Shown: positions 1 through 64,000 of the stretch, piece by piece
How the letters are laid out: each line of letters opens with the position of its first letter
Position numbering within the stretch: position 1 is the first letter of the stretch
Source: Jejuia pallidilutea
Lineage (GTDB): Bacteria; Bacteroidota; Bacteroidia; Flavobacteriales; Flavobacteriaceae
Direction: 5' to 3'
Assembly: GCF_002973595.1 (NCBI RefSeq)
Contig: NZ_PVEO01000003.1
Location: forward strand, 186,001-250,000
Length of the DNA: 64,000 nucleotides
Notes under the pieces: model-generated
Told to the model about the DNA's origin: nothing
Seen by the model: only the letters and a program-made list of their open reading frames with translations
The model's database searches: none
Position numbers and translations under genes: made by a program

Positions 1-58
1 CACCAACACCATTTGGTGCAACTACACCTAATCCCGTAATAACTACTCTGTTTTTCAT
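1..58 (-). CDS. Beta-ketoacyl-ACP synthase, N-terminal fragment
   Basis: Only the first 19 codons lie in the window; the rest continues off the left edge. They read MKNRVVITGLGVVAPNGVG, the typical opening of FabF/KAS II-type condensing enzymes (start, then VVITGLGVVxPxG). The gene is co-oriented with the dehydratase, reductase and type III PKS genes that precede it in the transcriptional direction. It may therefore be the condensing enzyme that extends the acyl starter for the cluster rather than the housekeeping FabF. The active-site Cys and His residues are outside the window, so activity cannot be judged. Confidence 0.8.
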   Translation of the reverse strand, partial: MKNRVVITGLGVVAPNGVG

Positions 59-120
59 GCTTTTAACATTCCTAAAATTAATCCTTTAACCACCAATTCT
101 CTTTTTGAAAATTTTATATG

Positions 121-561
121 TTATTTTATCATTAGCATTCCTGCTATGTCTCCTCTTGCTACCAATTCGCCTTTTGAGTTTAGCAGCTTCACTTTACATT
201 TTAATTTATGAAACCGAAAAACTTGTTTTTCTGAAATTACCGTTACTTTTTCTTCAGGCAAAACAGGCAAATAAAAATCCATTTGATGCGATGTTAATGC
301 AATTTTCGGATTTGTAGTTTGGTTCAATTCGTCTTTGAGTAAATAAATACCCAAGCATACCAAACCTATTTGTGCCATACATTCGGTTAAAATAACTCCT
401 GGTGTTATGGGATTATTTTTAAAATGACCTTTATAAAACGATTCGTTTTTTTTGAAGGTGTAGTGTCCAGTAATTCCATGTTCTGAAATTTCATCAATAC
501 CATCCACAAATAAAAATGGTTGTTGATAAGGTAAAAGTGCTATGATTTGTTTTTTATTCAT
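121..561 (-). CDS. FabZ-like 3-hydroxyacyl-ACP dehydratase (hotdog fold)
   Basis: 146 aa, the usual length of FabZ. The motif HFKNNPITPGVILTECMAQ (residues 46-64) matches the FabZ signature H-F-x2-x-P-I-x-P-G-V-x3-E-x-M-A-Q; His46 and Glu60 are the expected catalytic pair. It would dehydrate a 3-hydroxyacyl-ACP to the trans-2-enoyl-ACP in the cytoplasm. It lies just upstream of the ketosynthase fragment and downstream of the RAYT gene, in the same direction as the type III PKS cluster. That context suggests a dedicated acyl-chain dehydratase for the cluster rather than housekeeping fabZ, which is an inference. Confidence 0.85.
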   Translation of the reverse strand: MNKKQIIALLPYQQPFLFVDGIDEISEHGITGHYTFKKNESFYKGHFKNNPITPGVILTECMAQIGLVCLGIYLLKDELNQTTNPKIALTSHQMDFYLPVLPEEKVTVISEKQVFRFHKLKCKVKLLNSKGELVARGDIAGMLMIK

Positions 562-570
562 AAGTTAAGT

Positions 571-603
571 AGACCTCACAGGTTTCAAAAACCTGTGAGG
601 TCT
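571..603. repeat. 33-bp REP-like palindrome, copy 1 (perfect)
   Basis: A perfect inverted repeat with 14-bp arms AGACCTCACAGGTT and AACCTGTGAGGTCT around a 5-nt centre TCAAA. It is identical in sequence to the copy at 1184-1216, and the two bracket the RAYT gene at 609-1169. It lies between the dehydratase and RAYT genes and may also act as a transcription terminator. Confidence 0.9.
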
Positions 604-608
604 TAAAT

Positions 609-1169
609 TTATTCTAGTGTTATTAAGTTATTAATGACTGTTTGTTTAAATTGATGTGTATATATAAAATTGGCTTTATCTTCAAACAATCTCAAAACAT
701 AGTCGCGCAATAATTTTGTTTCCTTGTTAGACAACATAGCTTTATAAGAAGAATGTTTATACGTTTCAAAACCTTTTATAAACCCATGATGTACTGGGTT
801 TGTATGAATATAAACTATAATATTTTTAAGATATGTTTCGTTTTCAATTTTAATCCTTGAAAATCTATCTTTAAATAAACTCCCTGTTCTGTTATAAGCT
901 TTATTTATAGATTTTGAATAGGCGTTAAATAGGTTTGAAAAGGATTGGGATATTTTTTTTGCTTCTATATTTTCCTTAGTCTTAATTAATAAGTGAAAGT
1001 GATTTTTTAATAAGCAATATGCTAGAATAAAACAGACACTACTAATATGTTTATCCATCAAAGTTAGAAAATAAGCATAGTTTTTTTCTTGAATAAAAAT
1101 ATTTTCTTTATTATTTCCACAATTGTAAATATGAAAATATGAATCGGGTAAGAGTACTTCGTATTTCAT
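609..1169 (-). CDS. REP-associated tyrosine transposase (RAYT, Y1/HUH family)
   Basis: 186 aa. The HUH metal-binding motif is seen as NHFHLLI (His57, His59), and the presumed nucleophile Tyr120 lies in YIHTNPVHHG, the hallmark C-terminal motif of COG1943 single-strand transposases. The segment NRTGSLFKDRF before it is also typical of the family. All key residues are present, so the enzyme looks intact. It is framed by two identical 33-bp palindromes, at 571-603 and 1184-1216, as expected for a RAYT with its cognate REP sites. It interrupts a biosynthetic cluster without obviously disrupting a neighbour. RAYTs are usually single-copy domesticated enzymes acting on dispersed palindromes rather than classical IS elements. 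Confidence 0.9.
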   Translation of the reverse strand: MKYEVLLPDSYFHIYNCGNNKENIFIQEKNYAYFLTLMDKHISSVCFILAYCLLKNHFHLLIKTKENIEAKKISQSFSNLFNAYSKSINKAYNRTGSLFKDRFSRIKIENETYLKNIIVYIHTNPVHHGFIKGFETYKHSSYKAMLSNKETKLLRDYVLRLFEDKANFIYTHQFKQTVINNLITLE

Positions 1170-1183
1170 TTCTAATAAAATTT

Positions 1184-1216
1184 AGACCTCACAGGTTTCA
1201 AAAACCTGTGAGGTCT
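1184..1216. repeat. 33-bp REP-like palindrome, copy 2 (perfect)
   Basis: Base-for-base identical to the palindrome at 571-603: 14-bp arms AGACCTCACAGGTT and AACCTGTGAGGTCT with centre TCAAA. It sits directly upstream of the RAYT start and downstream of the reductase gene. The two copies flank the transposase symmetrically. Confidence 0.9.
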
Positions 1217-1231
1217 TATCAAAACGTATTT

Positions 1232-2026
1232 TTAACTCAAATGTTCCCCGCCATCCACAGGAATAATGGTTCCCGTAATCCAAAAAGCTTCATCTTTACT
1301 TAATAAATACACCACATTTGCTACATCTTCAGGAAGCGTTAAACGTTTATTCGGATTTCTAATTAAACTGTGTTTAATGATGTTTTCGCTACCTGGAATC
1401 ATCCGTAAGGATGCTGTATCTGTAACTCCTGCTTGAATGCAATTAGCTTTTATGCCAAAAGGTGCAAACTCTAAAGCTATGTTTCTAGTTATGGCTTCTA
1501 GGGTAACTTTTGCCGCAGAAACCGCCGCATAATTTTGCCATGCTTTGGTATTGCCTTCACTTGTAAAACTTATAATTCGCGCATCATCGGCAAATAATGT
1601 AGCTTCGAAAACAGCTTTTGTCCAATCGTATAAACTAATGCCCATGGCGTTTATAGTTAAAGCAAAATCATCATGTTTTAAAACTGGTGTGTCTTCAGAA
1701 ATCATAGGCTTTAAATTTCCTTTAGCGACACTATGTACCAGCGTTTTAATTTTTCCTTGAGTTCCTAATTCTGCTTTTAAGGTTTCAATTACTACATCAC
1801 GCTTTTCAGGTTTAAAAGCATCTGTGTTAAACGCTTTAAACTGAATATTTTCTTGTTTTATAGTGTTAAACGCTTCTTGAATTTCGGTGTCTTGCATACG
1901 CGGATTTCGGTGTACAATACATATATTTAACCCATGTGTTGCTAGCTTTTTTGCTGTAGCTAAACCAAGACCGCTACTGCCTCCCAAAATTAAGGCCCAT
2001 TGGTTTTTATTTTGAAATTCTTTCAT
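1232..2026 (-). CDS. FabL-like short-chain dehydrogenase / enoyl-ACP reductase
   Basis: The Rossmann motif GGSSGLGLA lies near the N-terminus. The catalytic region has Ser (FTSEG) and NYAAVSAAK, that is Tyr-x6-Lys, the spacing of the enoyl-ACP reductases FabI and FabL, not the Tyr-x3-Lys of FabG. The C-terminus (TGTIIPVDGGEHL) also resembles Bacillus FabL. It probably reduces an enoyl-ACP with NAD(P)H. The open frame extends six codons further to 2044, but the start at MKEFQNKNQ (2026) gives a normal SDR N-terminus. It lies between two palindromes and just after the type III PKS in the transcription direction, which suggests a role in providing a saturated acyl starter. Automatic annotation might call it FabG; the active-site spacing argues otherwise. 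Confidence 0.8.
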   Translation of the reverse strand: MKEFQNKNQWALILGGSSGLGLATAKKLATHGLNICIVHRNPRMQDTEIQEAFNTIKQENIQFKAFNTDAFKPEKRDVVIETLKAELGTQGKIKTLVHSVAKGNLKPMISEDTPVLKHDDFALTINAMGISLYDWTKAVFEATLFADDARIISFTSEGNTKAWQNYAAVSAAKVTLEAITRNIALEFAPFGIKANCIQAGVTDTASLRMIPGSENIIKHSLIRNPNKRLTLPEDVANVVYLLSKDEAFWITGTIIPVDGGEHLS

Positions 2027-2054
2027 TTTATATAATATAAACATCTTATGTCTA

Positions 2055-2087
2055 AGACCTCACAAGTTTTGTAAATCTCTGGAGTCT
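2055..2087. repeat. 33-bp REP-like palindrome, degenerate copy
   Basis: Starts AGACCTCACAAGTT and ends TCTGGAGTCT, again 33 bp, with several mismatches between the arms. It lies in the spacer between the reductase and the type III PKS. It is recognisable as a decayed member of the family at 571, 1184 and 3197. Confidence 0.65.
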
Positions 2088-2133
2088 ATCTAATTATCAA
2101 GATACTGAATTAAGTTTAGCATACCTAAATTTG

Positions 2134-3186
2134 TTACCACTCCAACAACACACGTTGGGCGGAAAATCCTGGGCCAAAACTTAGCATAATACCTTTATCG
2201 CCTTTTGGTATGTCTCTTTCCATAAACCGTTCTAAAACATATAATACAGTAGCACTACTCATGTTGCCGTATAATCTCAAAACCTCTTTGGTATCATCTA
2301 TATTTTTACCTAAAACACCAAACAAATCTTCAACGGTTTGCACTATTTTTTTTCCGCCTGGGTGAAATACTAAGTGATCTACATCATCAATGGTTAGGTT
2401 GTTTTCTTCTAAAAACGGATGGATAATGTTGGGGAAATGATCTGCAATAGTTTGCGGCACTGTTTGGTCTAGTACCATTTGCAAGCCTGTATTTCGTAAT
2501 TTGAACCCCATCATATGGTTGGCATCGTAAAAATGGTACATGGCTTCATCTTTAATTTCAGGACCTACTTCATCTTTATAAGACGATAGAATAACACTGG
2601 CACAACCATCACCAAAAATGGCTGCACTTACAATGTTTACCATAGAAAAATCTTCTAACTGAAAGGTTGCCGTTGGCGACTCTACAGCAATAACAGCGGC
2701 ACGTTTGTTGGGGTTAGCTTTTAAAAAATTCTTCGCATAAATAATTCCTGAAACACCGGCAGCACAACCCATTTCTGTTACGGGCAATCGTACAATATCC
2801 TGCTTCATTTTTAGGCTATTTATTAAATACGCATCTAACGAAGGAATCATAATTCCCGTGCAACTTACGGTGATAATATAATCTATATCTGTAGGTTGTA
2901 AACCTGCTTTATCTAAAGCTTTTACTAAGCTTTTTTCTGCAAGTTTTATACTTTCGCGTATATAAATATCATTTTTTTCTTCAAAAGACGTATTGAGAAA
3001 TACCTCCTCGGGATTCATTATAGAGTAACGTCTATCTACCGCAGCATTTTCAAAAATTTTAAGCACTTTTCGTTTAAAACGTTCGTCTTGCCCTTTCAAC
3101 CATAATTCTACAAAAGGCAGAATATCTTTGGTTTCTCGTGTATATTGCGGTAATTGTTTTGCTACCGATGTGATTTTTACTGCCAT
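2134..3186 (-). CDS. Type III polyketide synthase (chalcone/alkylresorcinol synthase family)
   Basis: 350 aa, the normal length for bacterial type III PKSs. The catalytic triad is visible: Cys141 in TEMGCAAG, His275 in VFHPGG and Asn308 in LYGNMSSAT; the C-terminus carries the GPGFSAQ loop. These homodimeric enzymes extend an acyl starter with malonyl-CoA and cyclise it to resorcinols, pyrones or phloroglucinols. The neighbouring acyl-chain enzymes (ketosynthase, dehydratase, FabL-like reductase) point to a fatty acyl starter, and the methyltransferase and FAD oxidoreductase upstream point to tailoring of the ring. A long-chain alkylresorcinol or alkylpyrone product is an inference; the sequence does not fix the cyclisation mode. 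Confidence 0.92.
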   Translation of the reverse strand: MAVKITSVAKQLPQYTRETKDILPFVELWLKGQDERFKRKVLKIFENAAVDRRYSIMNPEEVFLNTSFEEKNDIYIRESIKLAEKSLVKALDKAGLQPTDIDYIITVSCTGIMIPSLDAYLINSLKMKQDIVRLPVTEMGCAAGVSGIIYAKNFLKANPNKRAAVIAVESPTATFQLEDFSMVNIVSAAIFGDGCASVILSSYKDEVGPEIKDEAMYHFYDANHMMGFKLRNTGLQMVLDQTVPQTIADHFPNIIHPFLEENNLTIDDVDHLVFHPGGKKIVQTVEDLFGVLGKNIDDTKEVLRLYGNMSSATVLYVLERFMERDIPKGDKGIMLSFGPGFSAQRVLLEW

Positions 3187-3196
3187 ATATAATATT

Positions 3197-3229
3197 AGAC
3201 CTCACAGGTTTTAAAAACCAATGAGGTCT
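3197..3229. repeat. 33-bp REP-like palindrome, near-perfect copy
   Basis: Arms AGACCTCACAGGTT and AACCAATGAGGTCT around TTAAA, with two mismatches between the arms. It lies between the type III PKS start and the methyltransferase end and belongs to the same family as the RAYT-flanking palindromes. Confidence 0.85.
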
Positions 3230-3255
3230 TTAAAACAAAAGGTTTTTTATTTAAT

Positions 3256-3972
3256 TCATTTAGTATTAAAAATAAGCCATTGGTAACGAAATGCCCATTT
3301 CCAATAGATTTTTGATGTAAGGTTTAATGTTTCAGAAAGTTTTTCTAAATCTTCTCTTTTAAAAGCGCGAAGAATAGAGGTTAAGCCATCCTGAACAATC
3401 ATATGATTTGAAATTAACAAACCTAATAATTTAAATAAACCATATGCTAGTTTACTGCGGTGTAAGTCGTTAATAACAATACCCAATTTGGCTTCATACG
3501 ATAGGTGTTGCAATAAATTTACAATCTCTCCATCTTTAAAGTGATGTAGAAAAAGGGTGCTAAGTACTATATCGAATTCTAAATTTAGAAATGCTTCGGA
3601 AAAAATATCTATATTTTGAAATGTAATTTCGGGATAGTTAACCGATAATTCATTAGCATAATCTATCGCATCTTGGTTGGCATCTATACCAACTAAATTA
3701 AAACTAAATTGATGTTTACGACCATATTCTGCCACCAACCTTAAAATATCGCCATGGCCACAGCCTAGATCTACAATAGTATAGGTTTTGGCTTTGGGTT
3801 GATTATGTAACAGCTGCTTAATGCCGTTTAAGGTAATTGTATTACCTCCAAGCCATTTGTTAATGCTGCCTAATTTATCGAGCGTATCGCGCAATAATGT
3901 GCCTTTCATAGAAAAATCGTCCATGATTTCGGTGGCGTTACTTCGGTATGAGGTATCTACAAATAAAGCCAT
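3256..3972 (-). CDS. Class I SAM-dependent methyltransferase
   Basis: 238 aa from the chosen start MALFVDTSYR. The frame is open further upstream (to 4068), but that part overlaps the oxidoreductase. The ATG chosen shares one base with the TAA of that gene, a TAATG coupling arrangement. SAM motif I is seen as VDLGCGHGD, followed by an acidic residue in VGIDAN and by STLFLHHF in the motif IV/V region. It is probably the O- or C-methyltransferase tailoring the type III PKS product, as in Streptomyces srsB or Bacillus bpsB loci, although those use different protein families. The substrate cannot be read from sequence. Confidence 0.85.
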   Translation of the reverse strand: MALFVDTSYRSNATEIMDDFSMKGTLLRDTLDKLGSINKWLGGNTITLNGIKQLLHNQPKAKTYTIVDLGCGHGDILRLVAEYGRKHQFSFNLVGIDANQDAIDYANELSVNYPEITFQNIDIFSEAFLNLEFDIVLSTLFLHHFKDGEIVNLLQHLSYEAKLGIVINDLHRSKLAYGLFKLLGLLISNHMIVQDGLTSILRAFKREDLEKLSETLNLTSKIYWKWAFRYQWLIFNTK

Positions 3973-5102
3973 TAAACATTCATAGGTTTGCCGTGTGTTA
4001 TTCTTATAATTTTTGGTATTAGAAACGGAAACGCAGCAAGTATAACCAATAGTTTTGGCGCTAACCAATTTTGCCTAAATAAGTAAGCTATACTATGCCC
4101 AACTTTTAGCCTTAGGCTAAAGGTTTTTTTCCACTGTTTTGTGTAACGTTGCTCTAATGTACTACGTGTTTTAATTTTTCCTTCAAGATAATCAATTATT
4201 AGTTTTGAAGCTAATTGGGCACTTCTAATTGCCATTCCCATACCATTACCACATAACGGATGTATCATACCCGCTGTATCGCCACACATAATAATATGAT
4301 GTGCTACTGGCTGTTTGGTTTCAAAAGAAATTTGACTGATTGTGAGTGGTTTTTCAAACTGAGGTGTTGTGCTTTTAAATAGCGCTTTTAACTTTTTATT
4401 TTTGAATACAACAGCTTCCTGAAACGCTTCTATATTTTTAAACATTTTAAACGCTTTAAAATTGGTAATATAACATAAGTTAATATGATTATTCTCAACT
4501 TTTGAAACCCCACAATAGCCTCCTTTAAAGTTATGTAATGCCACTTTATCTTCTGAGAAATGCCCTGTAACATGTATTTTAACGCCCAAATACGGCGATT
4601 TCTTTTTTATGAATTTTCGCCCCAATTGCACATCTAGGTTAGAACGTTTCCCGTAGGCGCCAATAACAATTATAGATTGTAAACATCCGTTTAATGAAGT
4701 TTCAACCTGAAAAGTGTCTGCTTTAAAAACTACATTAGTTACAGTATCCTGAAGCACTGTAACCTTGTGCTTTAGTGCCAATTTATAGAGCTGAAAATCC
4801 ATTTCGTAACGGCTCATTCCAAAGCCACCAAGAGGTAATTTGGCCTTTATACTTTTATTATTGTGCGTTGTTAGTTCAAAATTAGTTATGCATTTTGCGC
4901 CAAATTCAAAAGGGTTAAATCCTAAATAGTTAAAATATGGTAACACCTCGTTAGACACATATTCACCACAAACCTTGTGTTTAGGGTACTTGTTTTTTTC
5001 AATAAGCAATACCTTATATTTTGCTTTTGCTAAATGAATTGCACTGGTTAAACCTGCTAAACCGCCACCAATTATAATAACATCGGTTTTATTTGTTTTC
5101 AT
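3972..5102 (-). CDS. FAD-dependent oxidoreductase (geranylgeranyl-reductase-like)
   Basis: The N-terminal dinucleotide-binding motif is IIIGGGLAGLTSAIHLAKA, followed by KHKVCGEYVS, the CGE motif of the geranylgeranyl reductase / flavin hydroxylase group. The second FAD motif is CGDTAGMIHPLCGNGMGMA. The start at MKTNKTD (5102) is preferred over the six-codon-longer frame, because the flavoprotein fold begins immediately after it. It is the first gene of the cluster and overlaps the methyltransferase by one base. It may hydroxylate the aromatic ring or reduce an isoprenoid or acyl chain. In the Streptomyces srs cluster a flavoprotein hydroxylase plays the former role, so that is the favoured inference. 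Confidence 0.82.
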   Translation of the reverse strand: MKTNKTDVIIIGGGLAGLTSAIHLAKAKYKVLLIEKNKYPKHKVCGEYVSNEVLPYFNYLGFNPFEFGAKCITNFELTTHNNKSIKAKLPLGGFGMSRYEMDFQLYKLALKHKVTVLQDTVTNVVFKADTFQVETSLNGCLQSIIVIGAYGKRSNLDVQLGRKFIKKKSPYLGVKIHVTGHFSEDKVALHNFKGGYCGVSKVENNHINLCYITNFKAFKMFKNIEAFQEAVVFKNKKLKALFKSTTPQFEKPLTISQISFETKQPVAHHIIMCGDTAGMIHPLCGNGMGMAIRSAQLASKLIIDYLEGKIKTRSTLEQRYTKQWKKTFSLRLKVGHSIAYLFRQNWLAPKLLVILAAFPFLIPKIIRITHGKPMNV

Positions 5103-5182
5103 TACATTTTTGTAATGCATACGTTACGCTTCTTAATTTTTTTGTTTAAGTTACGTAAAAGCGTAATGAGATTTTAGTTTTT

Positions 5183-5632
5183 TTATATTATTTCTAGAAT
5201 TGTGAATTGTTGAGTTCTAAACGTAATGGTATCACCTACATGTTTAGATAAAAGTAGTTTACCAATAGGCGTTGCAGCAGAAATACCATAAAATAATTGG
5301 TTGTTAATTTGTAGTTCGCCTACGCTTACCGCAATAAAATAGTTGGCTGCAGAGGTTTTTACAATACTGCCTAGAGCTACATTTTTATGCGATAGTTCTG
5401 GATTAATTTTTTGTAAAATCTTTTGTTGGTTTTGTAGATCTGCCAGTTGTTTTCCTGCTTTTTCCCGCTCTAATTGTAACATAGCACGACCTGTTTCATG
5501 TTTATCGCCCGCACTACTTTTTGTTTCAGATAGCAATGAATTTTGAATATCTGAAATTGTATCCTGTATGGTCTTTAAACGTTGGTTCAGGAGGTTTTGG
5601 CATTGTTTATATAATTCTTGTTTTATATTCAT
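5183..5632 (-). CDS. GreA/GreB-like protein (coiled coil plus FKBP-like C-terminus)
   Basis: 149 aa. Residues about 1-75 are strongly helical and charged, with a turn SSAGDKHETG followed by RAMLQLEREKAG, like the GreA N-terminal coiled coil. Residues 85-149 end with SAATPIGKLLLSKHVGDTI and FTILEI, very like the GreA C-terminal block (SPLGKALLGKxxGD and xYxVLEI). It probably binds RNA polymerase near the secondary channel. It is smaller and more divergent than true GreA, and whether the acidic tip residues needed for transcript cleavage are kept is uncertain. It overlaps the DAO-family gene by 4 bases (ATGA), so the two are cotranscribed. Related proteins are sometimes misnamed 3-oxoacyl-ACP synthase in databases. 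Confidence 0.65.
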   Translation of the reverse strand: MNIKQELYKQCQNLLNQRLKTIQDTISDIQNSLLSETKSSAGDKHETGRAMLQLEREKAGKQLADLQNQQKILQKINPELSHKNVALGSIVKTSAANYFIAVSVGELQINNQLFYGISAATPIGKLLLSKHVGDTITFRTQQFTILEII

Positions 5633-6747
5633 AGCGTTAATTCTGCCAATTCCTTACCTATTAAACTACCAACAGCAACACCCATACCTCCTAGCCTTAC
5701 ACCGCAAAATACATTGCTTGATACCTGTTTTACAATAGCTTGTTTTTGATTGCCCACACCCATAATACCGCTCCAACGGTGTTCAATCTCATAAGTGTAA
5801 TTAGGCAAAATAGTAGTGCTTAAAAGCTTTTCTAATGCATTTTGAATCGTTGCTGTTTCTCCCAATTGCGTAGTTGTTTCCCCCTTAAAATCTAAATGCC
5901 TACCGCCTCCAAGTAAAATTCGGTTATTTACATTTCTAAAATAAAAATAGCCTTTATCTAAGTGAAATGTGCCTTTTACATTAAGGTCTGCAATAGGCTT
6001 TGTTATTACTATCTGCGCTCTAGCAGGCTTTACATCTTCTTTTAATAATTGTGAAGCAAATCCGTTAGTAGCAATATATAATTTTGAAGCTGAAAACTCG
6101 AAGTGATTTGTTTTTATACGTATTGAATTATTAGCCTCTATAATGTCTTCAACCAAAACCGCATTTAAAATTTTAATACCTTTTGATTGTACTAGTTTAA
6201 GAAGCGCATCCATCATAGCTCCAGTATCAATTTGTCCTTCAAACTGATTGAAAATGTAATCGCTCTCTATATTTTTAAATTTAAAAATATTATCCTTTAA
6301 GCTAAATACATCATCTTTAAAAATTGGTTTAAGTAATTTATTAACAACTGATTTACGTGCAATACAGGTTTTAAATAATGCTTTGTTTTTTTCTAAGAAC
6401 AATTCGTAACCACCTAATTGTTGAAAATTAAGTTGTTTGTCGCCTAAGGTTTGTCTTAACAATTTTAATCCTTCTGCTCTTTTCTTTACCAATTGAAACA
6501 CCTCTTCTTCGGTATGCGATTTTAAATCTTCTAGAATTTCACTTAAGCTCCCAAAACATGCAAATCCTGCATTTTTTGTACTGGCACCTTGTGGTAATAT
6601 GCCTTTTTCTAATATGATGATTTTTGCTTTAGGGTACAATTCTCTTAATTTTAAGGCACAACTAAGACCAACAATACCACTACCAACAATACAAAAATCG
6701 ATGTTAGATAACCATGACTTTATTTCCCAGTAAGACAACTGCATCAT
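5629..6747 (-). CDS. FAD-dependent oxidoreductase, glycine/D-amino acid oxidase (DAO) family
   Basis: 372 aa. The FAD motif FCIVGSGIVGLSCALKL near residue 20 is followed by IIILEKGILPQGASTKNAG, where STKNAG is the usual DAO-family substrate-side loop, and the C-terminus carries GVRLGGMGVAVGSLIG. It oxidises an amine or amino acid with FAD in the cytosol; the substrate is unknown. It precedes the GreA-like gene and overlaps it by 4 bases. The start sits about ten residues into a short variable N-terminus (MMQLSYWEIKSW). No signal peptide is visible. Confidence 0.85.
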   Translation of the reverse strand: MMQLSYWEIKSWLSNIDFCIVGSGIVGLSCALKLRELYPKAKIIILEKGILPQGASTKNAGFACFGSLSEILEDLKSHTEEEVFQLVKKRAEGLKLLRQTLGDKQLNFQQLGGYELFLEKNKALFKTCIARKSVVNKLLKPIFKDDVFSLKDNIFKFKNIESDYIFNQFEGQIDTGAMMDALLKLVQSKGIKILNAVLVEDIIEANNSIRIKTNHFEFSASKLYIATNGFASQLLKEDVKPARAQIVITKPIADLNVKGTFHLDKGYFYFRNVNNRILLGGGRHLDFKGETTTQLGETATIQNALEKLLSTTILPNYTYEIEHRWSGIMGVGNQKQAIVKQVSSNVFCGVRLGGMGVAVGSLIGKELAELTL

Positions 6748-6926
6748 GCTAAGTTAGAATTTTAAATTGAAATTTTAAATGGCATTAAGTCTTGTGGCTG
6801 TATTTTTTATGTAAAAAAATGAATAACAACCCTTAGGGAATAAAACTTATGTGCTTTAAGGTTACCAACATTGCGTACCCCTAGCAGTAACGCTGTAAAA
6901 AACCTGTTTGCTTAACGCAGGTATGT

Positions 6927-6953
6927 AAAAAAAAATCCCGATTTACATCGGGA
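6927..6953 (-). terminator. Rho-independent terminator after accC
   Basis: Inverted repeat TCCCGAT (6936-6942), loop TTAC, ATCGGGA (6947-6953). On the minus strand it is followed by nine U (complement of 6927-6935). It lies 10 bp past the accC stop. Confidence 0.9.
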
Positions 6954-6962
6954 CTTCATTAT

Positions 6963-8315
6963 TTATTCTTCAACTTGCTTTTGCATTTTAAAATCTTCCA
7001 TAAACTTGGTAGTGTAATTACCAGCCAAATAATCTGGATGATCCATGAGTTGCCTATGGAATGGTATTGTTGTTTTAATACCCTCAATTACAAACTCATC
7101 TAAAGCACGTTTCATTTTATTGATGGCCTCTTCTCTTGTTTGAGCAGTGGTTATTAATTTAGCAATCATGGAATCGTAATTTGGCGGAATAGTATAGCCT
7201 GCATAAACGTGGGTATCTAAACGTACACCATGACCTCCTGGAGCGTGTAATGTAGTGATTTTTCCGGGTGATGGCCTAAAACCATTATAAGGATCTTCAG
7301 CATTGATACGGCACTCTATAGAATGCAGTTTAGGATCGTAGTTTTTACCAGAAATTGGCACGCCCGCAGCAACTAAAATTTGCTCTCTAATTAAATCGAA
7401 ATCTATAACTTGTTCTGTAATTGGGTGCTCTACCTGTATACGGGTATTCATTTCCATAAAGTAGAAGTTGCGGTGTTTATCTACTAAAAATTCTATAGTA
7501 CCAGCACCTTCGTATTTTATATATTCAGCGGCTTTTACGGCTGCAGCCCCCATTTTTTTACGCAATTGTGGCGTCATAAAAGGTGAAGGTACTTCTTCTG
7601 TTAATTTTTGATGGCGACGCTGTATAGAACAATCTCTCTCTGATAAATGACAGGCCTTACCACGAGAATCGCCTACAATTTGAATTTCGATATGGCGCGG
7701 TTCTTCAATGAGTTTTTCCATGTACATATCGTTGTTACCAAAAGCAGCTTTACTTTCCTGTCTTGCAGAATCCCAAGCTTCTTTAAGATCTTCTTCCTTC
7801 CATACGGCACGCATACCTTTACCACCACCACCTGCACTAGCTTTTAGCATTACGGGATAGCCTGTTTTTTTAGCGATTTTTTTGCACTCCTCGAAGGTTT
7901 CTATAATACCATCGCTACCAGGAACACAAGGTACGCCTGCGGCTTTCATAGTAGCCTTAGCGTTTGACTTGTCTCCCATTCTATCTATCATTTCAGCCGA
8001 CGCACCAATAAACTTAATACCATGTTCTTCGCAAATTTCTGAAAATTTAGCATTTTCAGATAAAAAACCGTACCCTGGGTGAATGGCATCTGCATTTGTA
8101 ATTTCTGCGGCAGATATAACGTTAGACATTTTTAAGTAAGAATCTGTACTGGAAGGTGGCCCAATACAAACGGCTTCATCGGCAAACTTAACGTGTAAGC
8201 TTTCTGCATCAGCAGTAGAATATACCGCAACCGTTTTAATGCCCATTTCTTTACAGGTTCTAATAACGCGTAGCGCAATTTCCCCTCTATTGGCAATCAA
8301 TATTTTTTTAAACAT
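6963..8315 (-). CDS. accC: Acetyl-CoA carboxylase, biotin carboxylase subunit
   Basis: 450 aa, full length. Motifs in order: [19 protein letters not shown] (start of the N-domain), the ATP-grasp glycine loop [12 protein letters not shown] (158-169), ERDCSIQRR, and the [12 protein letters not shown] active-site segment near residue 290. It carboxylates the biotin on AccB with ATP and bicarbonate, the first half-reaction of malonyl-CoA synthesis. It ends the run DUF177-rpmF-fabH-accB-accC, 74 bp after accB, and is followed by a clear terminator. Nothing is unusual in the sequence. Confidence 0.98.
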
Positions 8316-8389
8316 AAGCTCTACAAATTTTCAAAATTCAAAAAACAAATCCAAAAAAGGTGTCTGGAGTTTGAAATTTGATTTTTACA

Positions 8390-8878
8390 TTAAGACGGAT
8401 CTACTAAAAATAGCGGTTGATCGAATTCTACCGGAGAGGAATCATCAACTAAAATCTTAACTATTTTCCCAGAAACCTCAGATTCTATTTCGTTGAAAAG
8501 CTTCATTGCTTCAATAATACAAAGTACATCGCCTTCAGCAATAGTTTGCCCTACCTCAACAAATAAAGGTTTATCTGGTGATGGTTTTCTATAGAAAGTT
8601 CCTATTATAGGTGATTTTATTGTAATGTATTTCGACGTTTCGTCTGTAGCTTCTTTAGGTGCCGCAGCTGCTGCAGCTGGTGCAGGCGTTTCTGCAACTG
8701 GTGCAGGTGGCGCTTGCGCTACTTGTGGTGCTGCAACTGGTGTATATTGTACGGTTGGCGCATCGTTATCTGATCCTGTTCTGATGGTGATTTTTACGTC
8801 ATCCATTTCTAATTTAACCTCGCTTGCCCCAGATTTTGCAACAAACTTAATTAAGTTTTGAATCTCTTTTAAATCCAT
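8390..8878 (-). CDS. accB: Acetyl-CoA carboxylase, biotin carboxyl carrier protein
   Basis: 162 aa. It has an N-terminal helical part (1-35), a long Ala/Pro-rich linker (about 45-78) and a C-terminal biotinyl domain with the [10 protein letters not shown] motif; Lys126 is the biotin acceptor. It carries the carboxyl group between AccC and the carboxyltransferase. The gene lies between fabH (22 bp away) and accC and is clearly cotranscribed with them. Confidence 0.97.
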
Positions 8879-8900
8879 AATTCAACTATTGATTTTAAAG

Positions 8901-9902
8901 TTAGTTTTTAGAGTTATAGGCCCATTTTAAATAAATGGCACCCCAATTAAATCCGCCGCCAAAAGCAGCAAATATGATAGTATCACCTTTTTTAAGTTGT
9001 GATTCGTAATCGTTAAGTAATAATGGTAAAGTGGCTGATGTGGTATTTCCATATTTTTGAATATTCATCATCACTTTTTCTTCTGCTAAGTTTATGCGTT
9101 GTGCTGTGGCATCTATAATGCGTTTGTTGGCTTGGTGTGCCGCTAACCAGTCTACAGAATCTTTATCAAGATTGTTGCGTTCTAGTATTTTAACAGTAGC
9201 ATCGGCCATATTAAAAACAGCATTTTTAAATACGGTTCTCCCTTCTTGAAATGCGTAATGCCCGCCTTTTTCTAAAACCTCTGGGGTTAATTCGTGAGCT
9301 GAACCGCCATAAGTAGCTTGTAAAAATTCTCGCCCTGTACCGTCGCTCCTTAAATATTCGTCTTTAAGCCCTAAATCTTCGGTTGTAGGCTCAAATAATA
9401 CAGCACCAGCACCATCTCCAAAAATAATACAGGTTGCCCTGTCTTTGTAGTTTATTAGAGAAGACATTTTATCGGCACCTATTAAAAGTACATTTTTGTA
9501 GCGCCCGGTTTCTATATAAGCTGAAGCTACAGACATACCATATAAAAAACTGGAACATGCAGCATCCATATCGAAGGAAAATGCATTTACAGCTCCAATT
9601 TTAGCAGCAGTGTAGGCTGCGGTAGACGCGGCTTTCATATCGGGCGTTGCCGTGGCTACAATTACCAATTCAATATCTTTTGGGTTTAGCCCTTTTTTAT
9701 TAATTAAGTCTTGGGCTGCTTTTATTGCAAGATAGGAAGTACCTTCGCCTTTCTTTTTTAAAATACGGCGTTCTTTAATGCCAGTTCGTGAAGTAATCCA
9801 TTCATCGTTAGTATCAACCATGGTTTCAAGAATTTGATTGGTTAATACATACTCTGGAACATAGGCTCCAACCGCGGTAATTGCTGCTGAGATTTTACTC
9901 AT
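8901..9902 (-). CDS. fabH: 3-oxoacyl-ACP synthase III
   Basis: 333 aa. The catalytic triad is Cys116 (DMDAACSSFL), His256 (AAHQANKRI) and Asn286 (YGNTTSAT), and GFNWGAIYLKW at the C-terminus is typical of FabH. It starts fatty acid synthesis by condensing acetyl-CoA or a branched acyl-CoA with malonyl-ACP. It sits in the conserved rpmF-fabH-accB-accC order. A 178-bp gap containing a hairpin separates it from rpmF, so it may be transcribed partly by read-through. Confidence 0.97.
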   Translation of the reverse strand: MSKISAAITAVGAYVPEYVLTNQILETMVDTNDEWITSRTGIKERRILKKKGEGTSYLAIKAAQDLINKKGLNPKDIELVIVATATPDMKAASTAAYTAAKIGAVNAFSFDMDAACSSFLYGMSVASAYIETGRYKNVLLIGADKMSSLINYKDRATCIIFGDGAGAVLFEPTTEDLGLKDEYLRSDGTGREFLQATYGGSAHELTPEVLEKGGHYAFQEGRTVFKNAVFNMADATVKILERNNLDKDSVDWLAAHQANKRIIDATAQRINLAEEKVMMNIQKYGNTTSATLPLLLNDYESQLKKGDTIIFAAFGGGFNWGAIYLKWAYNSKN

Positions 9903-10030
9903 ACTTTTTAATAAATTTGAACGAAAAACGCTCTAAATGAATCAAAATTGACCAATTTTTGACGAAAAATAGGAAATTTTGAATAATTACAGTGCAAATT
10001 AAGGCTTTTTTGCCGTATAAAATACATATC

Positions 10031-10060
10031 ATAAAAAAAACGCCCACAAGTGAGCGTTTT
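10031..10060 (-). terminator. Hairpin / probable terminator after rpmF
   Basis: On the minus strand AAAACGCTCAC-TTG-TGGGCGTTTT (one G-U pair) is followed by a U-rich run from the A tract at 10033-10040. It lies about 20 bp downstream of rpmF and would attenuate transcription into fabH. Confidence 0.75.
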
Positions 10061-10080
10061 AATATATGCATGCATAATAC

Positions 10081-10284
10081 TTATGCTAAATTTTCGGTTT
10101 CTTCAGAATTATCTATAAGCACTTGCCCTCTGTAATACAGTTTTCCTTCATGCCAATGTGCTCTATGGTATAAATGAGCCTCTCCTGTTGTAGGACATGT
10201 AGCAATCTGTGGCGCAGTTGCTTTGTAATGTGTTCTTCTTTTATCTCTTCTTGTTTTAGAGATTTTTCTCTTAGGATGTGCCAT
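10081..10284 (-). CDS. rpmF: 50S ribosomal protein L32
   Basis: 67 aa. The start [20 protein letters not shown] and the region [17 protein letters not shown] are characteristic of Bacteroidota L32; the zinc-binding cysteines of some L32 proteins are largely absent. It is a structural protein of the large ribosomal subunit near the peptidyl-transferase centre. It follows the DUF177 gene by 8 bp, the near-universal yceD-rpmF pairing. Confidence 0.97.
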
Positions 10285-10292
10285 TTTTTATG

Positions 10293-10829
10293 TTATTTAT
10301 CCGTTAATAGTTTTTTTAATGTATTCCAACGCGGATCTATATCCTCGTCTGTTTTTTCTTTATTATCCTTTGGACTTAATTCTTCAAGTTTTTCGAGTAT
10401 TTCAGAACCTAATGTACCATCTTCAACTCCAGGATGTACACGCTTAATTGGTACTGCTAGTACTATAAGTTCGTATATGTATTGCTGGATGTTAATTTCA
10501 TATTCTCCATGAGGCAATATAAGGATATCAATGTGTTCATCATTGTATGCTTCTCCAAACTTCACAACCAAATCAAAACTATTATGTAGGTTTTGGTTGT
10601 AAGGTTCGTTGGTAACATCGCAGTTAACGTTTACGAATCCCGAAATTTCAAAATGTAATTCTAGCAACGTTGATTTTTTATTTAAAACAACATTTACACT
10701 AACATCTACATTGTTAAATTCTTCATACTCAAAATAATCAAAGAACGTTTGGTCTATTTTATACTCAAAATTGTGATTTCCTTGCTTTAACCCTACAAAA
10801 GGTATAGCATATTCTTTCATTGGCTTCAT
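10293..10829 (-). CDS. DUF177 (YceD-like) protein
   Basis: About 178 aa from the start MKPMKEYAIPF. An in-frame ATG two codons upstream (10835) is possible, but it leaves only about 10 nt of leader after the predicted promoter. The domain is recognised from FVGLKQGNHNFEYKID near the start and CDVTNEPYNQNL mid-protein, and from its position directly before rpmF. YceD proteins are linked to 23S rRNA accumulation or processing. The C-terminus is acidic (TDEDIDPRWNTLKKLL), as usual in this family. It is the first gene of the rpmF-fab-acc operon. Confidence 0.9.
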   Translation of the reverse strand: MKPMKEYAIPFVGLKQGNHNFEYKIDQTFFDYFEYEEFNNVDVSVNVVLNKKSTLLELHFEISGFVNVNCDVTNEPYNQNLHNSFDLVVKFGEAYNDEHIDILILPHGEYEINIQQYIYELIVLAVPIKRVHPGVEDGTLGSEILEKLEELSPKDNKEKTDEDIDPRWNTLKKLLTDK

Positions 10830-10851
10830 AATCACATCTATTTTGAGCCTG

Positions 10852-10881
10852 CAAATATATAAATTTTTTAACTTAAGCCAA
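10852..10881 (-). promoter_or_regulatory. Bacteroidota sigma-A promoter for DUF177-rpmF-fabH-accBC
   Basis: On the minus strand the -33 element TTG (complement of 10879-10881) is followed after 19 bp by TATATTTG (complement of 10852-10859), an exact match to TTG-N19-TAnnTTTG. It predicts a transcript starting near 10845. Confidence 0.75.
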
Positions 10882-10892
10882 CCTGCTTAATG

Positions 10893-11951
10893 TTATTTTT
10901 TTATGCTGGCTTTTCTTGGTTGTTTTTTCAGGGGGTTTGCTGTAAGTTCCTCAAAATCACATCGGTTTCTATAAATTTGAATTCCCATAAACAAAGCCTC
11001 CTTAAAAGAGCTTTCGTCTGCCACTCCTTTTCCTGCTATTTCGTAAGCTGTACCGTGGTCTGGCGAGGTTCTAACGCGTGTTAATCCTGCTGTGAAATTA
11101 ACCCCTTGGCCAAACGACAGTGTTTTAAAGGGAATTAATCCTTGGTCGTGATACGATGCTATTATGGCATCAAAATTTTTGTAGTTATTAGAGCCAAAAA
11201 AACTATCGGCGGCATAAGGGCCGTACACTAATTTACCCGCTTCCTTTATTTTTTTTAATGTTGGTCGCATTATATCGTCATCCTCACTGCCAATTACACC
11301 ATTGTCTCCAGTGTGCGGATTAATTCCTAAAACTGCAATTTTAGGTTTTACTATTTTAAAATCTTTACGCAAGGTATCGTAAACGGTGTTTATTTTCTCG
11401 GTAATTAATGCTTCTGAAATGTGTTCTGATACGTCTTTAACAGGAACATGATCTGTAAGCAGGCCCACTTTTAGCGTATCGGTTACCATAAACATTAAAC
11501 TATTTCCGCCTAATTCCTTGGCCAAATAATCGGTATGCCCAGGAAATGTAAACGCCTCCGATTGTATGTTGTGCTTATTAATTGGTGCAGTTACTAAAAC
11601 ATCAATTTGCGCTTCTTTCAAGGCTTTTGTTGCGCTTTGGAGCGATTTTAATGCGTATTCGCCTACTTTAGTGTCTTCTTGTCCAAAATTAATGTTTACA
11701 GGTTCTTTCCAACAATTTAAAACATTCACTTTACCATGGGTTAAATGGCTAATATCATGAATGCTATTAAATTCTATTTCTGAATTAAAATGCTTTTTAA
11801 AAAAATGCATTACCTTAATTGAAGCAAAAATTACAGGTGTACATAATTCCAGAATTCTAGAATCCTCGAAGGTTTTTAAAATAATCTCACCACTTATACC
11901 ATTTAAATCTCCAACAGAAATTCCAACAACAATATTTTCTTGATTCTTCAT
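10893..11951 (-). CDS. pdxA: 4-hydroxythreonine-4-phosphate dehydrogenase
   Basis: 352 aa. GISVGDLNGISGEIILK at the N-terminus, FPGHTDYLAKELGG (metal and substrate histidine) in the middle, and SYHDQGLIPFKTLSFGQGVNFTAGL near the C-terminus are PdxA signatures. It oxidises 4-phosphohydroxy-L-threonine with NAD in the pyridoxal phosphate pathway. It is divergent from ribE with a 63-bp gap holding both promoters. A short Lys-rich tail (KKQPRKASIKK) is slightly longer than usual. Confidence 0.96.
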   Translation of the reverse strand: MKNQENIVVGISVGDLNGISGEIILKTFEDSRILELCTPVIFASIKVMHFFKKHFNSEIEFNSIHDISHLTHGKVNVLNCWKEPVNINFGQEDTKVGEYALKSLQSATKALKEAQIDVLVTAPINKHNIQSEAFTFPGHTDYLAKELGGNSLMFMVTDTLKVGLLTDHVPVKDVSEHISEALITEKINTVYDTLRKDFKIVKPKIAVLGINPHTGDNGVIGSEDDDIMRPTLKKIKEAGKLVYGPYAADSFFGSNNYKNFDAIIASYHDQGLIPFKTLSFGQGVNFTAGLTRVRTSPDHGTAYEIAGKGVADESSFKEALFMGIQIYRNRCDFEELTANPLKKQPRKASIKK

Positions 11952-11993
11952 TAATAAGCTTATTTTTGTACGTAATTTTAATGTGCAAATTTA
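11940..11993. promoter_or_regulatory. Divergent pdxA/ribE promoters
   Basis: Plus strand: TTG (11940-11942), 18 bp, TATTTTTG (11961-11968), for ribE. Minus strand: TAAATTTG (complement of 11986-11993), for pdxA, with no clear -33 box. The predicted start sites lie within about 10 bp of each other and face each other, so the two 5' ends probably overlap. Confidence 0.55.
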
Positions 11994-12014
11994 ACCAAAT
12001 AAACGCATAATACT

Positions 12015-12611
12015 ATGTTTACGGGAATTATTGAATCTCTTGGGAGTGTTACTAACTTAAAAAAAGACCAAGACAACCTACATATATCAATTAAAAGTAA
12101 TATTACGAACGCATTAAAGATAGACCAAAGTGTTGCCCATAATGGTGTGTGTTTAACCGTGGTAAACATTAATAATGATGAGTACACTGTTACTGCAATT
12201 CAAGAAACTTTAGATAAAACAAATTTAAAAAGCCTGCAAGTTGGAGACATTGTGAACTTAGAACGCGCTATGAAATTGGGCGACAGGCTAGATGGCCATA
12301 TTGTACAAGGGCATGTAGACCAAACCGCTGTTTGTACTTCTATTGAAAATGCCGATGGCAGTTGGTTTTTTTCTTTTGAATATGATGCTGCGCTAAATAA
12401 TATTACAATTGAAAAAGGCTCTGTAACCGTTAATGGTACAAGTTTAACGGTAGTTAATTCTGGTACCAATACGTTTAGTGTGGCAATTATACCTTACACC
12501 TACGAGAACACCAACTTTAAAACTTTTAAAAAAGGAACAGTGGTTAACTTAGAATTTGATGTTTTAGGAAAGTATATTGCTAAACTCATGGCTAACAGCC
12601 AAACAAAATAA
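12015..12611 (+). CDS. ribE: Riboflavin synthase, alpha chain
   Basis: 198 aa, made of two lumazine-binding beta-barrel repeats. The first opens with MFTGIIESLGSV and contains SVAHNGVCLTVV; the second contains GHIVQGHVDQ and KGSVTVNGTSLTVV. It forms riboflavin from two molecules of 6,7-dimethyl-8-ribityllumazine. No FMN riboswitch is visible in the short leader. Upstream lies a good Bacteroidota promoter inside the pdxA/ribE spacer. Confidence 0.97.
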   Translation: MFTGIIESLGSVTNLKKDQDNLHISIKSNITNALKIDQSVAHNGVCLTVVNINNDEYTVTAIQETLDKTNLKSLQVGDIVNLERAMKLGDRLDGHIVQGHVDQTAVCTSIENADGSWFFSFEYDAALNNITIEKGSVTVNGTSLTVVNSGTNTFSVAIIPYTYENTNFKTFKKGTVVNLEFDVLGKYIAKLMANSQTK

Positions 12612-12621
12612 TAAAAGCTTG

Positions 12622-12816
12622 CTATTTTTTTAATAGTTTCTTTCCGCCATAGAACAAAGCCACTAAAGCGCCTACAAGAACACCGCCGTCAATAGGAAGA
12701 CCAACTGGAGGAGGAGGTTGGGGAGGTGGAGGCAAACCGCCACCTTGTGCAGCACATACAACGCTTATTAATACAAATAAGATTGAGGCTAATATTCTTT
12801 TATTTTGTATCATCAT
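12622..12816 (-). CDS. Small PID-CTERM-type sorting-signal protein
   Basis: 64 aa. It has an N-terminal signal peptide (about 1-24, ending SVVCAAQ), a short linker made almost entirely of Gly and Pro (GGGLPPPPQPPPP), then PIDGGVLVGALVALFYGG followed by the basic end KKLLKK. This PID motif, hydrophobic helix and basic tail match the PID-CTERM class of Flavobacteriia surface-sorting peptides (family name recalled, not searched). The mature part is almost nothing but the sorting signal. A TACATTTG -10-like box lies at 12834-12841 (complement). Its role is unknown. Confidence 0.7.
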   Translation of the reverse strand: MMIQNKRILASILFVLISVVCAAQGGGLPPPPQPPPPVGLPIDGGVLVGALVALFYGGKKLLKK

Positions 12817-13128
12817 GGGGACGCAAATGTATAAAAAAAAGCAATTAGTTAAGCATAATTGGTTAAAAAAACATCCATGAAGTGCTAATAATTATCGATA
12901 AAATGCAATTTTGTTTAGCAAACTCCTATTGTTTTAACGTCAAAATACCTTAAAAAAGTATAAATGCATGTAAATTAATCCCTTTGTTTTTACATAATTA
13001 CAGCAACAAATATATAAAAGATTTAATCACATAGGTTATTTCAGTATTAAAATATTATCATTTGATAATTATACAACACTTAACAGCAATAACACCTTAA
13101 GCAAAATTACATCAACTTTTACAGGTTG
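12817..13128. other. AT-rich intergenic region, no gene seen
   Basis: 312 bp between two minus-strand genes. Apart from the promoter-like TACATTTG next to the 12816 start, I see no ORF, strong hairpin or repeat. Confidence 0.6.
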
Positions 13129-14001
13129 TTAGGTAGATAAAAATGCACTAAAATTACCCTCCATAAAACGTGGCGGAAAATTTAAGCCTAATTTTTTTTG
13201 AAGGGCTATATCTTCCCAAACCACTTTTAATCCTATTTGTAGGTTTAAATTGTAGTTGTCATCGCGCTCGGTATAGCCTCCAAACAAATAATTTTCTGTA
13301 TTTAAGTCCATAAAAAACCTAAAAAACTGAGCCATAACATAAAAAATGGTATCGTTACTATCTCCCGTAATATCGTATCTATAAAAAATGGGGCGTTCTT
13401 CTAACCGGTAGTTTACTAAATCTTCTGCTCGAAGATCCTTATTGGTAATTTCCTTTTGCTTTAATTTAAGATAAGTTGTTTGCTTTAAAGGTAGCACAAT
13501 GCAGTGCCCTGCGTAATATCCAGATTTTCCTGTAATTACCAAATTTATTTCTGGTAATAATGTAATAGCTTGTTTTATTAAATTGGTATTAACATAATGG
13601 TTGTCTCCTTTTTGCCAGCCTATAAATTTTTCAATATACTTAATATCATAATCAAAATCTATAGTTCTAAGGTTGTCTGTTGTAACTTGAATTTGGTCTT
13701 TATACCAACTTAGTTTGGGTAGCGCATTTGTTTGCTCCGAAAGGGAATATTTATTTATTTTAAAATCGTAATATGTTGGAATTGGCACTGCGGCATTCAA
13801 ATTATGAATTAATTGATACGGCATTAATGTTTCCAGTACAATAGTCTCCTCTTTTTCTGATTTTATTAGTGTTTCGTTTTTTTCCCACCGTTGCAAAGTT
13901 CTTAAATCCACATTTAGGCTACTAGCTAAATTTAACTGCGATAGCTGGTAAAAAGCTCTGTAATCTAAAAAGAGGTCGCCTATGGAATTATACCTTTTCA
14001 T
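13129..14001 (-). CDS. XRE-type HTH regulator with uncharacterised C-terminal domain
   Basis: 290 aa. Residues about 10-45 contain a helix-turn-helix: FYQLSQLNLASSLNVDLRTL then QRWEKNE, the XRE/Cro pattern in which LASSLNV is helix 2 and DLRTLQRWE is the recognition helix. The remaining 240 residues are a soluble alpha/beta domain that I cannot assign (contains GKSGYYAGHCIVLPLK and FYVMAQFFRFFMDLNTENYLFGGY). The latter resembles a GNAT-like or sensory fold, but this is weak. It sits alone in an accessory region beside the restriction gene and might regulate it or itself. Confidence 0.6.
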   Translation of the reverse strand: MKRYNSIGDLFLDYRAFYQLSQLNLASSLNVDLRTLQRWEKNETLIKSEKEETIVLETLMPYQLIHNLNAAVPIPTYYDFKINKYSLSEQTNALPKLSWYKDQIQVTTDNLRTIDFDYDIKYIEKFIGWQKGDNHYVNTNLIKQAITLLPEINLVITGKSGYYAGHCIVLPLKQTTYLKLKQKEITNKDLRAEDLVNYRLEERPIFYRYDITGDSNDTIFYVMAQFFRFFMDLNTENYLFGGYTERDDNYNLNLQIGLKVVWEDIALQKKLGLNFPPRFMEGNFSAFLST

Positions 14002-14369
14002 ATTTAGCTATTGGTTAACCTTGTAAATATAGCAAAAAGGAAGCGTTAACATAATAGTTTAAAAAAACAACTGACACAGTATGTCACCAAACAATTAAAA
14101 CACCTCATTTATATTTGTACCGTTAAGAGAAAGTAACAAACTAACTTAAAGTTACACAAGTAGTTGATTAAGGTTAATTAATAGCAAAACGTTAATTCTC
14201 AAGTAAAGGCAACGCAAAAAGCGTTGCCTTTACTATTTAAAGCAAAATAATTTACGTTTTACTAATTGAATAACTGTTTCTAAAGATTAAAAATGATTAA
14301 TTTAAATAGAAATACGTTGCCTATGTATAAAAGACTTAATGATAAAAATCAAGAAGTTTTAGAGAACAA
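14002..14369. other. Intergenic region with a promoter-terminator pair
   Basis: 368 bp between the XRE-type gene and the 110-aa ORF. It holds a plus-strand TATATTTG box (about 14112-14119), about 80 nt without a start codon, and a perfect 14-bp hairpin at 14202-14234. The rest is AT-rich and without a convincing gene. A 26-codon ORF at 14293-14373 has no supporting evidence. Confidence 0.5.
14112..14240 (+). ncRNA. Possible small non-coding RNA (about 110 nt)
   Basis: A -10-like TATATTTG at about 14112-14119 is followed by a stretch with no ATG. It ends in a perfect stem AGTAAAGGCAACGC (14202-14215), loop AAAAA, GCGTTGCCTTTACT (14221-14234). The layout is that of a short independent transcript. 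The U tract is weak and no clear -33 TTG is present, so this is a candidate only. Confidence 0.3.
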
Positions 14370-14702
14370 TTAGGTATCTATTTCTTCAACGTTAAAATAT
14401 TGAGCGAATGGCTTTTGGTTGTCAAATTTTCCATGTGGCTTAACCATCATAAAACAAGATTTAAAAAAATAACCCTGTGCTGTACAAACTATTTCTACAC
14501 GTGGATTTCCAAATTCAGCTCTTCCACTAATTATAGTTAAACGTTCAACCCAAAAAAACAAATGGTTATATTTATTTTGTTGTTCAAGCATTTTTTCAAA
14601 TTGATTGGCTGTTACTAATTTACCCTGTTCAATTTGTTTGCCTGCTTTGTGTGTTGCACTTCGTATTACACCAATTATTAAATTCTTATCAATCTTTTTC
14701 AT
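14370..14702 (-). CDS. Hypothetical protein (110 aa)
   Basis: A short basic cytoplasmic protein opening MKKIDKNLIIGVIRSATHKA and ending QYFNVEEIDT, with no signal peptide or membrane segment and no domain that I recognise. It is preceded by an AT-rich leader and lies 87 bp from the end of the restriction gene in the same direction. It may belong to the same accessory unit. Codon use looks normal for the window, so it is likely a real gene, but its function is unknown. Confidence 0.5.
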   Translation of the reverse strand: MKKIDKNLIIGVIRSATHKAGKQIEQGKLVTANQFEKMLEQQNKYNHLFFWVERLTIISGRAEFGNPRVEIVCTAQGYFFKSCFMMVKPHGKFDNQKPFAQYFNVEEIDT

Positions 14703-14972
14703 GAAGTAGCTTCTTCCACAATGTGTATTTACTCACTTTTTATTTATTTGTAAATTAATGTGTTCGTGAATCGCTTTTAAATCCTTTACTTATTTTGTAA
14801 AATCTTCAACAATGGCGATTTCTTCTTGATTCAGTCCGTACAATTCATAAACCATTTGGTCTATATCCTTGTCAGTTTTATCAATTTCTGCTTTTAATTC
14901 CACTGCTTTTTGTTTTTGCTCGTTAAAATACTGCATCCATTCGGCTTCTTCGCTTAATGTTAGTTTTTGATA

Positions 14973-15010
14973 TGCCAAGGGAGCATTTGCCAAGGGAGCA
15001 TGCTCCCTTG
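14973..15010. repeat. In-gene palindrome cluster A (two 15-bp units, ending in a 20-bp palindrome)
   Basis: Unit TGCCAAGGGAGCATT (14973-14987), then the perfect palindrome CAAGGGAGCATGCTCCCTTG (14991-15010). On the coding strand it reads in frame as SREHAPLANAPLA within the specificity-domain end of the restriction gene. Confidence 0.9.
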
Positions 15011-15798
15011 AGGTGTCTTTTGCTGCCTTTTTACGGGCTTTTTCTAATTCTTTTAGAAATTCTGCAAAGTCTAACTCGTGCCAGTTTTGGAGTTTTTTGG
15101 AAGCTTTTACAATTGTGAATTTGGATAATAGTAATGTCAAAAATCGATTAATGTGTGACTGATAATTTGTGTTTAAGTCTATTAATTTTTGTGCTTTATT
15201 AATATATAATTCTTTATTTAATCGAACAGTGTTGGGAATAGGAATAGATTCAAATGCTAATTTGGTTAAATTTGTATTTGATTCGCCAAAATATAGATTA
15301 TAAAAGTAACTTATTAAATTCGAATTTAATACTGCTAGATAGAACCTCACATCATCATCTGAATTATTAAGATTTACAAGGTTTGCATTGGGAAAAATAA
15401 TTTTATTTGTTAAATCGACAGTTGCAAAAATTTTGTTTTTATTCTGCCCAACTATTCTTTGAAGAATAATTTTTGGATTGAAATGCCAACTTTTAGTTTT
15501 ATTATCAATATTTTTTGCAAAAACATATTTTTCAACTTCATCAATGTAGTATCTGTGAATATCTCTTCCCTCAAGATATTTTATACAGTATTTACTTAAA
15601 AAATCCGAAGATTTAACCTCGTTGGCGTTAAATATCCCTTTATCGTATATGTTATTTTCTTCTACAATGTTTTTAGGTACACTCATCCACCCTTTATGTA
15701 AATTTAAATATGTTCCAAAAGTATTTTCCAAAGAAATTAATTTATCAATTATTGAATTGGTGTTAATTATTATTTTGCTATCATATTTTTCTTTAATA

Positions 15799-18546
15799 TC
15801 AGATTGATTTAGAGTGTTTTTGATTCCTAAAAACATCAAGTAAACCTTTATATTTTAATTGTAATGATTTATCTACAGTTTTTAAAATTGTTTTATTTTT
15901 TTCATTAATAACTTTTGTTATGATAATTATTGAAGTTTCAGTATTTACATCATTAAATGGATAAAATCTGTAAGGAAAATCAATAATTTCATTTATTGAG
16001 GTCTCATTTATTAAGTAATTCCTTAAGTTTTTAAAACTAACGTTCGTGAAATAAGAATTTGGTGTTATAAAACCAATTTTTCCACTTGAAATTAAAAATT
16101 CATTAATTGATTTGTATAGAAAAATCTGATATAAATCCATTTCTGAAAATAGCAAATCATTAAATCTGTTCCAATAAAAATTTCTATCGATTTCATCAAT
16201 TTGTTTTGTGCCAACATAAGGCGGATTTCCAATCACCACATCAAAACCACCAGTATATTCAGGTTCAAGTGCTTTATCTACAGGTACACACATGCTGTCT
16301 ATAATGGTTTGTAATGTATTACTGTGTGGTGGCAACTCGTGCTTTTGGCGGTTGTTTTGTATGTAACGCAAGGTATTGTCTAGCTGCTCTTGTGTAGTTA
16401 CTTCTTTTGGTGTGCTGTATTTTTGGGACCAAAGTGGTTTGCGTTTTTTATTTTCCAAGGGAGCATTTGCCAAGGGAGCATTTGCCAAGGGAGCATGCTC
16501 CCTTGTGATAGGAACGTGCTCTCTTGTTTTATTAACTTCTTTTGCTGTTATGGCTTTTATTTTTTGCATTATAGATGGTATTTCTTCTATATCGCAAGCT
16601 ATTAAAAGGTGTATGTGGTCTGCGCAAATGTTGTAGGCTAATAGGTTTAATGCATCTTCTTTTACAATATCTGCTATGGTTTGTGTTATTAATAGATCAT
16701 CTTCTGGTGTAAAATAAATGACATTAGGATACGGATTTGTACCTGCATCGCGTCGTTCTCTTACTTTATATTTCTTCATCCTAGCACTGGTTCGGCTATC
16801 GTGTATAGCGGTAGTGATATGGTATATTTTTTTGTTCTTTTCTTTAAAAACTTCTGGAAATTCGTTTTGCCAATTAAAGGCCTTATCGCCTGCAACCGTT
16901 GGGTCGTCAATTAAACTGTTACCACACTTAATGTTGTTGTTTAAAGACGTTAGTTTTCTGCCTTTTTGTGCTGTGCGTAACCAAAGTGAGAGTTTTGCAA
17001 TTTCTACACTTTCTTCATTTATATCTACACCGAACAAATTGTTTTCTAAAATGGCATTTTCTACTTCGCTTAATACCATTGCATCTCCAAACAATTTGGC
17101 TTGTAATTCGTCTATGTATTGATGTTCTGCAATTAAAAACTCTAATGCTTGGTTTAGAAAAGCACCACTACCACAAGCTGGGTCGCAAATGGTAATTTGC
17201 AATAACCATTTTCTGTAATCTTCTAATTTCTGAGATAGTTTTTTTAAAGTCGCTTTTTGCCTGCCTCTACGTTCTTTCTCGTATTCTGCTTCTTGTATGT
17301 CAAGTTCGGTTTTCTTTTCCTCGCAAAGTTTACCAACGGTATTATCTACGATGTATTTGGTAATGTATTTTGGCGTGTAAAAAACGCCGTCTTTTTTACG
17401 TTTCGATGTCTTTATCTCTACTAAGGGAGCATGCTCCCTTGAGGCTATTTCCGCCTGTATTTCATCAATATCGTTTAAGGAATGCTCAAAGATGTGCCCC
17501 AGTATATTAACGCTTACTTCGCTCTCAAAATCGTAGTTGCTTAAATTAAGGGTGTGCTTGTATAGTAAGTCATCATTAATTTTGATGTTGTCTAAAATAT
17601 CATCTGGTGCAAATAAACCGCCATTATAGGCGAAAATGTCATGTTTTTGTCCTTTGTGTCCCGTGTTCATGTAGCCAAAGTATTTTTGAAAACGGTTGTA
17701 TAAGGGGAAATATTCGTCGTATTTATCTTTTAAGTCGGTCCATTGGTTAATTATAGCACGAATTGAGTTTGGTGGTAATAACAATCTATCTTCTGCAAAA
17801 AAGATAAACAGAAAACGGTCGAGTAGTTTTTGGGTTTTCTTGAATAACGTTAGTTTGTCGTATTCGGGATTTTCTTTCTGTATGGCATCAAAAATCTCGT
17901 TCCTAAATGATGCATAATCTTTGTATAATTTTTTGGTGACGTTTTCTTCTTGGGTTAAAGATTCGTTTTTTATCTTTTTTGGAATATCGTTTAAAAGATA
18001 CTCGGCAGATAAACACAAATACAAGATATTAAAACGTTCTTTTGATAATTGGAATAGATTGAATTCTTCAAACTCTACGGCATTATCTATATAAAAACGC
18101 AACTTTTCGAAATTAGACGTAATGACGTAATTACAACCAGGTTGATTGTTTTTGTATCCAAATGCTTGGGTTTCTACTCTGCTTAAATCGGTTGTGTTTG
18201 TACCTTTCAGCTCAATTACGGCAAGTACTTTTGCCAATGGAGCATTTGCCATGGGAGCATGCTCCCTTGAGAGTATAGCACCATCTGTTTTTCTAGAACC
18301 TCTTATGTTTTTTAATTCTGTGGTGAGATTAAAATTAGGCGTTGGGTTTTTGGTATAGCCTAAAACATTAACAAAAAGGTCAATCAAGAATTCACCTTGG
18401 TATTGTTCTTCTTTAGAGTTTCTAATATTCTCTTGTATGGTTGAGTTATGAAAATGCTCTGTAAATTTTTGGTAAACTTTATTTACTTTTTCGGTGTCTA
18501 AGCCTTTTAAGTATTTATTTAAAACAGAATTTTGGTATAAACTCAT
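15799..18546 (-). CDS. Type IIG restriction-modification enzyme, nuclease and methyltransferase part, with nested Y1 transposase domain
   Basis: 915 aa up to a premature stop. The N-terminal nuclease has Asp88 (KTDGAIL) and Glu112-x-Lys114 (VIELKG), a PD-(D/E)xK pattern. The N6-adenine methyltransferase has motif I CDPACGSGAF (Asp455) and motif IV GNPPY (Asn774). Between FNWQNEFPEVF and GGFDVVIGNPPY, normally adjacent, lies an extra block (about 572-745) with DHIHLLIA (His644, His646) and LRYIQNNRQKH (Tyr728), a Y1/HUH transposase domain. Palindrome-derived peptides occur at 93-105, near 373-380 and near 680-700. The frame then runs into a stop because of one extra base. The gene points away from the tRNA at 18735. 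Without the shift it would be one enzyme of about 1,260 aa that methylates and cuts one DNA site. Confidence 0.85.
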   Translation of the reverse strand: MSLYQNSVLNKYLKGLDTEKVNKVYQKFTEHFHNSTIQENIRNSKEEQYQGEFLIDLFVNVLGYTKNPTPNFNLTTELKNIRGSRKTDGAILSREHAPMANAPLAKVLAVIELKGTNTTDLSRVETQAFGYKNNQPGCNYVITSNFEKLRFYIDNAVEFEEFNLFQLSKERFNILYLCLSAEYLLNDIPKKIKNESLTQEENVTKKLYKDYASFRNEIFDAIQKENPEYDKLTLFKKTQKLLDRFLFIFFAEDRLLLPPNSIRAIINQWTDLKDKYDEYFPLYNRFQKYFGYMNTGHKGQKHDIFAYNGGLFAPDDILDNIKINDDLLYKHTLNLSNYDFESEVSVNILGHIFEHSLNDIDEIQAEIASREHAPLVEIKTSKRKKDGVFYTPKYITKYIVDNTVGKLCEEKKTELDIQEAEYEKERRGRQKATLKKLSQKLEDYRKWLLQITICDPACGSGAFLNQALEFLIAEHQYIDELQAKLFGDAMVLSEVENAILENNLFGVDINEESVEIAKLSLWLRTAQKGRKLTSLNNNIKCGNSLIDDPTVAGDKAFNWQNEFPEVFKEKNKKIYHITTAIHDSRTSARMKKYKVRERRDAGTNPYPNVIYFTPEDDLLITQTIADIVKEDALNLLAYNICADHIHLLIACDIEEIPSIMQKIKAITAKEVNKTREHVPITREHAPLANAPLANAPLENKKRKPLWSQKYSTPKEVTTQEQLDNTLRYIQNNRQKHELPPHSNTLQTIIDSMCVPVDKALEPEYTGGFDVVIGNPPYVGTKQIDEIDRNFYWNRFNDLLFSEMDLYQIFLYKSINEFLISSGKIGFITPNSYFTNVSFKNLRNYLINETSINEIIDFPYRFYPFNDVNTETSIIIITKVINEKNKTILKTVDKSLQLKYKGLLDVFRNQKHSKSI
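15829..15833 (-). other. Frameshift in a homopolymer (A5/T5) splitting the type IIG gene
   Basis: Coding strand GAT-GTT-TTT-AGG runs to a stop 10 codons later. With four T instead of five it reads GAT-GTT-TTA-GGA and continues into the 14790-15836 frame. This implies a one-base expansion (or a two-base loss) in this gene copy, or a sequencing error. Confidence 0.8.
16320..16840 (-). mobile_element. Y1/HUH transposase-like domain nested in the restriction gene
   Basis: Codes for about 170 aa that begin KIYHITTAIHDSR and carry the HUH motif HIH (644-646), LWSQKYSTPKEVTTQEQL, and the tyrosine motif YIQNNRQKHEL (Tyr728). This is the order found in RAYT and IS200-like transposases. It sits precisely between two methyltransferase blocks and keeps the reading frame. 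A triple palindrome cluster lies inside it, between HUH and Tyr motifs. Whether it is active is unknown. Confidence 0.75.
16455..16526. repeat. In-gene palindrome cluster B (three units plus a degenerate half)
   Basis: Two 15-bp units CCAAGGGAGCATTTG (16455-16469, 16470-16484), then the 20-bp palindrome CAAGGGAGCATGCTCCCTTG (16486-16505), then a decayed arm AACGTGCTCTCTTG (16513-16526). It is read in frame as TREHVPI, TREHAPLA, NAPLA, NAPLE inside the nested transposase domain. Confidence 0.9.
17422..17441. repeat. In-gene palindrome cluster C (single palindrome)
   Basis: AAGGGAGCATGCTCCCTT (17423-17440) is a perfect 18-bp palindrome, read in frame as SREHAPLV just before the methyltransferase region of the restriction gene. 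No extra 15-bp unit is present here. Confidence 0.9.
18232..18269. repeat. In-gene palindrome cluster D (two units, slightly diverged)
   Basis: Unit TGCCAATGGAGCATT (18232-18246), then TGCCATGGGAGCATGCTCCC to 18266, with perfect core GGGAGCATGCTCCC (18253-18266). It is read in frame as SREHAPMANAPLA between Asp88 and Glu112 of the nuclease motif. Confidence 0.9.
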
Positions 18547-18683
18547 GGCGCAATAAAAAATATTAAGATATATCTTACGCTAAAAATACTATTAATATCT
18601 AACTTGACAACAAGAAATTAAATTTAAGAAAGCAACCCCATGAATTTTTGAGTTTACTCGTCCCCTCGTTCGTCCCCTGCTAT

Positions 18684-18720
18684 AAAAAAAGCCTTGCAAA
18701 TACCTGATTTACAAGGCTTT
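18684..18720 (-). terminator. Rho-independent terminator after tRNA(CAT)
   Basis: Arms AAAGCCTTGCAAAT (18688-18701) and ATTTACAAGGCTTT (18707-18720), one mismatch. On the minus strand they are followed by a U run (complement of 18684-18690). It lies 14 bp past the tRNA 3' end. Confidence 0.85.
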
Positions 18721-18734
18721 ATACTTCATTAAAG

Positions 18735-18808
18735 TGGTCCCACCTGGGCTCGAACCAGGGACTTTCTGATTATGAGTCAGATACTCTAACCAACTGAGTT
18801 ATAGGACC
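18735..18808 (-). tRNA. tRNA with anticodon CAT (Met, or Ile2 if lysidine-modified)
   Basis: 74 nt. The acceptor stem GGTCCTA pairs with TGGGACC, the D arm is CTCAGTTGGTTAGAG, the anticodon stem TCTGA/TCAGA holds loop CTCATAA, and the T arm is CCTGGTTCGAGCCCAGG. No CCA is encoded (discriminator A followed by CTT). The three G-C pairs typical of initiator anticodon stems are absent, so it is an elongator Met or an Ile2 tRNA; sequence alone does not separate these. It borders the accessory region that holds the restriction gene. Confidence 0.93.
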
Positions 18809-18884
18809 TATTAGTTATTACTAATATCACTCTTTTAAAAGAGAGTGCAATATTACTATATTTCTAAAAACTCTACAAGAAAAA

Positions 18885-19289
18885 TTAACCCTTTATCTCT
18901 TGGCAAAGTTCAATTAAAACACCATTAGTGGATTTTGGGTGTAAAAATGCCACCAATTTATTATCTGCTCCTCGCTTAGGAACAGTATTCAACACTATAA
19001 AATCTTCTTTTGTTAAACGTTCTATTTCAGCCTCAATATCGTCTACATCAAAAGCAATATGATGAATACCTTCTCCTTTTTTTTCTATAAACTTAGCTAT
19101 AGGACTATCTGCTTTTGTAGCTTCCAATAATTCTATTTTATTTTCACCTACTTTAAAAAATGAGGTACTAACACCTTCGCTTTTTACGTCTTCAACTTTA
19201 TAATGAGGTGTGCCAAATAGTTTTTCAAAAAGTTTATTGGCGTCTTTTAAGTTTTTTACAGCAATACCAATATGTTCTATTTTGTTCAT
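18885..19289 (-). CDS. mce: Methylmalonyl-CoA epimerase
   Basis: 134 aa, a single glyoxalase/VOC domain made of two beta-alpha-beta-beta-beta units. MNKIEHIGIAVKNLKDANKL holds the first metal His, and GEGIHHIAFDVDDIEAEI the second. The ending HPKSTNGVLIELCQ provides the metal Glu. This arrangement and the length are typical of methylmalonyl-CoA epimerase, which interconverts the R and S forms in propionate metabolism. It is a single gene, divergent from rbfA with an 84-bp gap. Mutases are not in this window. Confidence 0.93.
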   Translation of the reverse strand: MNKIEHIGIAVKNLKDANKLFEKLFGTPHYKVEDVKSEGVSTSFFKVGENKIELLEATKADSPIAKFIEKKGEGIHHIAFDVDDIEAEIERLTKEDFIVLNTVPKRGADNKLVAFLHPKSTNGVLIELCQEIKG

Positions 19290-19326
19290 TAAATTATACT
19301 TTTAGAGAAAGATACAAAATATCCTG

Positions 19327-19334
19327 TATTTTTG
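19327..19334 (+). promoter_or_regulatory. Promoter -7 element for rbfA operon
   Basis: TATTTTTG matches TAnnTTTG, about 40 bp upstream of the rbfA start. No clear -33 TTG is seen at the right distance. Confidence 0.45.
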
Positions 19335-19373
19335 TAGTGTGAAAACCCACAAAGGGTACTAAAAAAATATGAC

Positions 19374-19769
19374 GTGGAAGAAACTCAAAGACAAAAAAAA
19401 ATAGGTTCGGTATTACAACGCGATTTGGTTGATGTATTACAGAATGCAGCAACACAGGGCGGTATGCGCGGCATCATCATATCGGTATCAAAAGTAAAAG
19501 TAACGGTAGATTTATCGGTAGCCAAAGTGTATCTAAGCATTTTTCCTAACGATAAAGCTAAAACACTTATTGAAGGTATACGAAGTAACACACCATTAAT
19601 TAGGCATGAATTGGCGCAACGCACTAAAAACCAACTGAGACGCATGCCAAATCTAGAGTTTTTTATTGATGATTCTTTGGAATATATAGACCGTATTGAG
19701 CAGTCGTTAAAAGGTAAAGAGAACCCGCTTGAAAATCCTGATTTACTCGATAAAAGAAAAAAATCGTAA
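19374..19769 (+). CDS. rbfA: Ribosome-binding factor A
   Basis: 131 aa, starting with GTG. An ATG 5 bp upstream is in another frame and stops after 11 codons. The start RQKKIGSVLQRDLVDVLQ and the middle VTVDLSVAKVYLSIFP, IRHELAQRTKNQLRRMPNLE and FFIDDSLEYIDRIEQ are typical of RbfA, with a KH-like fold. It matures the 30S subunit by binding the 5' region of 16S rRNA. The ABC permease gene follows after 15 bp and is probably cotranscribed. Confidence 0.95.
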   Translation: MEETQRQKKIGSVLQRDLVDVLQNAATQGGMRGIIISVSKVKVTVDLSVAKVYLSIFPNDKAKTLIEGIRSNTPLIRHELAQRTKNQLRRMPNLEFFIDDSLEYIDRIEQSLKGKENPLENPDLLDKRKKS

Positions 19770-19784
19770 TCGGTTTTTTGGTGA

Positions 19785-20990
19785 ATGAATGTACCACACT
19801 ACATAGCTAAACGTTATTTACGCTCAAAGAGTAGCAATAATGCTATTAACTTTATTACCATGATTGCACTTACGGGTGTAGTTTTAGGTGCGGCATCCTT
19901 ATTTGTAGTACTTTCTGGTTTTGCGGGCTTAAAAGACTTTACGCTCCAATTTTCTACAATTGTAGACCCCGATTTGAAGGCCGAAACCACCATTGGCAAA
20001 TCTTTTATACTTACCGAAGCACAACGACAAGAGCTGAATAACATTAACGGTATTTCACTTTTTTCTGAAGTTATAGAAGAACGCGTTGTGGTACACGCCG
20101 ATGGAAAAAACTATCTGGCCAGTATTAAGGGAGTAGACAAAAACTTTAACAAGGTAAATGCAATAGATTCGGTTATTCCGCACGGCAATTGGTTAGAACA
20201 AAATACCAACCAAATTGTGGCGGGTTGGGGTGTGTCCCAAAACCTATCGTTTGGTGTTTTAGATTATGGCAGACCCGTTAATATTTATGTACCAAAACCA
20301 GGAAAAGGGCAAATAACCTCTACCAAAAACGCCTTTAATACCGTACACGCCATGAATGTTGGTATTTTCGATATTAACGAAAAACTTAATGATACCTACG
20401 TGTATGCCCCTATTAGTTTGGCACGCCAATTGTTGAATTATCAGCCAAATCAAATTTCTGCAATGGAGTTTAAGTTAAACGATAATACAGACGAGGCAGC
20501 TATAAAAACACAAATACAGCGCATTTTAGGAAATAACGTTACGGTAAAAAACCGCGTACAGTTAAACGATGCCCTTTACAAAATGTTAAACAGTGAAAAT
20601 CTATTAATTTATCTACTGCTCACGTTGGTTTCGGCATTATTAATCTTTAATGTTATCGGTTCTATTATCATGATGATTTTAGAAAAAAAACCGTCACTAA
20701 ACACACTTTTTAATTTGGGAGTTCCTATAAAAAGCATGCGAAAAATTTTCTTTATTCAAGGCTCTGCTATTACACTTATAGGGTGTATTGTAGGGTTGTT
20801 TTTAGGGTTTATCATAGTACTTTTACAACAAACCTTTGGGCTTGTGCCTATAACCCCAACCCTAGCGTATCCTGTAAGCATTAAGTTAGAAAATTTTATT
20901 ATTGTGTTTTTAACCATTTCGGTTTTGGGAGTACTGTCCTCTAAAATAAGCGCTACAAGAGTAACTGAAAAATTAGTTACAAATCATTAA
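19785..20990 (+). CDS. FtsX/LolC-type ABC transporter permease
   Basis: 401 aa. One N-terminal transmembrane helix (about 23-45, INFITMIALTGVVLGAASLF), a large periplasmic domain (about 50-260), and three C-terminal helices (about 270-295, 320-345, 370-390) form the MacB/LolCE topology. LIYLLLTLVSALLIFNVIGS and KMRKIFFIQGSAITLIGCIVG-like segments are typical of the FtsX domain. It probably works with a LolD-like ATPase in outer-membrane lipoprotein release. No ATPase gene is next to it. The gene directly follows rbfA, an arrangement common in Flavobacteriia (recalled). Confidence 0.9.
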   Translation: MNVPHYIAKRYLRSKSSNNAINFITMIALTGVVLGAASLFVVLSGFAGLKDFTLQFSTIVDPDLKAETTIGKSFILTEAQRQELNNINGISLFSEVIEERVVVHADGKNYLASIKGVDKNFNKVNAIDSVIPHGNWLEQNTNQIVAGWGVSQNLSFGVLDYGRPVNIYVPKPGKGQITSTKNAFNTVHAMNVGIFDINEKLNDTYVYAPISLARQLLNYQPNQISAMEFKLNDNTDEAAIKTQIQRILGNNVTVKNRVQLNDALYKMLNSENLLIYLLLTLVSALLIFNVIGSIIMMILEKKPSLNTLFNLGVPIKSMRKIFFIQGSAITLIGCIVGLFLGFIIVLLQQTFGLVPITPTLAYPVSIKLENFIIVFLTISVLGVLSSKISATRVTEKLVTNH

Positions 20991-20998
20991 TTTTTTTT

Positions 20999-21170
20999 GG
21001 GCGAGTTGCCATAAAAATGGCAAACAGGCTTTCCGCTGTATCTTTTTAAAACGTTATGGCGAGAAGCGAGCAACATTATAATCTTAAAAATTGCACTGTA
21101 AACATAAACTTATGTTATGCTTTATTTTAAAAAGGATGCCGCTGCAATCCTTCTCGCGGGGTGTGTTTGC
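20999..21170 (+). repeat. Dispersed intergenic repeat of Flavobacteriia type, copy 1
   Basis: The element begins GGGCGAGTTGCC, includes CAGGCTTTCCGCTGTATC, and ends GCTGCAATCCTTCTCGCGGG followed by GTGTGTTTGC. The reverse complement of 28690-28793 begins GGGCGTTACCC, contains CAGGCTTTCGGC, and ends TCAATCCTTAACGCGGG then AGTGTTTGC. The order and ends are the same, so both are copies of one element. Here it lies between two converging genes. Internal inverted repeats suggest a structured RNA or termination function. Confidence 0.7.
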
Positions 21171-21182
21171 AAATGTAGTGTC

Positions 21183-22310
21183 TTAATGTATATTTAACTT
21201 ACCAGCAATGGTTTTGGACAACGCATCTTTATGTACCGTAATACTAATTGCCTTTAAACGCATGTAACTTTCGCTAAAATACACATAGCCACCATTGGCG
21301 TTCCTAGAGGCGTCTGTACCCCAACTGTTTTTAACCTTATAATATTTAGTGCCATTTTGGTCTTTTAAAAGCCCTGTAATGTGCATTAAATGGTCGTCGG
21401 TAGTAGTAAAGTTTTCAAATTCCTCTTGTCGGTACGCTTGGGTAATTTGCTTTTCAGGGTAAATAGCTTCTAAAGCCTTTTTATCGTTCTCAACAGACTC
21501 TGGAATTACGGCAACACCACTTTTGGATGAGAATGTCCGTTCGCTCACATCACAATCTAACTCTACTGTAAATCCGTTTTTTAAGGCATTATCAATAGTT
21601 ACCATCATATCATCTAAAGGCAGGTTGTAAAAACTTCCATAGCTCCAGTTATCGGGAATATTCAAAATAAATTCAGCATAAAAGGGCGCTTGGGTAAACG
21701 AGGTAATGCTCACATAATCCTTTGGCTGTAATGTGGTCATTTCTAAAAAAGACTGTGGGGTATGGGTTTTTCCATCATACTCAAAAGTTTCAGGGTTATT
21801 ACCCAAATAAACCGAAAGTACCGCATCTACCGCAGGTTTCCATTTCTTGCTTAACTTTTTACCAGGGTTGTCTACATATGTATCCACCATACTTGTTAAA
21901 ACAGCCACAAGTTCTGCATGGTTATGGTTGGTTTCACCATCCAATAAACCAGTATAAGCTGTATGGGGCACCAACCCATATTCTGCAACAGAATTCAATA
22001 CATCGTGCGCTAAACCACCTTCACTAAATTGGGCTTTGCCTTGTCGCATCACATAATTATCGGCTTTTTTAGGATAAGTATTTCTAACGGTGTACATTTC
22101 AGAAAGGTCTATGCGCTGTCCTATAAGTCGCATTATTTCAGATTCTAAAAAAGAGGTACTGGAAAAACTCCAACATGTGCCCGTGCGACCTTGACTAATA
22201 ACTGGTGTTGTTTCTAAATTAATAACCTCGGTAAATTTGTAGGGCTCTTGTGCTTGAATTGTTCCTATTGAAATTAAAATTCCGAAGCATAAAAATACTT
22301 TTTTTAACAT
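21183..22310 (-). CDS. C1 (papain-family) cysteine peptidase, secreted
   Basis: 375 aa. It has a signal peptide (MLKKVFLCFGILISIGTIQA, cleaved before QEPY). The active site is SQGRTGTCWSFSSTSF (Cys46 nucleophile, the preceding Gln as oxyanion residue), DDHLMHITGLL (His) and YYKVKNSWGTD (Asn). It resembles bleomycin-hydrolase/aminopeptidase-C-like peptidases of Bacteroidota, which lack a propeptide. It is probably periplasmic. The gene stands alone and converges with the ABC permease, with the dispersed repeat between them. Confidence 0.9.
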   Translation of the reverse strand: MLKKVFLCFGILISIGTIQAQEPYKFTEVINLETTPVISQGRTGTCWSFSSTSFLESEIMRLIGQRIDLSEMYTVRNTYPKKADNYVMRQGKAQFSEGGLAHDVLNSVAEYGLVPHTAYTGLLDGETNHNHAELVAVLTSMVDTYVDNPGKKLSKKWKPAVDAVLSVYLGNNPETFEYDGKTHTPQSFLEMTTLQPKDYVSITSFTQAPFYAEFILNIPDNWSYGSFYNLPLDDMMVTIDNALKNGFTVELDCDVSERTFSSKSGVAVIPESVENDKKALEAIYPEKQITQAYRQEEFENFTTTDDHLMHITGLLKDQNGTKYYKVKNSWGTDASRNANGGYVYFSESYMRLKAISITVHKDALSKTIAGKLNIH

Positions 22311-22518
22311 TGCAGATGTGTGTTTAAAACTTGGACAGCTAAGTTATAAAAATGATGAGACTTAAAACCTGATTTGTTTAGAAAAACAGAAACGTTGTTA
22401 TGCTATTTTTTTGAATATTATACCTCACTTACCGGCATCTATTTGGACGGTAGTTGTTGTGTTTAATTTCCCGCTTTGAAAACGGTGGTGTAAGGGCAGG
22501 TTAAAAGCAGGTAAGACC

Positions 22519-22794
22519 TTATTTTTTTCTATCAATATGCCCCAAACTTTTATTGGGGGCAATTATATCCCTTACTCGCTTTTTTAAGGTCGTAATTTCA
22601 GGAAAACTACCCATCTCTTTTCTAGACCATATTTTTTCTTCATTGGCGTAAACCTCAAAAATACCACCAGTGCCTGGAACTAAAGTAAGTTCGTTAACCT
22701 CCTCGTTAAAAGTTGTAAGTAATTCTTGAGACATCCATGTGGCACGCAATAACCATTGGCATTGGGTACAATAAATAATTTTGTTGTGCTTCAT
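22519..22794 (-). CDS. SelT/SelW/SelH-family thioredoxin-like protein
   Basis: 91 aa. The N-terminal motif IIYCTQCQW (Cys9-x2-Cys12) matches the Rdx family, and GTGGIFEVYANEEKIWSRKEMG-like sequence is typical of the SelW fold, here with Cys where selenoproteins carry Sec. A redox role is likely, but its substrate is unknown. It is a single gene, divergent from the antitoxin with 50 bp between starts. Confidence 0.85.
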   Translation of the reverse strand: MKHNKIIYCTQCQWLLRATWMSQELLTTFNEEVNELTLVPGTGGIFEVYANEEKIWSRKEMGSFPEITTLKKRVRDIIAPNKSLGHIDRKK

Positions 22795-22844
22795 GCTAGG
22801 ATTTGAATTGAGATATTTAGTATATTTGATTAAAAGAGGGAGTT

Positions 22845-23063
22845 ATGGATATTAAAACATCAAAAATCGAGTTAGTCAAGATGATTCTAAACATTGAAAG
22901 TGACGAATTTATCAAGAAGATTTCCGATTATGTGAAAAAAGAAAAAAAGGACTTCTGGAATGAGTTAAGCCCTCAAGATCAAGCTGAAATAAAAAAAGGA
23001 ATCAAACAATTAGAAGAAGGAAAGAGAACTTCTTACAATGATATTCTTAAAAAGATTTCTTGA
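22845..23063 (+). CDS. Antitoxin of a ParE/RelE-type toxin-antitoxin pair
   Basis: 72 aa, highly charged. It opens MDIKTSKIELVKMILNIESD and ends with ELSPQDQAEIKKGIKQLEEG then KRTSYNDILKKIS, a pattern typical of the short addiction-module antitoxins found beside RelE-like toxins in Bacteroidota. The preceding GGGAG is a plausible ribosome-binding site. The stop overlaps the toxin ATG by one base (TGATG), as in functional pairs. Its toxin partner now has an early stop, so the antitoxin may be a relic or an orphan. Confidence 0.75.
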   Translation: MDIKTSKIELVKMILNIESDEFIKKISDYVKKEKKDFWNELSPQDQAEIKKGIKQLEEGKRTSYNDILKKIS

Positions 23064-23368
23064 TGGAAGTTTAACTATCTGACTTAGCTAATGAAAAATT
23101 CCTCGCACTTATTGATTACCTGTTAAGGGAATGGAATTATAAGGTTAAGGAAGAATTCATTGCAAAATTCACTGATAAAATAAATCAAATATCTTCACAG
23201 CCTGAAAGTTGTCCTCAATCAATTGATTTTAATGGACTTTACAAATGTGTCGTGACAAAGCAAACAACATTTTACTACCAAATAAAGTGGAGTGATGAAG
23301 AAATTGAAATTATCACCATTTTTGACGCAAGAAAAGATCCTGATAGCTTAAACGATGATCTGAATTAG
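23063..23368 (+). pseudogene. RelE/ParE toxin with nonsense codon at position 4
   Basis: The frame from the ATG at 23063 reads MEV-stop (TAA at 23072-23074), then an uninterrupted 97 codons: LSDLANEKFLALIDYLLREW, ..., YKCVVTKQTTFYYQIKWSDE, ..., ITIFDARKDPDSL. This is a RelE/ParE fold with the usual C-terminal IFDARxDP. The likely ancestral codon is AAA (Lys), as in many family members starting MEVKLS-, so a single A-to-T change destroyed it. No ATG restart exists in frame near the start; CTG or TTG codons downstream are poor alternatives. Confidence 0.85.
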
Positions 23369-23691
23369 CACGAAAGCACAACAAAGTAACGTGCATATCG
23401 CTGGTGAATTCAATTGCATTGAATTCTCAAAAAACCATTCCGCTTCTCCCCTAATTGAATTTTAGCTAATTTTATCCAACGCTTCACGACACGTTGTAAG
23501 ACCGATAAGGTCTTTCATAAGAACATCAACTTTTTTCAATTAAACAAAACGAATAGTTCTCGATACATTTCCTTATGTCTCGGTATCACTAGAACTGACA
23601 CTCCTTTTAGGATTTTTAGTAAAAATATATACCACATTTATTGGGAACAATTTCTGTGTTTGAGTGAGAATTCCCCCTTTGGGGTTGGGGC
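23369..23691. other. Intergenic region with small palindromes
   Basis: 323 bp without a gene. It holds GAATTCAAT-TGC-ATTGAATTC (about 23407-23427) and a REP-like element at 23555-23596. Confidence 0.5.
23555..23596. repeat. REP-like imperfect palindrome
   Basis: AGTTCTCGATAC at 23555-23566 and GGTATCACTAGAACT ending at 23596 form an imperfect inverted repeat with a 14-15 nt loop. Similar TTCTCGATAC...GTATC elements occur widely in marine Flavobacteriia (recalled, not searched). Only one copy is in this window. Confidence 0.4.
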
Positions 23692-24684
23692 TTACATAAA
23701 CTGATAACCTGCAAACTTTTCCAATACCTCATCAAAAGCAGCAAATACATCTTCGGAATGATCGCTAGTTACCATTTTCATACGGTATTCCTTAAAGTGT
23801 GGAATGCCTTTAAAGTAGTTGGTGTAATGGCGGCGGGTTTCAAAAACGCCTAAGGTTTCGCCTTTCCAATCTATAGCCATTTGTAAATGGCGGCGTGCCG
23901 CTTCTACACGCTCTTCCAAAGAAATGGGTGCTAAATGCTCTCCTGTGTTGAAGTAGTGTTTTACTTGCTTAAAAAACCAAGGGTTGCCTATACTGGCACG
24001 ACCTATCATGGCGCCATCTAATCCGAATTCATCACGCATTAAGGCCGCTTTTTCGGGGGTATCTACATCGCCATTTCCAAAAACGGGAATATGCATACGT
24101 GGGTTGTTTTTTACCGCTGCAATGGGTTTCCAATCGGCATTACCTTTATACATCTGCGCACGGGTTCTACCATGAATTGCAATGGCTTTACAGCCCACAT
24201 CTTGAAGTCTTTCGGCAACCTCAACAATTTTTATGGAATCGTGATCCCAACCCAAACGGGTTTTTACAGTAATAGGTAAATTGGTACGTTTTACCATTTC
24301 TGCAGTCAATTTTTCCATTAAGCACACATCTTTTAAAATGCCTGCTCCCGCCCCTTTGCTCACCACTTTTTTTACGGGACACCCAAAATTAATATCGATA
24401 ATATCTGGATTGGATTTCTCAACGATATCAATGGTTTGAAGCATACTGTCTAAATTTGCTCCAAAAATCTGAATGCCTACAGGACGTTCTTTTTCATAAA
24501 TATCCAGCTTCATAACGCTTTTTGCTGCGTTACGAATTAAGCCTTCACTAGACACAAATTCGGTATACACCACATCGGCACCTTGCTCTTTGCATAAGGC
24601 ACGAAACGGCGGATCGCTAACATCTTCCATTGGTGCTAAAAGCAATGGAAAATCAGGAAGTTCTATGTTGTCTATTTTTACCAC
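23692..24684 (-). CDS. dusB: tRNA-dihydrouridine synthase
   Basis: 330 aa, a TIM barrel plus a helical C-terminus. PLLLAPMEDVSDPPFRALC, INFGCPVKKVVSKGAGAG (active-site Cys in this loop), VKTRLGW, IAIHGRTRAQMYKG and DGAMIGRASIGNPW are the Dus motifs in order. It reduces specific uridines in tRNA using FMN and NADPH. In Bacteroidota the single Dus is usually of DusB type. The C-terminus (ETRRHYTNYFKGIPHFKEYR) is complete. Confidence 0.95.
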   Translation of the reverse strand: MVKIDNIELPDFPLLLAPMEDVSDPPFRALCKEQGADVVYTEFVSSEGLIRNAAKSVMKLDIYEKERPVGIQIFGANLDSMLQTIDIVEKSNPDIIDINFGCPVKKVVSKGAGAGILKDVCLMEKLTAEMVKRTNLPITVKTRLGWDHDSIKIVEVAERLQDVGCKAIAIHGRTRAQMYKGNADWKPIAAVKNNPRMHIPVFGNGDVDTPEKAALMRDEFGLDGAMIGRASIGNPWFFKQVKHYFNTGEHLAPISLEERVEAARRHLQMAIDWKGETLGVFETRRHYTNYFKGIPHFKEYRMKMVTSDHSEDVFAAFDEVLEKFAGYQFM

Positions 24685-24783
24685 AATTTTTTATTGGTGT
24701 GCAAAATTATAGTTTTTATAGCGAAAACGCACATAGAATATGCCAGTTATGAAGTTTTTCTTTTAAATGATGCTAAAAAAATG

Positions 24784-27213
24784 CTATTCTTCGATAGTGT
24801 AATAGGTGTTAACCACAATAGGAATGCCATTAGCTGTAATGCCTTCTAAAGTTATTTTTACATTGGTTTCTACTGCGGTGTTATAGTAAATACCATTAAA
24901 TACCCCTGTTTTATCAGGATGAACATAAGGATTCCAGTATACTGTATTACGTATGGCGTCTTCTTTGTGTTCCTCAGAATTTTCATAATTCAAATCTGGA
25001 GTGTAAAAAATACGTGCTTGATGGTATCCGTTGATTTGTGTCTCTATAACTTGTAAATTTTCTTTAGTTTGCCCTGTTATATTTCGCTTTGTATAAATAA
25101 TAATAGCGCCATTAGAGGCCTCGTTACCAAAAATCATTGTAGCTCTGGGGCCATTGGAAGCCTCTAGTTTAAGGATATCATCTGGTAAAAGAAAGTCTAA
25201 ATCGCTAACGTAATCTGTTCTTTTCCCATTAATAACTAACAAGGCTGGACCAGAATTTCTAATAAATCTAAAACCTGATTCTTCTTCAAAAACTACATTT
25301 GGAATTGTAGCTTCAATTAACTGATAAACATTAGCGTAAGTAGGTGAATTTTCATCTATATCGAATGAGTAATCTAGTTTTCCGTAAAAACTTGGAGTCG
25401 GTTTTTTTTTGGCAACAATTTCAATTTCATCTAGAATATTTTCTGGATCTACCTTAAATTCTACATGTTTTTTATAAATATTTTGTGCAATTGTTGTGTT
25501 TTGCGACATGCTTCTTAAAGCATTACGTCCGCCTTTATAATCAGTAGTAATAGGTGCTTTGAAAATAGAATCTAGAACTAACATTCCTGTTTCTTTACCG
25601 TTTTTGTTGGTAGTTTTTAAATGTATCCGGTTGGTCCCTATTATATCTAAATTTTCAAATTTAAATTCGCCTTTAGAATTTGTAATAGCATTAAGAGACT
25701 TAAGGCTTCTTTTGCCTATTAGCGATAAAGATACCGTATTGCCTATTACTGGTTTTTTACCAAAAATCTTTTTTACAATTCCTGTTATGTTAATTCCTTT
25801 TTCAACGTTGTACTTGCGGTTGTTATCTAGCTTGTAGTGTTGTTTCCACAAAAAATCTCTCCACCCTTGGGTTAAAAGTAATATATCTAAATACTGAAGC
25901 CTGTTTGGATTATTAGGATTAAAATAATATCCTGGATTATATACATCGCCTTTAATATCTGACTCCATTAGGAAATACGAACTAATATTTGTTCCGTAAG
26001 CACTTGCTTTTTCTGCGCCATTAAGATCTATTCCTGCTATTGAAAAACTAGCAGCTACAGCTTCACCAAAACTATTTTTTGAAGATACACTAATGGCTAC
26101 CTTTTCTTTAGGTTTATAAATTGTTTTATTTGTGCTTACCTTAACCTTTACATCTTTATTTTTTTCTACATACACCAGCCTTTCGCTTTGTGGGCGTAAT
26201 GCATCATCTAATAATGTAATTTGATTAATACCCTCTGGTAGATTATCTTCAGGCAACTCAATAAACAGCTTGTTGTCAGTTAGTTCTAGTGTTTCAACAA
26301 AATAGGTTACCCCTCTAGAGCTGTAACTAATTGTTATTGGTTTTTTGGAATACTTTAGCAGGGTTTCAGCATTGGTTTGTATGGAGATAATTTTTTTACC
26401 TTTTACAACTTTATAGCCTAAACTAAAGCCTTCATTTATAATACTAGGAAGCGGCTCTTTAGTTTCATCTTGATTGGTTGTAGTAACCTTAGCGAAATAG
26501 TTTTTACCACTAGTAGGCTTTAATTGGAATTTCCCCATACCGTCGTGTACGCTGGAAAAAAAGGTAATAATTTCTCCTTTTTCATCTAAAATTTGACCTT
26601 GAACTTGTATTGGGTTTCCATTTAAATCAACAGCTTTAAAAGCTACTACGCTTGAGACATTTTTTAAAAGAGAACCTCCCTCGGGGAAAAACTGAATATT
26701 AAATTTTGGTTTTTTAATTTCGGGAGTATTCTTATCTCCACTAGTTATAGCCGTATTAACTGTTTTAGGAATGGCATTATAAATATCTAAGACTTCTATT
26801 TCTTTCTTAAAAACAAAATCCTCTCCAAAATTACGCATCCAATTTGTGTACGCTTTTATTTGATATTTTCCTGGTTTTACTCCTAATTTTTCAGTTAGTT
26901 TAAAATCGCCGTTGCCCAAACCCGCTACTAATCTTGTATGATTACGGGCAATTATTTTAGAATCTGAAGAAATTAATTCTACATATAAAATTTTACTATT
27001 ATCAAACAATAAATTATTATGCGCATAGACCGTATATGTTTTATACCATAATGTTTCTCCTAAGGTATAAGTTGTTCTATCGGTATGTACATATGTTTTT
27101 TCTATCTCTAAATTTAAGTTGTTGTTTTGGGCGCTTAAAAAAGTTGTAAGAACAACAAATACTAAAAAAATGTTTTTTGTTTGCTTTTTAATCCTTGTAA
27201 GGGTTTTTAACAT
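24784..27213 (-). CDS. Secreted MG2-domain / TonB-plug-like surface protein
   Basis: 809 aa. A signal peptide (about 1-29, LVFVVLTTFLSAQ) is followed by an MG2-type macroglobulin-like domain (EKTYVHTDRTTYTLGETLWY) and several Ig-like beta domains, including carboxypeptidase-regulatory repeats (GKKPVIGNTVSLSLIGK, NSKGEFKFENLDI). A TonB plug-like region lies near residues 650-730 (FIRNSGPALLVINGKRTDYV, NEASNGAIIIYTKRN), with no beta-barrel after it. It is probably an outer-membrane-associated or periplasmic protein. Members of this Bacteroidota family are annotated as TonB-dependent receptor plug proteins; their function is unknown. Confidence 0.75.
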   Translation of the reverse strand: MLKTLTRIKKQTKNIFLVFVVLTTFLSAQNNNLNLEIEKTYVHTDRTTYTLGETLWYKTYTVYAHNNLLFDNSKILYVELISSDSKIIARNHTRLVAGLGNGDFKLTEKLGVKPGKYQIKAYTNWMRNFGEDFVFKKEIEVLDIYNAIPKTVNTAITSGDKNTPEIKKPKFNIQFFPEGGSLLKNVSSVVAFKAVDLNGNPIQVQGQILDEKGEIITFFSSVHDGMGKFQLKPTSGKNYFAKVTTTNQDETKEPLPSIINEGFSLGYKVVKGKKIISIQTNAETLLKYSKKPITISYSSRGVTYFVETLELTDNKLFIELPEDNLPEGINQITLLDDALRPQSERLVYVEKNKDVKVKVSTNKTIYKPKEKVAISVSSKNSFGEAVAASFSIAGIDLNGAEKASAYGTNISSYFLMESDIKGDVYNPGYYFNPNNPNRLQYLDILLLTQGWRDFLWKQHYKLDNNRKYNVEKGINITGIVKKIFGKKPVIGNTVSLSLIGKRSLKSLNAITNSKGEFKFENLDIIGTNRIHLKTTNKNGKETGMLVLDSIFKAPITTDYKGGRNALRSMSQNTTIAQNIYKKHVEFKVDPENILDEIEIVAKKKPTPSFYGKLDYSFDIDENSPTYANVYQLIEATIPNVVFEEESGFRFIRNSGPALLVINGKRTDYVSDLDFLLPDDILKLEASNGPRATMIFGNEASNGAIIIYTKRNITGQTKENLQVIETQINGYHQARIFYTPDLNYENSEEHKEDAIRNTVYWNPYVHPDKTGVFNGIYYNTAVETNVKITLEGITANGIPIVVNTYYTIEE

Positions 27214-27353
27214 AGATAGTTTAATTATATGTTACAATATTAACGTTTATGACTTTAAAAACTAGTAAAGGTTTAAAACTTGTGCTATTGCAGACCGTAT
27301 AATTTATCGTTCTGCTTCGTACAAAACATCTATATTTATAAAAAAATAGACTA

Positions 27354-28094
27354 TTGCAAATCCCTTTCGAACCTCAATTATTTGGCTATAACATAAACGT
27401 GCATCTGGTTTTAGAATATCTTGCATTTTTTGTGGCGTTTAGATATTATGTGGTTTTAAGGCGGAAATATAGAGACCATATTTCCTCAAATAACCGCTTA
27501 TCAATTATTCTTGGGGCTGCTTTGGGTGCATTAATTGGCTCTAGATTGGTGGGCATTTTGGAAAATCCTGTTTTTGAATTGTCGCAACAAAATATCATTC
27601 AACTGTTGAACACCAAAACCATTATGGGTGGTTTGTTTGGGGGACTTTTAGGCGTAGAAATGGCTAAAAAAATTATAGGTGAAACCCAATCGTCTGGAGA
27701 CTTGTTTGTGTTTCCTATTATTTTGGGCATTTTTATTGGACGTATTGGTTGTTTTTTGTCTGGTGTAAACGAATTTACTTATGGTAACGCAACATCATTT
27801 TTTATGGGAATGGATTTAGGCGATGGTGTGCTGCGTCATCCTACTTCACTATACGAATTGGTATTTTTAATTATTTTGTTTTTGGGTTTGAAACAGCTTC
27901 ATAAGCATAGAAACCTGAAAAATGGCGACCTCTTTAAATGGTTTATGATCTTGTATTTTACGTTTCGGTTTTTTATTGAATTTTTAAAACCTAATGTGTT
28001 TTATGTGTTTGGACTAAGTACAATTCAAATTTTATGTGTAGTTTGTTGGTTTTATTACTATAAATTTCTTTTTAGGATAAAATTCAAATTATGA
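27354..28094 (+). CDS. Divergent Lgt-like (prolipoprotein diacylglyceryl transferase family) membrane protein
   Basis: 246 aa, starting with TTG, about 7 membrane segments. GIFIGRIGCFLSGVNEFTYG and RFFIEFLKPN align with the Lgt signature GRIGNFxNGE and the C-terminal R-F-x3-E-F. TIMGGLFGGLLG corresponds to the HGGLxGG loop, but its conserved His is Met here, and the conserved Asn of GRIGN is Cys. It is therefore unlikely to be the housekeeping Lgt. The next gene overlaps it by 4 bp (ATGA). A DUF4468 gene separates it from the radical SAM gene. It may be a transferase of another lipid or polyprenyl-type donor, which is inference only. Confidence 0.75.
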   Translation: MQIPFEPQLFGYNINVHLVLEYLAFFVAFRYYVVLRRKYRDHISSNNRLSIILGAALGALIGSRLVGILENPVFELSQQNIIQLLNTKTIMGGLFGGLLGVEMAKKIIGETQSSGDLFVFPIILGIFIGRIGCFLSGVNEFTYGNATSFFMGMDLGDGVLRHPTSLYELVFLIILFLGLKQLHKHRNLKNGDLFKWFMILYFTFRFFIEFLKPNVFYVFGLSTIQILCVVCWFYYYKFLFRIKFKL

Positions 28095-28618
28095 AGATAT
28101 TACAAGTTTTCGTTTTTTTCGTTTCAATCAACCTAATCTCACAAGATAAATTTTCATTTAATGAAAATGGGGTCAATCCAGCTTACATTGTCAATAATGT
28201 TAAATCAAAAACTCAAGAAGAGTTATTTACAGGGTCTGTTAAATGGGTAAAAAAAACATATTTAAATCCAGATGTTGAAATAAATACTCAAATTAAGAAT
28301 GAAGAAATTAGATTTACTGGTATTGAAAAAGCGTGTCTAAAATATAAAGCCCTAGGTATAGAATACTCAGAGGATTTGAAATATGTTATTTCTGTCTCTT
28401 TTAAGGAAGGTCGTTATAAGTTTGAGCCTATTTTACTTGAAACTAGAAGTGCTTCTGGTTGGACAAAAATTAATCCAAAATACTATTACAAGAAAAACGG
28501 TAAAATTAAAAAAATTGTTAAGGACTATCCACAAATAATAAGTAACCTTTTGAATTCTATTAATAATAAACTTTTGAACTTTTTAATAAATGGTAGTAAA
28601 AACAAAGATGATTGGTAA
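28091..28618 (+). CDS. DUF4468 domain protein, secreted
   Basis: 175 aa. The signal peptide MKILQVFVFFVSINLISQ is followed by a DUF4468 (TBP-like fold) domain: FTGSVKWVKKTYLNPDVEIN, EIRFTGIEKACLKYK, YVISVSFKEGRYKFEPI. The fold binds an unknown ligand in the Bacteroidota periplasm. The start overlaps the Lgt-like stop (ATGA), so the two are coupled; it lacks cysteines for lipoprotein sorting. Confidence 0.75.
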   Translation: MKILQVFVFFVSINLISQDKFSFNENGVNPAYIVNNVKSKTQEELFTGSVKWVKKTYLNPDVEINTQIKNEEIRFTGIEKACLKYKALGIEYSEDLKYVISVSFKEGRYKFEPILLETRSASGWTKINPKYYYKKNGKIKKIVKDYPQIISNLLNSINNKLLNFLINGSKNKDDW

Positions 28619-28689
28619 TTAATCCTTTGGTAGAGTTTTATTATTTTGAATCGCAAAATCAGATGTGCTTAATGCTTTACTATAAGTTA

Positions 28690-28793
28690 GCAAACACTCC
28701 CGCGTTAAGGATTGAGGCATTTGTTGAAGCTCTCCCGCCTTTTGCGGGAAGCGACTGCCGAAAGCCTGACCTGACCTTAGGAGGGTAACGCCC
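28690..28793 (-). repeat. Dispersed intergenic repeat of Flavobacteriia type, copy 2
   Basis: It is the inverse orientation of 20999-21170 and shorter in the middle. Read on the minus strand it starts GGGCGTTACCC, has TCAGGCTTTCGGCAG, a small hairpin TTCCCGCAAAAGGCGGGA, then TCAATCCTTAACGCGGG and AGTGTTTGC. It lies upstream of the radical SAM gene. Confidence 0.7.
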
Positions 28794-28809
28794 AAATAAA
28801 AATTATTTT

Positions 28810-30204
28810 ATGCCAACAAGAAATTATACCTATTACGATTTTACCTTAAGCCTTTGCCCTGAATGTTTACGGCGTGTGGATGCTAAAATTGTGTTTGAAA
28901 ATGGTAATGTGTACATGCTAAAACGTTGCAATGAACATGGAAATTCTAAGGTATTAATTGCCGACGATATTGCCTATTACAAAAACATTAGGAACTACAA
29001 TAAACCAAGTGAAACGCCATATAAATTTAACACACAAACGCACTATGGTTGCCCGTATGATTGTGGCTTGTGCCCAGACCATGAGCAACATTCGTGCTTA
29101 ACGGTTGTGGAAGTTACAGACCGATGTAATTTAACCTGCCCCACGTGTTATGCGGGATCGTCGCCCACTTATGGGCGACATCGTACTTTAGACGAGGTGA
29201 AGGCAATGCTCGATACTATTGTGAGGAATGAAAAGGAGCCTGATGTGGTGCAAATTTCGGGTGGCGAACCAACCATACACCCACAGTTTTGGGAAATTAT
29301 GGATTATGCCAAATCGCTACCTATTAGGCATTTAATGCTGAATACAAACGGGATTAAAATTGCTAAGGATATTGCTTTCGCGGAACGCCTTAAAACTTAC
29401 GCGCCTGATTTTGAAATTTATTTACAGTTTGATTCGTTTGAAAATAGTGTATTGCAAGAATTGCGTGGTGCTGATTTATGGGATATTCGAGCACAGGCCT
29501 TGGAGAATTTGAATGCCTTGAACTTATCTACCACCTTGGTGGTAACCCTCCAAAAAGGCTTGAACGATCATGAGATTGGAAAAATTATAGACTACGCTTT
29601 ACAACAAAAATGTGTGCGCGGTGTAACGTTTCAGCCCACACAAATTGCGGGAAGATTAGAGAATTTTAATCCTGAAACAGACAGGATGACCCTTACCGAA
29701 GTACGCCGAAAAATTATGGAACAAACGGATATTTTTAATCCGGACGATTTGTTGCCTGTACCTTGCAATCCTGATGCTTTAGTAATGGGGTATGCCTTAA
29801 AATTGGATGGTGAAGTGTTTCCGTTAACGCGCTACATTAACCCGAATGATTTGTTGGACAACAGTAAAAACACCATTATTTACGAGCAAGACGAACAGCT
29901 TCATGGCAAAATGATTGAACTGTTTAGCACTGGTAATTCCGTGGAGGTTGCCGAAGAAAACCTAAAAAGTATTATGTGCTGCTTGCCAAATATTGATGCG
30001 CCAAACTTAGGTTACGATAATTTATTTCGTATTATTATCATGCAATTTATTGATGCTTATAACTTTGATGTGCGCGCCATTAAAAAATCGTGTGTACATA
30101 TTGTGAATAAAGACAATAAAATTATTCCTTTTGAAACCATGAATTTGCTTTATAGGGATGAAAAAAAAGAACGACTGGAAGCACTAAGAAACGAGATTAT
30201 ATGA
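28810..30204 (+). CDS. Radical SAM enzyme of the tetraether-synthase (MJ0619/Tes) family
   Basis: 464 aa. The core motif is CNLTCPTCY (Cys106, 110, 113). Before it lie extra cysteines: SLCPECLRR (Cys16, 19), KRCNEHG (Cys40), and GCPYDCGLCPDHEQHSCL (Cys81, 85, 88, 96), directly followed by EVTDRCNL. This array is that of the MJ0619/Tes family (recalled), which holds several iron-sulfur clusters and a rubredoxin-like iron; in archaea it couples lipid tails to make tetraethers. GGEPTIHPQFWEI is the SAM-binding GGE motif. More Cys occur later (VPCNPDAL, IMCCLPN, KSCVH). The substrate of bacterial members is unknown. A small membrane protein overlaps its stop by 4 bp. Confidence 0.82.
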   Translation: MPTRNYTYYDFTLSLCPECLRRVDAKIVFENGNVYMLKRCNEHGNSKVLIADDIAYYKNIRNYNKPSETPYKFNTQTHYGCPYDCGLCPDHEQHSCLTVVEVTDRCNLTCPTCYAGSSPTYGRHRTLDEVKAMLDTIVRNEKEPDVVQISGGEPTIHPQFWEIMDYAKSLPIRHLMLNTNGIKIAKDIAFAERLKTYAPDFEIYLQFDSFENSVLQELRGADLWDIRAQALENLNALNLSTTLVVTLQKGLNDHEIGKIIDYALQQKCVRGVTFQPTQIAGRLENFNPETDRMTLTEVRRKIMEQTDIFNPDDLLPVPCNPDALVMGYALKLDGEVFPLTRYINPNDLLDNSKNTIIYEQDEQLHGKMIELFSTGNSVEVAEENLKSIMCCLPNIDAPNLGYDNLFRIIIMQFIDAYNFDVRAIKKSCVHIVNKDNKIIPFETMNLLYRDEKKERLEALRNEII

Positions 30205-30410
30205 TACATGTATTAAGTCCGAATATGAATTTTGATGGTTTAATATTGATGATTGTTGCCATTATGTTCGGTCCTGCAATTTTATTGGCTATTATTGGAG
30301 CGATATTACTTAAAAACAATAAAAAAGCAGCTAAAGTTTTTTTTATACTCGCTGCCGTATACCTTATTATAAGTTTAGGCGTTTGTGGTGCCTTAATTGC
30401 TGGTTTTTAA
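30201..30410 (+). CDS. Small membrane protein (69 aa)
   Basis: Starts inside the radical SAM stop (ATGA overlap) and so is translationally coupled to it. It has two hydrophobic helices (about 11-35, GLILMIVAIMFGPAILLAII, and about 46-67, FILAAVYLIISLGVCGALIA) joined by the basic loop KNNKKAAK. No family is recognised. The coupling suggests it helps anchor or partner the enzyme, which is inference. Confidence 0.6.
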   Translation: MIHVLSPNMNFDGLILMIVAIMFGPAILLAIIGAILLKNNKKAAKVFFILAAVYLIISLGVCGALIAGF

Positions 30411-30419
30411 AAAATAGAA

Positions 30420-31013
30420 CTATTGTAGTTCTACAACAACTTCGTTTTTTCTATGTATCATTTCGAAAGGCGCATTATAACCAAAAAAATAAAATGTATT
30501 GGTATGTTTAATAGCCTTAGCCTCTAAAGCAGCTTTTAATTTAGATTTATACCGTTCTATTTTTTCTGAATTTGCCCACCCGCCAAATGTTATAGCTGCC
30601 ATAGTTTTTGCTGGCATGTCTTTAAATTCTATATCTTTTTTATTTGGTGCCGGTAAATCGTCTTTTTTAAATTGTCGCGGCACCATAAATAGCATTGTTG
30701 TAGAATCCTCTAAGGTCATAGCCACCGGCGATGTCATTGCTATTTTTTTATTTTCTTTATTATCTCCAAAAATATAACCTGCTAAGACTGAAAATCCTTC
30801 ACTCGATGCCTTTTTATAATTACTGCTGTTAAGTTTTACCGAAGTGAACAATGAGGCTTCGTACTTTCTAATCTCAATATCGTCGTAGCTTTTTACTAGT
30901 GTATACGGATAGGTTTCTATACCACTTTGTACACTGTAATAATAAATAATTTGCGCTATAAAAAATAATGCTACAATGCTTCCTAAGATAATGAGTATTG
31001 TTTTTAATTTCAT
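30420..31013 (-). CDS. SOUL heme-binding family protein
   Basis: About 197 aa from MKLKTILIILG. The longer frame to 31040 starts at TTG and is less likely. One N-terminal membrane helix (about 4-26) is followed by a SOUL domain: IETYPYTLVKSYDDIEIRKY, KKIAMTSPVAMTL, LFMVPRQFKKDDLPAP, FGGWANSEKIERYKSKLKAA, NAPFEMIHRKNEVVVEL. SOUL proteins bind heme or porphyrins in some lineages; the bacterial role is unclear. It lies 27 bp after the DUF4345 gene and is probably cotranscribed. Confidence 0.85.
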   Translation of the reverse strand: MKLKTILIILGSIVALFFIAQIIYYYSVQSGIETYPYTLVKSYDDIEIRKYEASLFTSVKLNSSNYKKASSEGFSVLAGYIFGDNKENKKIAMTSPVAMTLEDSTTMLFMVPRQFKKDDLPAPNKKDIEFKDMPAKTMAAITFGGWANSEKIERYKSKLKAALEAKAIKHTNTFYFFGYNAPFEMIHRKNEVVVELQ

Positions 31014-31040
31014 AACAATGGATTTTACCCTAAGATACAA

Positions 31041-31424
31041 TTATTTAAAGCGACTTAATACCCAAAGACCGTAAAACCCAAGTACAAGTTCTCCAAAAGT
31101 TCCAAAAACAAAAGCAAATGTAGGAGTACCATCTAAAACAAAACTTAGCAACCTACCAAAACCTAAACCCAACATAAAAACTACATTACTAACCAAGGCC
31201 AGTTTTAAATAATTCGATTTACATATGCCCAAAATCCAAAGTATAGAAAACCCCAAATACAACCCCATAATTGCTTTAAAGAAGTTATGCTCGTCAGTAG
31301 TATTTAAATGAATATTGAATTGCTTACTTGGATTAAAACCGTAAACAAAAGATACAGGCACAACAATGAACACCGAAATAATTAGATGTATTTTATTGAT
31401 GAACCCTTCTTTTGTTCTAGTCAT
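31041..31424 (-). CDS. DUF4345 membrane protein
   Basis: 127 aa with four hydrophobic segments (about 11-30, 50-68, 73-95, 103-123). The second follows the ADEHNFFKA-like segment DEHNFFKAIMGLYLGFSIL, typical of DUF4345. The function is unknown. It is upstream of the SOUL gene, and a palindrome of the RAYT-associated family lies just before it. Confidence 0.75.
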   Translation of the reverse strand: MTRTKEGFINKIHLIISVFIVVPVSFVYGFNPSKQFNIHLNTTDEHNFFKAIMGLYLGFSILWILGICKSNYLKLALVSNVVFMLGLGFGRLLSFVLDGTPTFAFVFGTFGELVLGFYGLWVLSRFK

Positions 31425-31440
31425 ATTAATTTTTTTATTG

Positions 31441-31472
31441 AGACCTCGCAGGCTTTAAAATCTGCGAGATCT
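31441..31472. repeat. REP-like palindrome, distant copy
   Basis: AGACCTCGCAGGCTTTAAAA then TCTGCGAGATCT, 32 bp. Its inner arms CTCGCAG and CTGCGAG (one mismatch overall) and outer bases AGAC...TCT match the family at 571-3229. It lies between DUF4345 and the M28 peptidase, 28 kb from the others, and shows the family is dispersed. Confidence 0.7.
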
Positions 31473-31485
31473 TTCTAAAAACATT

Positions 31486-32709
31486 TTAAAAGTTAATCTC
31501 AGCCTCAACCATTTCACCTTTTCTGTTTACTATAACTTTAGTTTTATCGCCCTTTTCAAAAGTGGCTAACACTTTCATGTAGCTCATCATATCTACAACG
31601 GCACTATCGCCAAGTTTCACCACAATATCGCCTTTTTGCAATCCTGCTTTTTGTGCTGGCTTGTCTTCACTTAAACCATCAATTCGCATACCCTTTCCGT
31701 CAAACATATAATCTGGTATTACGCCTAAACCCACTTTAAATCTTGGGGTTTCTTCACTTTCATTTTTAGTTTTTCTAAATGGCAATTTGCCGTTATCGTC
31801 TAAATCTGAAATCACTTCAAAAATATAATTAGAAATGGTTTGCATACCTTGGTAATTCAACTTATCGAAATCGTCACTGGGTTTGTGATAATCTTCGTGT
31901 TGTCCCGTAAAAAAGTGTAACACAGGAATATCTGCATTGTAAAACGACGTGTGATCGCTAGGACCAATACCAGATTCTTTTACAATTAATTTAAAGCTAT
32001 TGTTATGTGCCTTCAGCGTTTGTTTTAAAATGGGCGATGTACCAACACCATAAACTGCCAAAGTACTATCGGCCTTCAGTCTACCCACCATATCCATATT
32101 TATCATATAATTCACTTTCTTGGTGTCTATGGTTGGGTTTTTCACAAAATAGTTAGACCCCAACAAGCCCATTTCTTCACCAGAAAATGCCATAAAAAGA
32201 TAGTTGTTATTGGTGTTTTTACCTTTAAGCTTTTCAGCCAAATTTAACATTACGGCTACACCGCTAGCATTATCATCAGCTCCATTATGTATTGCTTTTT
32301 CGCCTCTATGTAACGATCCTTCTGCGCCGTAACCTAAATGGTCGTAGTGCGCTCCTATAACAATGGTATTTTCGGCATTATTATTCAAATATGCCAAAAC
32401 ATTTGTACCTGTTATTGTGCTGTCCCCATCCTTTACAGTATAAGTAACGGTTTGGTGCGGATTGGTTTTTGGTTTAAAAGAAAATGTTTGAAAATAACCA
32501 CTGGTACCTTTCTGCTCTAAGCCTAAGTTCTCAAAACGATTTGCAATATAATTTGCCGCAATTCTTTCGCCATCAGTCCCTGTTTGCCTTCCTTCTAAGG
32601 AGTCCGCAGACAAAAAAACAACATCATCCTGTATCGTCACCGGTGCTACTGTTTTGGTTTTACAAGCACTTAGTACAAGTAAAAAAAGAAGTATCGCTAT
32701 GTATTTCAT
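31486..32709 (-). CDS. M28 family metallopeptidase with C-terminal PDZ domain (lipoprotein)
   Basis: 407 aa. The signal sequence has a lipobox (LLVLSACKT, Cys16). The zinc-site motifs are VIGAHYDHLGYG, NGADDNASGVAVML (bridging Asp), FSGEEMGLLGS (catalytic Glu), MINMDMVGR and a late His in DIPVLHFFTGQHEDYH. Residues about 320-405 form a PDZ domain (MRIDGLSEDKPAQKAGLQKG, DIVVKLGDSAV). It is an aminopeptidase-like enzyme anchored in the envelope. It is divergent from the PD40 gene. Confidence 0.92.
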   Translation of the reverse strand: MKYIAILLFLLVLSACKTKTVAPVTIQDDVVFLSADSLEGRQTGTDGERIAANYIANRFENLGLEQKGTSGYFQTFSFKPKTNPHQTVTYTVKDGDSTITGTNVLAYLNNNAENTIVIGAHYDHLGYGAEGSLHRGEKAIHNGADDNASGVAVMLNLAEKLKGKNTNNNYLFMAFSGEEMGLLGSNYFVKNPTIDTKKVNYMINMDMVGRLKADSTLAVYGVGTSPILKQTLKAHNNSFKLIVKESGIGPSDHTSFYNADIPVLHFFTGQHEDYHKPSDDFDKLNYQGMQTISNYIFEVISDLDDNGKLPFRKTKNESEETPRFKVGLGVIPDYMFDGKGMRIDGLSEDKPAQKAGLQKGDIVVKLGDSAVVDMMSYMKVLATFEKGDKTKVIVNRKGEMVEAEINF

Positions 32710-32763
32710 AGTTTTAAGTATTAATTTTGTTCAAATTTAATCAATACCCATAACATTTTTAGA

Positions 32764-33864
32764 ATGAAATATTTTTCGCTTATAATTTGCATCGTATGTC
32801 TTTTTAATTGTAAAAACGAAAAGAAGCAAACTACAAAAACCATAAATGAAACTGTTAAGGTCCAAGACTCTCTAATTTATCCAGGTGAAAAACACTTTAA
32901 ATCTATAAGACAGGTAACTTTTGGTGGCGATAATGCCGAGGCTTATTGGAGTTTTGATGATAAACAAATTGTGTTTCAATCTAACAACAAGAAATGGAAT
33001 GTAAGCTGCGACCAAATGTTTTTAATGAATGCTAACGACACGTTTACCGATAGCATAGCACCGCCTATGGTTTCTACAGGAAAAGGGCGTACCACTTGCT
33101 CTTATTTTTTACCAGACAACAAGCACATAATTTACGCATCAACACATTTAGGTGACGAAAAATGCCCAGAAACACCCTTGCGAAAAAACGGAAAATACAT
33201 ATGGCCTGTGTATGATACCTACGATATTTTTGTGGCAGATTTACAAGGCAATATTGTAAAACAACTAACCAACGAAAAGGGCTATGATGCAGAACCAACC
33301 GTATCGCCTAAAGGAGATAAAATAGTTTTTACATCAACACGAAGTGGCGATTTAGAATTGTACACCATGAATTTAGATGGAAGCAACGTAAAACAAATAA
33401 CTAACGCATTAGGGTATGACGGTGGCGCCTTCTTTTCACCAGATGGAACCAAAATTATCTTTAGGTCTTCGCGACCTAAAACAGAACAAGAAATTAAAGA
33501 GTACAAAGAATTATTGGCCGAAGGTTTAGTTGAACCCACCGATATGGAACTTTATATTTGTAATGCAGACGGAAGTGATTTACGACAGTTAACCGATTTA
33601 GGCAATGCCAATTGGAGTCCGTTTTTTCATCCTTCAGGAAAAAAAATATTGTTTTCTTCAAATTTTGAAGCAGAACGCGGGTTTCCATTTAATTTATACC
33701 TAATCGATATTGATGGTAAAAATTTAGAACGCGTTACCCATAGCGAAACGTTTGATGCGTTTCCTGTGTTTTCCAACGATGGAAAGTATCTTGCGTTTTC
33801 TTCTAACAGAAACAATGGTGGCGGACGCGACACCAACCTTTTTATCGCTGAGTGGCAGGACTAA
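32764..33864 (+). CDS. TolB-like PD40 beta-propeller lipoprotein
   Basis: 366 aa. The lipoprotein signal is MKYFSLIICIVCLFNC (Cys16). Several WD40-like PD40 blades follow: SFDDKQIVFQSNN, DAEPTVSPKGDKIVFTSTRS, FFSPDGTKIIFRSSRP, FFHPSGKKILFSSNFE and FSNDGKYLAFSSNRN, forming a propeller. It may bind peptides or proteins at the envelope. Its divergence from the M28 peptidase with a short gap suggests a functional link that is not proven. Confidence 0.85.
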   Translation: MKYFSLIICIVCLFNCKNEKKQTTKTINETVKVQDSLIYPGEKHFKSIRQVTFGGDNAEAYWSFDDKQIVFQSNNKKWNVSCDQMFLMNANDTFTDSIAPPMVSTGKGRTTCSYFLPDNKHIIYASTHLGDEKCPETPLRKNGKYIWPVYDTYDIFVADLQGNIVKQLTNEKGYDAEPTVSPKGDKIVFTSTRSGDLELYTMNLDGSNVKQITNALGYDGGAFFSPDGTKIIFRSSRPKTEQEIKEYKELLAEGLVEPTDMELYICNADGSDLRQLTDLGNANWSPFFHPSGKKILFSSNFEAERGFPFNLYLIDIDGKNLERVTHSETFDAFPVFSNDGKYLAFSSNRNNGGGRDTNLFIAEWQD

Positions 33865-33963
33865 GAGTATAGGTGTTCTAAAATAAATAAATCGTAATGT
33901 AAATTTATTTATTAACGAATTACAACACTAATTTTAAAAGTATATTTAGCACAATAATTAACT

Positions 33964-33971
33964 TATCTTTG
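33964..33971 (+). promoter_or_regulatory. Promoter -7 element for lepA
   Basis: TATCTTTG matches TAnnTTTG, about 30 bp upstream of the lepA ATG; the -33 TTG is not clear. Confidence 0.55.
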
Positions 33972-33999
33972 CGAAATCTTTTTATGAAGATTATTGACT

Positions 34000-35796
34000 A
34001 TGAAAAACATCAGGAATTTTTGCATTATTGCACATATAGATCACGGTAAGAGTACACTTGCAGATCGGTTATTAGATTATACAGGCTCTGTAACCGCTAG
34101 AGAAAAGCAAGACCAATTGCTTGATAATATGGATTTAGAACGCGAACGTGGTATTACTATAAAGTCGCATGCCATACAAATGGACTATGAATATAAAGGT
34201 GAAAAATATGTTTTAAATTTAATTGATACGCCTGGTCACGTAGATTTCTCTTATGAAGTTTCAAGATCTATTGCTGCTTGCGAGGGTGCCCTTTTAATTG
34301 TTGATGCTGCCCAAAGTATTCAAGCACAAACCATATCTAATTTATACTTAGCGTTAGAAAACGACTTGGAAATTATTCCTGTGTTAAACAAAGTAGATTT
34401 ACCAAGTGCAAACCCTGAAGAGGTTACCGATGATATTGTAGATTTATTAGGTTGCGATGCCGCAGAAGTAATTCATGCCAGTGGAAAAACGGGATTTGGG
34501 GTAGATAATATTTTAGAAGCTATTATTGAACGTATTCCAGCACCAAAAGGCGATGTAAACGCACCATTACAAGCTTTAATTTTCGATTCGGTTTACAATA
34601 CGTTTCGTGGTATTGAGACCTACTTTAGAGTATTTAATGGTGAAATTAAAAAAGGCCAACACATTAAATTTGTGGCTACCGGTAAAGACTATTATGCCGA
34701 TGAAATTGGTACCTTAAAACTTACCCAAGTTGCAAAACAAAGTGTAAAAGCAGGAGATGTTGGTTACTTAATAACAGGTATAAAAACAGCAAAAGAGGTA
34801 AAAGTAGGCGATACCATTACCGATTTTGCAAAACCCACTACCAATATTGTAGAAGGTTTTGAAGATGTAAAACCTATGGTATTTGCTGGTATTTATCCTG
34901 TAGATACAGAAGATTACGAAGATTTGAGAGCATCGATGGAAAAACTACAGCTAAACGATGCCTCTTTGGTATTTCAACCAGAGAGTTCTGCTGCCTTAGG
35001 CTTTGGGTTTCGTTGTGGTTTCCTAGGTATGCTTCACATGGAAATTATACAAGAACGTTTAGAGCGCGAGTTTGATATGACGGTGATTACTACTGTGCCT
35101 AACGTATCATACCATGCTTATACCAATAAAACGCCAGATGAAGCTATTATTGTAAATAACCCATCTGATTTACCCGAACCTTCTACACTTAATCGTGTTG
35201 AAGAACCTTACATAAAAGCAACCATAATTACAAAAGCCGATTTTGTGGGTAATGTAATGTCGTTATGTATTGAAAAACGTGGCATTATTGTAAACCAAAC
35301 GTATTTAACAACCGAACGTGTTGAACTAATTTTTGAAATGCCATTGGCAGAAATCGTCTTTGATTTTTACGATAGGCTAAAAACCGTATCTAAGGGTTAT
35401 GCGTCTTTTGATTATCATCCTATAGGTATGAAACAATCTAAATTAGTACGTTTAGATATTTTATTAAATGCCCAACCTGTTGATGCGCTTTCGGCGTTAA
35501 TACATGCTGATAATGCGCAACATATTGGTAAAAAGATGTGTGAGAAATTAAAAGAATTAATTCCACGTCAGCAATTTGATATTCCTATTCAAGCGGCTAT
35601 TGGCGCAAAAATTATTTCTCGTGAAACAGTAAAAGCATTGCGTAAAGATGTTACCGCAAAATGTTACGGTGGTGATATTTCGCGTAAACGTAAGCTTTTA
35701 GAAAAGCAGAAAAAAGGTAAAAAACGCATGCGACAAGTAGGTAATGTAGAAATCCCTCAGCAGGCATTTATGGCGGTTTTAAAACTTAATGATTAA
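34000..35796 (+). CDS. lepA: Elongation factor 4 (LepA)
   Basis: 598 aa from the [19 protein letters not shown] two codons earlier opens the same frame, but the ATG start gives the normal length. G1 [16 protein letters not shown]2 [10 protein letters not shown]3 DTPGHVDF, G4 NKVDLP, G5 SGKTGFG and the C-terminal CTD ([20 protein letters not shown]) are all present. It is a ribosomal GTPase that promotes back-translocation and biogenesis under stress. It is a complete, isolated gene. Confidence 0.97.
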
Positions 35797-36374
35797 TAAT
35801 TCCTTTACAAAAAGAAACCTAAAGCTTTTAAACATTAAAAGAAAAAATTATTTACAGAATATTTTAATACGCTTGTAATACACTAAATTATTTTCAAAAA
35901 CCTCTTTTTTTTTTGAATAATATAGCTCCTTTTGGTTTTCTTCACAATTTTTAAGTAAATCGTTAATATTCTTCAATGGTATTTATTATAAATGCTAAAT
36001 TTTTATTAATAATGCTTTGTTAGGTAAAAAACACTTTTTTTTCTGCAAAAGTCTTTAGAACTAAAATTGTTAATAAATTATTTTGTAATTTACATCTCTA
36101 GCTTAGCGCCTTTAAAAGCTAAACTGTCAGAAATCCCAAAAATACTGTGTTCTAGCTGTTTGTTACCATTAAACGTTAGCTCTAAAACATCTAAAATTGT
36201 TATTAACAATTTCGCATAGTTTTAGGCTGTATTTTATTATATTTCAAACGCTTACAACGTTCTTAAACCAATTTAATAATTTTTAAAATAATACTGATTA
36301 AGAGGGATAAAGTGTACTTTAAATTCCTTTTTTTTGAAGATGTTTTTTTAAAATAAAATTCACAATATTTCTTT
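35797..36374. other. 578-bp AT-rich leader before the glycogen operon
   Basis: No ORF. CTAAAATTGTTA occurs twice (36061-36072 and 36191-36202), the second inside a perfect palindrome AAATTGTTA-T-TAACAATTT (36194-36212) that could be an operator. A promoter is not obvious. The rest shows no clear structure. Confidence 0.5.
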
Positions 36375-37577
36375 ATGAAAGCACTTTTTTACACAAGAGA
36401 ATTTCCACCATACGTTTACGGTGGCGCCGGGGTACATGTTGAATATTTAGCTGATGAATTATCTAAATTAATGGACTTAGATGTGCGTTGTTTTGGCGAC
36501 CAAGATTCTAAAAGTGGTAACTTAAGTGTAAAAGGGTTTCCTTTTGAAGATGGTGTTTTTAAAAATTCAGACGATAAGCTAAAATCGGTTTTTAAAACCC
36601 TTAGCACCTGTTTAGAAATGAATGCCGAGGCTGTAGATGCCGATGTAGTGCATTGCCACACCTGGTACGCACACTTTGCAGGTATTGTATCAAAACTATG
36701 TTATGGCACACCTTTGGTAATTACCACACATTCCCTAGAACCATTGCGCCCGTGGAAACGCGAACAATTGGGTAGAGGTTACGATGCGTCTTCTTGGGTT
36801 GAAAAAACCGCCATAGAAATGGCAGATGCCTTAATTGCAGTTTCAGAAGAAACTAAAGACGATGTTATAAAACATTTTAATGTTGATGAAAACAAGGTTA
36901 AAGTAATTTACAACGGTATTAATTTGCAGCAATATGTACAAACATCAGAAACATCAACTTTAGATGCTTATGGTGTTGATAAAACAAAACCTTATGTGCT
37001 TTTTGTTGGTAGAATTACGCGACAAAAAGGCATTATTCACTTGGTAAATGCTATAAAATATATAGATCCAGATACGCAAATTGTATTGTGTGCCGGCGCA
37101 CCAGACACCAAAGCAATTGGTAAGGAAATGGAGGATGCCGTAAACGAAGTAAAGAAAACGCGCAACAACGTGATTTGGATTGATAAAATGGTAACTAAAG
37201 AAGAAATCATTCAGCTATACTCCCATGCCGCTGTTTTTTGTTGTCCTTCAATTTATGAACCCTTTGGTATTATAAATATTGAAGCCATGGCATGTAATAC
37301 AGCCGTTGTAGCAAGTGCGGTAGGAGGTATAAAAGAAGTGGTGGTTGATGGTGAAACTGGTATTTTAGTACCTTTAGAACAACAAACAGAAGCACCTTTT
37401 GAGCCTATTAACCCTGATAAATTTGCAAGAGATTTAGCCAATGGTATCAACAAAGTAATAAATGATAAAGACTTAAGAAATTCCATGGCCAAAAAAGGCA
37501 GAAAACGTGTAGAAGAACATTTTGATTGGGTAGCCATTGCAAAACAGGTAGAATCATTATATAAGTCTTTAATTTAA
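36375..37577 (+). CDS. glgM: GT4 glycosyltransferase, GlgM/GlgA-like (maltose-1-phosphate or glycogen synthase)
   Basis: 400 aa. The start TREFPPYVYGGAGVHVEYLA, then VVHCHTWYAHFAGI-like and HSLEPLRPWKREQLG sequences, and the acceptor-site EX7E (SIYEPFGIINIEAM) match the actinobacterial GlgM, e.g. M. tuberculosis Rv1212c (recalled), better than the GT5 starch-synthase class. It may make maltose-1-phosphate from ADP-glucose and glucose-1-phosphate, feeding GlgE. It is first in the operon and 28 bp before glgC, which supplies ADP-glucose. A plain glycogen-synthase role is the alternative. Confidence 0.85.
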   Translation: MKALFYTREFPPYVYGGAGVHVEYLADELSKLMDLDVRCFGDQDSKSGNLSVKGFPFEDGVFKNSDDKLKSVFKTLSTCLEMNAEAVDADVVHCHTWYAHFAGIVSKLCYGTPLVITTHSLEPLRPWKREQLGRGYDASSWVEKTAIEMADALIAVSEETKDDVIKHFNVDENKVKVIYNGINLQQYVQTSETSTLDAYGVDKTKPYVLFVGRITRQKGIIHLVNAIKYIDPDTQIVLCAGAPDTKAIGKEMEDAVNEVKKTRNNVIWIDKMVTKEEIIQLYSHAAVFCCPSIYEPFGIINIEAMACNTAVVASAVGGIKEVVVDGETGILVPLEQQTEAPFEPINPDKFARDLANGINKVINDKDLRNSMAKKGRKRVEEHFDWVAIAKQVESLYKSLI

Positions 37578-37605
37578 ACTAAAACAGCAATAAAAATAAC
37601 TAGAT

Positions 37606-38874
37606 ATGATAAATAATAAAGTACTTGCCATTATATTGGGCGGCGGACAAGGGTCGAGATTATACCCATTAACCAAGGACAGATCTAAACCAGCAGTACC
37701 AATTGCAGGAAAATACCGTTTAGTAGATATTCCTATTTCAAACTGTATTAACTGCGATATTAAACGTATGTATGTATTAACCCAGTTTAACTCTGCTTCG
37801 CTAAACCGCCATATAAAAAACACGTATCATTTTAGTTTTTTTAGTACTGCATTTGTTGATGTACTTGCTGCAGAACAAACACCACAAAATAAAACATGGT
37901 TTCAAGGAACTGCCGATGCTGTTCGCCAAAGTATGCACCATTTTTTAAGGCATGAATTCGATTATTTTTTAATCCTGTCCGGAGATCAATTATATCAAAT
38001 GGATTATGATAAAATGATAGATGCCCATGAAAAAAGTGGCGCAGAAATTTCCATTGCCACCATTCCTGTAACAGCCAAAGAAGCAACAGAGTTTGGTATT
38101 TTAAAATCTGATGATAAACATACCATCACATCTTTTATAGAAAAGCCTGCCGCTGAGTTACTGCCAGAATGGACATCTGAAGTAAGCGAAGACATGAAAC
38201 ACCAAGGGCGCAATTATTTGGCATCTATGGGAATTTACGTGTTTAACAGAGACTTGCTCACCAAATTAATGGAAAACCCAGACACTAACGATTTTGGAAA
38301 AGAAATTATTCCTAATGCTATAGATAAGCATAAAACATTAAGCTATCAATACGAAGGGTATTGGACAGATATTGGAAATATAGACTCCTTTTTCGAGGCT
38401 AATATTGGCTTAACAGACGATATTCCTAAGTTTGATTTATACGATAAAAAGAAACGCATTTACACCAGAGCCAGAATGTTACCTACCACCAAGTTATCGG
38501 GTACTATTGTAGATAAATCTGTTATTGCCGAAGGTTGCATAATTAGCGCAGCCAAAATAGAAAAATCTGTTATTGGTATTCGCTCTAGAATTGGGGACGA
38601 ATCTACCGTTATAAACACCTATATGATGGGAAGCGATAAATACGAAACCCTTGAAGAGATACATCGCGACAAAACAGAAATTTTAATAGGAATAGGCCAA
38701 CGTTGTTTTATTAAAAATGCAATTATTGATAAAAACTGCCGTATTGGAGACGATGTAAAAATTAATGGAGGAAAGCACCTAGAAGATACCGAAACCGATA
38801 TGTATTTGATTAAAGACGGTATTGTAGTTATTAAAAAAGGCGCTACACTTCCAAAGAAATTCACCATTCAATAA
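37606..38874 (+). CDS. glgC: Glucose-1-phosphate adenylyltransferase
   Basis: 422 aa. The N-terminal pyrophosphorylase signature is GGGQGSRLYPLTKDRSKPAV then PIAGKYRLVDIPISNC; mid-protein GDQLYQMDY binds the metal; IEKPAAELL and YWTDIGNIDSFFEAN are typical. The C-terminal left-handed beta helix carries hexapeptide repeats (VIAEGCIISAAKIEKSVIGI). It makes ADP-glucose from ATP and glucose-1-phosphate and is the usual control point by allostery. Second gene of the glycogen operon. Confidence 0.97.
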   Translation: MINNKVLAIILGGGQGSRLYPLTKDRSKPAVPIAGKYRLVDIPISNCINCDIKRMYVLTQFNSASLNRHIKNTYHFSFFSTAFVDVLAAEQTPQNKTWFQGTADAVRQSMHHFLRHEFDYFLILSGDQLYQMDYDKMIDAHEKSGAEISIATIPVTAKEATEFGILKSDDKHTITSFIEKPAAELLPEWTSEVSEDMKHQGRNYLASMGIYVFNRDLLTKLMENPDTNDFGKEIIPNAIDKHKTLSYQYEGYWTDIGNIDSFFEANIGLTDDIPKFDLYDKKKRIYTRARMLPTTKLSGTIVDKSVIAEGCIISAAKIEKSVIGIRSRIGDESTVINTYMMGSDKYETLEEIHRDKTEILIGIGQRCFIKNAIIDKNCRIGDDVKINGGKHLEDTETDMYLIKDGIVVIKKGATLPKKFTIQ

Positions 38875-38907
38875 AACATCATATACTTTTTTAACTAACC
38901 CATTAAT

Positions 38908-40848
38908 ATGCAAGACCAAAGACGAGTTGTAATTGATTATGTGTCACCTAGTGTTAATTGCGGTGATTTTTATATCAAACGTGTTGTAAACGAAATTGTA
39001 AACGTAAGAGCTTTTATTTTAGCCGACGGACATGATGTGTTAAGCGCCAGTGTTTTATTTAAGCACGAAAGCGATAAACAGTGGAATGAAACCAGAATGT
39101 CCTTAGATTTTAATGATGAATGGCAAACCGCTTTTTCTGTTGAAAAACAAGGGTTTTACGATTATAAAGTTGAAGCTTGGGTAGACTATGCGTTAAATTG
39201 GCGACATGGCATTATTAGAAAAATTGAGGATGGGCAATATGTAAATTCTGAATTATTAGAAGGTGCAGAATACATAAACCAAGTTATAAAGAAGGTAACG
39301 TTAAATGAAGATAAAGCCTATTTAAAACACTTACAAGATATCTTTAAAAACGAAGATACTTATGGTGAAGCTATAAACGAAGCCACTTCAGATAAGTTGT
39401 ATAATATTTTTTATAACAATCCCATAAAGTTTTTAGAAAACACATCTAAAACTTATCGAGTTTATGTAGACAGAAAAAAGGCAAGGTTTAGCACTTGGTA
39501 TGAGTTTTTTCCGCGTTCTGCATCAGAGCATGAAGGCGTTCATGGTACCTTTAAAGACTGTGAAAGATTACTTCCTAGAATTAAAAACATGGGCTTCGAT
39601 GTGGTGTACTTACCACCCATTAATCCTATTGGAGAAGTAAACCGTAAAGGAAAAAATAATACTACCGAGGCAAAAGAAGGCGATGTTGGGTCTACATGGG
39701 GCATTGGTTCTCAATATGGCGGACATAAAGATATTCATCCGCAATTAGGAAGTTTAAACGATTTTAAAGCCTTAATTCAAAAGGCAAAAGAGCAGGATAT
39801 AGAAATTGCTATGGACTATGCTTTACAGGCTGCTCCAGACCATCCTTGGGTAAAAGAACACCCACAATGGTTTAAATGGCGACCAGATGGCACCGTACAA
39901 TACGCCGAAAACCCTCCAAAAAAATATCAAGATATTTTACCTATTTATTGGGAGAGCGAAGATTATAAAGCCCTATGGAACGAATGTTTAGATATTTTAT
40001 TACACTGGATAGATTGCGGGATAGAAATTTTTAGAGTAGATAATCCACACACCAAACCGTTTTATTTTTGGAATTGGATTATTACCAAAGTAAAAGAAAA
40101 GCACCCTAACGTTATATTTCTAGCAGAAGCGTTTACCGCACCTAAAGTAATGCAACAACTAGCAAAACAAGGCTACACACAGTCGTATACCTATTTTACA
40201 TGGCGAAATACCAAGCACGAACTTATTGAATATGTAGAAGAGTTAACCAAAACAGAATTAAGGGAATACATGCAGCCTAATTTCTGGCCAAATACACCAG
40301 ATATTAACCCGTTTCCACTACAAGGTACAGGCGAATCTAAGCACATGCAGCGCTATGTTTTGGCTGCTACACTAAGCTCTAGTATTGGTATTTACGGTCC
40401 TGTTTTTGAATATATGTTATCTGATTCGTTATTAGGAAAAGAAGAATACCTAAATTCTGAAAAATTCCAAATTGCGCATTATAATTGGGATGTTAAAAAC
40501 AAACTTACTACGGTAATTGCAAAAATAAACTACATAAGGCATAATAATGAGGCGCTTCAACAAACCAATAATATAAAATTCTGTTATGTTGAAAACGATA
40601 ACTTAATAGTGTTTTATAAGTGGAACAACGCCAAAACCAATCATATTTTTGTAGTAATTAGCCTAGATGCTCACAACTCACAGCAAGGTACAGTACAATT
40701 GCCATTACACGAATTGGGCGTACACGCAGGACATCATTTAGAAATGCACGATTTAATAACAGATAATCGTTACAACTGGCAAAACGAATGGAATTTTGTG
40801 GAATTACATCCCACTTTACCATTTCATATTTTTAAAATAAACAAGTAA
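38908..40848 (+). CDS. glgE: Alpha-1,4-glucan:maltose-1-phosphate maltosyltransferase
   Basis: 646 aa. An N-terminal domain (about 1-185) is followed by a GH13_3 TIM barrel with DVVYLPPINPIGEVNRKGKN, GIEIFRVDNPHTKP (nucleophile Asp378) and IFLAEAFT (acid/base Glu407), then WPNTPDINPFPLQ. These are GlgE hallmarks, including RVDNPHTKPF and the phosphate-site segment. It extends alpha-1,4-glucan chains by transferring maltosyl from maltose-1-phosphate. It is 33 bp after glgC and 3 bp before the maltokinase gene, so the pathway is encoded as one unit. Confidence 0.95.
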   Translation: MQDQRRVVIDYVSPSVNCGDFYIKRVVNEIVNVRAFILADGHDVLSASVLFKHESDKQWNETRMSLDFNDEWQTAFSVEKQGFYDYKVEAWVDYALNWRHGIIRKIEDGQYVNSELLEGAEYINQVIKKVTLNEDKAYLKHLQDIFKNEDTYGEAINEATSDKLYNIFYNNPIKFLENTSKTYRVYVDRKKARFSTWYEFFPRSASEHEGVHGTFKDCERLLPRIKNMGFDVVYLPPINPIGEVNRKGKNNTTEAKEGDVGSTWGIGSQYGGHKDIHPQLGSLNDFKALIQKAKEQDIEIAMDYALQAAPDHPWVKEHPQWFKWRPDGTVQYAENPPKKYQDILPIYWESEDYKALWNECLDILLHWIDCGIEIFRVDNPHTKPFYFWNWIITKVKEKHPNVIFLAEAFTAPKVMQQLAKQGYTQSYTYFTWRNTKHELIEYVEELTKTELREYMQPNFWPNTPDINPFPLQGTGESKHMQRYVLAATLSSSIGIYGPVFEYMLSDSLLGKEEYLNSEKFQIAHYNWDVKNKLTTVIAKINYIRHNNEALQQTNNIKFCYVENDNLIVFYKWNNAKTNHIFVVISLDAHNSQQGTVQLPLHELGVHAGHHLEMHDLITDNRYNWQNEWNFVELHPTLPFHIFKINK

Positions 40849-40851
40849 TAT

Positions 40852-42471
40852 ATGCCTGAAACTTCTTCTAAAACAAATAAAAAAACACCATTGGTTTTTA
40901 ACGTTGCATGGGAACAACTTCTTGAAGACTCTAACTTCATGTCGGTGTTTTTATCAGATGTTTTAGAAGAGTACATACAAAAACAACGCTGGTATGGAGG
41001 TAAAGCCAGCAAGTTAAAATACATAGAGCTTTCAGAATATTTTAGAATTCAACAAAAAGAAGAAGTCTATTATGGCTTAATTTTAGAAGTTGATTTCGTA
41101 GAAGCTTTCTACCAGCACTATTTCTTGCCTATTGCTTTTGTAACCGACGAATCGTTAGCTGAGAAAGACAGAATACTTCCTATTTCAATCAATGGAAACG
41201 ATGGTTACATTATAGATGCCATAAATTTAGAAGCCTTTAGAAAACTTGTTTTTGAGCGTATTATAACAGCAGAACCCGTAGACCGAACCAAAGTAAGGTA
41301 CCATAAAAGTGCACTGCTTGAAGATCCAGCTTACGAATCTTCTAAATTTATGGGCTTAGAACAAAGCAACACTTCAATAATTTATAATAACTCTTGCGTT
41401 TTAAAGTTCTTTAGAAGAATTTATTCTGATAAGAATCCTGATTACGAAATGAGCCGGTATTTATCTGAAAAACAAGAGTATAAAAACACGCCGCCTTACT
41501 TAGGTAGCATTAATATTATAGACTCGGAAAAAGATATCATCACCATTGCCTTAATGCAAAAAATGATTCCTAACGAAGGCGATGCTTGGGATTATATGCT
41601 AAAAGAGTTTGATAGAATTTTTAGAGCCTTTCTTACCAAAAACATCAATATAAACGATGTACCTAAAACCGAGCAGTTTTTAAAGTTGGGCATTAACGAT
41701 ATTCCGCCTATTTTAATAGATTGGGTAGGTTTAGATTTTTTAAAAAAAATTCAAACCTTAGCAAAACGAACCGCAGAAATGCACGTTGCGCTAGGTTCTG
41801 AGTTTGAAGAAATGGCGTTTACACCTGCGCATTACAATGGCGATTACGAGGTATGGTTAAAAAACAGATTGCTGTACCAATTTCAAAACAGATTAAATAC
41901 CGTTGAAAACAACCTACACAAACTTAATGGTATGGCGCTTGAATTAGCACAAGAATTTTTAGACAAAAAAAATAGCATTAGAAAACGTTTTGTGAATTTT
42001 GATTGGACCAAACTAAAAGGCCAACGTATACGAGTACATGGCGATTATCATTTAGGGCAAGTTCTAGTAAAAGACAACGATTTTTATATTTTAGATTTTG
42101 AAGGCGAACCCGAAAGCACTATTCGCGATAGAAAAGTAAAACAACCGCCTTTAAAGGATGTAGCTGGTTTATTTAGAAGCTTTCACTATGCTATTTATAC
42201 CACCATTTTTAATCACCACGAAGATACATCCGAGCAAATTTTTAATGCAGGAGAATTACTTTATGACTATATTACAGGACTATTTTTAGGTAGCTACATC
42301 ACCAAAGTAAGAGATGCTAATTTAAATATTGGCTACAATCAAGAACGCATATTTCTATTAAAATACGCCTTATTGGAAAAGGCAGTTTACGAGTTAGGAT
42401 ACGAGCTTAATTCGCGCCCGCAGTGGGCAATTATTCCTTTAAAAGGAATTTCAAATATTATAAACAACTAA
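40852..42471 (+). CDS. Maltokinase (Mak/Pep2-like)
   Basis: 539 aa. A lid-like N-terminal segment (KQRWYGGKASKLK) and an aminoglycoside-phosphotransferase-type kinase core with RVHGDYHLGQVLV and FYILDFEGEP (catalytic and metal Asp) match Pep2/Mak. It phosphorylates maltose to maltose-1-phosphate, the GlgE donor. In many genomes it is fused to trehalose synthase; here it stands alone and no treS gene is in the window. Maltose could therefore come from elsewhere, or M1P mainly from GlgC plus GlgM. Confidence 0.9.
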   Translation: MPETSSKTNKKTPLVFNVAWEQLLEDSNFMSVFLSDVLEEYIQKQRWYGGKASKLKYIELSEYFRIQQKEEVYYGLILEVDFVEAFYQHYFLPIAFVTDESLAEKDRILPISINGNDGYIIDAINLEAFRKLVFERIITAEPVDRTKVRYHKSALLEDPAYESSKFMGLEQSNTSIIYNNSCVLKFFRRIYSDKNPDYEMSRYLSEKQEYKNTPPYLGSINIIDSEKDIITIALMQKMIPNEGDAWDYMLKEFDRIFRAFLTKNININDVPKTEQFLKLGINDIPPILIDWVGLDFLKKIQTLAKRTAEMHVALGSEFEEMAFTPAHYNGDYEVWLKNRLLYQFQNRLNTVENNLHKLNGMALELAQEFLDKKNSIRKRFVNFDWTKLKGQRIRVHGDYHLGQVLVKDNDFYILDFEGEPESTIRDRKVKQPPLKDVAGLFRSFHYAIYTTIFNHHEDTSEQIFNAGELLYDYITGLFLGSYITKVRDANLNIGYNQERIFLLKYALLEKAVYELGYELNSRPQWAIIPLKGISNIINN

Positions 42472-42480
42472 CAACAAGCT

Positions 42481-44388
42481 ATGGCACACGTTAAACCGTA
42501 CAGTTTATTTACAGAATTCGATATTAACTTATTTAAGGCCGGAAAGCATTTTAGACTATATGAAAAATTTGGGTCGCACCTTGTAACCGTAGATGGTATA
42601 GAAGGTGTGTATTTTGCTGTTTGGGCACCTAGCGCTAAACAAGTATCTGTAATTGGCGATTTTAATTATTGGATGGAAGGCGAACATCAACTAAATGTGC
42701 GTTGGGATTCTAGCGGAATTTGGGAAGGTTTTATTCCATTGGTAGAAAAGGGCGCCATTTACAAATATAAAATACAAAGTCACCACAACGATGTAAAAAC
42801 CGAAAAAGCCGATCCTTACGCAAGACGATGCGAACACCCTCCAAAAACCGCGTCTATTGTTTGGGACGACAACTACAAGTGGAAAGACAGTAGCTGGATG
42901 AAAAAGCGCAAAAAGAATAATGCTATAGATGCGCCATTTTCTGTATACGAAGTACATTTAGGTTCTTGGAAAAAAAATGTTGAAGAAAATAGGTTTATGT
43001 CTTACCACGAATTGGCAGACGATTTGGTAAACTACGTTAAAGAGATGAACTTTACCCACGTAGAATTAATGCCCATTATGGAATACCCTTACGATCCGTC
43101 TTGGGGCTACCAACTTACAGGTTATTTTGCACCAACAGCGCGTTACGGCTACCCAGAGGAGTTTAAATATTTAGTAGATAAACTTCACCAAAACGATATT
43201 GGAATTATTTTAGATTGGGTGCCATCGCATTTTCCAGAAGACGCGCATGGTTTAGGATTTTTCGATGGCACACATTTATACGAACACCCCGATAGGCGTA
43301 AAGGTTATCATCAAGACTGGAAAAGTTTAATTTTTAATTACGAACGCAACGAAGTACGGTCTTTTTTAATTAGTAATGCCATTTTTTGGTTAGACCAATA
43401 CCATGCCGATGGGTTGCGTGTAGATGCCGTAGCCTCTATGTTGTTTTTAGATTATTCTAGAGAAGATGGCGAGTGGGAGCCAAATATTTACGGTGGTAGG
43501 GAAAATTTAGCTGTTATAGATTTTTTAAAACAACTAAACGAAGAAGTTTATGCTTCTTTCCCAGATGTACAAACCATAGCCGAAGAATCTACAGCTTTCC
43601 CCATGGTATCTAAACCAACATTTATGGGTGGTTTAGGTTTTGGTATGAAATGGATGATGGGCTGGATGCACGATACCTTAGAGTATTTTAAAAAAGACCC
43701 TATTTATAGAAAATACCACCACAACGAAATTACATTTAGTTTAGCTTATGCGTTTACTGAAAATTTTATGCTACCATTATCTCATGATGAAGTAGTGTAT
43801 GGCAAAAATTCTATTTTAGGAAGAATGCCTGGTGACGAATGGCAGCGTTTTGCAAACCTAAGATTACTATACGGCTATATGTTTACACACCCAGGAACAA
43901 AACTATTGTTTATGGGAAGTGAATTTGGACAATACAACGAATGGGATTTTCAAGGTAGTTTAGACTGGAACCTATTAGATTTTAAACCACACCAAGATGC
44001 TTTAAACTATTTTAAACATTTAAATAAACTCTACAAATCTACACCTGCACTTTACGAAAAAGGGTTTAGTAGTGAAGGGTTTGAATGGATTAGTTACGAC
44101 GACCACGAAAACTGCGTAATATCATATATAAGAAAAGGGTACGATGAACAAACGCCAGTGGTAGTGGTGTGTAACTTAACTCCTTCAGTTAGAAAAAGCT
44201 ATAAAATTGGTGTACCAATTAAAGGTAAATTAGTTGAAATTTTTAATAGTGATGCGGCAGCATTTGGTGGTAGTGGTATTGCCAACAAAAAACAAATTAC
44301 TATTAAAAAGGAAACTTGGAATGGTAAGGATTTTTCAGCCGAGGTCACCCTTCCGCCATTAGCTATAACCATTTTTGAATTTAAATAA
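42481..44388 (+). CDS. glgB: 1,4-alpha-glucan branching enzyme
   Basis: 635 aa. A CBM48 domain (GIEGVYFAVWAPSAKQVSVI) precedes the GH13 barrel: HVELMPIMEYPYDPSWGYQL, GLRVDAVASMLFLDYSR (nucleophile Asp), TIAEESTAFP (acid/base Glu) and LPLSHDEVVYGK. It introduces alpha-1,6 branches. It is last in the operon, and the strong terminator at 44404-44448 follows. The length fits GlgB lacking an extra N-terminal CBM48. Confidence 0.97.
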   Translation: MAHVKPYSLFTEFDINLFKAGKHFRLYEKFGSHLVTVDGIEGVYFAVWAPSAKQVSVIGDFNYWMEGEHQLNVRWDSSGIWEGFIPLVEKGAIYKYKIQSHHNDVKTEKADPYARRCEHPPKTASIVWDDNYKWKDSSWMKKRKKNNAIDAPFSVYEVHLGSWKKNVEENRFMSYHELADDLVNYVKEMNFTHVELMPIMEYPYDPSWGYQLTGYFAPTARYGYPEEFKYLVDKLHQNDIGIILDWVPSHFPEDAHGLGFFDGTHLYEHPDRRKGYHQDWKSLIFNYERNEVRSFLISNAIFWLDQYHADGLRVDAVASMLFLDYSREDGEWEPNIYGGRENLAVIDFLKQLNEEVYASFPDVQTIAEESTAFPMVSKPTFMGGLGFGMKWMMGWMHDTLEYFKKDPIYRKYHHNEITFSLAYAFTENFMLPLSHDEVVYGKNSILGRMPGDEWQRFANLRLLYGYMFTHPGTKLLFMGSEFGQYNEWDFQGSLDWNLLDFKPHQDALNYFKHLNKLYKSTPALYEKGFSSEGFEWISYDDHENCVISYIRKGYDEQTPVVVVCNLTPSVRKSYKIGVPIKGKLVEIFNSDAAAFGGSGIANKKQITIKKETWNGKDFSAEVTLPPLAITIFEFK

Positions 44389-44700
44389 TACAACAATAAA
44401 ACCAATAAAAAATGCGCAATAGTTAGTGCTACTTGCGCATTTTTTATTGAATACCTTGAAAAACAATCACTTCTATATTCAAATTACAGCAATTTAAGGC
44501 AACTTTACAGAATTTATTAAAATTATTAAATCGCCTAAACCCCAAAAACACAGTTTATTAGCGTATTCTTAAAAACTTAATAATTTAATCAAGCCATTAT
44601 TAGGTTTTGCATAATTAATTAACCTATTTTTTAATAAAAAGTAACTCATCAGACATTTAAAATTTAGTATTTTCGTGGATTAATTTTAATACCTGTTTAC
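44389..44700. other. 312-bp intergenic region with a terminator
   Basis: Holds the glgB terminator (44404-44448), then AT-rich sequence leading to the GH31 gene. No further gene is seen. Confidence 0.6.
44404..44448 (+). terminator. Strong terminator after glgB
   Basis: Arms AATAAAAAATGCGCAA (44404-44419) and TTGCGCATTTTTTATT (44433-44448), a perfect 16-bp stem including a T run. Confidence 0.92.
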
Positions 44701-47103
44701 ATGATATTAAATACCGAATTAGAATATAAAGGAAACCTGTTTCCCTCCAAAATAGTTAAGTACGAAAAGAACCTTAACGTACTCTCATTTACCGCAGAAA
44801 ACGGTGTTATTTTAGAAGTTACCGTGCGTCGCGATAGTATTTTGCGTTTTAGGTACACTACCACTGGTATTTTTGAAAACGATTTTTCTTATGCCATTAC
44901 AAAATATGCAAGTAGAGGTTACAATCATTTAGAAGTTACCGAAGATGATGATAACTACATTATCACTACTGCAAAACTAATTTGCAACGTATCAAAAACC
45001 GATTTAAGAACTTCAATTTTTGATGCCAAAGACAAAACGCTAATCTGCGAAGACGAATTAGGGTTTCATTGGGAAGAAAGCTATGAGTTTGGTGGCGATG
45101 TTGTAAAAATGTCTAAAACCGCCCAATCTGGTGAAAGCTATTACGGCCTTGGAGACAAGCCAGTGGATAATAACTTAAAAGGAAAACGTTTTGAAAACTG
45201 GGTAACCGATTCTTACGCTTATGGTAGGGAAACAGACCCTATATACAAAGCTATCCCATTTTATACAGCACTACACCATAAAAAAGCCTATGGTATCTTT
45301 TTTGATAATACCTTCCGTTCTTTTTTCGATTTTTGTGCAGAACGTAGAAACATTACAAGTTTTTGGGCACACGGTGGCGAAATGAATTACTATTTTATTT
45401 ATGGCCCAGATATGTCGGAGGTTGTTGCCAACTATACCGACCTAACAGGGAAACCCCATGAAATGCCAGCACTTTGGACCTTAGGCTACCACCAGTGTAA
45501 ATGGAGTTACTATCCAGAATCAAACGTAAAAGAAATTACAGCTAAGTTTAGAGAGTTACAAATTCCTTGCGATGCTATTTATTTAGACATCGATTACATG
45601 GAAGGTTTTAGATGTTTTACATGGAGCAAAGAACATTTTCCCGACCCTAAGCGCATGGTGAAGGAATTGGCAGATGATGGTTTTAAAACCATTGTTATTA
45701 TAGATCCAGGTATTAAAATAGATATGGATTATTCGGTGTTTAAAGAAGGTCTAGACAAAGACTATTTCTGTAAACGCGCCGATGGGCCATACATGAAAGG
45801 TAAAGTATGGCCAGGGGAATGTTATTTCCCAGATTTTACCAATCCAGAAGTAAGAGACTGGTGGTCTAACCTTTTTAAAGAACTTGTTGAAGATATAGGC
45901 GTAAAAGGTGTTTGGAACGATATGAACGAACCCGCAGTAATGGATGTGCCTGGAAAAACCTTTCCTAACGATGTTAGGCATGATTATGATGGCAACCAAT
46001 GTAGCCATAGAAAAGCGCACAACGTTTACGGTATGCAAATGGCACGTGCCACTTACCAAGGCTTGAAAAAATTCTCGTATCCAAAACGTCCTTTTGTTAT
46101 TACGAGAGCTGCTTATTCTGGTACGCAACGTTACACATCTAGTTGGACGGGTGATAACGTGGCCACTTGGGACCACTTAAATATTGCAAACCTACAAGCC
46201 CAAAGAATGGCCATGTCTGGTTTTTCATTTGTAGGATCTGATATTGGAGGATTTGCAGAGCAACCTAATGGCGAATTATATGCGCGTTGGATTCAATTGG
46301 GGATATTTCACCCTTTTTGTAGAACACATTCCTCTGGAGACCATGGCGACCAAGAGCCTTGGGCTTTTGGCGAAACCATTACTAATGTAGTGCGTAAGTT
46401 TATAGAATTAAGGTACCAATTACTACCATATCTTTACACAGCGTTCTGGCGATATGCCGAAGAGGGCATTCCTATTTTAAAATCCTTAGTGCTATACGAT
46501 CAACACGATCCGCAAACATATTACAGAAACGACGAGTTTGTTTTTGGTGAAAAAATATTAGTATGTCCAGTAAACGGCCCTAACCAAAAAGGAAGACGCA
46601 TGTACATACCAAGAGGGAAATGGTACAACTTCTGGACAGATGAGTTGGTAACTGGCGGACAAGAACTTTGGGTTGATGCCGATTTAGATAGTATGCCAAT
46701 TTTTGTAAAAGAAGGCGCTATTATTCCTAAGTACCCAGTGCAGCAATATGTTGGAGAAAAAACCATTGACGAATTATTACTAGATGTATATTATACCGAA
46801 GGTAAGGAAGAATCTATGGTATACGAAGATGCTACAGATGGATACGATTACATTAAGGGTAGATATAGCCTAAGAAGCTTTAAGTTGTCTGGAAAGAAAA
46901 AAGAATTAATAATTCAACAACATAAAACAGGTAAGTTTATCACAACTTATAAAACATTTAAGTTGAACTTACATGGGCTGCCGTTTAAAATCACTAAAGT
47001 TCAAGTAGATAACGTAGATATACCGTTGAAAGATTTAAAAATAAATGGAGATAACACTCTAGTATTAACTAAAGAATTTAACGAACTGCATATTATAGGT
47101 TAA
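44701..47103 (+). CDS. GH31 alpha-glucosidase
   Basis: 800 aa, no signal peptide, so probably cytoplasmic. The nucleophile motif VWNDMNEPAVMD (Asp in WNDMNE) and acid/base Asp in SSWTGDNVATWDHL are seen; the N-terminal galactose-mutarotase-like domain precedes it, and the beta-sandwich end (FVFGEKILVCPVNGPNQKGR) follows. It hydrolyses alpha-1,4 (perhaps alpha-1,6) glucosyl ends and fits glycogen turnover. It is separately transcribed, since a terminator lies before it and another at 47134-47166 after it. Confidence 0.92.
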   Translation: MILNTELEYKGNLFPSKIVKYEKNLNVLSFTAENGVILEVTVRRDSILRFRYTTTGIFENDFSYAITKYASRGYNHLEVTEDDDNYIITTAKLICNVSKTDLRTSIFDAKDKTLICEDELGFHWEESYEFGGDVVKMSKTAQSGESYYGLGDKPVDNNLKGKRFENWVTDSYAYGRETDPIYKAIPFYTALHHKKAYGIFFDNTFRSFFDFCAERRNITSFWAHGGEMNYYFIYGPDMSEVVANYTDLTGKPHEMPALWTLGYHQCKWSYYPESNVKEITAKFRELQIPCDAIYLDIDYMEGFRCFTWSKEHFPDPKRMVKELADDGFKTIVIIDPGIKIDMDYSVFKEGLDKDYFCKRADGPYMKGKVWPGECYFPDFTNPEVRDWWSNLFKELVEDIGVKGVWNDMNEPAVMDVPGKTFPNDVRHDYDGNQCSHRKAHNVYGMQMARATYQGLKKFSYPKRPFVITRAAYSGTQRYTSSWTGDNVATWDHLNIANLQAQRMAMSGFSFVGSDIGGFAEQPNGELYARWIQLGIFHPFCRTHSSGDHGDQEPWAFGETITNVVRKFIELRYQLLPYLYTAFWRYAEEGIPILKSLVLYDQHDPQTYYRNDEFVFGEKILVCPVNGPNQKGRRMYIPRGKWYNFWTDELVTGGQELWVDADLDSMPIFVKEGAIIPKYPVQQYVGEKTIDELLLDVYYTEGKEESMVYEDATDGYDYIKGRYSLRSFKLSGKKKELIIQQHKTGKFITTYKTFKLNLHGLPFKITKVQVDNVDIPLKDLKINGDNTLVLTKEFNELHIIG

Positions 47104-47133
47104 CAAAAAAAATCTTTAGCAATAATATTTTAT

Positions 47134-47166
47134 AAACCCCACTTTAACACAAAAGTGGGGTTTTTT
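47134..47166 (+). terminator. Terminator after the GH31 gene
   Basis: AAACCCCACTTT (47134-47145), loop AACACA, AAAGTGGGGTTT (47152-47163), then T residues to 47166. Confidence 0.92.
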
Positions 47167-47414
47167 ACTTTTTATATAACCTAACACAACGAAGCTTTAC
47201 AGCAACAAAAAAGTTAGTTTAAATACTATTTCATGAGCTTTATAAGCAAGCCCAATGAAAATCCCCTACCTAGCTTAGAATAAAAACCACAGCGGTTATA
47301 TATAATTTAAAGTATGTTTTTTAAAGCTTTTTTATTCACTTTCAGACCTATCCAAACATATTTTTTCATCAATTAATCAAAATTTATTATTCAAAATCAG
47401 CACGTTAAAAATTC

Positions 47415-47437
47415 TTATTTAGATTTATTATAAATAA
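47415..47437. promoter_or_regulatory. Fur-box-like palindrome, upstream copy
   Basis: TTATTTA (47415-47421), 9 bp, TAAATAA (47431-47437). The arms are perfect and the 23-bp length equals the second copy at 47481-47503. It ends 2 bp before the -33 TTG. The consensus TTATTTAGA-n5-TCTAAATAA of both copies resembles Fur boxes of Bacteroidota. Confidence 0.6.
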
Positions 47438-47438
47438 T

Positions 47439-47469
47439 TTGGAGAAATGAAATCTCACACATATTTTTG
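47439..47469 (+). promoter_or_regulatory. Promoter of the TonB receptor
   Basis: TTG (47439-47441), 20 bp, TATTTTTG (47462-47469): an exact Bacteroidota consensus. It is enclosed by the two Fur-box-like palindromes. Confidence 0.7.
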
Positions 47470-47480
47470 CCCTGAATTTA

Positions 47481-47503
47481 TTATTTATATTAAGTCTAAA
47501 TAA
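47481..47503. promoter_or_regulatory. Fur-box-like palindrome, downstream copy
   Basis: TTATTTA (47481-47487), 9 bp, TAAATAA (47497-47503), with the inner half TCTAAATAA perfect. It would lie just past the start site and 6 bp before the receptor ATG, a repressing position. Confidence 0.6.
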
Positions 47504-47509
47504 AAACAG

Positions 47510-49933
47510 ATGAAAAACCTATTACCAATCTTAACCCTATTTTTAATACTCCATAGCGCCATAGCCCAAACTAATTCTGTAACAGGAACAGTTGTAGACC
47601 ATAACAACACCCCTATATTTGGCGCCAATGTTTCTATAATTAATACAACAAAAGGCACACAAACTAATGAAAACGGTGTCTTTGAAATTTCGAATATTAG
47701 TGATGGTAATTATACGCTATCCATCTCATTTATAGGTTATAGAACTAAAGAAGTGTCGTTTTCTATTTCAAACCAAAACCATGTGCATTTAGAAACAATA
47801 CTACTTTACGAAGGCAACGAAATTTTAAACGAAGTGCTTATTGAAGGGGAACGTCGCAATAAGTTCTCAAGAAAAAAAACAGCCTATGTGTCTAAACTCC
47901 CTTTAAAGGATATTGAAAACACCCAAGTTTATAGCACCATAACCAACGAAATTTTAAAATCTCAAATAGTTACCAATTTTGATGATGCCTTAAAAAATGC
48001 TACAGGTGTAGAACAATTATGGACTTCTACTGGGCGCGGAGGCGATGGTGCTGGGTATTATGCACTTCGTGGTTTTTCAGTACAACCTCAACTAGTAAAC
48101 GGTTTACCTGGTTTAACTAACGGTACCATAAATCCTGCAAATATAGAGCGTATAGAAGTGCTTAAAGGGCCTTCCGCAACCCTATTTGGCAATGCAGTAA
48201 GTTCTTATGGTGGTCTTATAAACGTGGTTACTAAAAAACCTTATGTTGGCACTGGTGGCGAATTATCTTTTACTTCTGGCACTTACGGACTCAATCAAAT
48301 TGTGGGCGATTTTAATACTGCATTAAGTGAGAAAGACAACTTATATTTTAGGTTAAACACAGCCTACACCACAGAACAAAGTTTTCAGGATGCAGGGTTT
48401 AGAAAATCATTTTTTGTAGCACCTTCTTTATCTTATAAGGTAAATAACAGATTATCGTTTTCGTTTTACGGAGAAATAACCCAAGCGGAACAAACCAACC
48501 CTACGTTTTTGTTTTTAAACAGAAGTGTGCCAACAGCATCTTCTAATCTAGAAGAATTAGGTTATAACAATAAACTATCGTTTACTAGCAACGACTTAAG
48601 TTTACAAAATCCTACACAGAATTACAGAATTGAAATGGATTATAAATTGTCTGATACATGGCAATCGCAAACTCTACTTTCTAAAAGTTCTACATCTACA
48701 AAAGGCTATTATTCGTATTTATTTGATTTTGGTGTGCTAGAAGGTGATACCTATTCTCGCTACATCAATAAGCAAAATGCGAACACACAAACTACCGATA
48801 TTCAACAAAATTTTATTGGCGATTTTAATATTGGTAGCTTACGCAATAGAATGGTTGTTGGTGTAGATTATTTTAATGAAACGCAAACCAATAATAGTAC
48901 GGGTTATGCCTTTTACGGTAACGTTACACCAGATGGTGGTAGCAATGGCGACAATCCTTTTACAGCAGATGTTGAAACAGATGCCTTCCCACTTTCAACT
49001 TCGGCAGTAGACGCCGCATTAGCATCACAAGGTGTAGCCAATGCAAAAACTAAATATCATATTTATAGTTTGTATGCCTCTGATGTTATTAACTTTACTG
49101 AAACGCTTTCTGCAATGGTTGGCTTGCGTTTAGACCATTTTGATAATGAAGGTGATTTAACAAATCCTGACGACGATTATAACCAAACTACATTATCGCC
49201 TAAATTTGGTGTGGTATATCAGCCAATTAAAGACCAACTGTCTGTTTTTGGAAATTACCAAAATGGTTTTACCAACGTTGCGCCACAACTGGTAGGGAAT
49301 CCTGATGAAGGGCCACAAACCCTACAAACCTTTAACCCAGAACAAGCAAATCAATTAGAGTTTGGTATAAAAACAAACTTATTTAATAACCGATTAAATG
49401 CTACTGTTAGTTACTACGATATTAAAGTTAAAGATAGGGTAATTACAGATCCCTCTTCACCATTTAATAAAATACAAGGTGGTGAAGTGGTGAGTAAAGG
49501 TTTTGAAATTGAAATTAATGCGAATCCGATAGATGGCTTAAATATTAGAGCAGGTTACAGCAACAATGATAGTGAAACAACAAAATCGGACAATACAGAA
49601 ATTTTAAACCGTAGACCCTTAGAAGCAGGTCCTGAAACTTTATATAATTTTTGGGCAAACTACGAATTTCAAGACGGTAGTTTAAAAGGCTTTGGACTAG
49701 GATTTGGTTTTAATGGTGCAAGCGAACGTTTTGCTATAAACTATGCCTCTACTGGCGAGTTTATTTTACCAAGTTATACCATTGCCAATGCTTCTGTGTT
49801 TTATCAAGCTAGCAAATACAGAATTGGGTTAAAACTTAATAATGCTTTTAACAAAGAATATTACAAGGGGTGGACAACCATAAATCCACAAATGCCTAGG
49901 ACGTTACTTGCGAATATTTCGTATCAATTTTAA
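47510..49933 (+). CDS. TonB-dependent siderophore receptor
   Basis: 807 aa. The signal peptide (MKNLLPILTLFLILHSAIAQ) is followed by a CarbopepD-regulatory-like domain (about 25-105, SVTGTVVDHNNTPIFGANV), a plug domain (about 145-245, ENTQVYSTITNEILKSQI, YYALRGFSVQPQLVNGLPGL, ERIEVLKGPSATLFGN) and a beta barrel ending in ...LLANISYQF with the terminal Phe. Siderophore-type plugs contain GxYxLRGF-like sequence as here. It takes up ferric siderophores or similar ligands through the outer membrane. Two Fur-box-like sites precede it and the PepSY gene follows after 95 bp. Confidence 0.95.
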   Translation: MKNLLPILTLFLILHSAIAQTNSVTGTVVDHNNTPIFGANVSIINTTKGTQTNENGVFEISNISDGNYTLSISFIGYRTKEVSFSISNQNHVHLETILLYEGNEILNEVLIEGERRNKFSRKKTAYVSKLPLKDIENTQVYSTITNEILKSQIVTNFDDALKNATGVEQLWTSTGRGGDGAGYYALRGFSVQPQLVNGLPGLTNGTINPANIERIEVLKGPSATLFGNAVSSYGGLINVVTKKPYVGTGGELSFTSGTYGLNQIVGDFNTALSEKDNLYFRLNTAYTTEQSFQDAGFRKSFFVAPSLSYKVNNRLSFSFYGEITQAEQTNPTFLFLNRSVPTASSNLEELGYNNKLSFTSNDLSLQNPTQNYRIEMDYKLSDTWQSQTLLSKSSTSTKGYYSYLFDFGVLEGDTYSRYINKQNANTQTTDIQQNFIGDFNIGSLRNRMVVGVDYFNETQTNNSTGYAFYGNVTPDGGSNGDNPFTADVETDAFPLSTSAVDAALASQGVANAKTKYHIYSLYASDVINFTETLSAMVGLRLDHFDNEGDLTNPDDDYNQTTLSPKFGVVYQPIKDQLSVFGNYQNGFTNVAPQLVGNPDEGPQTLQTFNPEQANQLEFGIKTNLFNNRLNATVSYYDIKVKDRVITDPSSPFNKIQGGEVVSKGFEIEINANPIDGLNIRAGYSNNDSETTKSDNTEILNRRPLEAGPETLYNFWANYEFQDGSLKGFGLGFGFNGASERFAINYASTGEFILPSYTIANASVFYQASKYRIGLKLNNAFNKEYYKGWTTINPQMPRTLLANISYQF

Positions 49934-49946
49934 TTAAACATAAAAC

Positions 49947-49994
49947 TTAGAGTGCTGTTAAAATGTATTTAAAAAATTGTTAACAGCGCTCTAA
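49947..49994 (+). terminator. Hairpin between the receptor and PepSY genes
   Basis: TTAGAGTGCTGTTAA (49947-49961) and TTAACAGCGCTCTAA (49980-49994), 15-bp arms with one mismatch. No U run follows, so it is an attenuator or processing hairpin rather than a full terminator. Confidence 0.5.
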
Positions 49995-50028
49995 CTAAAA
50001 TTTGATTGTTACCCTAACATGTTTTTCA

Positions 50029-51147
50029 ATGAGCTTTAAAAAATTCGTTTTTCAATTACATAAAATTTTAGGCCTTACCACGGGTTTAGTTGTGTTTATT
50101 GTTGCTATAACAGGTTGTTGTTGGGCTTTTAGGGATGAAATTGAAAGTATTTACGACGATTACAAAAAAGTAGCACCACAAAACCAACCTATTTTAACAC
50201 CAACACAAGCAAAACAGTTGGCAAAAAATGTGTTTCCTAACAACACGGTACATGGTACGGTTTTTAAAAAAGCCGATGATGCTATTGAAGTTATTTTTTA
50301 TGATGCAGAGCCCGAATTTTACCAAAGTGTATTTTTAAACCCATATACTGGTGCGGTTATTCAGGTAGATAATCATTTATCAGGATTTTTTGCTTTTATA
50401 CTAAAAGGCCATATGCGATTGTGGTTGCCAAAAGCCATTGGTGAGCAGGTGGTTGGTGCCTCAATTTTAATTTTTATCTGTATTATAATTTCAGGTTTTA
50501 TACTCTGGATTCCTAAGAAAAAAAAGAATTTAAAACAACGCGTAACTTTCAACTGGAAAAATACTACACGATGGAAACGTAAGAATTTCGATTTACATAC
50601 AGTTATAGGGTTTTATGTATGTGCTTTGGCTTTAGTTCTGGCTTTTACAGGATCTGTGATGTCCTATAATTGGCTAAAATACGTAGTTTACAAATCTACT
50701 GGTGGAGAAAAAGTACCTGCTTTTATTATTCCTGAAAACAAGAGTGAACATACAACGCATAATGATGTAGTGCCAATGGATATTTTAATTGTAAAATTAT
50801 TAAAAGAAAATCCAGAAGCAGAGGCCTACGAACTACACTACCCAAAAACAAAAGACGAAAGTATTTATGTTGAAGTTTCTAATAGCAAAGGGCTATACTA
50901 CGATGCAGATTATAGGTTTTTCGACCAAAATACTTTAGAAGAAATAGAAACACCTGCTATTTACGGAAAATATAAAGACGCCAAGGTAGCCGACAAAATT
51001 CTACGTATGAACTACGATATACACATTGGTGCCATTGGTGGAATTGCAGGTAAAATTATTGCTTTTATAGTGAGTTTACTAACTGCTAGTTTACCTATAA
51101 CGGGTATTTTATTATGGTACGGGCGCAACTATAAAAAAAAGGATTAG
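50029..51147 (+). CDS. PepSY-associated membrane protein (iron-related)
   Basis: 372 aa from the ATG MSFKKFVFQLHKILG. The open frame extends 9 codons upstream to a TTG (50002). It has helices near residues 17-37 (LTTGLVVFIVAITGCCWAFR), 145-165, 190-215 and 335-358, with two periplasmic PepSY-like parts between. HxxxGxxxG-type segments (LHKILGLTTG, LHTVIGFYV) are typical of the PiuB/PepSY-TM family, which reduces or handles iron from siderophores. Its place behind a siderophore receptor supports this. Confidence 0.88.
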   Translation: MSFKKFVFQLHKILGLTTGLVVFIVAITGCCWAFRDEIESIYDDYKKVAPQNQPILTPTQAKQLAKNVFPNNTVHGTVFKKADDAIEVIFYDAEPEFYQSVFLNPYTGAVIQVDNHLSGFFAFILKGHMRLWLPKAIGEQVVGASILIFICIIISGFILWIPKKKKNLKQRVTFNWKNTTRWKRKNFDLHTVIGFYVCALALVLAFTGSVMSYNWLKYVVYKSTGGEKVPAFIIPENKSEHTTHNDVVPMDILIVKLLKENPEAEAYELHYPKTKDESIYVEVSNSKGLYYDADYRFFDQNTLEEIETPAIYGKYKDAKVADKILRMNYDIHIGAIGGIAGKIIAFIVSLLTASLPITGILLWYGRNYKKKD

Positions 51148-51180
51148 TCGAGATTTTAAGGAAAATAATCTAATTATCTA

Positions 51181-53049
51181 CTATCCTTCTTTTACGCCTT
51201 TTGCATCTGCTGTAGGTACCTCATCCACATCAAAAGGTTTGCCTAAATACACCAGTTGATAGCCTTCCTCAATATTTTCAAAACCTAAGCTATGCGAAGA
51301 TATAATATGAAGTTCCCCTTCGTTATCCTTTACAAATAGTGGAATAATATCTTCATCATCGTTAGAAATTTTAATAAGCTTATCGTAATGCGCTTTATCT
51401 TCTAAGTCTATTTCTTGTATAGAGGGATAGGCTCTAGTTAATTCTAACAACGCACTATAATCGTCTTTATGAGAGAATAAGCCTTCTTTAGGGTTTATTG
51501 TATCATCAAGCATTTCTTGTGTTGTAACCAATCTGTAAGAGCCATTCTCTCCAAACTGTTTTCCGAATTTATTAATAGCATATTCGTTAATATCAGGATT
51601 TCCTGTTAAGGCCATTAAATATCCAACATCGTTTAGTTCTATATTATCAGTTAAAGTTTCAGAATAAATATTGGTGCTAATAGCCTCTAAACCTAACTCT
51701 TTGGCTTTTGCAATATTTTGTTCGTTACTATCTATAAGAACCACATGCCTATTGTTTGTAAGCAAATAATGCCCTAATAATCGTGATACCTTGGAAGCGC
51801 CAACAATTAAAATACCTTCAGACTTTTTAAGAAATACGCCCACTAATCTTGCAAATAATCGTGCTGTTGTTGCATTTAACAATACAGTTCCTAAAACAAT
51901 CATAAACACTAATGGCGTAATGTATTCTGCACCTTCTACACCTTGTTTAATTAATTTACTGCCAAAAAGCGAAGCAATACCTGCTGCTACAATTCCGCGT
52001 GGGCCCACCCAACTTATAAACAGTTTTTCATTAAACTTTAGTTTTGAGCCATGAGTACTTGCAAAAACTGCTATTGGCCTTACTAAAAAAACCACCAAAG
52101 CAAATAATAATGCTGTTTTCCATGTGTAGAGCAATTCTAAATCTTCTATGTTTATGTTTGCTGCCAATAAAATAAATAAAATAGAAATAAGCAGTACGCT
52201 AAGCGATTCCTTAAAATAAAGGAGTTCTTTTATATTTTCTAATTTTCCGTTTCCTAGTACCATTCCCATAACTACTACGGCCAATAAACCAGATTCGTGC
52301 GCAAATATTTCAGACTCTACAAATACCAATAACACGGTAGACAAAGACACAACATTTAAAAGGTAATGCGGAATAAGTTTTTTATTTATAGCAAATGCCA
52401 AGGCATGGGCAAACGTAAAACCAAAAGTGGTTCCAAAAAGAATAATTTTACCAAATTCTATTAACGCTGTTTTTGTAAAACCACTATCGCCCTCTACACT
52501 TATAAACTCAAACACCAATACCGCTACTAATGCACCTATGGGATCTATTAAAATGCCTTCCCATTTTAAAACCGTAGAAATATCCTTTTTTAAAGGAATA
52601 TTTCTTAAAATTGGGGTAATTACCGTAGGGCCAGTAACTATAATTAATCCTGAAAATAAAAACGATAATTCCCAACTTAAGTTAAATATAAAATGAGCCA
52701 ATAGCCCACCTCCAAAAAAAGTTATGGCAGAACCTAGCGTAATAAGTTTAGTAATAACAGGGCCTACATTTCTAATTTCAGAGCGTTTTAACGTTAAACC
52801 ACCTTCAAAAAGAATAATACTTATAGCTAGCGACACAAAATAATACAAGCCCTCCCCAGGAAACAGCCCGTTTTTTCCGTTCCATATAGGTTCTATCCAC
52901 TTTGCACCATCTTCACTCAAATACTCAGCTGCAATTGGTCCTACAAACAACCCAATTAAAATTAATGGCAATATTGCAGGGATTTTAAATTTCCACGCTA
53001 CCCATTGCGCTAAAATGCCAAGAATAATAATACCTGCTAGTTCTAACAT
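51181..53049 (-). CDS. CPA-family cation:proton antiporter with TrkA-N domain
   Basis: 622 aa. About 12-13 membrane helices (residues 1-400), with the usual charged sites in helices (FEGGLTLKRSEIRN, GPTVITPILRN, DPIGALVAVLVF, GPRGIVAAGIASLF). They are followed by a Rossmann TrkA-N/RCK domain (ILIVGASKVSRLLGHYLL, 412-530) and a C-terminal extension. It probably exports Na+ or K+ in exchange for H+ and is gated by nucleotide. It is divergent from the Usp-SulP unit (142 bp), so the three genes may form a pH and ion homeostasis module. Confidence 0.9.
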   Translation of the reverse strand: MLELAGIIILGILAQWVAWKFKIPAILPLILIGLFVGPIAAEYLSEDGAKWIEPIWNGKNGLFPGEGLYYFVSLAISIILFEGGLTLKRSEIRNVGPVITKLITLGSAITFFGGGLLAHFIFNLSWELSFLFSGLIIVTGPTVITPILRNIPLKKDISTVLKWEGILIDPIGALVAVLVFEFISVEGDSGFTKTALIEFGKIILFGTTFGFTFAHALAFAINKKLIPHYLLNVVSLSTVLLVFVESEIFAHESGLLAVVVMGMVLGNGKLENIKELLYFKESLSVLLISILFILLAANINIEDLELLYTWKTALLFALVVFLVRPIAVFASTHGSKLKFNEKLFISWVGPRGIVAAGIASLFGSKLIKQGVEGAEYITPLVFMIVLGTVLLNATTARLFARLVGVFLKKSEGILIVGASKVSRLLGHYLLTNNRHVVLIDSNEQNIAKAKELGLEAISTNIYSETLTDNIELNDVGYLMALTGNPDINEYAINKFGKQFGENGSYRLVTTQEMLDDTINPKEGLFSHKDDYSALLELTRAYPSIQEIDLEDKAHYDKLIKISNDDEDIIPLFVKDNEGELHIISSHSLGFENIEEGYQLVYLGKPFDVDEVPTADAKGVKEG

Positions 53050-53191
53050 ATAGTCTATTTTTTTAAAAACACTAATTTAAAGAAAATGATAAGATTTATT
53101 AAGATTATATTTTTTTAGTTTGAATTGGTAAGATGCCTACCATATCCCACAAAAAATGCTATCTTTCAACCCTTGACTAATTTTTTTATTA

Positions 53192-54040
53192 TTGAGTTTA
53201 AAACCATTTCATAGCATTGGTATAGGCGTTGCGTTTTCACCAAACCTAAAGGCAAATCTTTTTGAGGCTGCTAGATTAGCCGTTTTTTTTAAATCTAAAT
53301 TATTTTTAATTCACGTTGGTGAAACATCAAAAGACAAAGTAAATATGCTTAGCGCAATTTTAAAATCTTTTGAAAAAGATAATCTAGATTATGAAGTTGT
53401 TTTTAAAAAAGGTAACCCTGTAGATGTAATATTATCGGTTACTGCTAGCAAAAATATAGATTTACTCGTGCTAGGCGCTGCAAAACGAGAGCGTTTTGTA
53501 ACCTATTATATGGGTTCTATTGCTCGAAAATTAACACGTAAAGCAAAATGCTCTGTTTTGCTTTTAATAAAGCCTTCGGTAGAACGAATACCCTGCGAAC
53601 ACATTGTAGTTAATGGGCTTAAAGACCCTAAAACCGAACAAACCATTACCACCGCTTTTTATGTTGCAGAACAATTGAATTCTGAAAAAATTACCATTGT
53701 TGAAGAGATAAAAGACGAACAGGTAGCCATTAAGGTAGATGATGATAAATCGTTAAGACGCGCCAATATTGTAAAAGAACGTATTAAGCTAAGGGAAAAC
53801 CAACGTATTAAAGAAATAATTAGTGATATTCCTGAAGAATATACCAAGAACAAATTGGTAAAACTACAACCTATTTTTGGAAAACAAGGTTACTCCATTG
53901 GGCACTACGCGCAAATATCCAGAGCCGATTTATTAGTGATGAATGCCCCTAGTAAAATGACGTTTTGGGACCGCTTATTTCCTCATGATATTGAACATAT
54001 TTTAACCGAATTGCCAACCGATGTATTAATACTGCAGTGA
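53192..54040 (+). CDS. Universal stress protein (UspA-like)
   Basis: 282 aa with a TTG start (no upstream ATG is in frame). The N-terminal Usp domain contains GIGVAFSPNLKANLFEAARL, the ligand-binding segment LLVLGAAKRERFVTYYMGSIARKL and LLLIKPS. The second half is a diverged Usp-like domain ending DVLILQ. It may bind ATP or other ligands under stress. The SulP gene begins inside its stop (GTGA overlap), an unusual coupling of Usp with a transporter. Confidence 0.85.
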   Translation: MSLKPFHSIGIGVAFSPNLKANLFEAARLAVFFKSKLFLIHVGETSKDKVNMLSAILKSFEKDNLDYEVVFKKGNPVDVILSVTASKNIDLLVLGAAKRERFVTYYMGSIARKLTRKAKCSVLLLIKPSVERIPCEHIVVNGLKDPKTEQTITTAFYVAEQLNSEKITIVEEIKDEQVAIKVDDDKSLRRANIVKERIKLRENQRIKEIISDIPEEYTKNKLVKLQPIFGKQGYSIGHYAQISRADLLVMNAPSKMTFWDRLFPHDIEHILTELPTDVLILQ

Positions 54041-56229
54041 GTCCAAAAAAAAATAACATAGCTCTTTTTTTTAAGGCATTGCCAAGAAATATATTTTCTG
54101 GTTTTGTGGTAAGCCTTATTGCATTGCCATTAGGCTTGGGTCTTGCTATGGCTAGTGATGCGCCGCCAATATCTGGAATTATCGCAGCCATTGTTGGTGG
54201 TATTATAGTGGCTATTTTTGGAGGTAGCCATGTTACCATTGCAGGCCCCGGAAATGGGTTAGTTGGCGTACTTTTGGTAGCTATAACAACTTTAGGTATA
54301 GAGAGTGCTTATGCTGCCATTATTTGCTCTGGAGTATTAATTATGCTACTTGGTTTTTTTAGAATGGGAAAGCTGGCCGATTTTTTTCCCTCTTCTGCCA
54401 TACAAGGCATGTTAGCTGCCATTGGGCTTATTATTCTTGGGAAACAATTTCACATAATGTTGGCCCATAAAATTAAAAGAGAAGACACCCTAGATTATCT
54501 TTTTGAAATACCTTTTACCATAAACGACGCCATACATTACGAAAACAAAGGTTTTATTTTCGCTGCATTGGCAGGAGTTATTAGTTTAGCAATTATGCTG
54601 TTTTATTCAAAAATTAGAAATAAATATTTACAGCTTGTTCCAGCACCAATGTGGATTGTTATTTTATCTATTGCTTTCAGTTATTATTTTGAACTAGTAT
54701 TGCATGAAGAAAACCCCATTGAAAAAGCGTATATGATTTCTGGTATTCCTTCCATTCAAAATATTATTGAAGATATGCATTTGCCAAATTTTTCTAAAGT
54801 TGGCAGTTTCTCTTTTTGGGGAAGTGTTTTTGCTATTACTTTAATAGCAAGCATAGAATCTTTATTAAGTATAAAAGCGGTTGATAAATTAGATCCTGAA
54901 AAAAGACGCTCTAACGTTAACAGAGATTTAAAAGCGCTTGGTTTAGCAACCGTAGGTAGTGGTTTTTTAGGTGGTTTAAATGTAGTTACCGTTATCGCCA
55001 GAAGTTCTGTAAATGTAAATAACGGCGCATCCAACAGGTCTTCTAACTTTTTTCATGCTACTTTTTTAGTTCTTTTTATTGTTTTGTTTAGCACACAACT
55101 TACACGAATTCCGCTGCCTGCACTTATGGCAATTTTAGTATACACTGGGTATAGGTTAGCATCGCCAAACGTTATTAAAAACATTAGCCGTATTGGTAAA
55201 GAACAACTCATTATTTTCTTTATAACGCTTTTGGTAACCCTAAAAATTGGCCTTATTACTGGAATTATTGCTGGTGTGTTAACTACGCTTGTTATTCACA
55301 TTGTTATAAACAAAACAGTGTCTTTATTCGTTAGAAATGTTTTAAAACCAAACGTGTTAATGTATCAAGAGGAAGGGCATAACGATTTTTATGTTAGTGT
55401 AAAACATTTTTGCAGCTTTTTAAATTATTACAGGTTAAAAGAAAAATTAGATGCCATTCCCGAAGATCAAGATGTTATTGTAGATTTTTCACTGTGTAGT
55501 TTTGTAGACCATACTGTAATGGAAAACATGCACAACTATCATGAGTTATTTATTAAACGTGGTGGTCATTTTGACGTAATAGGCTTAGATATGCACAATA
55601 GCGACTCTGAACATCCATACGCGCTAAGACGGTTATTGCCTGTGCCAAAAATTATTCAGAATAATTTAACAAGACGACAAACAAACATGGAGTCTTTAGC
55701 TCAAAATTACCATTTAGCCTACGCTCCCAAAAAAATAAAAGATATTGAATTTCTCTACAATTTTCTTTTTTTTAATACCAAAACCATCAATCATATTTAT
55801 AATAAATTGAGTTATAAAAATGATACTATATCCTTGTTCGATATAGAGTTTTCAGAAGGTGATTTTATTGCAAAAGAAGTTGTGCGTTCTACTATGCTTC
55901 ATATTAATTTAAATACTAACATTCCTGAATTTACATTAGATCGCGAAGGCTTTTTAGAGAAAGTTTATGCCTTTGCAGGGTTTAAGGATATTCCTATTCA
56001 AAAACATTCCGATTTTTCTAATAGGTTTTATTTGTTGGGTGATAACGAACAAGACATCACTAATTTTTTTAATGATAATCTCATACATTTTTTTGAAAGC
56101 AACCCATATTACCACGTAGAGTCTAATGGCAATGCATTATTGGTTTTTAGTAAAGAGCGTTTAGCAAGCGTAAAAGAAATTAAAGTACTTTTTGATTTTG
56201 GTAAGCGTTTGCATCAGGTAATTTCATAA
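54037..56229 (+). CDS. SulP-family anion permease with C-terminal soluble domains
   Basis: 730 aa, GTG start overlapping the Usp stop (GTGA). Ten or more membrane helices (about 20-400) include ALPLGLGLAMASDAPPISGI, GSHVTIAGPGNGLVGVLL and a serine-containing NVVTVIARSSVNVNNGAS, typical of SulP. A STAS-like domain follows (about 445-530, VIVDFSLCSFVDHTVMENMH). The last 190 residues are an additional soluble domain not usual for SulP. It may carry bicarbonate or sulfate into the cell. The Usp coupling and nearby antiporter suggest a regulated bicarbonate/pH role, which is inference. Confidence 0.88.
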   Translation: MSPKKNNIALFFKALPRNIFSGFVVSLIALPLGLGLAMASDAPPISGIIAAIVGGIIVAIFGGSHVTIAGPGNGLVGVLLVAITTLGIESAYAAIICSGVLIMLLGFFRMGKLADFFPSSAIQGMLAAIGLIILGKQFHIMLAHKIKREDTLDYLFEIPFTINDAIHYENKGFIFAALAGVISLAIMLFYSKIRNKYLQLVPAPMWIVILSIAFSYYFELVLHEENPIEKAYMISGIPSIQNIIEDMHLPNFSKVGSFSFWGSVFAITLIASIESLLSIKAVDKLDPEKRRSNVNRDLKALGLATVGSGFLGGLNVVTVIARSSVNVNNGASNRSSNFFHATFLVLFIVLFSTQLTRIPLPALMAILVYTGYRLASPNVIKNISRIGKEQLIIFFITLLVTLKIGLITGIIAGVLTTLVIHIVINKTVSLFVRNVLKPNVLMYQEEGHNDFYVSVKHFCSFLNYYRLKEKLDAIPEDQDVIVDFSLCSFVDHTVMENMHNYHELFIKRGGHFDVIGLDMHNSDSEHPYALRRLLPVPKIIQNNLTRRQTNMESLAQNYHLAYAPKKIKDIEFLYNFLFFNTKTINHIYNKLSYKNDTISLFDIEFSEGDFIAKEVVRSTMLHINLNTNIPEFTLDREGFLEKVYAFAGFKDIPIQKHSDFSNRFYLLGDNEQDITNFFNDNLIHFFESNPYYHVESNGNALLVFSKERLASVKEIKVLFDFGKRLHQVIS

Positions 56230-56282
56230 TAATCTCTTAACATTATGGTTGATTTTAGTCTTATTTTGTAAATTCGTTCACT

Positions 56283-57143
56283 ATGAATTTATACCCTATT
56301 AACTCTGGCAATTTTAAGTTAGATGGTGGCGCAATGTTTGGTGTTGTACCCAAATCTATTTGGAGCAGAACCAACCCCGCAGACGACAAAAATATGATAG
56401 ATTTAGGCGCTAGGTGCCTATTAATTGAAGATGGTAATCGGTTGATTTTAATTGATACCGGAATGGGCAACAAACAATCTGAAAAGTTTTTTGGTTACTA
56501 CTACATGTGGGGCGATGATAGTATTGATAACTCTTTAAAAAAATACGGTTTCCATAGAGATGATATTACCGATGTATTTTTAACCCATTTGCATTTTGAC
56601 CATTGCGGTGGAGCCATACAATGGAATAAAGACAGAACAGGTTACGAACCTGCTTTTAAAAACGCAAATTTTTGGAGTAATACAGACCACTGGGAATGGG
56701 CCACAAACCCAAATGCTCGTGAAAAAGCATCATTTTTAAAGGAGAACATTTTACCTATGGAAGATAGTGGCCGTTTAAAGTTTACCAAACTTCCAGAAGA
56801 CAACATGCTTAAACATTCTGCTTTGGGTTTCGACATATTTTTTGCTGACGGACATACCGACAAGCAAATGATTCCTATGATAAACTACAAAGGAAAAACC
56901 ATATGTTTTATGGCCGATTTACTTCCAACCGCTGGCCATTTACCCTTACCATACGTTATGGGCTACGATATGCGCCCTTTATTAACTTTAAATGAAAAAG
57001 AAAAGTTTTTAAACATGGCAGCAGATAATGGCTTTTATTTATTTTTAGAACACGACGCTTACAACGAAATTATAACTGTAAAACATACCGAAAAAGGCGT
57101 GAGATTAGAAAATATCTTAACCGCTGAAGAGGTATTTAATTAA
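56283..57143 (+). CDS. Metallo-beta-lactamase-fold hydrolase
   Basis: 286 aa. It has the metal motif HLHFDHCGG (His102, 104, Asp106, His107), a second GHTDKQ motif (...ADGHTDKQM) and late His in LEHDAY. It is probably a di-zinc hydrolase in the cytosol; lactonase-like members also use this fold, but the substrate cannot be read. It is 22 bp before the S8 peptidase gene, a possible operon. Confidence 0.88.
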   Translation: MNLYPINSGNFKLDGGAMFGVVPKSIWSRTNPADDKNMIDLGARCLLIEDGNRLILIDTGMGNKQSEKFFGYYYMWGDDSIDNSLKKYGFHRDDITDVFLTHLHFDHCGGAIQWNKDRTGYEPAFKNANFWSNTDHWEWATNPNAREKASFLKENILPMEDSGRLKFTKLPEDNMLKHSALGFDIFFADGHTDKQMIPMINYKGKTICFMADLLPTAGHLPLPYVMGYDMRPLLTLNEKEKFLNMAADNGFYLFLEHDAYNEIITVKHTEKGVRLENILTAEEVFN

Positions 57144-57165
57144 AAAAGGACTAATTTAATATATA

Positions 57166-58773
57166 ATGAGAACAATTAAACAATTAACGCTAAGCATAGC
57201 GTTATCTGCCCTATTATTTGGGTGTGGAAGCACAGGTGAAATTCTATTAACTCCAGAAGAAAATATTGATGCCATTCCATTAAAAGTTTCAGACTTAACT
57301 CAAGCTGAAAAAGAAAATTGGGGACATTTAGATTTGCTTAAGGATACCATTCCTGGAATGAGCGTAGACAAGGCCTACACTGAAATTATTAAAAATAAAA
57401 AAGGAAAAAAAGTAATTGTAGCCGTTATCGATTCTGGTATCGATATAGACCATGAAGATTTAGATGATAACATATGGACCAATAAAGATGAAAAACCTGG
57501 AAATGGTATAGACGATGACAATAATGGCTACATTGACGATGTACACGGTTGGAACTTTTTAGGCGATGGTTACAACGAGCAACTAGAATACGTTAGAATT
57601 ATAGCTAGTGGCAACACTAGCCACCCAGATTATGCAGCAGCAAAAGCAGAATATGAGAAAGAATATACAAAATGGACGCAAAGAAAAACACAGTACGACC
57701 AAGTATACGAGCAAGTAAAGAATGCTAACGAAACACTAACAAAACATTTTGGTAAAAAAGACTATACGAAAAAGGAAGTTGGGGCTATTAAAACGGAAGA
57801 CCAAGCCCTAAATCAAGCAAAACAAATTGCACAATACATGTATAGCAACGATATAGACACCATGGCCGATGCTGTTGAGGAAATAGAAAGCGCCATTAAA
57901 AGCATTAACGAGCGCTTAAACTATAACTTAAATAAGGATTTTAAAGGTAGGGTAAATGGCGATGATCCTGAGGACATGAGTTCTAAATACTACGGAAACG
58001 GAAATGTTAAACCTGTACAGAAAGATGAAAGCCATGGCACACACGTAGCGGGTATTATAGCTGCAGAACGCAACAATGGTAAAGGTGCAAATGGTGTTGC
58101 CAACAACGTTGAAATTATGAGTATTAGAACCGTACCAAACGGTGATGAGTACGATAAAGATGTGGCACTTGCCATTCGTTATGCTGTAGATAATGGCGCC
58201 TCTATTATTAACGGAAGTTTTGGAAAAAGTTTCTCGCCTCACAGCGATTGGGTAAGAGATGCTATTGCATATGCAGCTAAAAACGATGTAGTATTTGTAC
58301 ATGCCGCTGGAAACGATAGCAAAAACGTTGATGTAGAACCCAACTTTCCTGATGATAATATAAACGGACAAGAAATATCAGATACTTACATTAGAGTTGG
58401 AGCATTAGCGCCAAAATATGGCTCAGGATTACTGGCAGGTTTTTCAAATTATGGAAAAAGCAATGTAGATGTATTTGCGCCGGGAGCTCAAGTATATTCT
58501 ACCACTCCAGAAAATGAATACGACACTAAAGGTGGTACCTCTATGGCTGCTCCTGCGGTTGCTGGGGTTGCTGCATTAATTCGCTCGTACTACCCAAAGT
58601 TAACAGCAGCACAAGTAAAACAAGTTATTATGGATTCTGGTTTATCTATTAAAACAAAAGTTATAGTTGGAGGAAATACTGATGATATAAAACCATTTGC
58701 TGATATTGTAAAGTCTGGTAAAATTGTTAATGCCTACAATGCCTTAATTATGGCATCTAAAATGGCTAATTAG
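57166..58773 (+). CDS. S8 subtilisin-like serine peptidase (lipoprotein)
   Basis: 535 aa. The signal has a lipobox (ALLFGC, Cys20). Catalytic Asp89 (VAVIDSGIDIDHE), His290 (SHGTHVAGIIAAE) and Ser459 (GTSMAAPAVAGVAAL) are present. Between Asp and His lies an insert of about 170 residues (120-288), strongly charged and coiled (AKAEYEKEYTKWTQRKTQYD), longer than the usual 40-60. It is envelope-anchored. Function unknown; it lies in a group with an MBL hydrolase and an M1 peptidase. Confidence 0.92.
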   Translation: MRTIKQLTLSIALSALLFGCGSTGEILLTPEENIDAIPLKVSDLTQAEKENWGHLDLLKDTIPGMSVDKAYTEIIKNKKGKKVIVAVIDSGIDIDHEDLDDNIWTNKDEKPGNGIDDDNNGYIDDVHGWNFLGDGYNEQLEYVRIIASGNTSHPDYAAAKAEYEKEYTKWTQRKTQYDQVYEQVKNANETLTKHFGKKDYTKKEVGAIKTEDQALNQAKQIAQYMYSNDIDTMADAVEEIESAIKSINERLNYNLNKDFKGRVNGDDPEDMSSKYYGNGNVKPVQKDESHGTHVAGIIAAERNNGKGANGVANNVEIMSIRTVPNGDEYDKDVALAIRYAVDNGASIINGSFGKSFSPHSDWVRDAIAYAAKNDVVFVHAAGNDSKNVDVEPNFPDDNINGQEISDTYIRVGALAPKYGSGLLAGFSNYGKSNVDVFAPGAQVYSTTPENEYDTKGGTSMAAPAVAGVAALIRSYYPKLTAAQVKQVIMDSGLSIKTKVIVGGNTDDIKPFADIVKSGKIVNAYNALIMASKMAN

Positions 58774-58790
58774 TAGTAAAATTATATATT

Positions 58791-58838
58791 AAGGTTGCTT
58801 TGGTAGGACAAATAGTTCTTTAAAAGCAACCTTTTTTT
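58791..58838 (+). terminator. Terminator after the S8 peptidase
   Basis: AAGGTTGCTTT (58791-58801) and AAAGCAACCTT (58823-58833), then a T run to 58838. Confidence 0.88.
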
Positions 58839-58853
58839 CTAATAAAAATTCCT

Positions 58854-60698
58854 ATGAAACGTTTTTTATTTTCTCTTTTTTGTATTTCTCTTTTTGTATC
58901 CTGTAATAGCACCAAAGAAACACCTGTTTTAAATACTCTTAAACCTCATACGTCGCCTTATAATTCAACATCTAATTATTGGCAGCAACATGTAAATTAT
59001 AAAATGGAAATTGATATGGATGTAAATACCTATCAATATAAGGGTAAGCAAACACTGGTATATACCAACAACTCCCCTGATGTTTTAAATAACGTATTTT
59101 ATCATTTATATTTCAATGCGTTTCAACCAGGAAGCGAAATGGATGTACGCTCTCTAACCATAGCAGATCCAGACCCAAGAGTTGGCGATCGCATTAGTAA
59201 ACTACAACCTAATGAAATTGGATATATTAAGGTAAATTCATTAAAACAAAACGGGACATCTATTAATTATGAAACCGTTGGCACAGTATTAGAAGTAGAT
59301 TTAGCAACACCGATTAAACCGGGCGACAGTGTTACGTTTACTATGGATTTTGATGGACAAGTCCCGCTACAAATTCGCCGTTCTGGGCGTAACAATAAAG
59401 AAGGTGTGGCACTTTCTATGACCCAATGGTATCCTAAACTAGCAGAATACGATTTTGAAGGTTGGCATGCAGACCCTTATATTGGACGTGAGTTTCACGG
59501 TGTTTGGGGAGATTTTGATGTAAAATTAACTATTGACAAAAACTATACTGTTGGTGGCACTGGCTACTTACAAAATCCAAACGAGATTGGACATGGTTAC
59601 GAGACTACAGAAGTAAAACCTGTAAAAGGAGATAAATTAACATGGCATTTTAAAGCACCAAACGTACACGATTTTACTTGGGCCGCAGATTCAGACTATA
59701 TTCATGACACAGCGCAAGTACCTAATGGGCCGCTTTTACATTTCTTCTATAAAAATACTTTAAGTAATGAAACAAAAGACTTATGGAAAAAAATGCAACC
59801 TAAAGCTGTAGAGTTAATGCAATATTTTAGCGAACACATTGGTACATATCCTTACAAACAATATTCTATCATACAAGGAGGTGATGGCGGAATGGAATAT
59901 GCCATGTGCACCTTAATTACAGGCAATAGAAGTTATGGTAGTTTAGTTGGTGTTACAGCGCATGAAATGGCACACACATGGTTTCAGTTTTTATTAGCTA
60001 CCAACGAAGCAAAACATGAGTGGATGGACGAAGGCTTTACTAGCTATATAAGCGGTTGGGCAATGAACGATATTTTTGAAAGAAACAATCCTAACCCTTC
60101 AGCTAATGCCTACAGAGGTTATATTTACTTAGCCAATTCTGGTAAAGAACAACCTTTAACCACACATGCCGATAGGTATATGTATAACGAGGCATACGGC
60201 ATTTCAGCTTACAGTAAAGGGCAAGTTTTTATGGCACAATTAGGCTATGTAATTGGTAAAGACAATCTTAAAAAAACCATAAAGCAATATTTTAAAGATT
60301 GGGCATTTAAACACCCAACACCAAACGATTTTATTCGTGTTGCAGAAAAAGTTTCTGGTTTAGAACTAGATTGGTATTTAACCGATTTTGCACAAACTAC
60401 AAACACTATAGATTATGCTGTAACATCAGTTGATGAAAAAACCATAACTTTAGAACGTAAAGGGTTAATGCCAATGCCTATAGATTTAAAAGTAATCTAT
60501 AACGATGGTACTACTGAAAACTTTTATATACCATTACAAATGATGCGTGGTGAAAAACCAACTTCTGCAACTAAAATTAAAGATTGGGCATGGGCGTATC
60601 CAACTTATAGTTTTGAAACAAAAAAATCGGTGAAAAATGTTCAGATAGACCCTAGTGGTTTAATGGCAGATGTAAACCAAACCAATAACAAAATATAA
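58854..60698 (+). CDS. M1 family metallopeptidase (secreted)
   Basis: 614 aa. It has a signal peptide with a possible lipobox (ISLFVSCNS). The zinc motif HEMAHTWF (His370, Glu371, His374) with Glu393 after 18 residues fits HExxH-x18-E. An exopeptidase motif GGMEYAMCT resembles GxMEN, here GGMEYAM. It is an aminopeptidase-like enzyme in the periplasm. The 82-aa gene follows after 4 bp. Confidence 0.9.
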   Translation: MKRFLFSLFCISLFVSCNSTKETPVLNTLKPHTSPYNSTSNYWQQHVNYKMEIDMDVNTYQYKGKQTLVYTNNSPDVLNNVFYHLYFNAFQPGSEMDVRSLTIADPDPRVGDRISKLQPNEIGYIKVNSLKQNGTSINYETVGTVLEVDLATPIKPGDSVTFTMDFDGQVPLQIRRSGRNNKEGVALSMTQWYPKLAEYDFEGWHADPYIGREFHGVWGDFDVKLTIDKNYTVGGTGYLQNPNEIGHGYETTEVKPVKGDKLTWHFKAPNVHDFTWAADSDYIHDTAQVPNGPLLHFFYKNTLSNETKDLWKKMQPKAVELMQYFSEHIGTYPYKQYSIIQGGDGGMEYAMCTLITGNRSYGSLVGVTAHEMAHTWFQFLLATNEAKHEWMDEGFTSYISGWAMNDIFERNNPNPSANAYRGYIYLANSGKEQPLTTHADRYMYNEAYGISAYSKGQVFMAQLGYVIGKDNLKKTIKQYFKDWAFKHPTPNDFIRVAEKVSGLELDWYLTDFAQTTNTIDYAVTSVDEKTITLERKGLMPMPIDLKVIYNDGTTENFYIPLQMMRGEKPTSATKIKDWAWAYPTYSFETKKSVKNVQIDPSGLMADVNQTNNKI

Positions 60699-60702
60699 CC
60701 CT

Positions 60703-60951
60703 ATGAAACGTGATGACCTTAAGGCAGTAAGTACCTTAGATTTACAAAAAAAGTTCAAAACCTTTAAAATGGCATTTTATGTTTTAGCAGGAATTGTTGG
60801 TGTTATGTTTGTTATAAGCTATTTTAATTGGAAAGAAAGTGGTATTAATGCTACCGTTTTATTACCATTGTTTTTTATTCCTATGGTGTTAGTAAACTTT
60901 TTTAATCTTAGAAAAATTAAACAAGAATTAGCATCCAGAAAAGATATTTAA
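60703..60951 (+). CDS. Small membrane protein (82 aa)
   Basis: It lies 4 bp behind the M1 gene and is clearly cotranscribed. MKRDDLKAVSTLDLQKKFKT is cytosolic; two helices (about 25-43, AFYVLAGIVGVMFVISYF, and about 51-69, TVLLPLFFIPMVLVNFF) span the membrane; and the end KIKQELASRKDI is charged. No family or function is known. Confidence 0.7.
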   Translation: MKRDDLKAVSTLDLQKKFKTFKMAFYVLAGIVGVMFVISYFNWKESGINATVLLPLFFIPMVLVNFFNLRKIKQELASRKDI

Positions 60952-61074
60952 CATGGTTTACAAGTAAAAGGCACTAAAACACCTTTACGCTTTTTTAAAA
61001 AAATTATACGTGTGGAATCTGCCCAAATTATTTCAAAAAAGGTCTGTTCGCCAACATTAAAAAAACTGAAATAT

Positions 61075-61116
61075 AAAAAGCCACTTTGTTTTAATAAACA
61101 AAGTGGCTTTTTTTTC
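61075..61116. terminator. Bidirectional terminator
   Basis: AAAAAGCCACTTTGTT (61075-61090), loop TTAATA, AACAAAGTGGCTTTTT (61097-61112), with more T to 61116. It serves the 82-aa gene (plus) and the 61156 gene (minus). Confidence 0.9.
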
Positions 61117-61155
61117 GGTATGAATAAGAAAATGAGTTGCTTTAATAAACAGTGG

Positions 61156-61848
61156 TTAGCTCTCATTTTTTGGTAAATGAATGCCGTTTATAAGTATTAT
61201 AACACCCATAGTTATCAACCAAATTACCTTTATGTGAAAAAGGGGTTTGTAAATTTCATAATTATCAGGAATACCCATAACTATACCCATAGCGGCAAGC
61301 CCTAACAACACCGTAAACCAGCCCAACCATTTAGCAACAATGTGCCACCTTATTAATCCGTAGCCCAACAACACTAAACCAACACCGGAGAATACACGTC
61401 CAAAACGAATAAAGCAGGTTACATATTGATTTGTGTATAATATATCATTTACAAAAGTTTGAATTTCAGCAGCAGATTTTCCCATGGTTTGACCAACGCC
61501 CCATGCACCAAAATTATAAAAATAAGCATTTGCAATAGCTAAGGTAAACGTACCAACAATAAGCATACCAGCACCAGGCAATATAAGTACACGATAAGGC
61601 TTTCTTGCGGTTACTGATACTAAAGCAAATAAAGCAATTGCCATAGTTACCCAACCAAAAATATGGATACGGTACATCCAAATCCAAGTCCAAACATTTT
61701 CTCCAATGGCTTCAAAGTCAGCAGCAACAATATATTCACCAATATGATGAGGTGATAGAGCCCAACCCAACCATAATAACAAGGCTGCCAAAATAAATGA
61801 CCAACCTGTAAATTTAGTTTCAAAATCTTTAATCATGATATTCATCAT
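61156..61848 (-). CDS. Multi-pass membrane protein of unknown family
   Basis: 230 aa with about six helices: FILAALLLWLGWAL, HIFGWVTMAIALFALVSV, VLILPGAGMLIVGTFTLAIA, FSGVGLVLLGYGLI, WFTVLLGLAAMGIVM, VIWLITMGVIILINGI. A Trp/His-rich first loop (ENVWTWIWMYRIHIFGW) holds potential heme or quinone ligands, but no known motif. It is divergent from the sulfite dehydrogenase gene, so it could belong to that electron-transfer system. Confidence 0.7.
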   Translation of the reverse strand: MMNIMIKDFETKFTGWSFILAALLLWLGWALSPHHIGEYIVAADFEAIGENVWTWIWMYRIHIFGWVTMAIALFALVSVTARKPYRVLILPGAGMLIVGTFTLAIANAYFYNFGAWGVGQTMGKSAAEIQTFVNDILYTNQYVTCFIRFGRVFSGVGLVLLGYGLIRWHIVAKWLGWFTVLLGLAAMGIVMGIPDNYEIYKPLFHIKVIWLITMGVIILINGIHLPKNES

Positions 61849-61976
61849 TTTTAGTTTTTAGGAAGTGATGCAATCTACCTTTAAACTCAACTTTTTTATG
61901 TAACATTGGTTACACAAAAAAACCCTTATACACTGTAAATTAGGAAGTTGGTTACCTTAACTTTAAATTAAATATT

Positions 61977-63197
61977 TTGAAAAGAAGAGATTTTGTTAAA
62001 AAAGCAACATTAAGTTCATTTGCTAGCCTAATAGGGGCAGATCTTGTTTTTGGGTCTAAAATGCTTAAAGGTTATACACCTTTGGCGTTACAAGATCCTG
62101 ATCCTTTCAAATTATTTAATAAGCATAAAGACATGGTTGTACTTAACGACAAACCATGGAATATTGAAGCACAAGCACATTTGTTGGACGATAAGATTAC
62201 ACCAAATTCCTGTATGTTTATTAGAAATAATGGCTTAGTACCTGAAGATATTGATCCTAAAACATGGACCCTCACTATTGATGGAGAATCGGTAAAAAAC
62301 AAAACATCATATACCCTATCCGAGTTAAAATCTAAATTTCAGCAACATACCTATCAATTAACATTAGAATGTGGTGGCAATGGGCGTGCAGAGTTCGATC
62401 CGCCAGCAAAAGGAAACCAATGGACTGTAGGTGCGGTACATTGCGCCTCTTGGACTGGTGTACGCTTACGCGATGTTTTAGAAGATGCCGGTATTAAAAA
62501 TAACGCCGTTTATATTGGCTATCATGCCATAGATAAACACCTTAGTATGGATCCGAACAAAGAACCAATTTCTAGGGGTTGCCCAATAAATAAAGCCTTA
62601 CAAGATGAAACCCTTTTAGCTTTTAAAATGAATGGAGAAGATATTCCACTAGTTCATGGGTATCCTTTACGTTTGGTTGCAGGTGGTTGGCCAGCTTCGG
62701 TTTCTGGTAAGTGGATAAATAGAATTAGCATTCGTAACAAAGTACATGATGGTACAAAAATGACTGGTACAGCCTACCGAGTACCATGCGAACCCGTTGC
62801 CCCAGGAGATAAAGTAAAAGATGAAGATATGTGCATTATAGAGTCTATGCCTGTTAAATCTATAATAACCTATCCTAAAACTGGTGCGATTATAAAAAAA
62901 GAAAAGTCTTTAAATATTAGGGGGCATGCTTGGGCAGGAGAATTGGAAGTTGCTAAAATGGAATATTCCATAGATTTTGGCGCCACCTGGAACACATGCC
63001 CTGTAGAAAAACCAAAAAACCGTTTAGCATGGCAACATTTTTCGGCCACAGTAAATTTTCCAAAACCTGGTTATTATGAGGTTTGGGCAAGAGCAACAGA
63101 CACCAACGGTATTGCGCAACCTATGCTTTTACCCGGTTGGAATCCAAAAGGATATTTAAATAATGCTTGCCACAGAATAGCAATAAAAGTTACATAA
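61977..63197 (+). CDS. Periplasmic sulfite dehydrogenase, molybdopterin subunit
   Basis: 406 aa, TTG start (gives the twin-arginine signal KRRDFVKKATLSSFASLIGA for Tat export). The Moco domain has Cys132 in TLECGGNGRAEF as the Mo ligand, and the dimerisation domain follows (GDKVKDEDMCIIESMPVKSI, SIDFGATWNTCPVE, VWARATDTNG). It oxidises sulfite to sulfate and passes electrons to cytochrome c. The cytochrome gene follows immediately, so a SorT/SorU-like pair is likely. A rhodanese gene follows. Confidence 0.92.
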   Translation: MKRRDFVKKATLSSFASLIGADLVFGSKMLKGYTPLALQDPDPFKLFNKHKDMVVLNDKPWNIEAQAHLLDDKITPNSCMFIRNNGLVPEDIDPKTWTLTIDGESVKNKTSYTLSELKSKFQQHTYQLTLECGGNGRAEFDPPAKGNQWTVGAVHCASWTGVRLRDVLEDAGIKNNAVYIGYHAIDKHLSMDPNKEPISRGCPINKALQDETLLAFKMNGEDIPLVHGYPLRLVAGGWPASVSGKWINRISIRNKVHDGTKMTGTAYRVPCEPVAPGDKVKDEDMCIIESMPVKSIITYPKTGAIIKKEKSLNIRGHAWAGELEVAKMEYSIDFGATWNTCPVEKPKNRLAWQHFSATVNFPKPGYYEVWARATDTNGIAQPMLLPGWNPKGYLNNACHRIAIKVT

Positions 63198-63671
63198 ATG
63201 AATAAAGAAGAAACTTTTAGGGTACAAGTTAGAAAAGTGCGTCGCCTATTGATGTTACTTTTAGCATTATTCATAATTTCTGGAGGTGGAATGCTTTATT
63301 ATATGGTAAACCCTAATGCTTTAGATTTTATGTTAAAACCTGAAACTGTTGCATTTAAACCTATTGAAGTTGATGAAGACAGGATTGAAAATGGAATTCA
63401 TGTACGAACCGGTTTAGTAGATGCTGAAGGCTTAATGACTGTTGTAAACAATTGTACTAATTGTCACTCTTCAAAATTAGTGACACAAAATAGAATGAAT
63501 GCTGAACGTTGGAATACAACAATTAAGTGGATGCAAGAAACGCAAAACCTTTGGGACTTAGGGCGTAACCAAGAGGTTATTGTTAATTATTTAGTTACCA
63601 ACTATCCACCAAAAGCAAAAGGAAGACGATCGGTTTTAACAGATATTGATTGGTATGCGCTGGAAGATTAA
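63198..63671 (+). CDS. Membrane-anchored monoheme cytochrome c
   Basis: 157 aa, starting at the base after the dehydrogenase stop. One N-terminal helix (about 17-36, LLMLLLALFIISGGGMLYYM) anchors it, and the heme site is NNCTNCHSS (Cys86, Cys89, His90). The Met ligand is probably in the WMQETQNLW region. It is likely to accept electrons from the sulfite dehydrogenase and feed the terminal oxidase. Confidence 0.9.
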   Translation: MNKEETFRVQVRKVRRLLMLLLALFIISGGGMLYYMVNPNALDFMLKPETVAFKPIEVDEDRIENGIHVRTGLVDAEGLMTVVNNCTNCHSSKLVTQNRMNAERWNTTIKWMQETQNLWDLGRNQEVIVNYLVTNYPPKAKGRRSVLTDIDWYALED

Positions 63672-64000
63672 TGCTGCCGTAATTCTATTTTTCATTTGGG
63701 CATGTAAACATGAAACAAATGATGTGGTAGAAGGTGTTAAAACCAAGTATTTAATTGAAGCAGAAGAATTAAAGGGAATTGCACAACACCCAAACATTAA
63801 AATAATTGATTTTAGAAAAAAAGAAATTTATGAAAAAGAACATATAGCTGGTGCTTTAAACATTTGGCGAACAGATATTGAGGAAACCGCTTACCCTTAT
63901 GAAGGCATTATGGCTAGTAAAATACAAATAGAAACATTATTTGGAAAACTTGGTATTAAAACCGAGGATACTATTATAGTGTATGATGACAATGGATTGT
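63655..64000 (+). CDS. Rhodanese-like sulfurtransferase lipoprotein (cut by the window end)
   Basis: Overlaps the cytochrome gene by 17 bp and is cut at the window end after 115 codons. It starts MRWKINAAVILFFIWACKHE (lipobox, Cys17), then KYLIEAEELKGIAQHPNIKI, IIDFRKKEIYEKEHIAGALN and EDTIIVYDDNGL, the repeat pattern of the thiosulfate sulfurtransferase (SseA/rhodanese) fold. The catalytic Cys lies outside. It may supply or move sulfane sulfur in the same sulfur-oxidation system. Confidence 0.85.
   Translation, partial: MRWKINAAVILFFIWACKHETNDVVEGVKTKYLIEAEELKGIAQHPNIKIIDFRKKEIYEKEHIAGALNIWRTDIEETAYPYEGIMASKIQIETLFGKLGIKTEDTIIVYDDNGL

Follow-up and report, generated by a model that had tools for sequence, protein, structure and literature searches.

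RAYTs and REPs are widespread, and to our knowledge it is still open how REPs move. In-frame REPs inside standalone tnpA_REP genes have been described for TnpA_Y1 subclass 2.4, in the sections of Quentin et al. 2018 that treat this subclass (PMC6006769). The locus presented here, which lies in a 64 kb stretch of DNA (the window, meaning the whole stretch analyzed), shares with the RAYT/TnpA_REP system (REPtron), as outlined in those sections, a Y1/HUH domain, associated short palindromes and, in nine loci of its gene family, copies flanking the gene; it differs from what is outlined there in that a type IIG restriction-modification enzyme encloses the domain, the nuclease, linker and methyltransferase regions of this enzyme and its C-terminal region contain palindromes as well, the hairpins lack the GT[AG]G foot, and no copy lies outside the gene in the window genome (PMC6006769). 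With TnpA of IS200/IS605 (ISDra2, IS608), for which part of the same source gives hairpin recognition as established (PMC6006769), the domain has in common the fold and the HUH and Tyr residues, but no bracketing transposon ends were found around it, it has a single nested copy in the window genome instead of multiple ones, and the palindromes are spread along the whole gene.

Two further classes of intragenic palindromes are described in sections of another source (PMC3733652): Rickettsia palindromic elements, which also lie in frame within protein-coding genes, but in many unrelated ones, whereas the palindromes reported here occur mainly in one gene family with its own candidate enzyme; and the REPs of De Nocera 2013, likewise tolerated within coding regions, which are found in diverse genes and are GTAG or CGTC tagged, unlike ours. 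Homing insertion elements in methylase genes resemble the locus as in-frame nuclease-coding inserts; as the relevant part of the source describes them, they encode an HNH endonuclease, whereas the insert here is of the HUH/Y1 type and its homing is putative (PMC11855218). Among the matches listed in a search of open-licence papers, none concerned a restriction enzyme with a RAYT inside it.

The host gene and its four palindromes

The palindromes are hosted by a type IIG (Eco57I/MmeI-like) restriction-modification gene on the minus strand (14790–18546), which a frameshift divides into two ORFs: an N-terminal one of 915 aa (15799–18546, minus strand; nuclease part, helical spacer and methyltransferase with the nested Y1) and a C-terminal one of 349 aa (14790–15839, minus strand; TaqI-like specificity domain and C-terminal part). 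The first matches Eco57I, MmeI_Mtase and N6_Mtase above cut-off, MmeI_N and MmeI_hel being slightly under it, and the second matches TaqI_C above cut-off; the nuclease motif of the 915-aa ORF we take to be D88...E112-x-K114. With a nuclease, an adenine methyltransferase (NPPY) and a specificity domain, the gene, here split by the frameshift, is, judged by its domains, that of a type IIG enzyme of putative activity. Nested-Y1 genes are uninterrupted in 54 of 61 cases over the available stretch, contig-cut genes included; that the window's own gene is frameshifted counts against the explanation preferred below.

Within this gene the palindrome CAAGGGAGCATGCTCCCTTG occurs in four copies, two of them decayed, with its 14-bp core GGGAGCATGCTCCC at 14994–15007, 16489–16502, 17425–17438 and 18253–18266. 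At up to two mismatches the core has four matches in the 64 kb window, where shuffles predict 0.03; at up to one mismatch it is found at four places in the whole genome (4,110,363 bases, 34 contigs), all in the type IIG gene, and its reversed control pattern has no match in these 4,110,363 bases. A first, sequence-only reading had noticed the four copies and none elsewhere in the window, and both observations were reproduced. It had assigned them to a single gene, which is correct for the type IIG gene as a unit, but this gene now consists of two overlapping ORFs with the 14991 cluster in the second.

Complete 20-bp palindromes are present at 14991–15010 and 16486–16505, the copy at 17423–17440 has lost its outermost pair, and that at 18250–18269 deviates in a single arm base. 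The 15-bp units that had been seen beside three clusters are half-sites, located at 14976–14990, 16456–16485 (two) and 18235–18249 (decayed), and all four clusters fit the minus-strand reading frame, giving peptides of the (S/T)REHAP(L/M) type, as the first reading had it. From the N-terminus onwards, the cluster at site 1 (18235–18269, SREHAPMANAPLA) falls in the nuclease part, in the loop that separates its D and ExK strands; site 2 (17423–17440, SREHAPLVE) in the linker preceding KRKKDGVFYTP; site 4 (16456–16505, TREHAPLANAPLANAPLE), comprising the palindrome 16486–16505 and two half-site units, in the Y1 loop from HUH to W; and site 6 (14976–15010, TSREHAPLANAPLA), comprising the palindrome 14991–15010 and one half-site unit, in the C-terminal region beyond the specificity domain. 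A decayed relative (REHVP) adjoins the site 4 cluster.

Three window segments of the modelled N-terminal ORF overlap stretches with pLDDT below 50, that is, three clusters overlap predicted low-confidence loops, and such placement lends good support to the earlier proposal of spread into tolerated loops. As single strands, three of the four clusters fold better than shuffles (z of -3.5, -4.3 and -2.5; -1.5 for the fourth), which any palindrome would show.

The nested Y1 domain

The nested module (16252–16845, minus strand; residues 568–765 of the ORF) is situated between a CGNSL segment and the methyltransferase NPPY, at a point where most of the Y1-less homologues shown continue straight through as F-x-K-G-G-FDVVIGNPPY. 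Its RAYT-like Y1/HUH core (16333–16824, minus strand) has DHIHLL, a W and a Tyr in YIQNNRQKHEL; both His, the W and the Tyr are present in all 30 aligned nested domains, for which extraction demanded both His, a demand that none of the 29 loci submitted failed. The window domain matches Pfam Y1_Tnp above cut-off, and its predicted structure has a pLDDT of 86. Each of the best 30 PDB matches of the model, with TM-scores of 0.38–0.49, is named in its title as a transposase of the IS200/IS605 or the REP type, in some cases as a 'putative' one; 4ER8, in which TnpA_REP is complexed with a REP hairpin, is among them. NCBIfam NF047646 (REP-associated tyrosine transposase) matches all 30 domains at E ≤0.01, the window domain reaching 42.5 bits against a curated cut-off of 80; and RAYTs are standalone genes, whereas this domain is nested in type IIG genes.

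A search of 295 class genomes with the domain at E ≤1e-30 retrieved five genomes, in four of which the domain is nested and in one of which it is cut by a contig end; no close standalone relative was found at this threshold. The domain-only search of these 295 genomes added four genomes, two sharing a genus, and all four have a palindrome. Eight standalone RAYT-like ORFs (1.9e-11 to 3.8e-10) had no palindromes in the fetched loci by the same criterion, nor had a ninth, weak match (L160). The window's Y1 domain had no match in plasmid and phage records and one weak relative in IMG/VR.

The insertion site is the same in the compared genes, one scan being biased since it used patterns at that site, and across homologues Y1 identities are decoupled from N-terminal identities. 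Two loci, L122 (LPDHVHLLC) and L123, bear a different nested Y1, and at L201 an HsdR-like restriction gene of type I contains another nested Y1 together with an in-frame palindrome of its own.

Palindromes in homologues and in other genomes

Perfect palindromes are present in 57 of the 63 nested-Y1 homologues and in one of the 49 Y1-less ones (52 of 63 and one of 49 for consensus-type palindromes alone). This count places L122 in the nested-Y1 group, as it does L088 and L116, assigned by hand since the pattern misses their HUH motifs; it excludes the repeat fetches L053–L056, L085 and L090, and it retains the near-copies L064/L080, L066/L111, L019/L133 and L021/L142, which were reduced in the tree. 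In the gene set of the tree, from which L044, L081, L102, L110, L126, L138 and L141 are absent, palindromes are found in 52 of 58 nested-Y1 and one of 43 Y1-less genes. According to this quick tree of 101 N-termini, the nested Y1 changed state at least 22 times, 15 of these changes being forced by supported branches; the 15 phylogenetically independent contrasts have palindromes with Y1 in 12.8 (mean) and against in 0.0 (median p 2.4e-4). Together with the within-gene homogeneity described below, these results give good support to the proposed tie between palindromes and nested Y1.

By our criterion, six of the 63 nested-Y1 genes lack palindromes: those of L065 are imperfect, contig ends truncate L086 and L123, and L074, L101 and L114 are real negatives. 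The Y1-less gene with a palindrome, L136, belongs to a MAG (G1090) that carries such palindromes and in which nested Y1 was not found. Palindromes are denser in nested-Y1 genes (108 per 217 kb) than in their flanks (16 per 297 kb); the commonest form is (A)CAAkGGr-N6-yCCmTTG(T), and 19 of 103 deviate from the consensus. Comparison of the same gene in relatives, which the sequence-only reading had proposed, rules out that the peptides are ancestral to the enzyme family: four aligned Y1-less sisters lack them, and the Y1-less paralogue in the window genome itself, L061, has no palindrome.

The genome search proposed along with it ruled out a generic dispersed repeat, both in the window genome and in the family. 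Exact AGGGAGCATGCTCCCT was found in two of 397 family genomes, both holding a nested-Y1 gene; six others have one or two near-matches with a different centre or an imperfect arm, and none of these six shows this Y1 family. CAAGGGN8CCCTTG is present in all five genomes with the nested gene and in four of 18 without. With a loose pattern, 52 nested-Y1 genomes gave 208 matches (reversed control 29), 0–13 per genome with chance matches included, and 50 genomes picked as Y1-less, at least one of them repeated (G085 = G1088), gave 108 (control 44), a modest contrast. Sixteen of the 108 are in G1092, the genome of L139, which has another gene with a nested Y1 and three palindromes, plus scattered copies. 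Among the matches listed, the centre is perfectly palindromic in 32 of 75 (14 of 19 genomes) in the nested-Y1 set and in 16 of 75 (two of 21 genomes, G1090 and G1092) in the Y1-less set.

The system had been called self-contained, which is not fully supported in view of the nine loci with palindromes adjoining the gene, the scattered, mostly intergenic copies of some genomes, and G1090. In the window genome no copy exists outside the gene, and nothing there favours spread in trans. REP-like, as the sites had been termed, is apt in that short palindromes accompany a Y1 gene, but dispersed copies are few, the four of the window genome all being in the gene instead of many and mainly intergenic, and the GT[AG]G foot is absent: it accompanies four of 103 palindromes, compared with 4.1% of random positions, which rules out a canonical GTAG REP.

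The reading frame, said to be always the same, is so in the window but not across homologues: of 110 palindromes (six from two near-copies), 56 and 53 are in two frames and one is in the third. In L084 an identical 22 bp stands at four sites in two frames (NKGINPLV and TRGLIPLS), and such reading of identical DNA in two frames within one gene implies that DNA spreads rather than peptide and speaks against a simple protein repeat. Palindromes flank the specificity domain on both sides in 16 of 55 genes. Same-gene cores at least 300 nt apart have a mean identity of 0.83, a value that none of 5000 shuffles reaches, versus 0.44 when shuffled, and at 26 shared sites in related gene pairs 16 cores differ. 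L080 and L111 were left out of the site and homogeneity analysis, and one gene from each of ten related pairs out of the homogeneity test; the contig-cut L087 and L109 were assigned to site 4 and L098 to site 5 by their peptides.

Origin and meaning of the palindromes

Overall, the first interpretation is partly supported. We consider it probable that REP-like hairpins are seeded into a restriction gene by the RAYT-like module that it encloses, through a presumed mobilisation. A type IIG enzyme would have acquired a RAYT-like Y1/HUH single-strand nuclease module inside its methyltransferase domain; the module would recognise a short palindrome able to form a hairpin when the DNA is single-stranded, and HUH cleavage and rejoining during replication could copy this palindrome, perhaps chiefly in cis, into the module's own gene and next to it. 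The survivors would be in-frame, stop-free insertions in exposed loops, seen as S/TREHAPLA-type peptides, and turnover with homogenisation would leave copies alike within a gene and other cores at the same sites of sister genes. The host or the Y1 module might derive some benefit from this. In favour of this explanation are the conserved HUH and Tyr residues of the nested domain, the association of palindromes with it, their loop positions and frame use, their homogeneity within genes and their greater density there than in the flanks; besides the frameshift, the missing GT[AG]G foot, the six nested-Y1 genes lacking palindromes, the 19 palindromes that deviate from the consensus, L136, the want of copies outside the gene in the window genome and the modest loose-pattern contrast count against it.

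Rather unlikely, in our view, is passive hitchhiking, in which the palindromes came with a Y1 module that takes no active part and were spread by ordinary recombination, gene conversion and template-switch repair. Template switching perfects quasi-palindromes, the tandem half-sites suggest slippage, the three palindromes of L088 share the core GCATGC but have perfect, unrelated arms, and 68 of 103 palindromes lie within the Y1 module; however, 25 of 55 palindrome-bearing genes have copies beyond it, Y1-less sisters about 90% identical across residues 1–568 carry none, and the same type of element adjoins the gene and occurs at distant places. It is improbable that DNA or mRNA hairpins curb the expression of a restriction enzyme that could do harm, with copy number set by selection for control: restriction genes are often under tight regulation and three window clusters fold better than shuffles, though this is expected of any palindrome, but the positions span the whole coding region, with 50 of 103 in a single Y1 loop and not near the start, and cores and sites turn over. 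That the peptides serve the protein as linkers or as binding motifs, with the palindromic DNA a by-product, is hardly credible, for although in-frame insertions recur in the same loops and the third frame is almost unused while also open for GCATGC cores, which leaves some room for selection on the peptide, two frames are used equally, L084 reads the same DNA as two peptides, the window segments have low model confidence and the peptides are missing from Y1-less sisters.

That most of the nested-Y1 genes examined carry palindromes and nearly all Y1-less ones do not suggests our preferred explanation, in which the nested domain sows mobile palindromes into the gene that hosts it. Candidate enzyme and target share one gene, with no other copy in the window genome, Y1-less sister genes are natural controls and cores differ between genes, so that cognate recognition, cis-spread and homogenisation are directly testable. 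A transposase-type domain has been built into a restriction enzyme family and gained or lost many times, mainly in Bacteroidota genes, which bears on the diversification of restriction genes. More doubtfully, the Y1 module could be a homing-like unit entering a fixed methyltransferase point, the palindromes serving as exchange sites for a swap of specificity segments by the HUH nuclease; if so, L201 would be a second, independent instance of such a module, and a transposase-derived module would diversify the targets of a restriction system.

Palindromes inside a type IIG restriction gene

The gene at 14790..18546 on the minus strand is a type IIG restriction-modification gene with an MmeI/Eco57I/N6 methyltransferase and a TaqI-like specificity domain (its MmeI-like N-terminus and spacer are both just under the Pfam cut-off), and a Y1_Tnp domain sits inside its methyltransferase. 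Four copies of GGGAGCATGCTCCC were found in the window at up to two mismatches, against 0.03 expected by chance, in the clusters 18235..18269, 17423..17440, 16456..16505 and 14976..15010. This confirms the four clusters of the sequence-only reading, and the genome-wide check that it called for (up to one mismatch) returned four copies, all within this gene. Its description of a single gene holds in that all four copies lie in one restriction-modification gene, but the gene is now split by a frameshift (15799-15839), which separates the methyltransferase from the specificity part, into two overlapping ORFs (15799..18546 and 14790..15839). Over the stretch covered, seven of 61 genes with a nested Y1 are interrupted, this one among them. 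In genome G047 (loci L024 / L010) a TGA stop shortly after the palindrome of the Y1 loop splits the gene.

Three of the four clusters are accompanied by 15-bp half-site units, two arrays of which are detected by Tandem Repeats Finder, and folding as hairpins is clearly better than that of shuffled sequences at three clusters only. The structural model of the 915-aa ORF (pLDDT 76, pTM 0.55) has five segments with pLDDT below 50, and three of them (residues 96-102, 372-389 and 677-701) overlap the three palindrome clusters of that ORF.

Among homologues, 103 palindromes in 55 genes were assigned to sites, with three loci (L087, L109 and L098) reassigned by hand: 50 are in the Y1 loop between HUH and W (48 before reassignment); 17 follow the Tyr motif (16 before); 17 are in the C-terminal region (20 before); eight are in the loop of the nuclease D-ExK hairpin; five are in a methyltransferase loop; four are in the linker before KRKKDG; and two are elsewhere. 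Twenty five genes (26 before reassignment) have a palindrome outside the Y1 module, and in 16 of the 55 the specificity domain is flanked by palindromes on both sides. Outside the gene, palindromes of this type were found at nine of 118 loci (including six repeat fetches), all nine with a nested Y1; 12 of these 14 copies are within 530 nt of the gene ends given by TBLASTN. The density is 108 per 217 kb inside genes with a nested Y1 versus 16 per 297 kb in the flanks, counted before locus L122 was regrouped.

The nested Y1 domain and its association with palindromes

In most Y1-less homologues compared, F-P-x-x-F runs straight into x-K-G-G-FDVVIGNPPY, while Y1-bearing homologues have about 200 residues between the two motifs. 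Both HUH histidines, the W and the Tyr, which we take to be the equivalent of the catalytic Tyr of E. coli TnpA_REP, are present in 30 of 30 aligned nested domains; the extraction script required both histidines, not W or Tyr, and none of its 29 input loci failed. All 30 match the NCBIfam model of REP-associated tyrosine transposases at E ≤0.01, the window's domain being under the curated cut-off. In the AlphaFold2 model of the nested domain (pLDDT 86) the sole segment of at least three residues with pLDDT below 50, residues 104-124, is encoded by the palindrome cluster. A structure search of PDB with this model placed entries titled transposases at ranks 1-30 (E between 1.2e-4 and 1.5e-2; query-based TM-score 0.38-0.49) and an unrelated entry at rank 31; 4ER8, a structure of TnpA_REP with a REP hairpin bound, stands at rank 26. 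In a sequence-profile comparison with solved structures, IS200/IS605 transposases come out as the relatives, and 4ER8 reaches E 0.27. Plasmid and phage records searched with the window's domain gave no match. One viral contig in IMG/VR (L200) contains a sequence weakly related (34%) to the query region. At L073, L110 and L121 the loop between HUH and W is enlarged by tandem half-site or low-complexity repeats.

Relatives were collected by searches aimed at the protein, not at palindromes: a protein search (397 genomes of the family), a profile search (395 genomes of the order) and a scan covering 84,980 species genomes, which gave at least 336 relatives, the best 80 of which were used, and which detects Y1 only at this insertion point since its patterns adjoin it. 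Palindromes (loop of at most 2 between perfect arms of 9 or more, with an arm GC of at least 40%) were present in 57 of 63 genes with a nested Y1 versus one of 49 others (L136); before L122, which has a different nested Y1, was moved, the counts were 56/62 and 2/50. With consensus-type palindromes only, they were 52/63 and 1/49. L074, L101 and L114 have a nested Y1 and no palindrome by this criterion, and Y1-less L019-L022 have none in the nuclease D-ExK loop.

A quick tree built from 101 N-terminal sequences that end before the insert requires a minimum of 22 changes of the nested-Y1 state, and supported branches force 15 of these. Across 15 independent contrasts, an average of 12.8 paired palindromes with Y1 and 0.0 showed the opposite (p: median 2.4e-4, from 1.2e-4 to 3.4e-3). 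A search of the class with the domain alone (295 genomes) added four genomes, two of one genus, with new sequences, and palindromes were found in all four, in one of which the gene is cut between two contig ends.

DNA as the spreading unit

The palindromes had been read as always in the same frame, which is so for the four in the window; across homologues, two frames are used almost equally (56 and 53 of 110 palindromes, with one in the third). At L084, an identical 22 bp at four sites is read in two frames, as NKGINPLV and TRGLIPLS. The spreading unit is DNA. Its commonest form is (A)CAAkGGr-N6-yCCmTTG(T), and 84 of 103 palindromes fit AA[GT]GG[AG]-N6-[CT]CC[AC]TT; a GT[AG]G foot is absent from the palindromes.

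Within a gene, copies separated by 300 nt or more have similar 8-nt cores (53 pairs, 27 genes): mean identity is 0.83 versus 0.44 for shuffled cores, and none of 5000 shuffles was as high. Related genes were compared in 27 overlapping, non-independent pairs (identity of 79% or more over the aligned parts). Of 26 shared sites, 16 have different central 6 nt and 10 identical ones; another 26 palindromes in the first gene of a pair had no partner. At one insertion point in the nuclease D-ExK loop, three cores occur, GCATGC, TTTAAA and CTTAAG (window, L018 and L067, respectively). L064 and L109 differ by CTTAAG versus GCATGC at both sites that they share. This pattern within and between genes looks like concerted evolution.

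The loose pattern CAAKGGN8CCMTTG had 208 matches in 52 nested-Y1 genomes (0-13 per genome; reversed control 29) and 108 in 50 genomes chosen as Y1-less (0-16 per genome; control 44), the top count of 16 belonging to G1092, which turned out to carry a nested-Y1 gene. Among the matches listed, perfect centres occurred in 14 of 19 nested-Y1 genomes versus two of 21 chosen as Y1-less (G1090 and G1092). Several results speak against the proposed reading, among them the missing GT[AG]G foot, the nested-Y1 genes that lack palindromes and the hairpin folding that clearly exceeds shuffles at three clusters only. G1090 holds palindromes, and a search for a nested Y1 in it found none; one of the palindromes, CAATGGGGCATGCCCCATTG (L185:1697), is in frame close to the beginning of a DNA-methylase frame (N6_N4_Mtase) of 535 codons. 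Some genomes carry scattered copies: four of five in G123 are intergenic, and eleven sampled copies in G759, G763, G768 and G789 are all outside ORFs of at least 80 codons. Six genomes of the family without the nested domain have one or two near-matches each to the window palindrome.

Possible module exchange and relation to known REP systems

N-terminal identity correlates weakly with Y1 identity (r 0.31; 1326 pairs, 52 genes). L018 and L115 are 93% identical in the N-terminus and 42% in Y1; L079 and L095 are 62% identical in the N-terminus, 88% in Y1 and 40% in the next 60 residues, a stretch with 39-53% identity in nine comparable pairs. The Y1 module therefore seems to move or be exchanged independently of the N-terminal part beside it, but recombination together with repeated loss may account for the pattern instead.

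An HsdR-like type I restriction gene (L153 / L201:2988-6869) contains a different nested Y1. Its in-frame 22-bp palindrome with perfect arms and a loop of 2, a short way past the Tyr motif, is the only one in 10 kb with arms of at least 8 and a loop of at most 4. The window also holds a standalone RAYT-like ORF (609-1169, minus strand, 186 aa, Y1_Tnp) flanked by a pair of identical 36-nt hairpins (570-605 and 1183-1218), whose 31-nt core has six copies in the genome at up to two mismatches; 570-1218 is a REPtron-like unit, and its palindrome and the restriction gene's are unrelated.

De Nocera et al. (2013, PMC3733652) report that REPs occur in coding genes and mention the Rickettsia elements, and Quentin et al. 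(2018, PMC6006769) describe REPs that lie in frame within subclass 2.4 tnpA_REP genes, as a rule between HuH and Y, in a set that excluded unusually long proteins as gene fusions or annotation errors. In that subclass the REPs lie in the tnpA_REP gene, as described there, whereas here Y1 is nested in a restriction gene; among the papers listed by our literature search, none is on a RAYT nested in a restriction enzyme. The nested domain probably recognizes the palindromes and spreads them.
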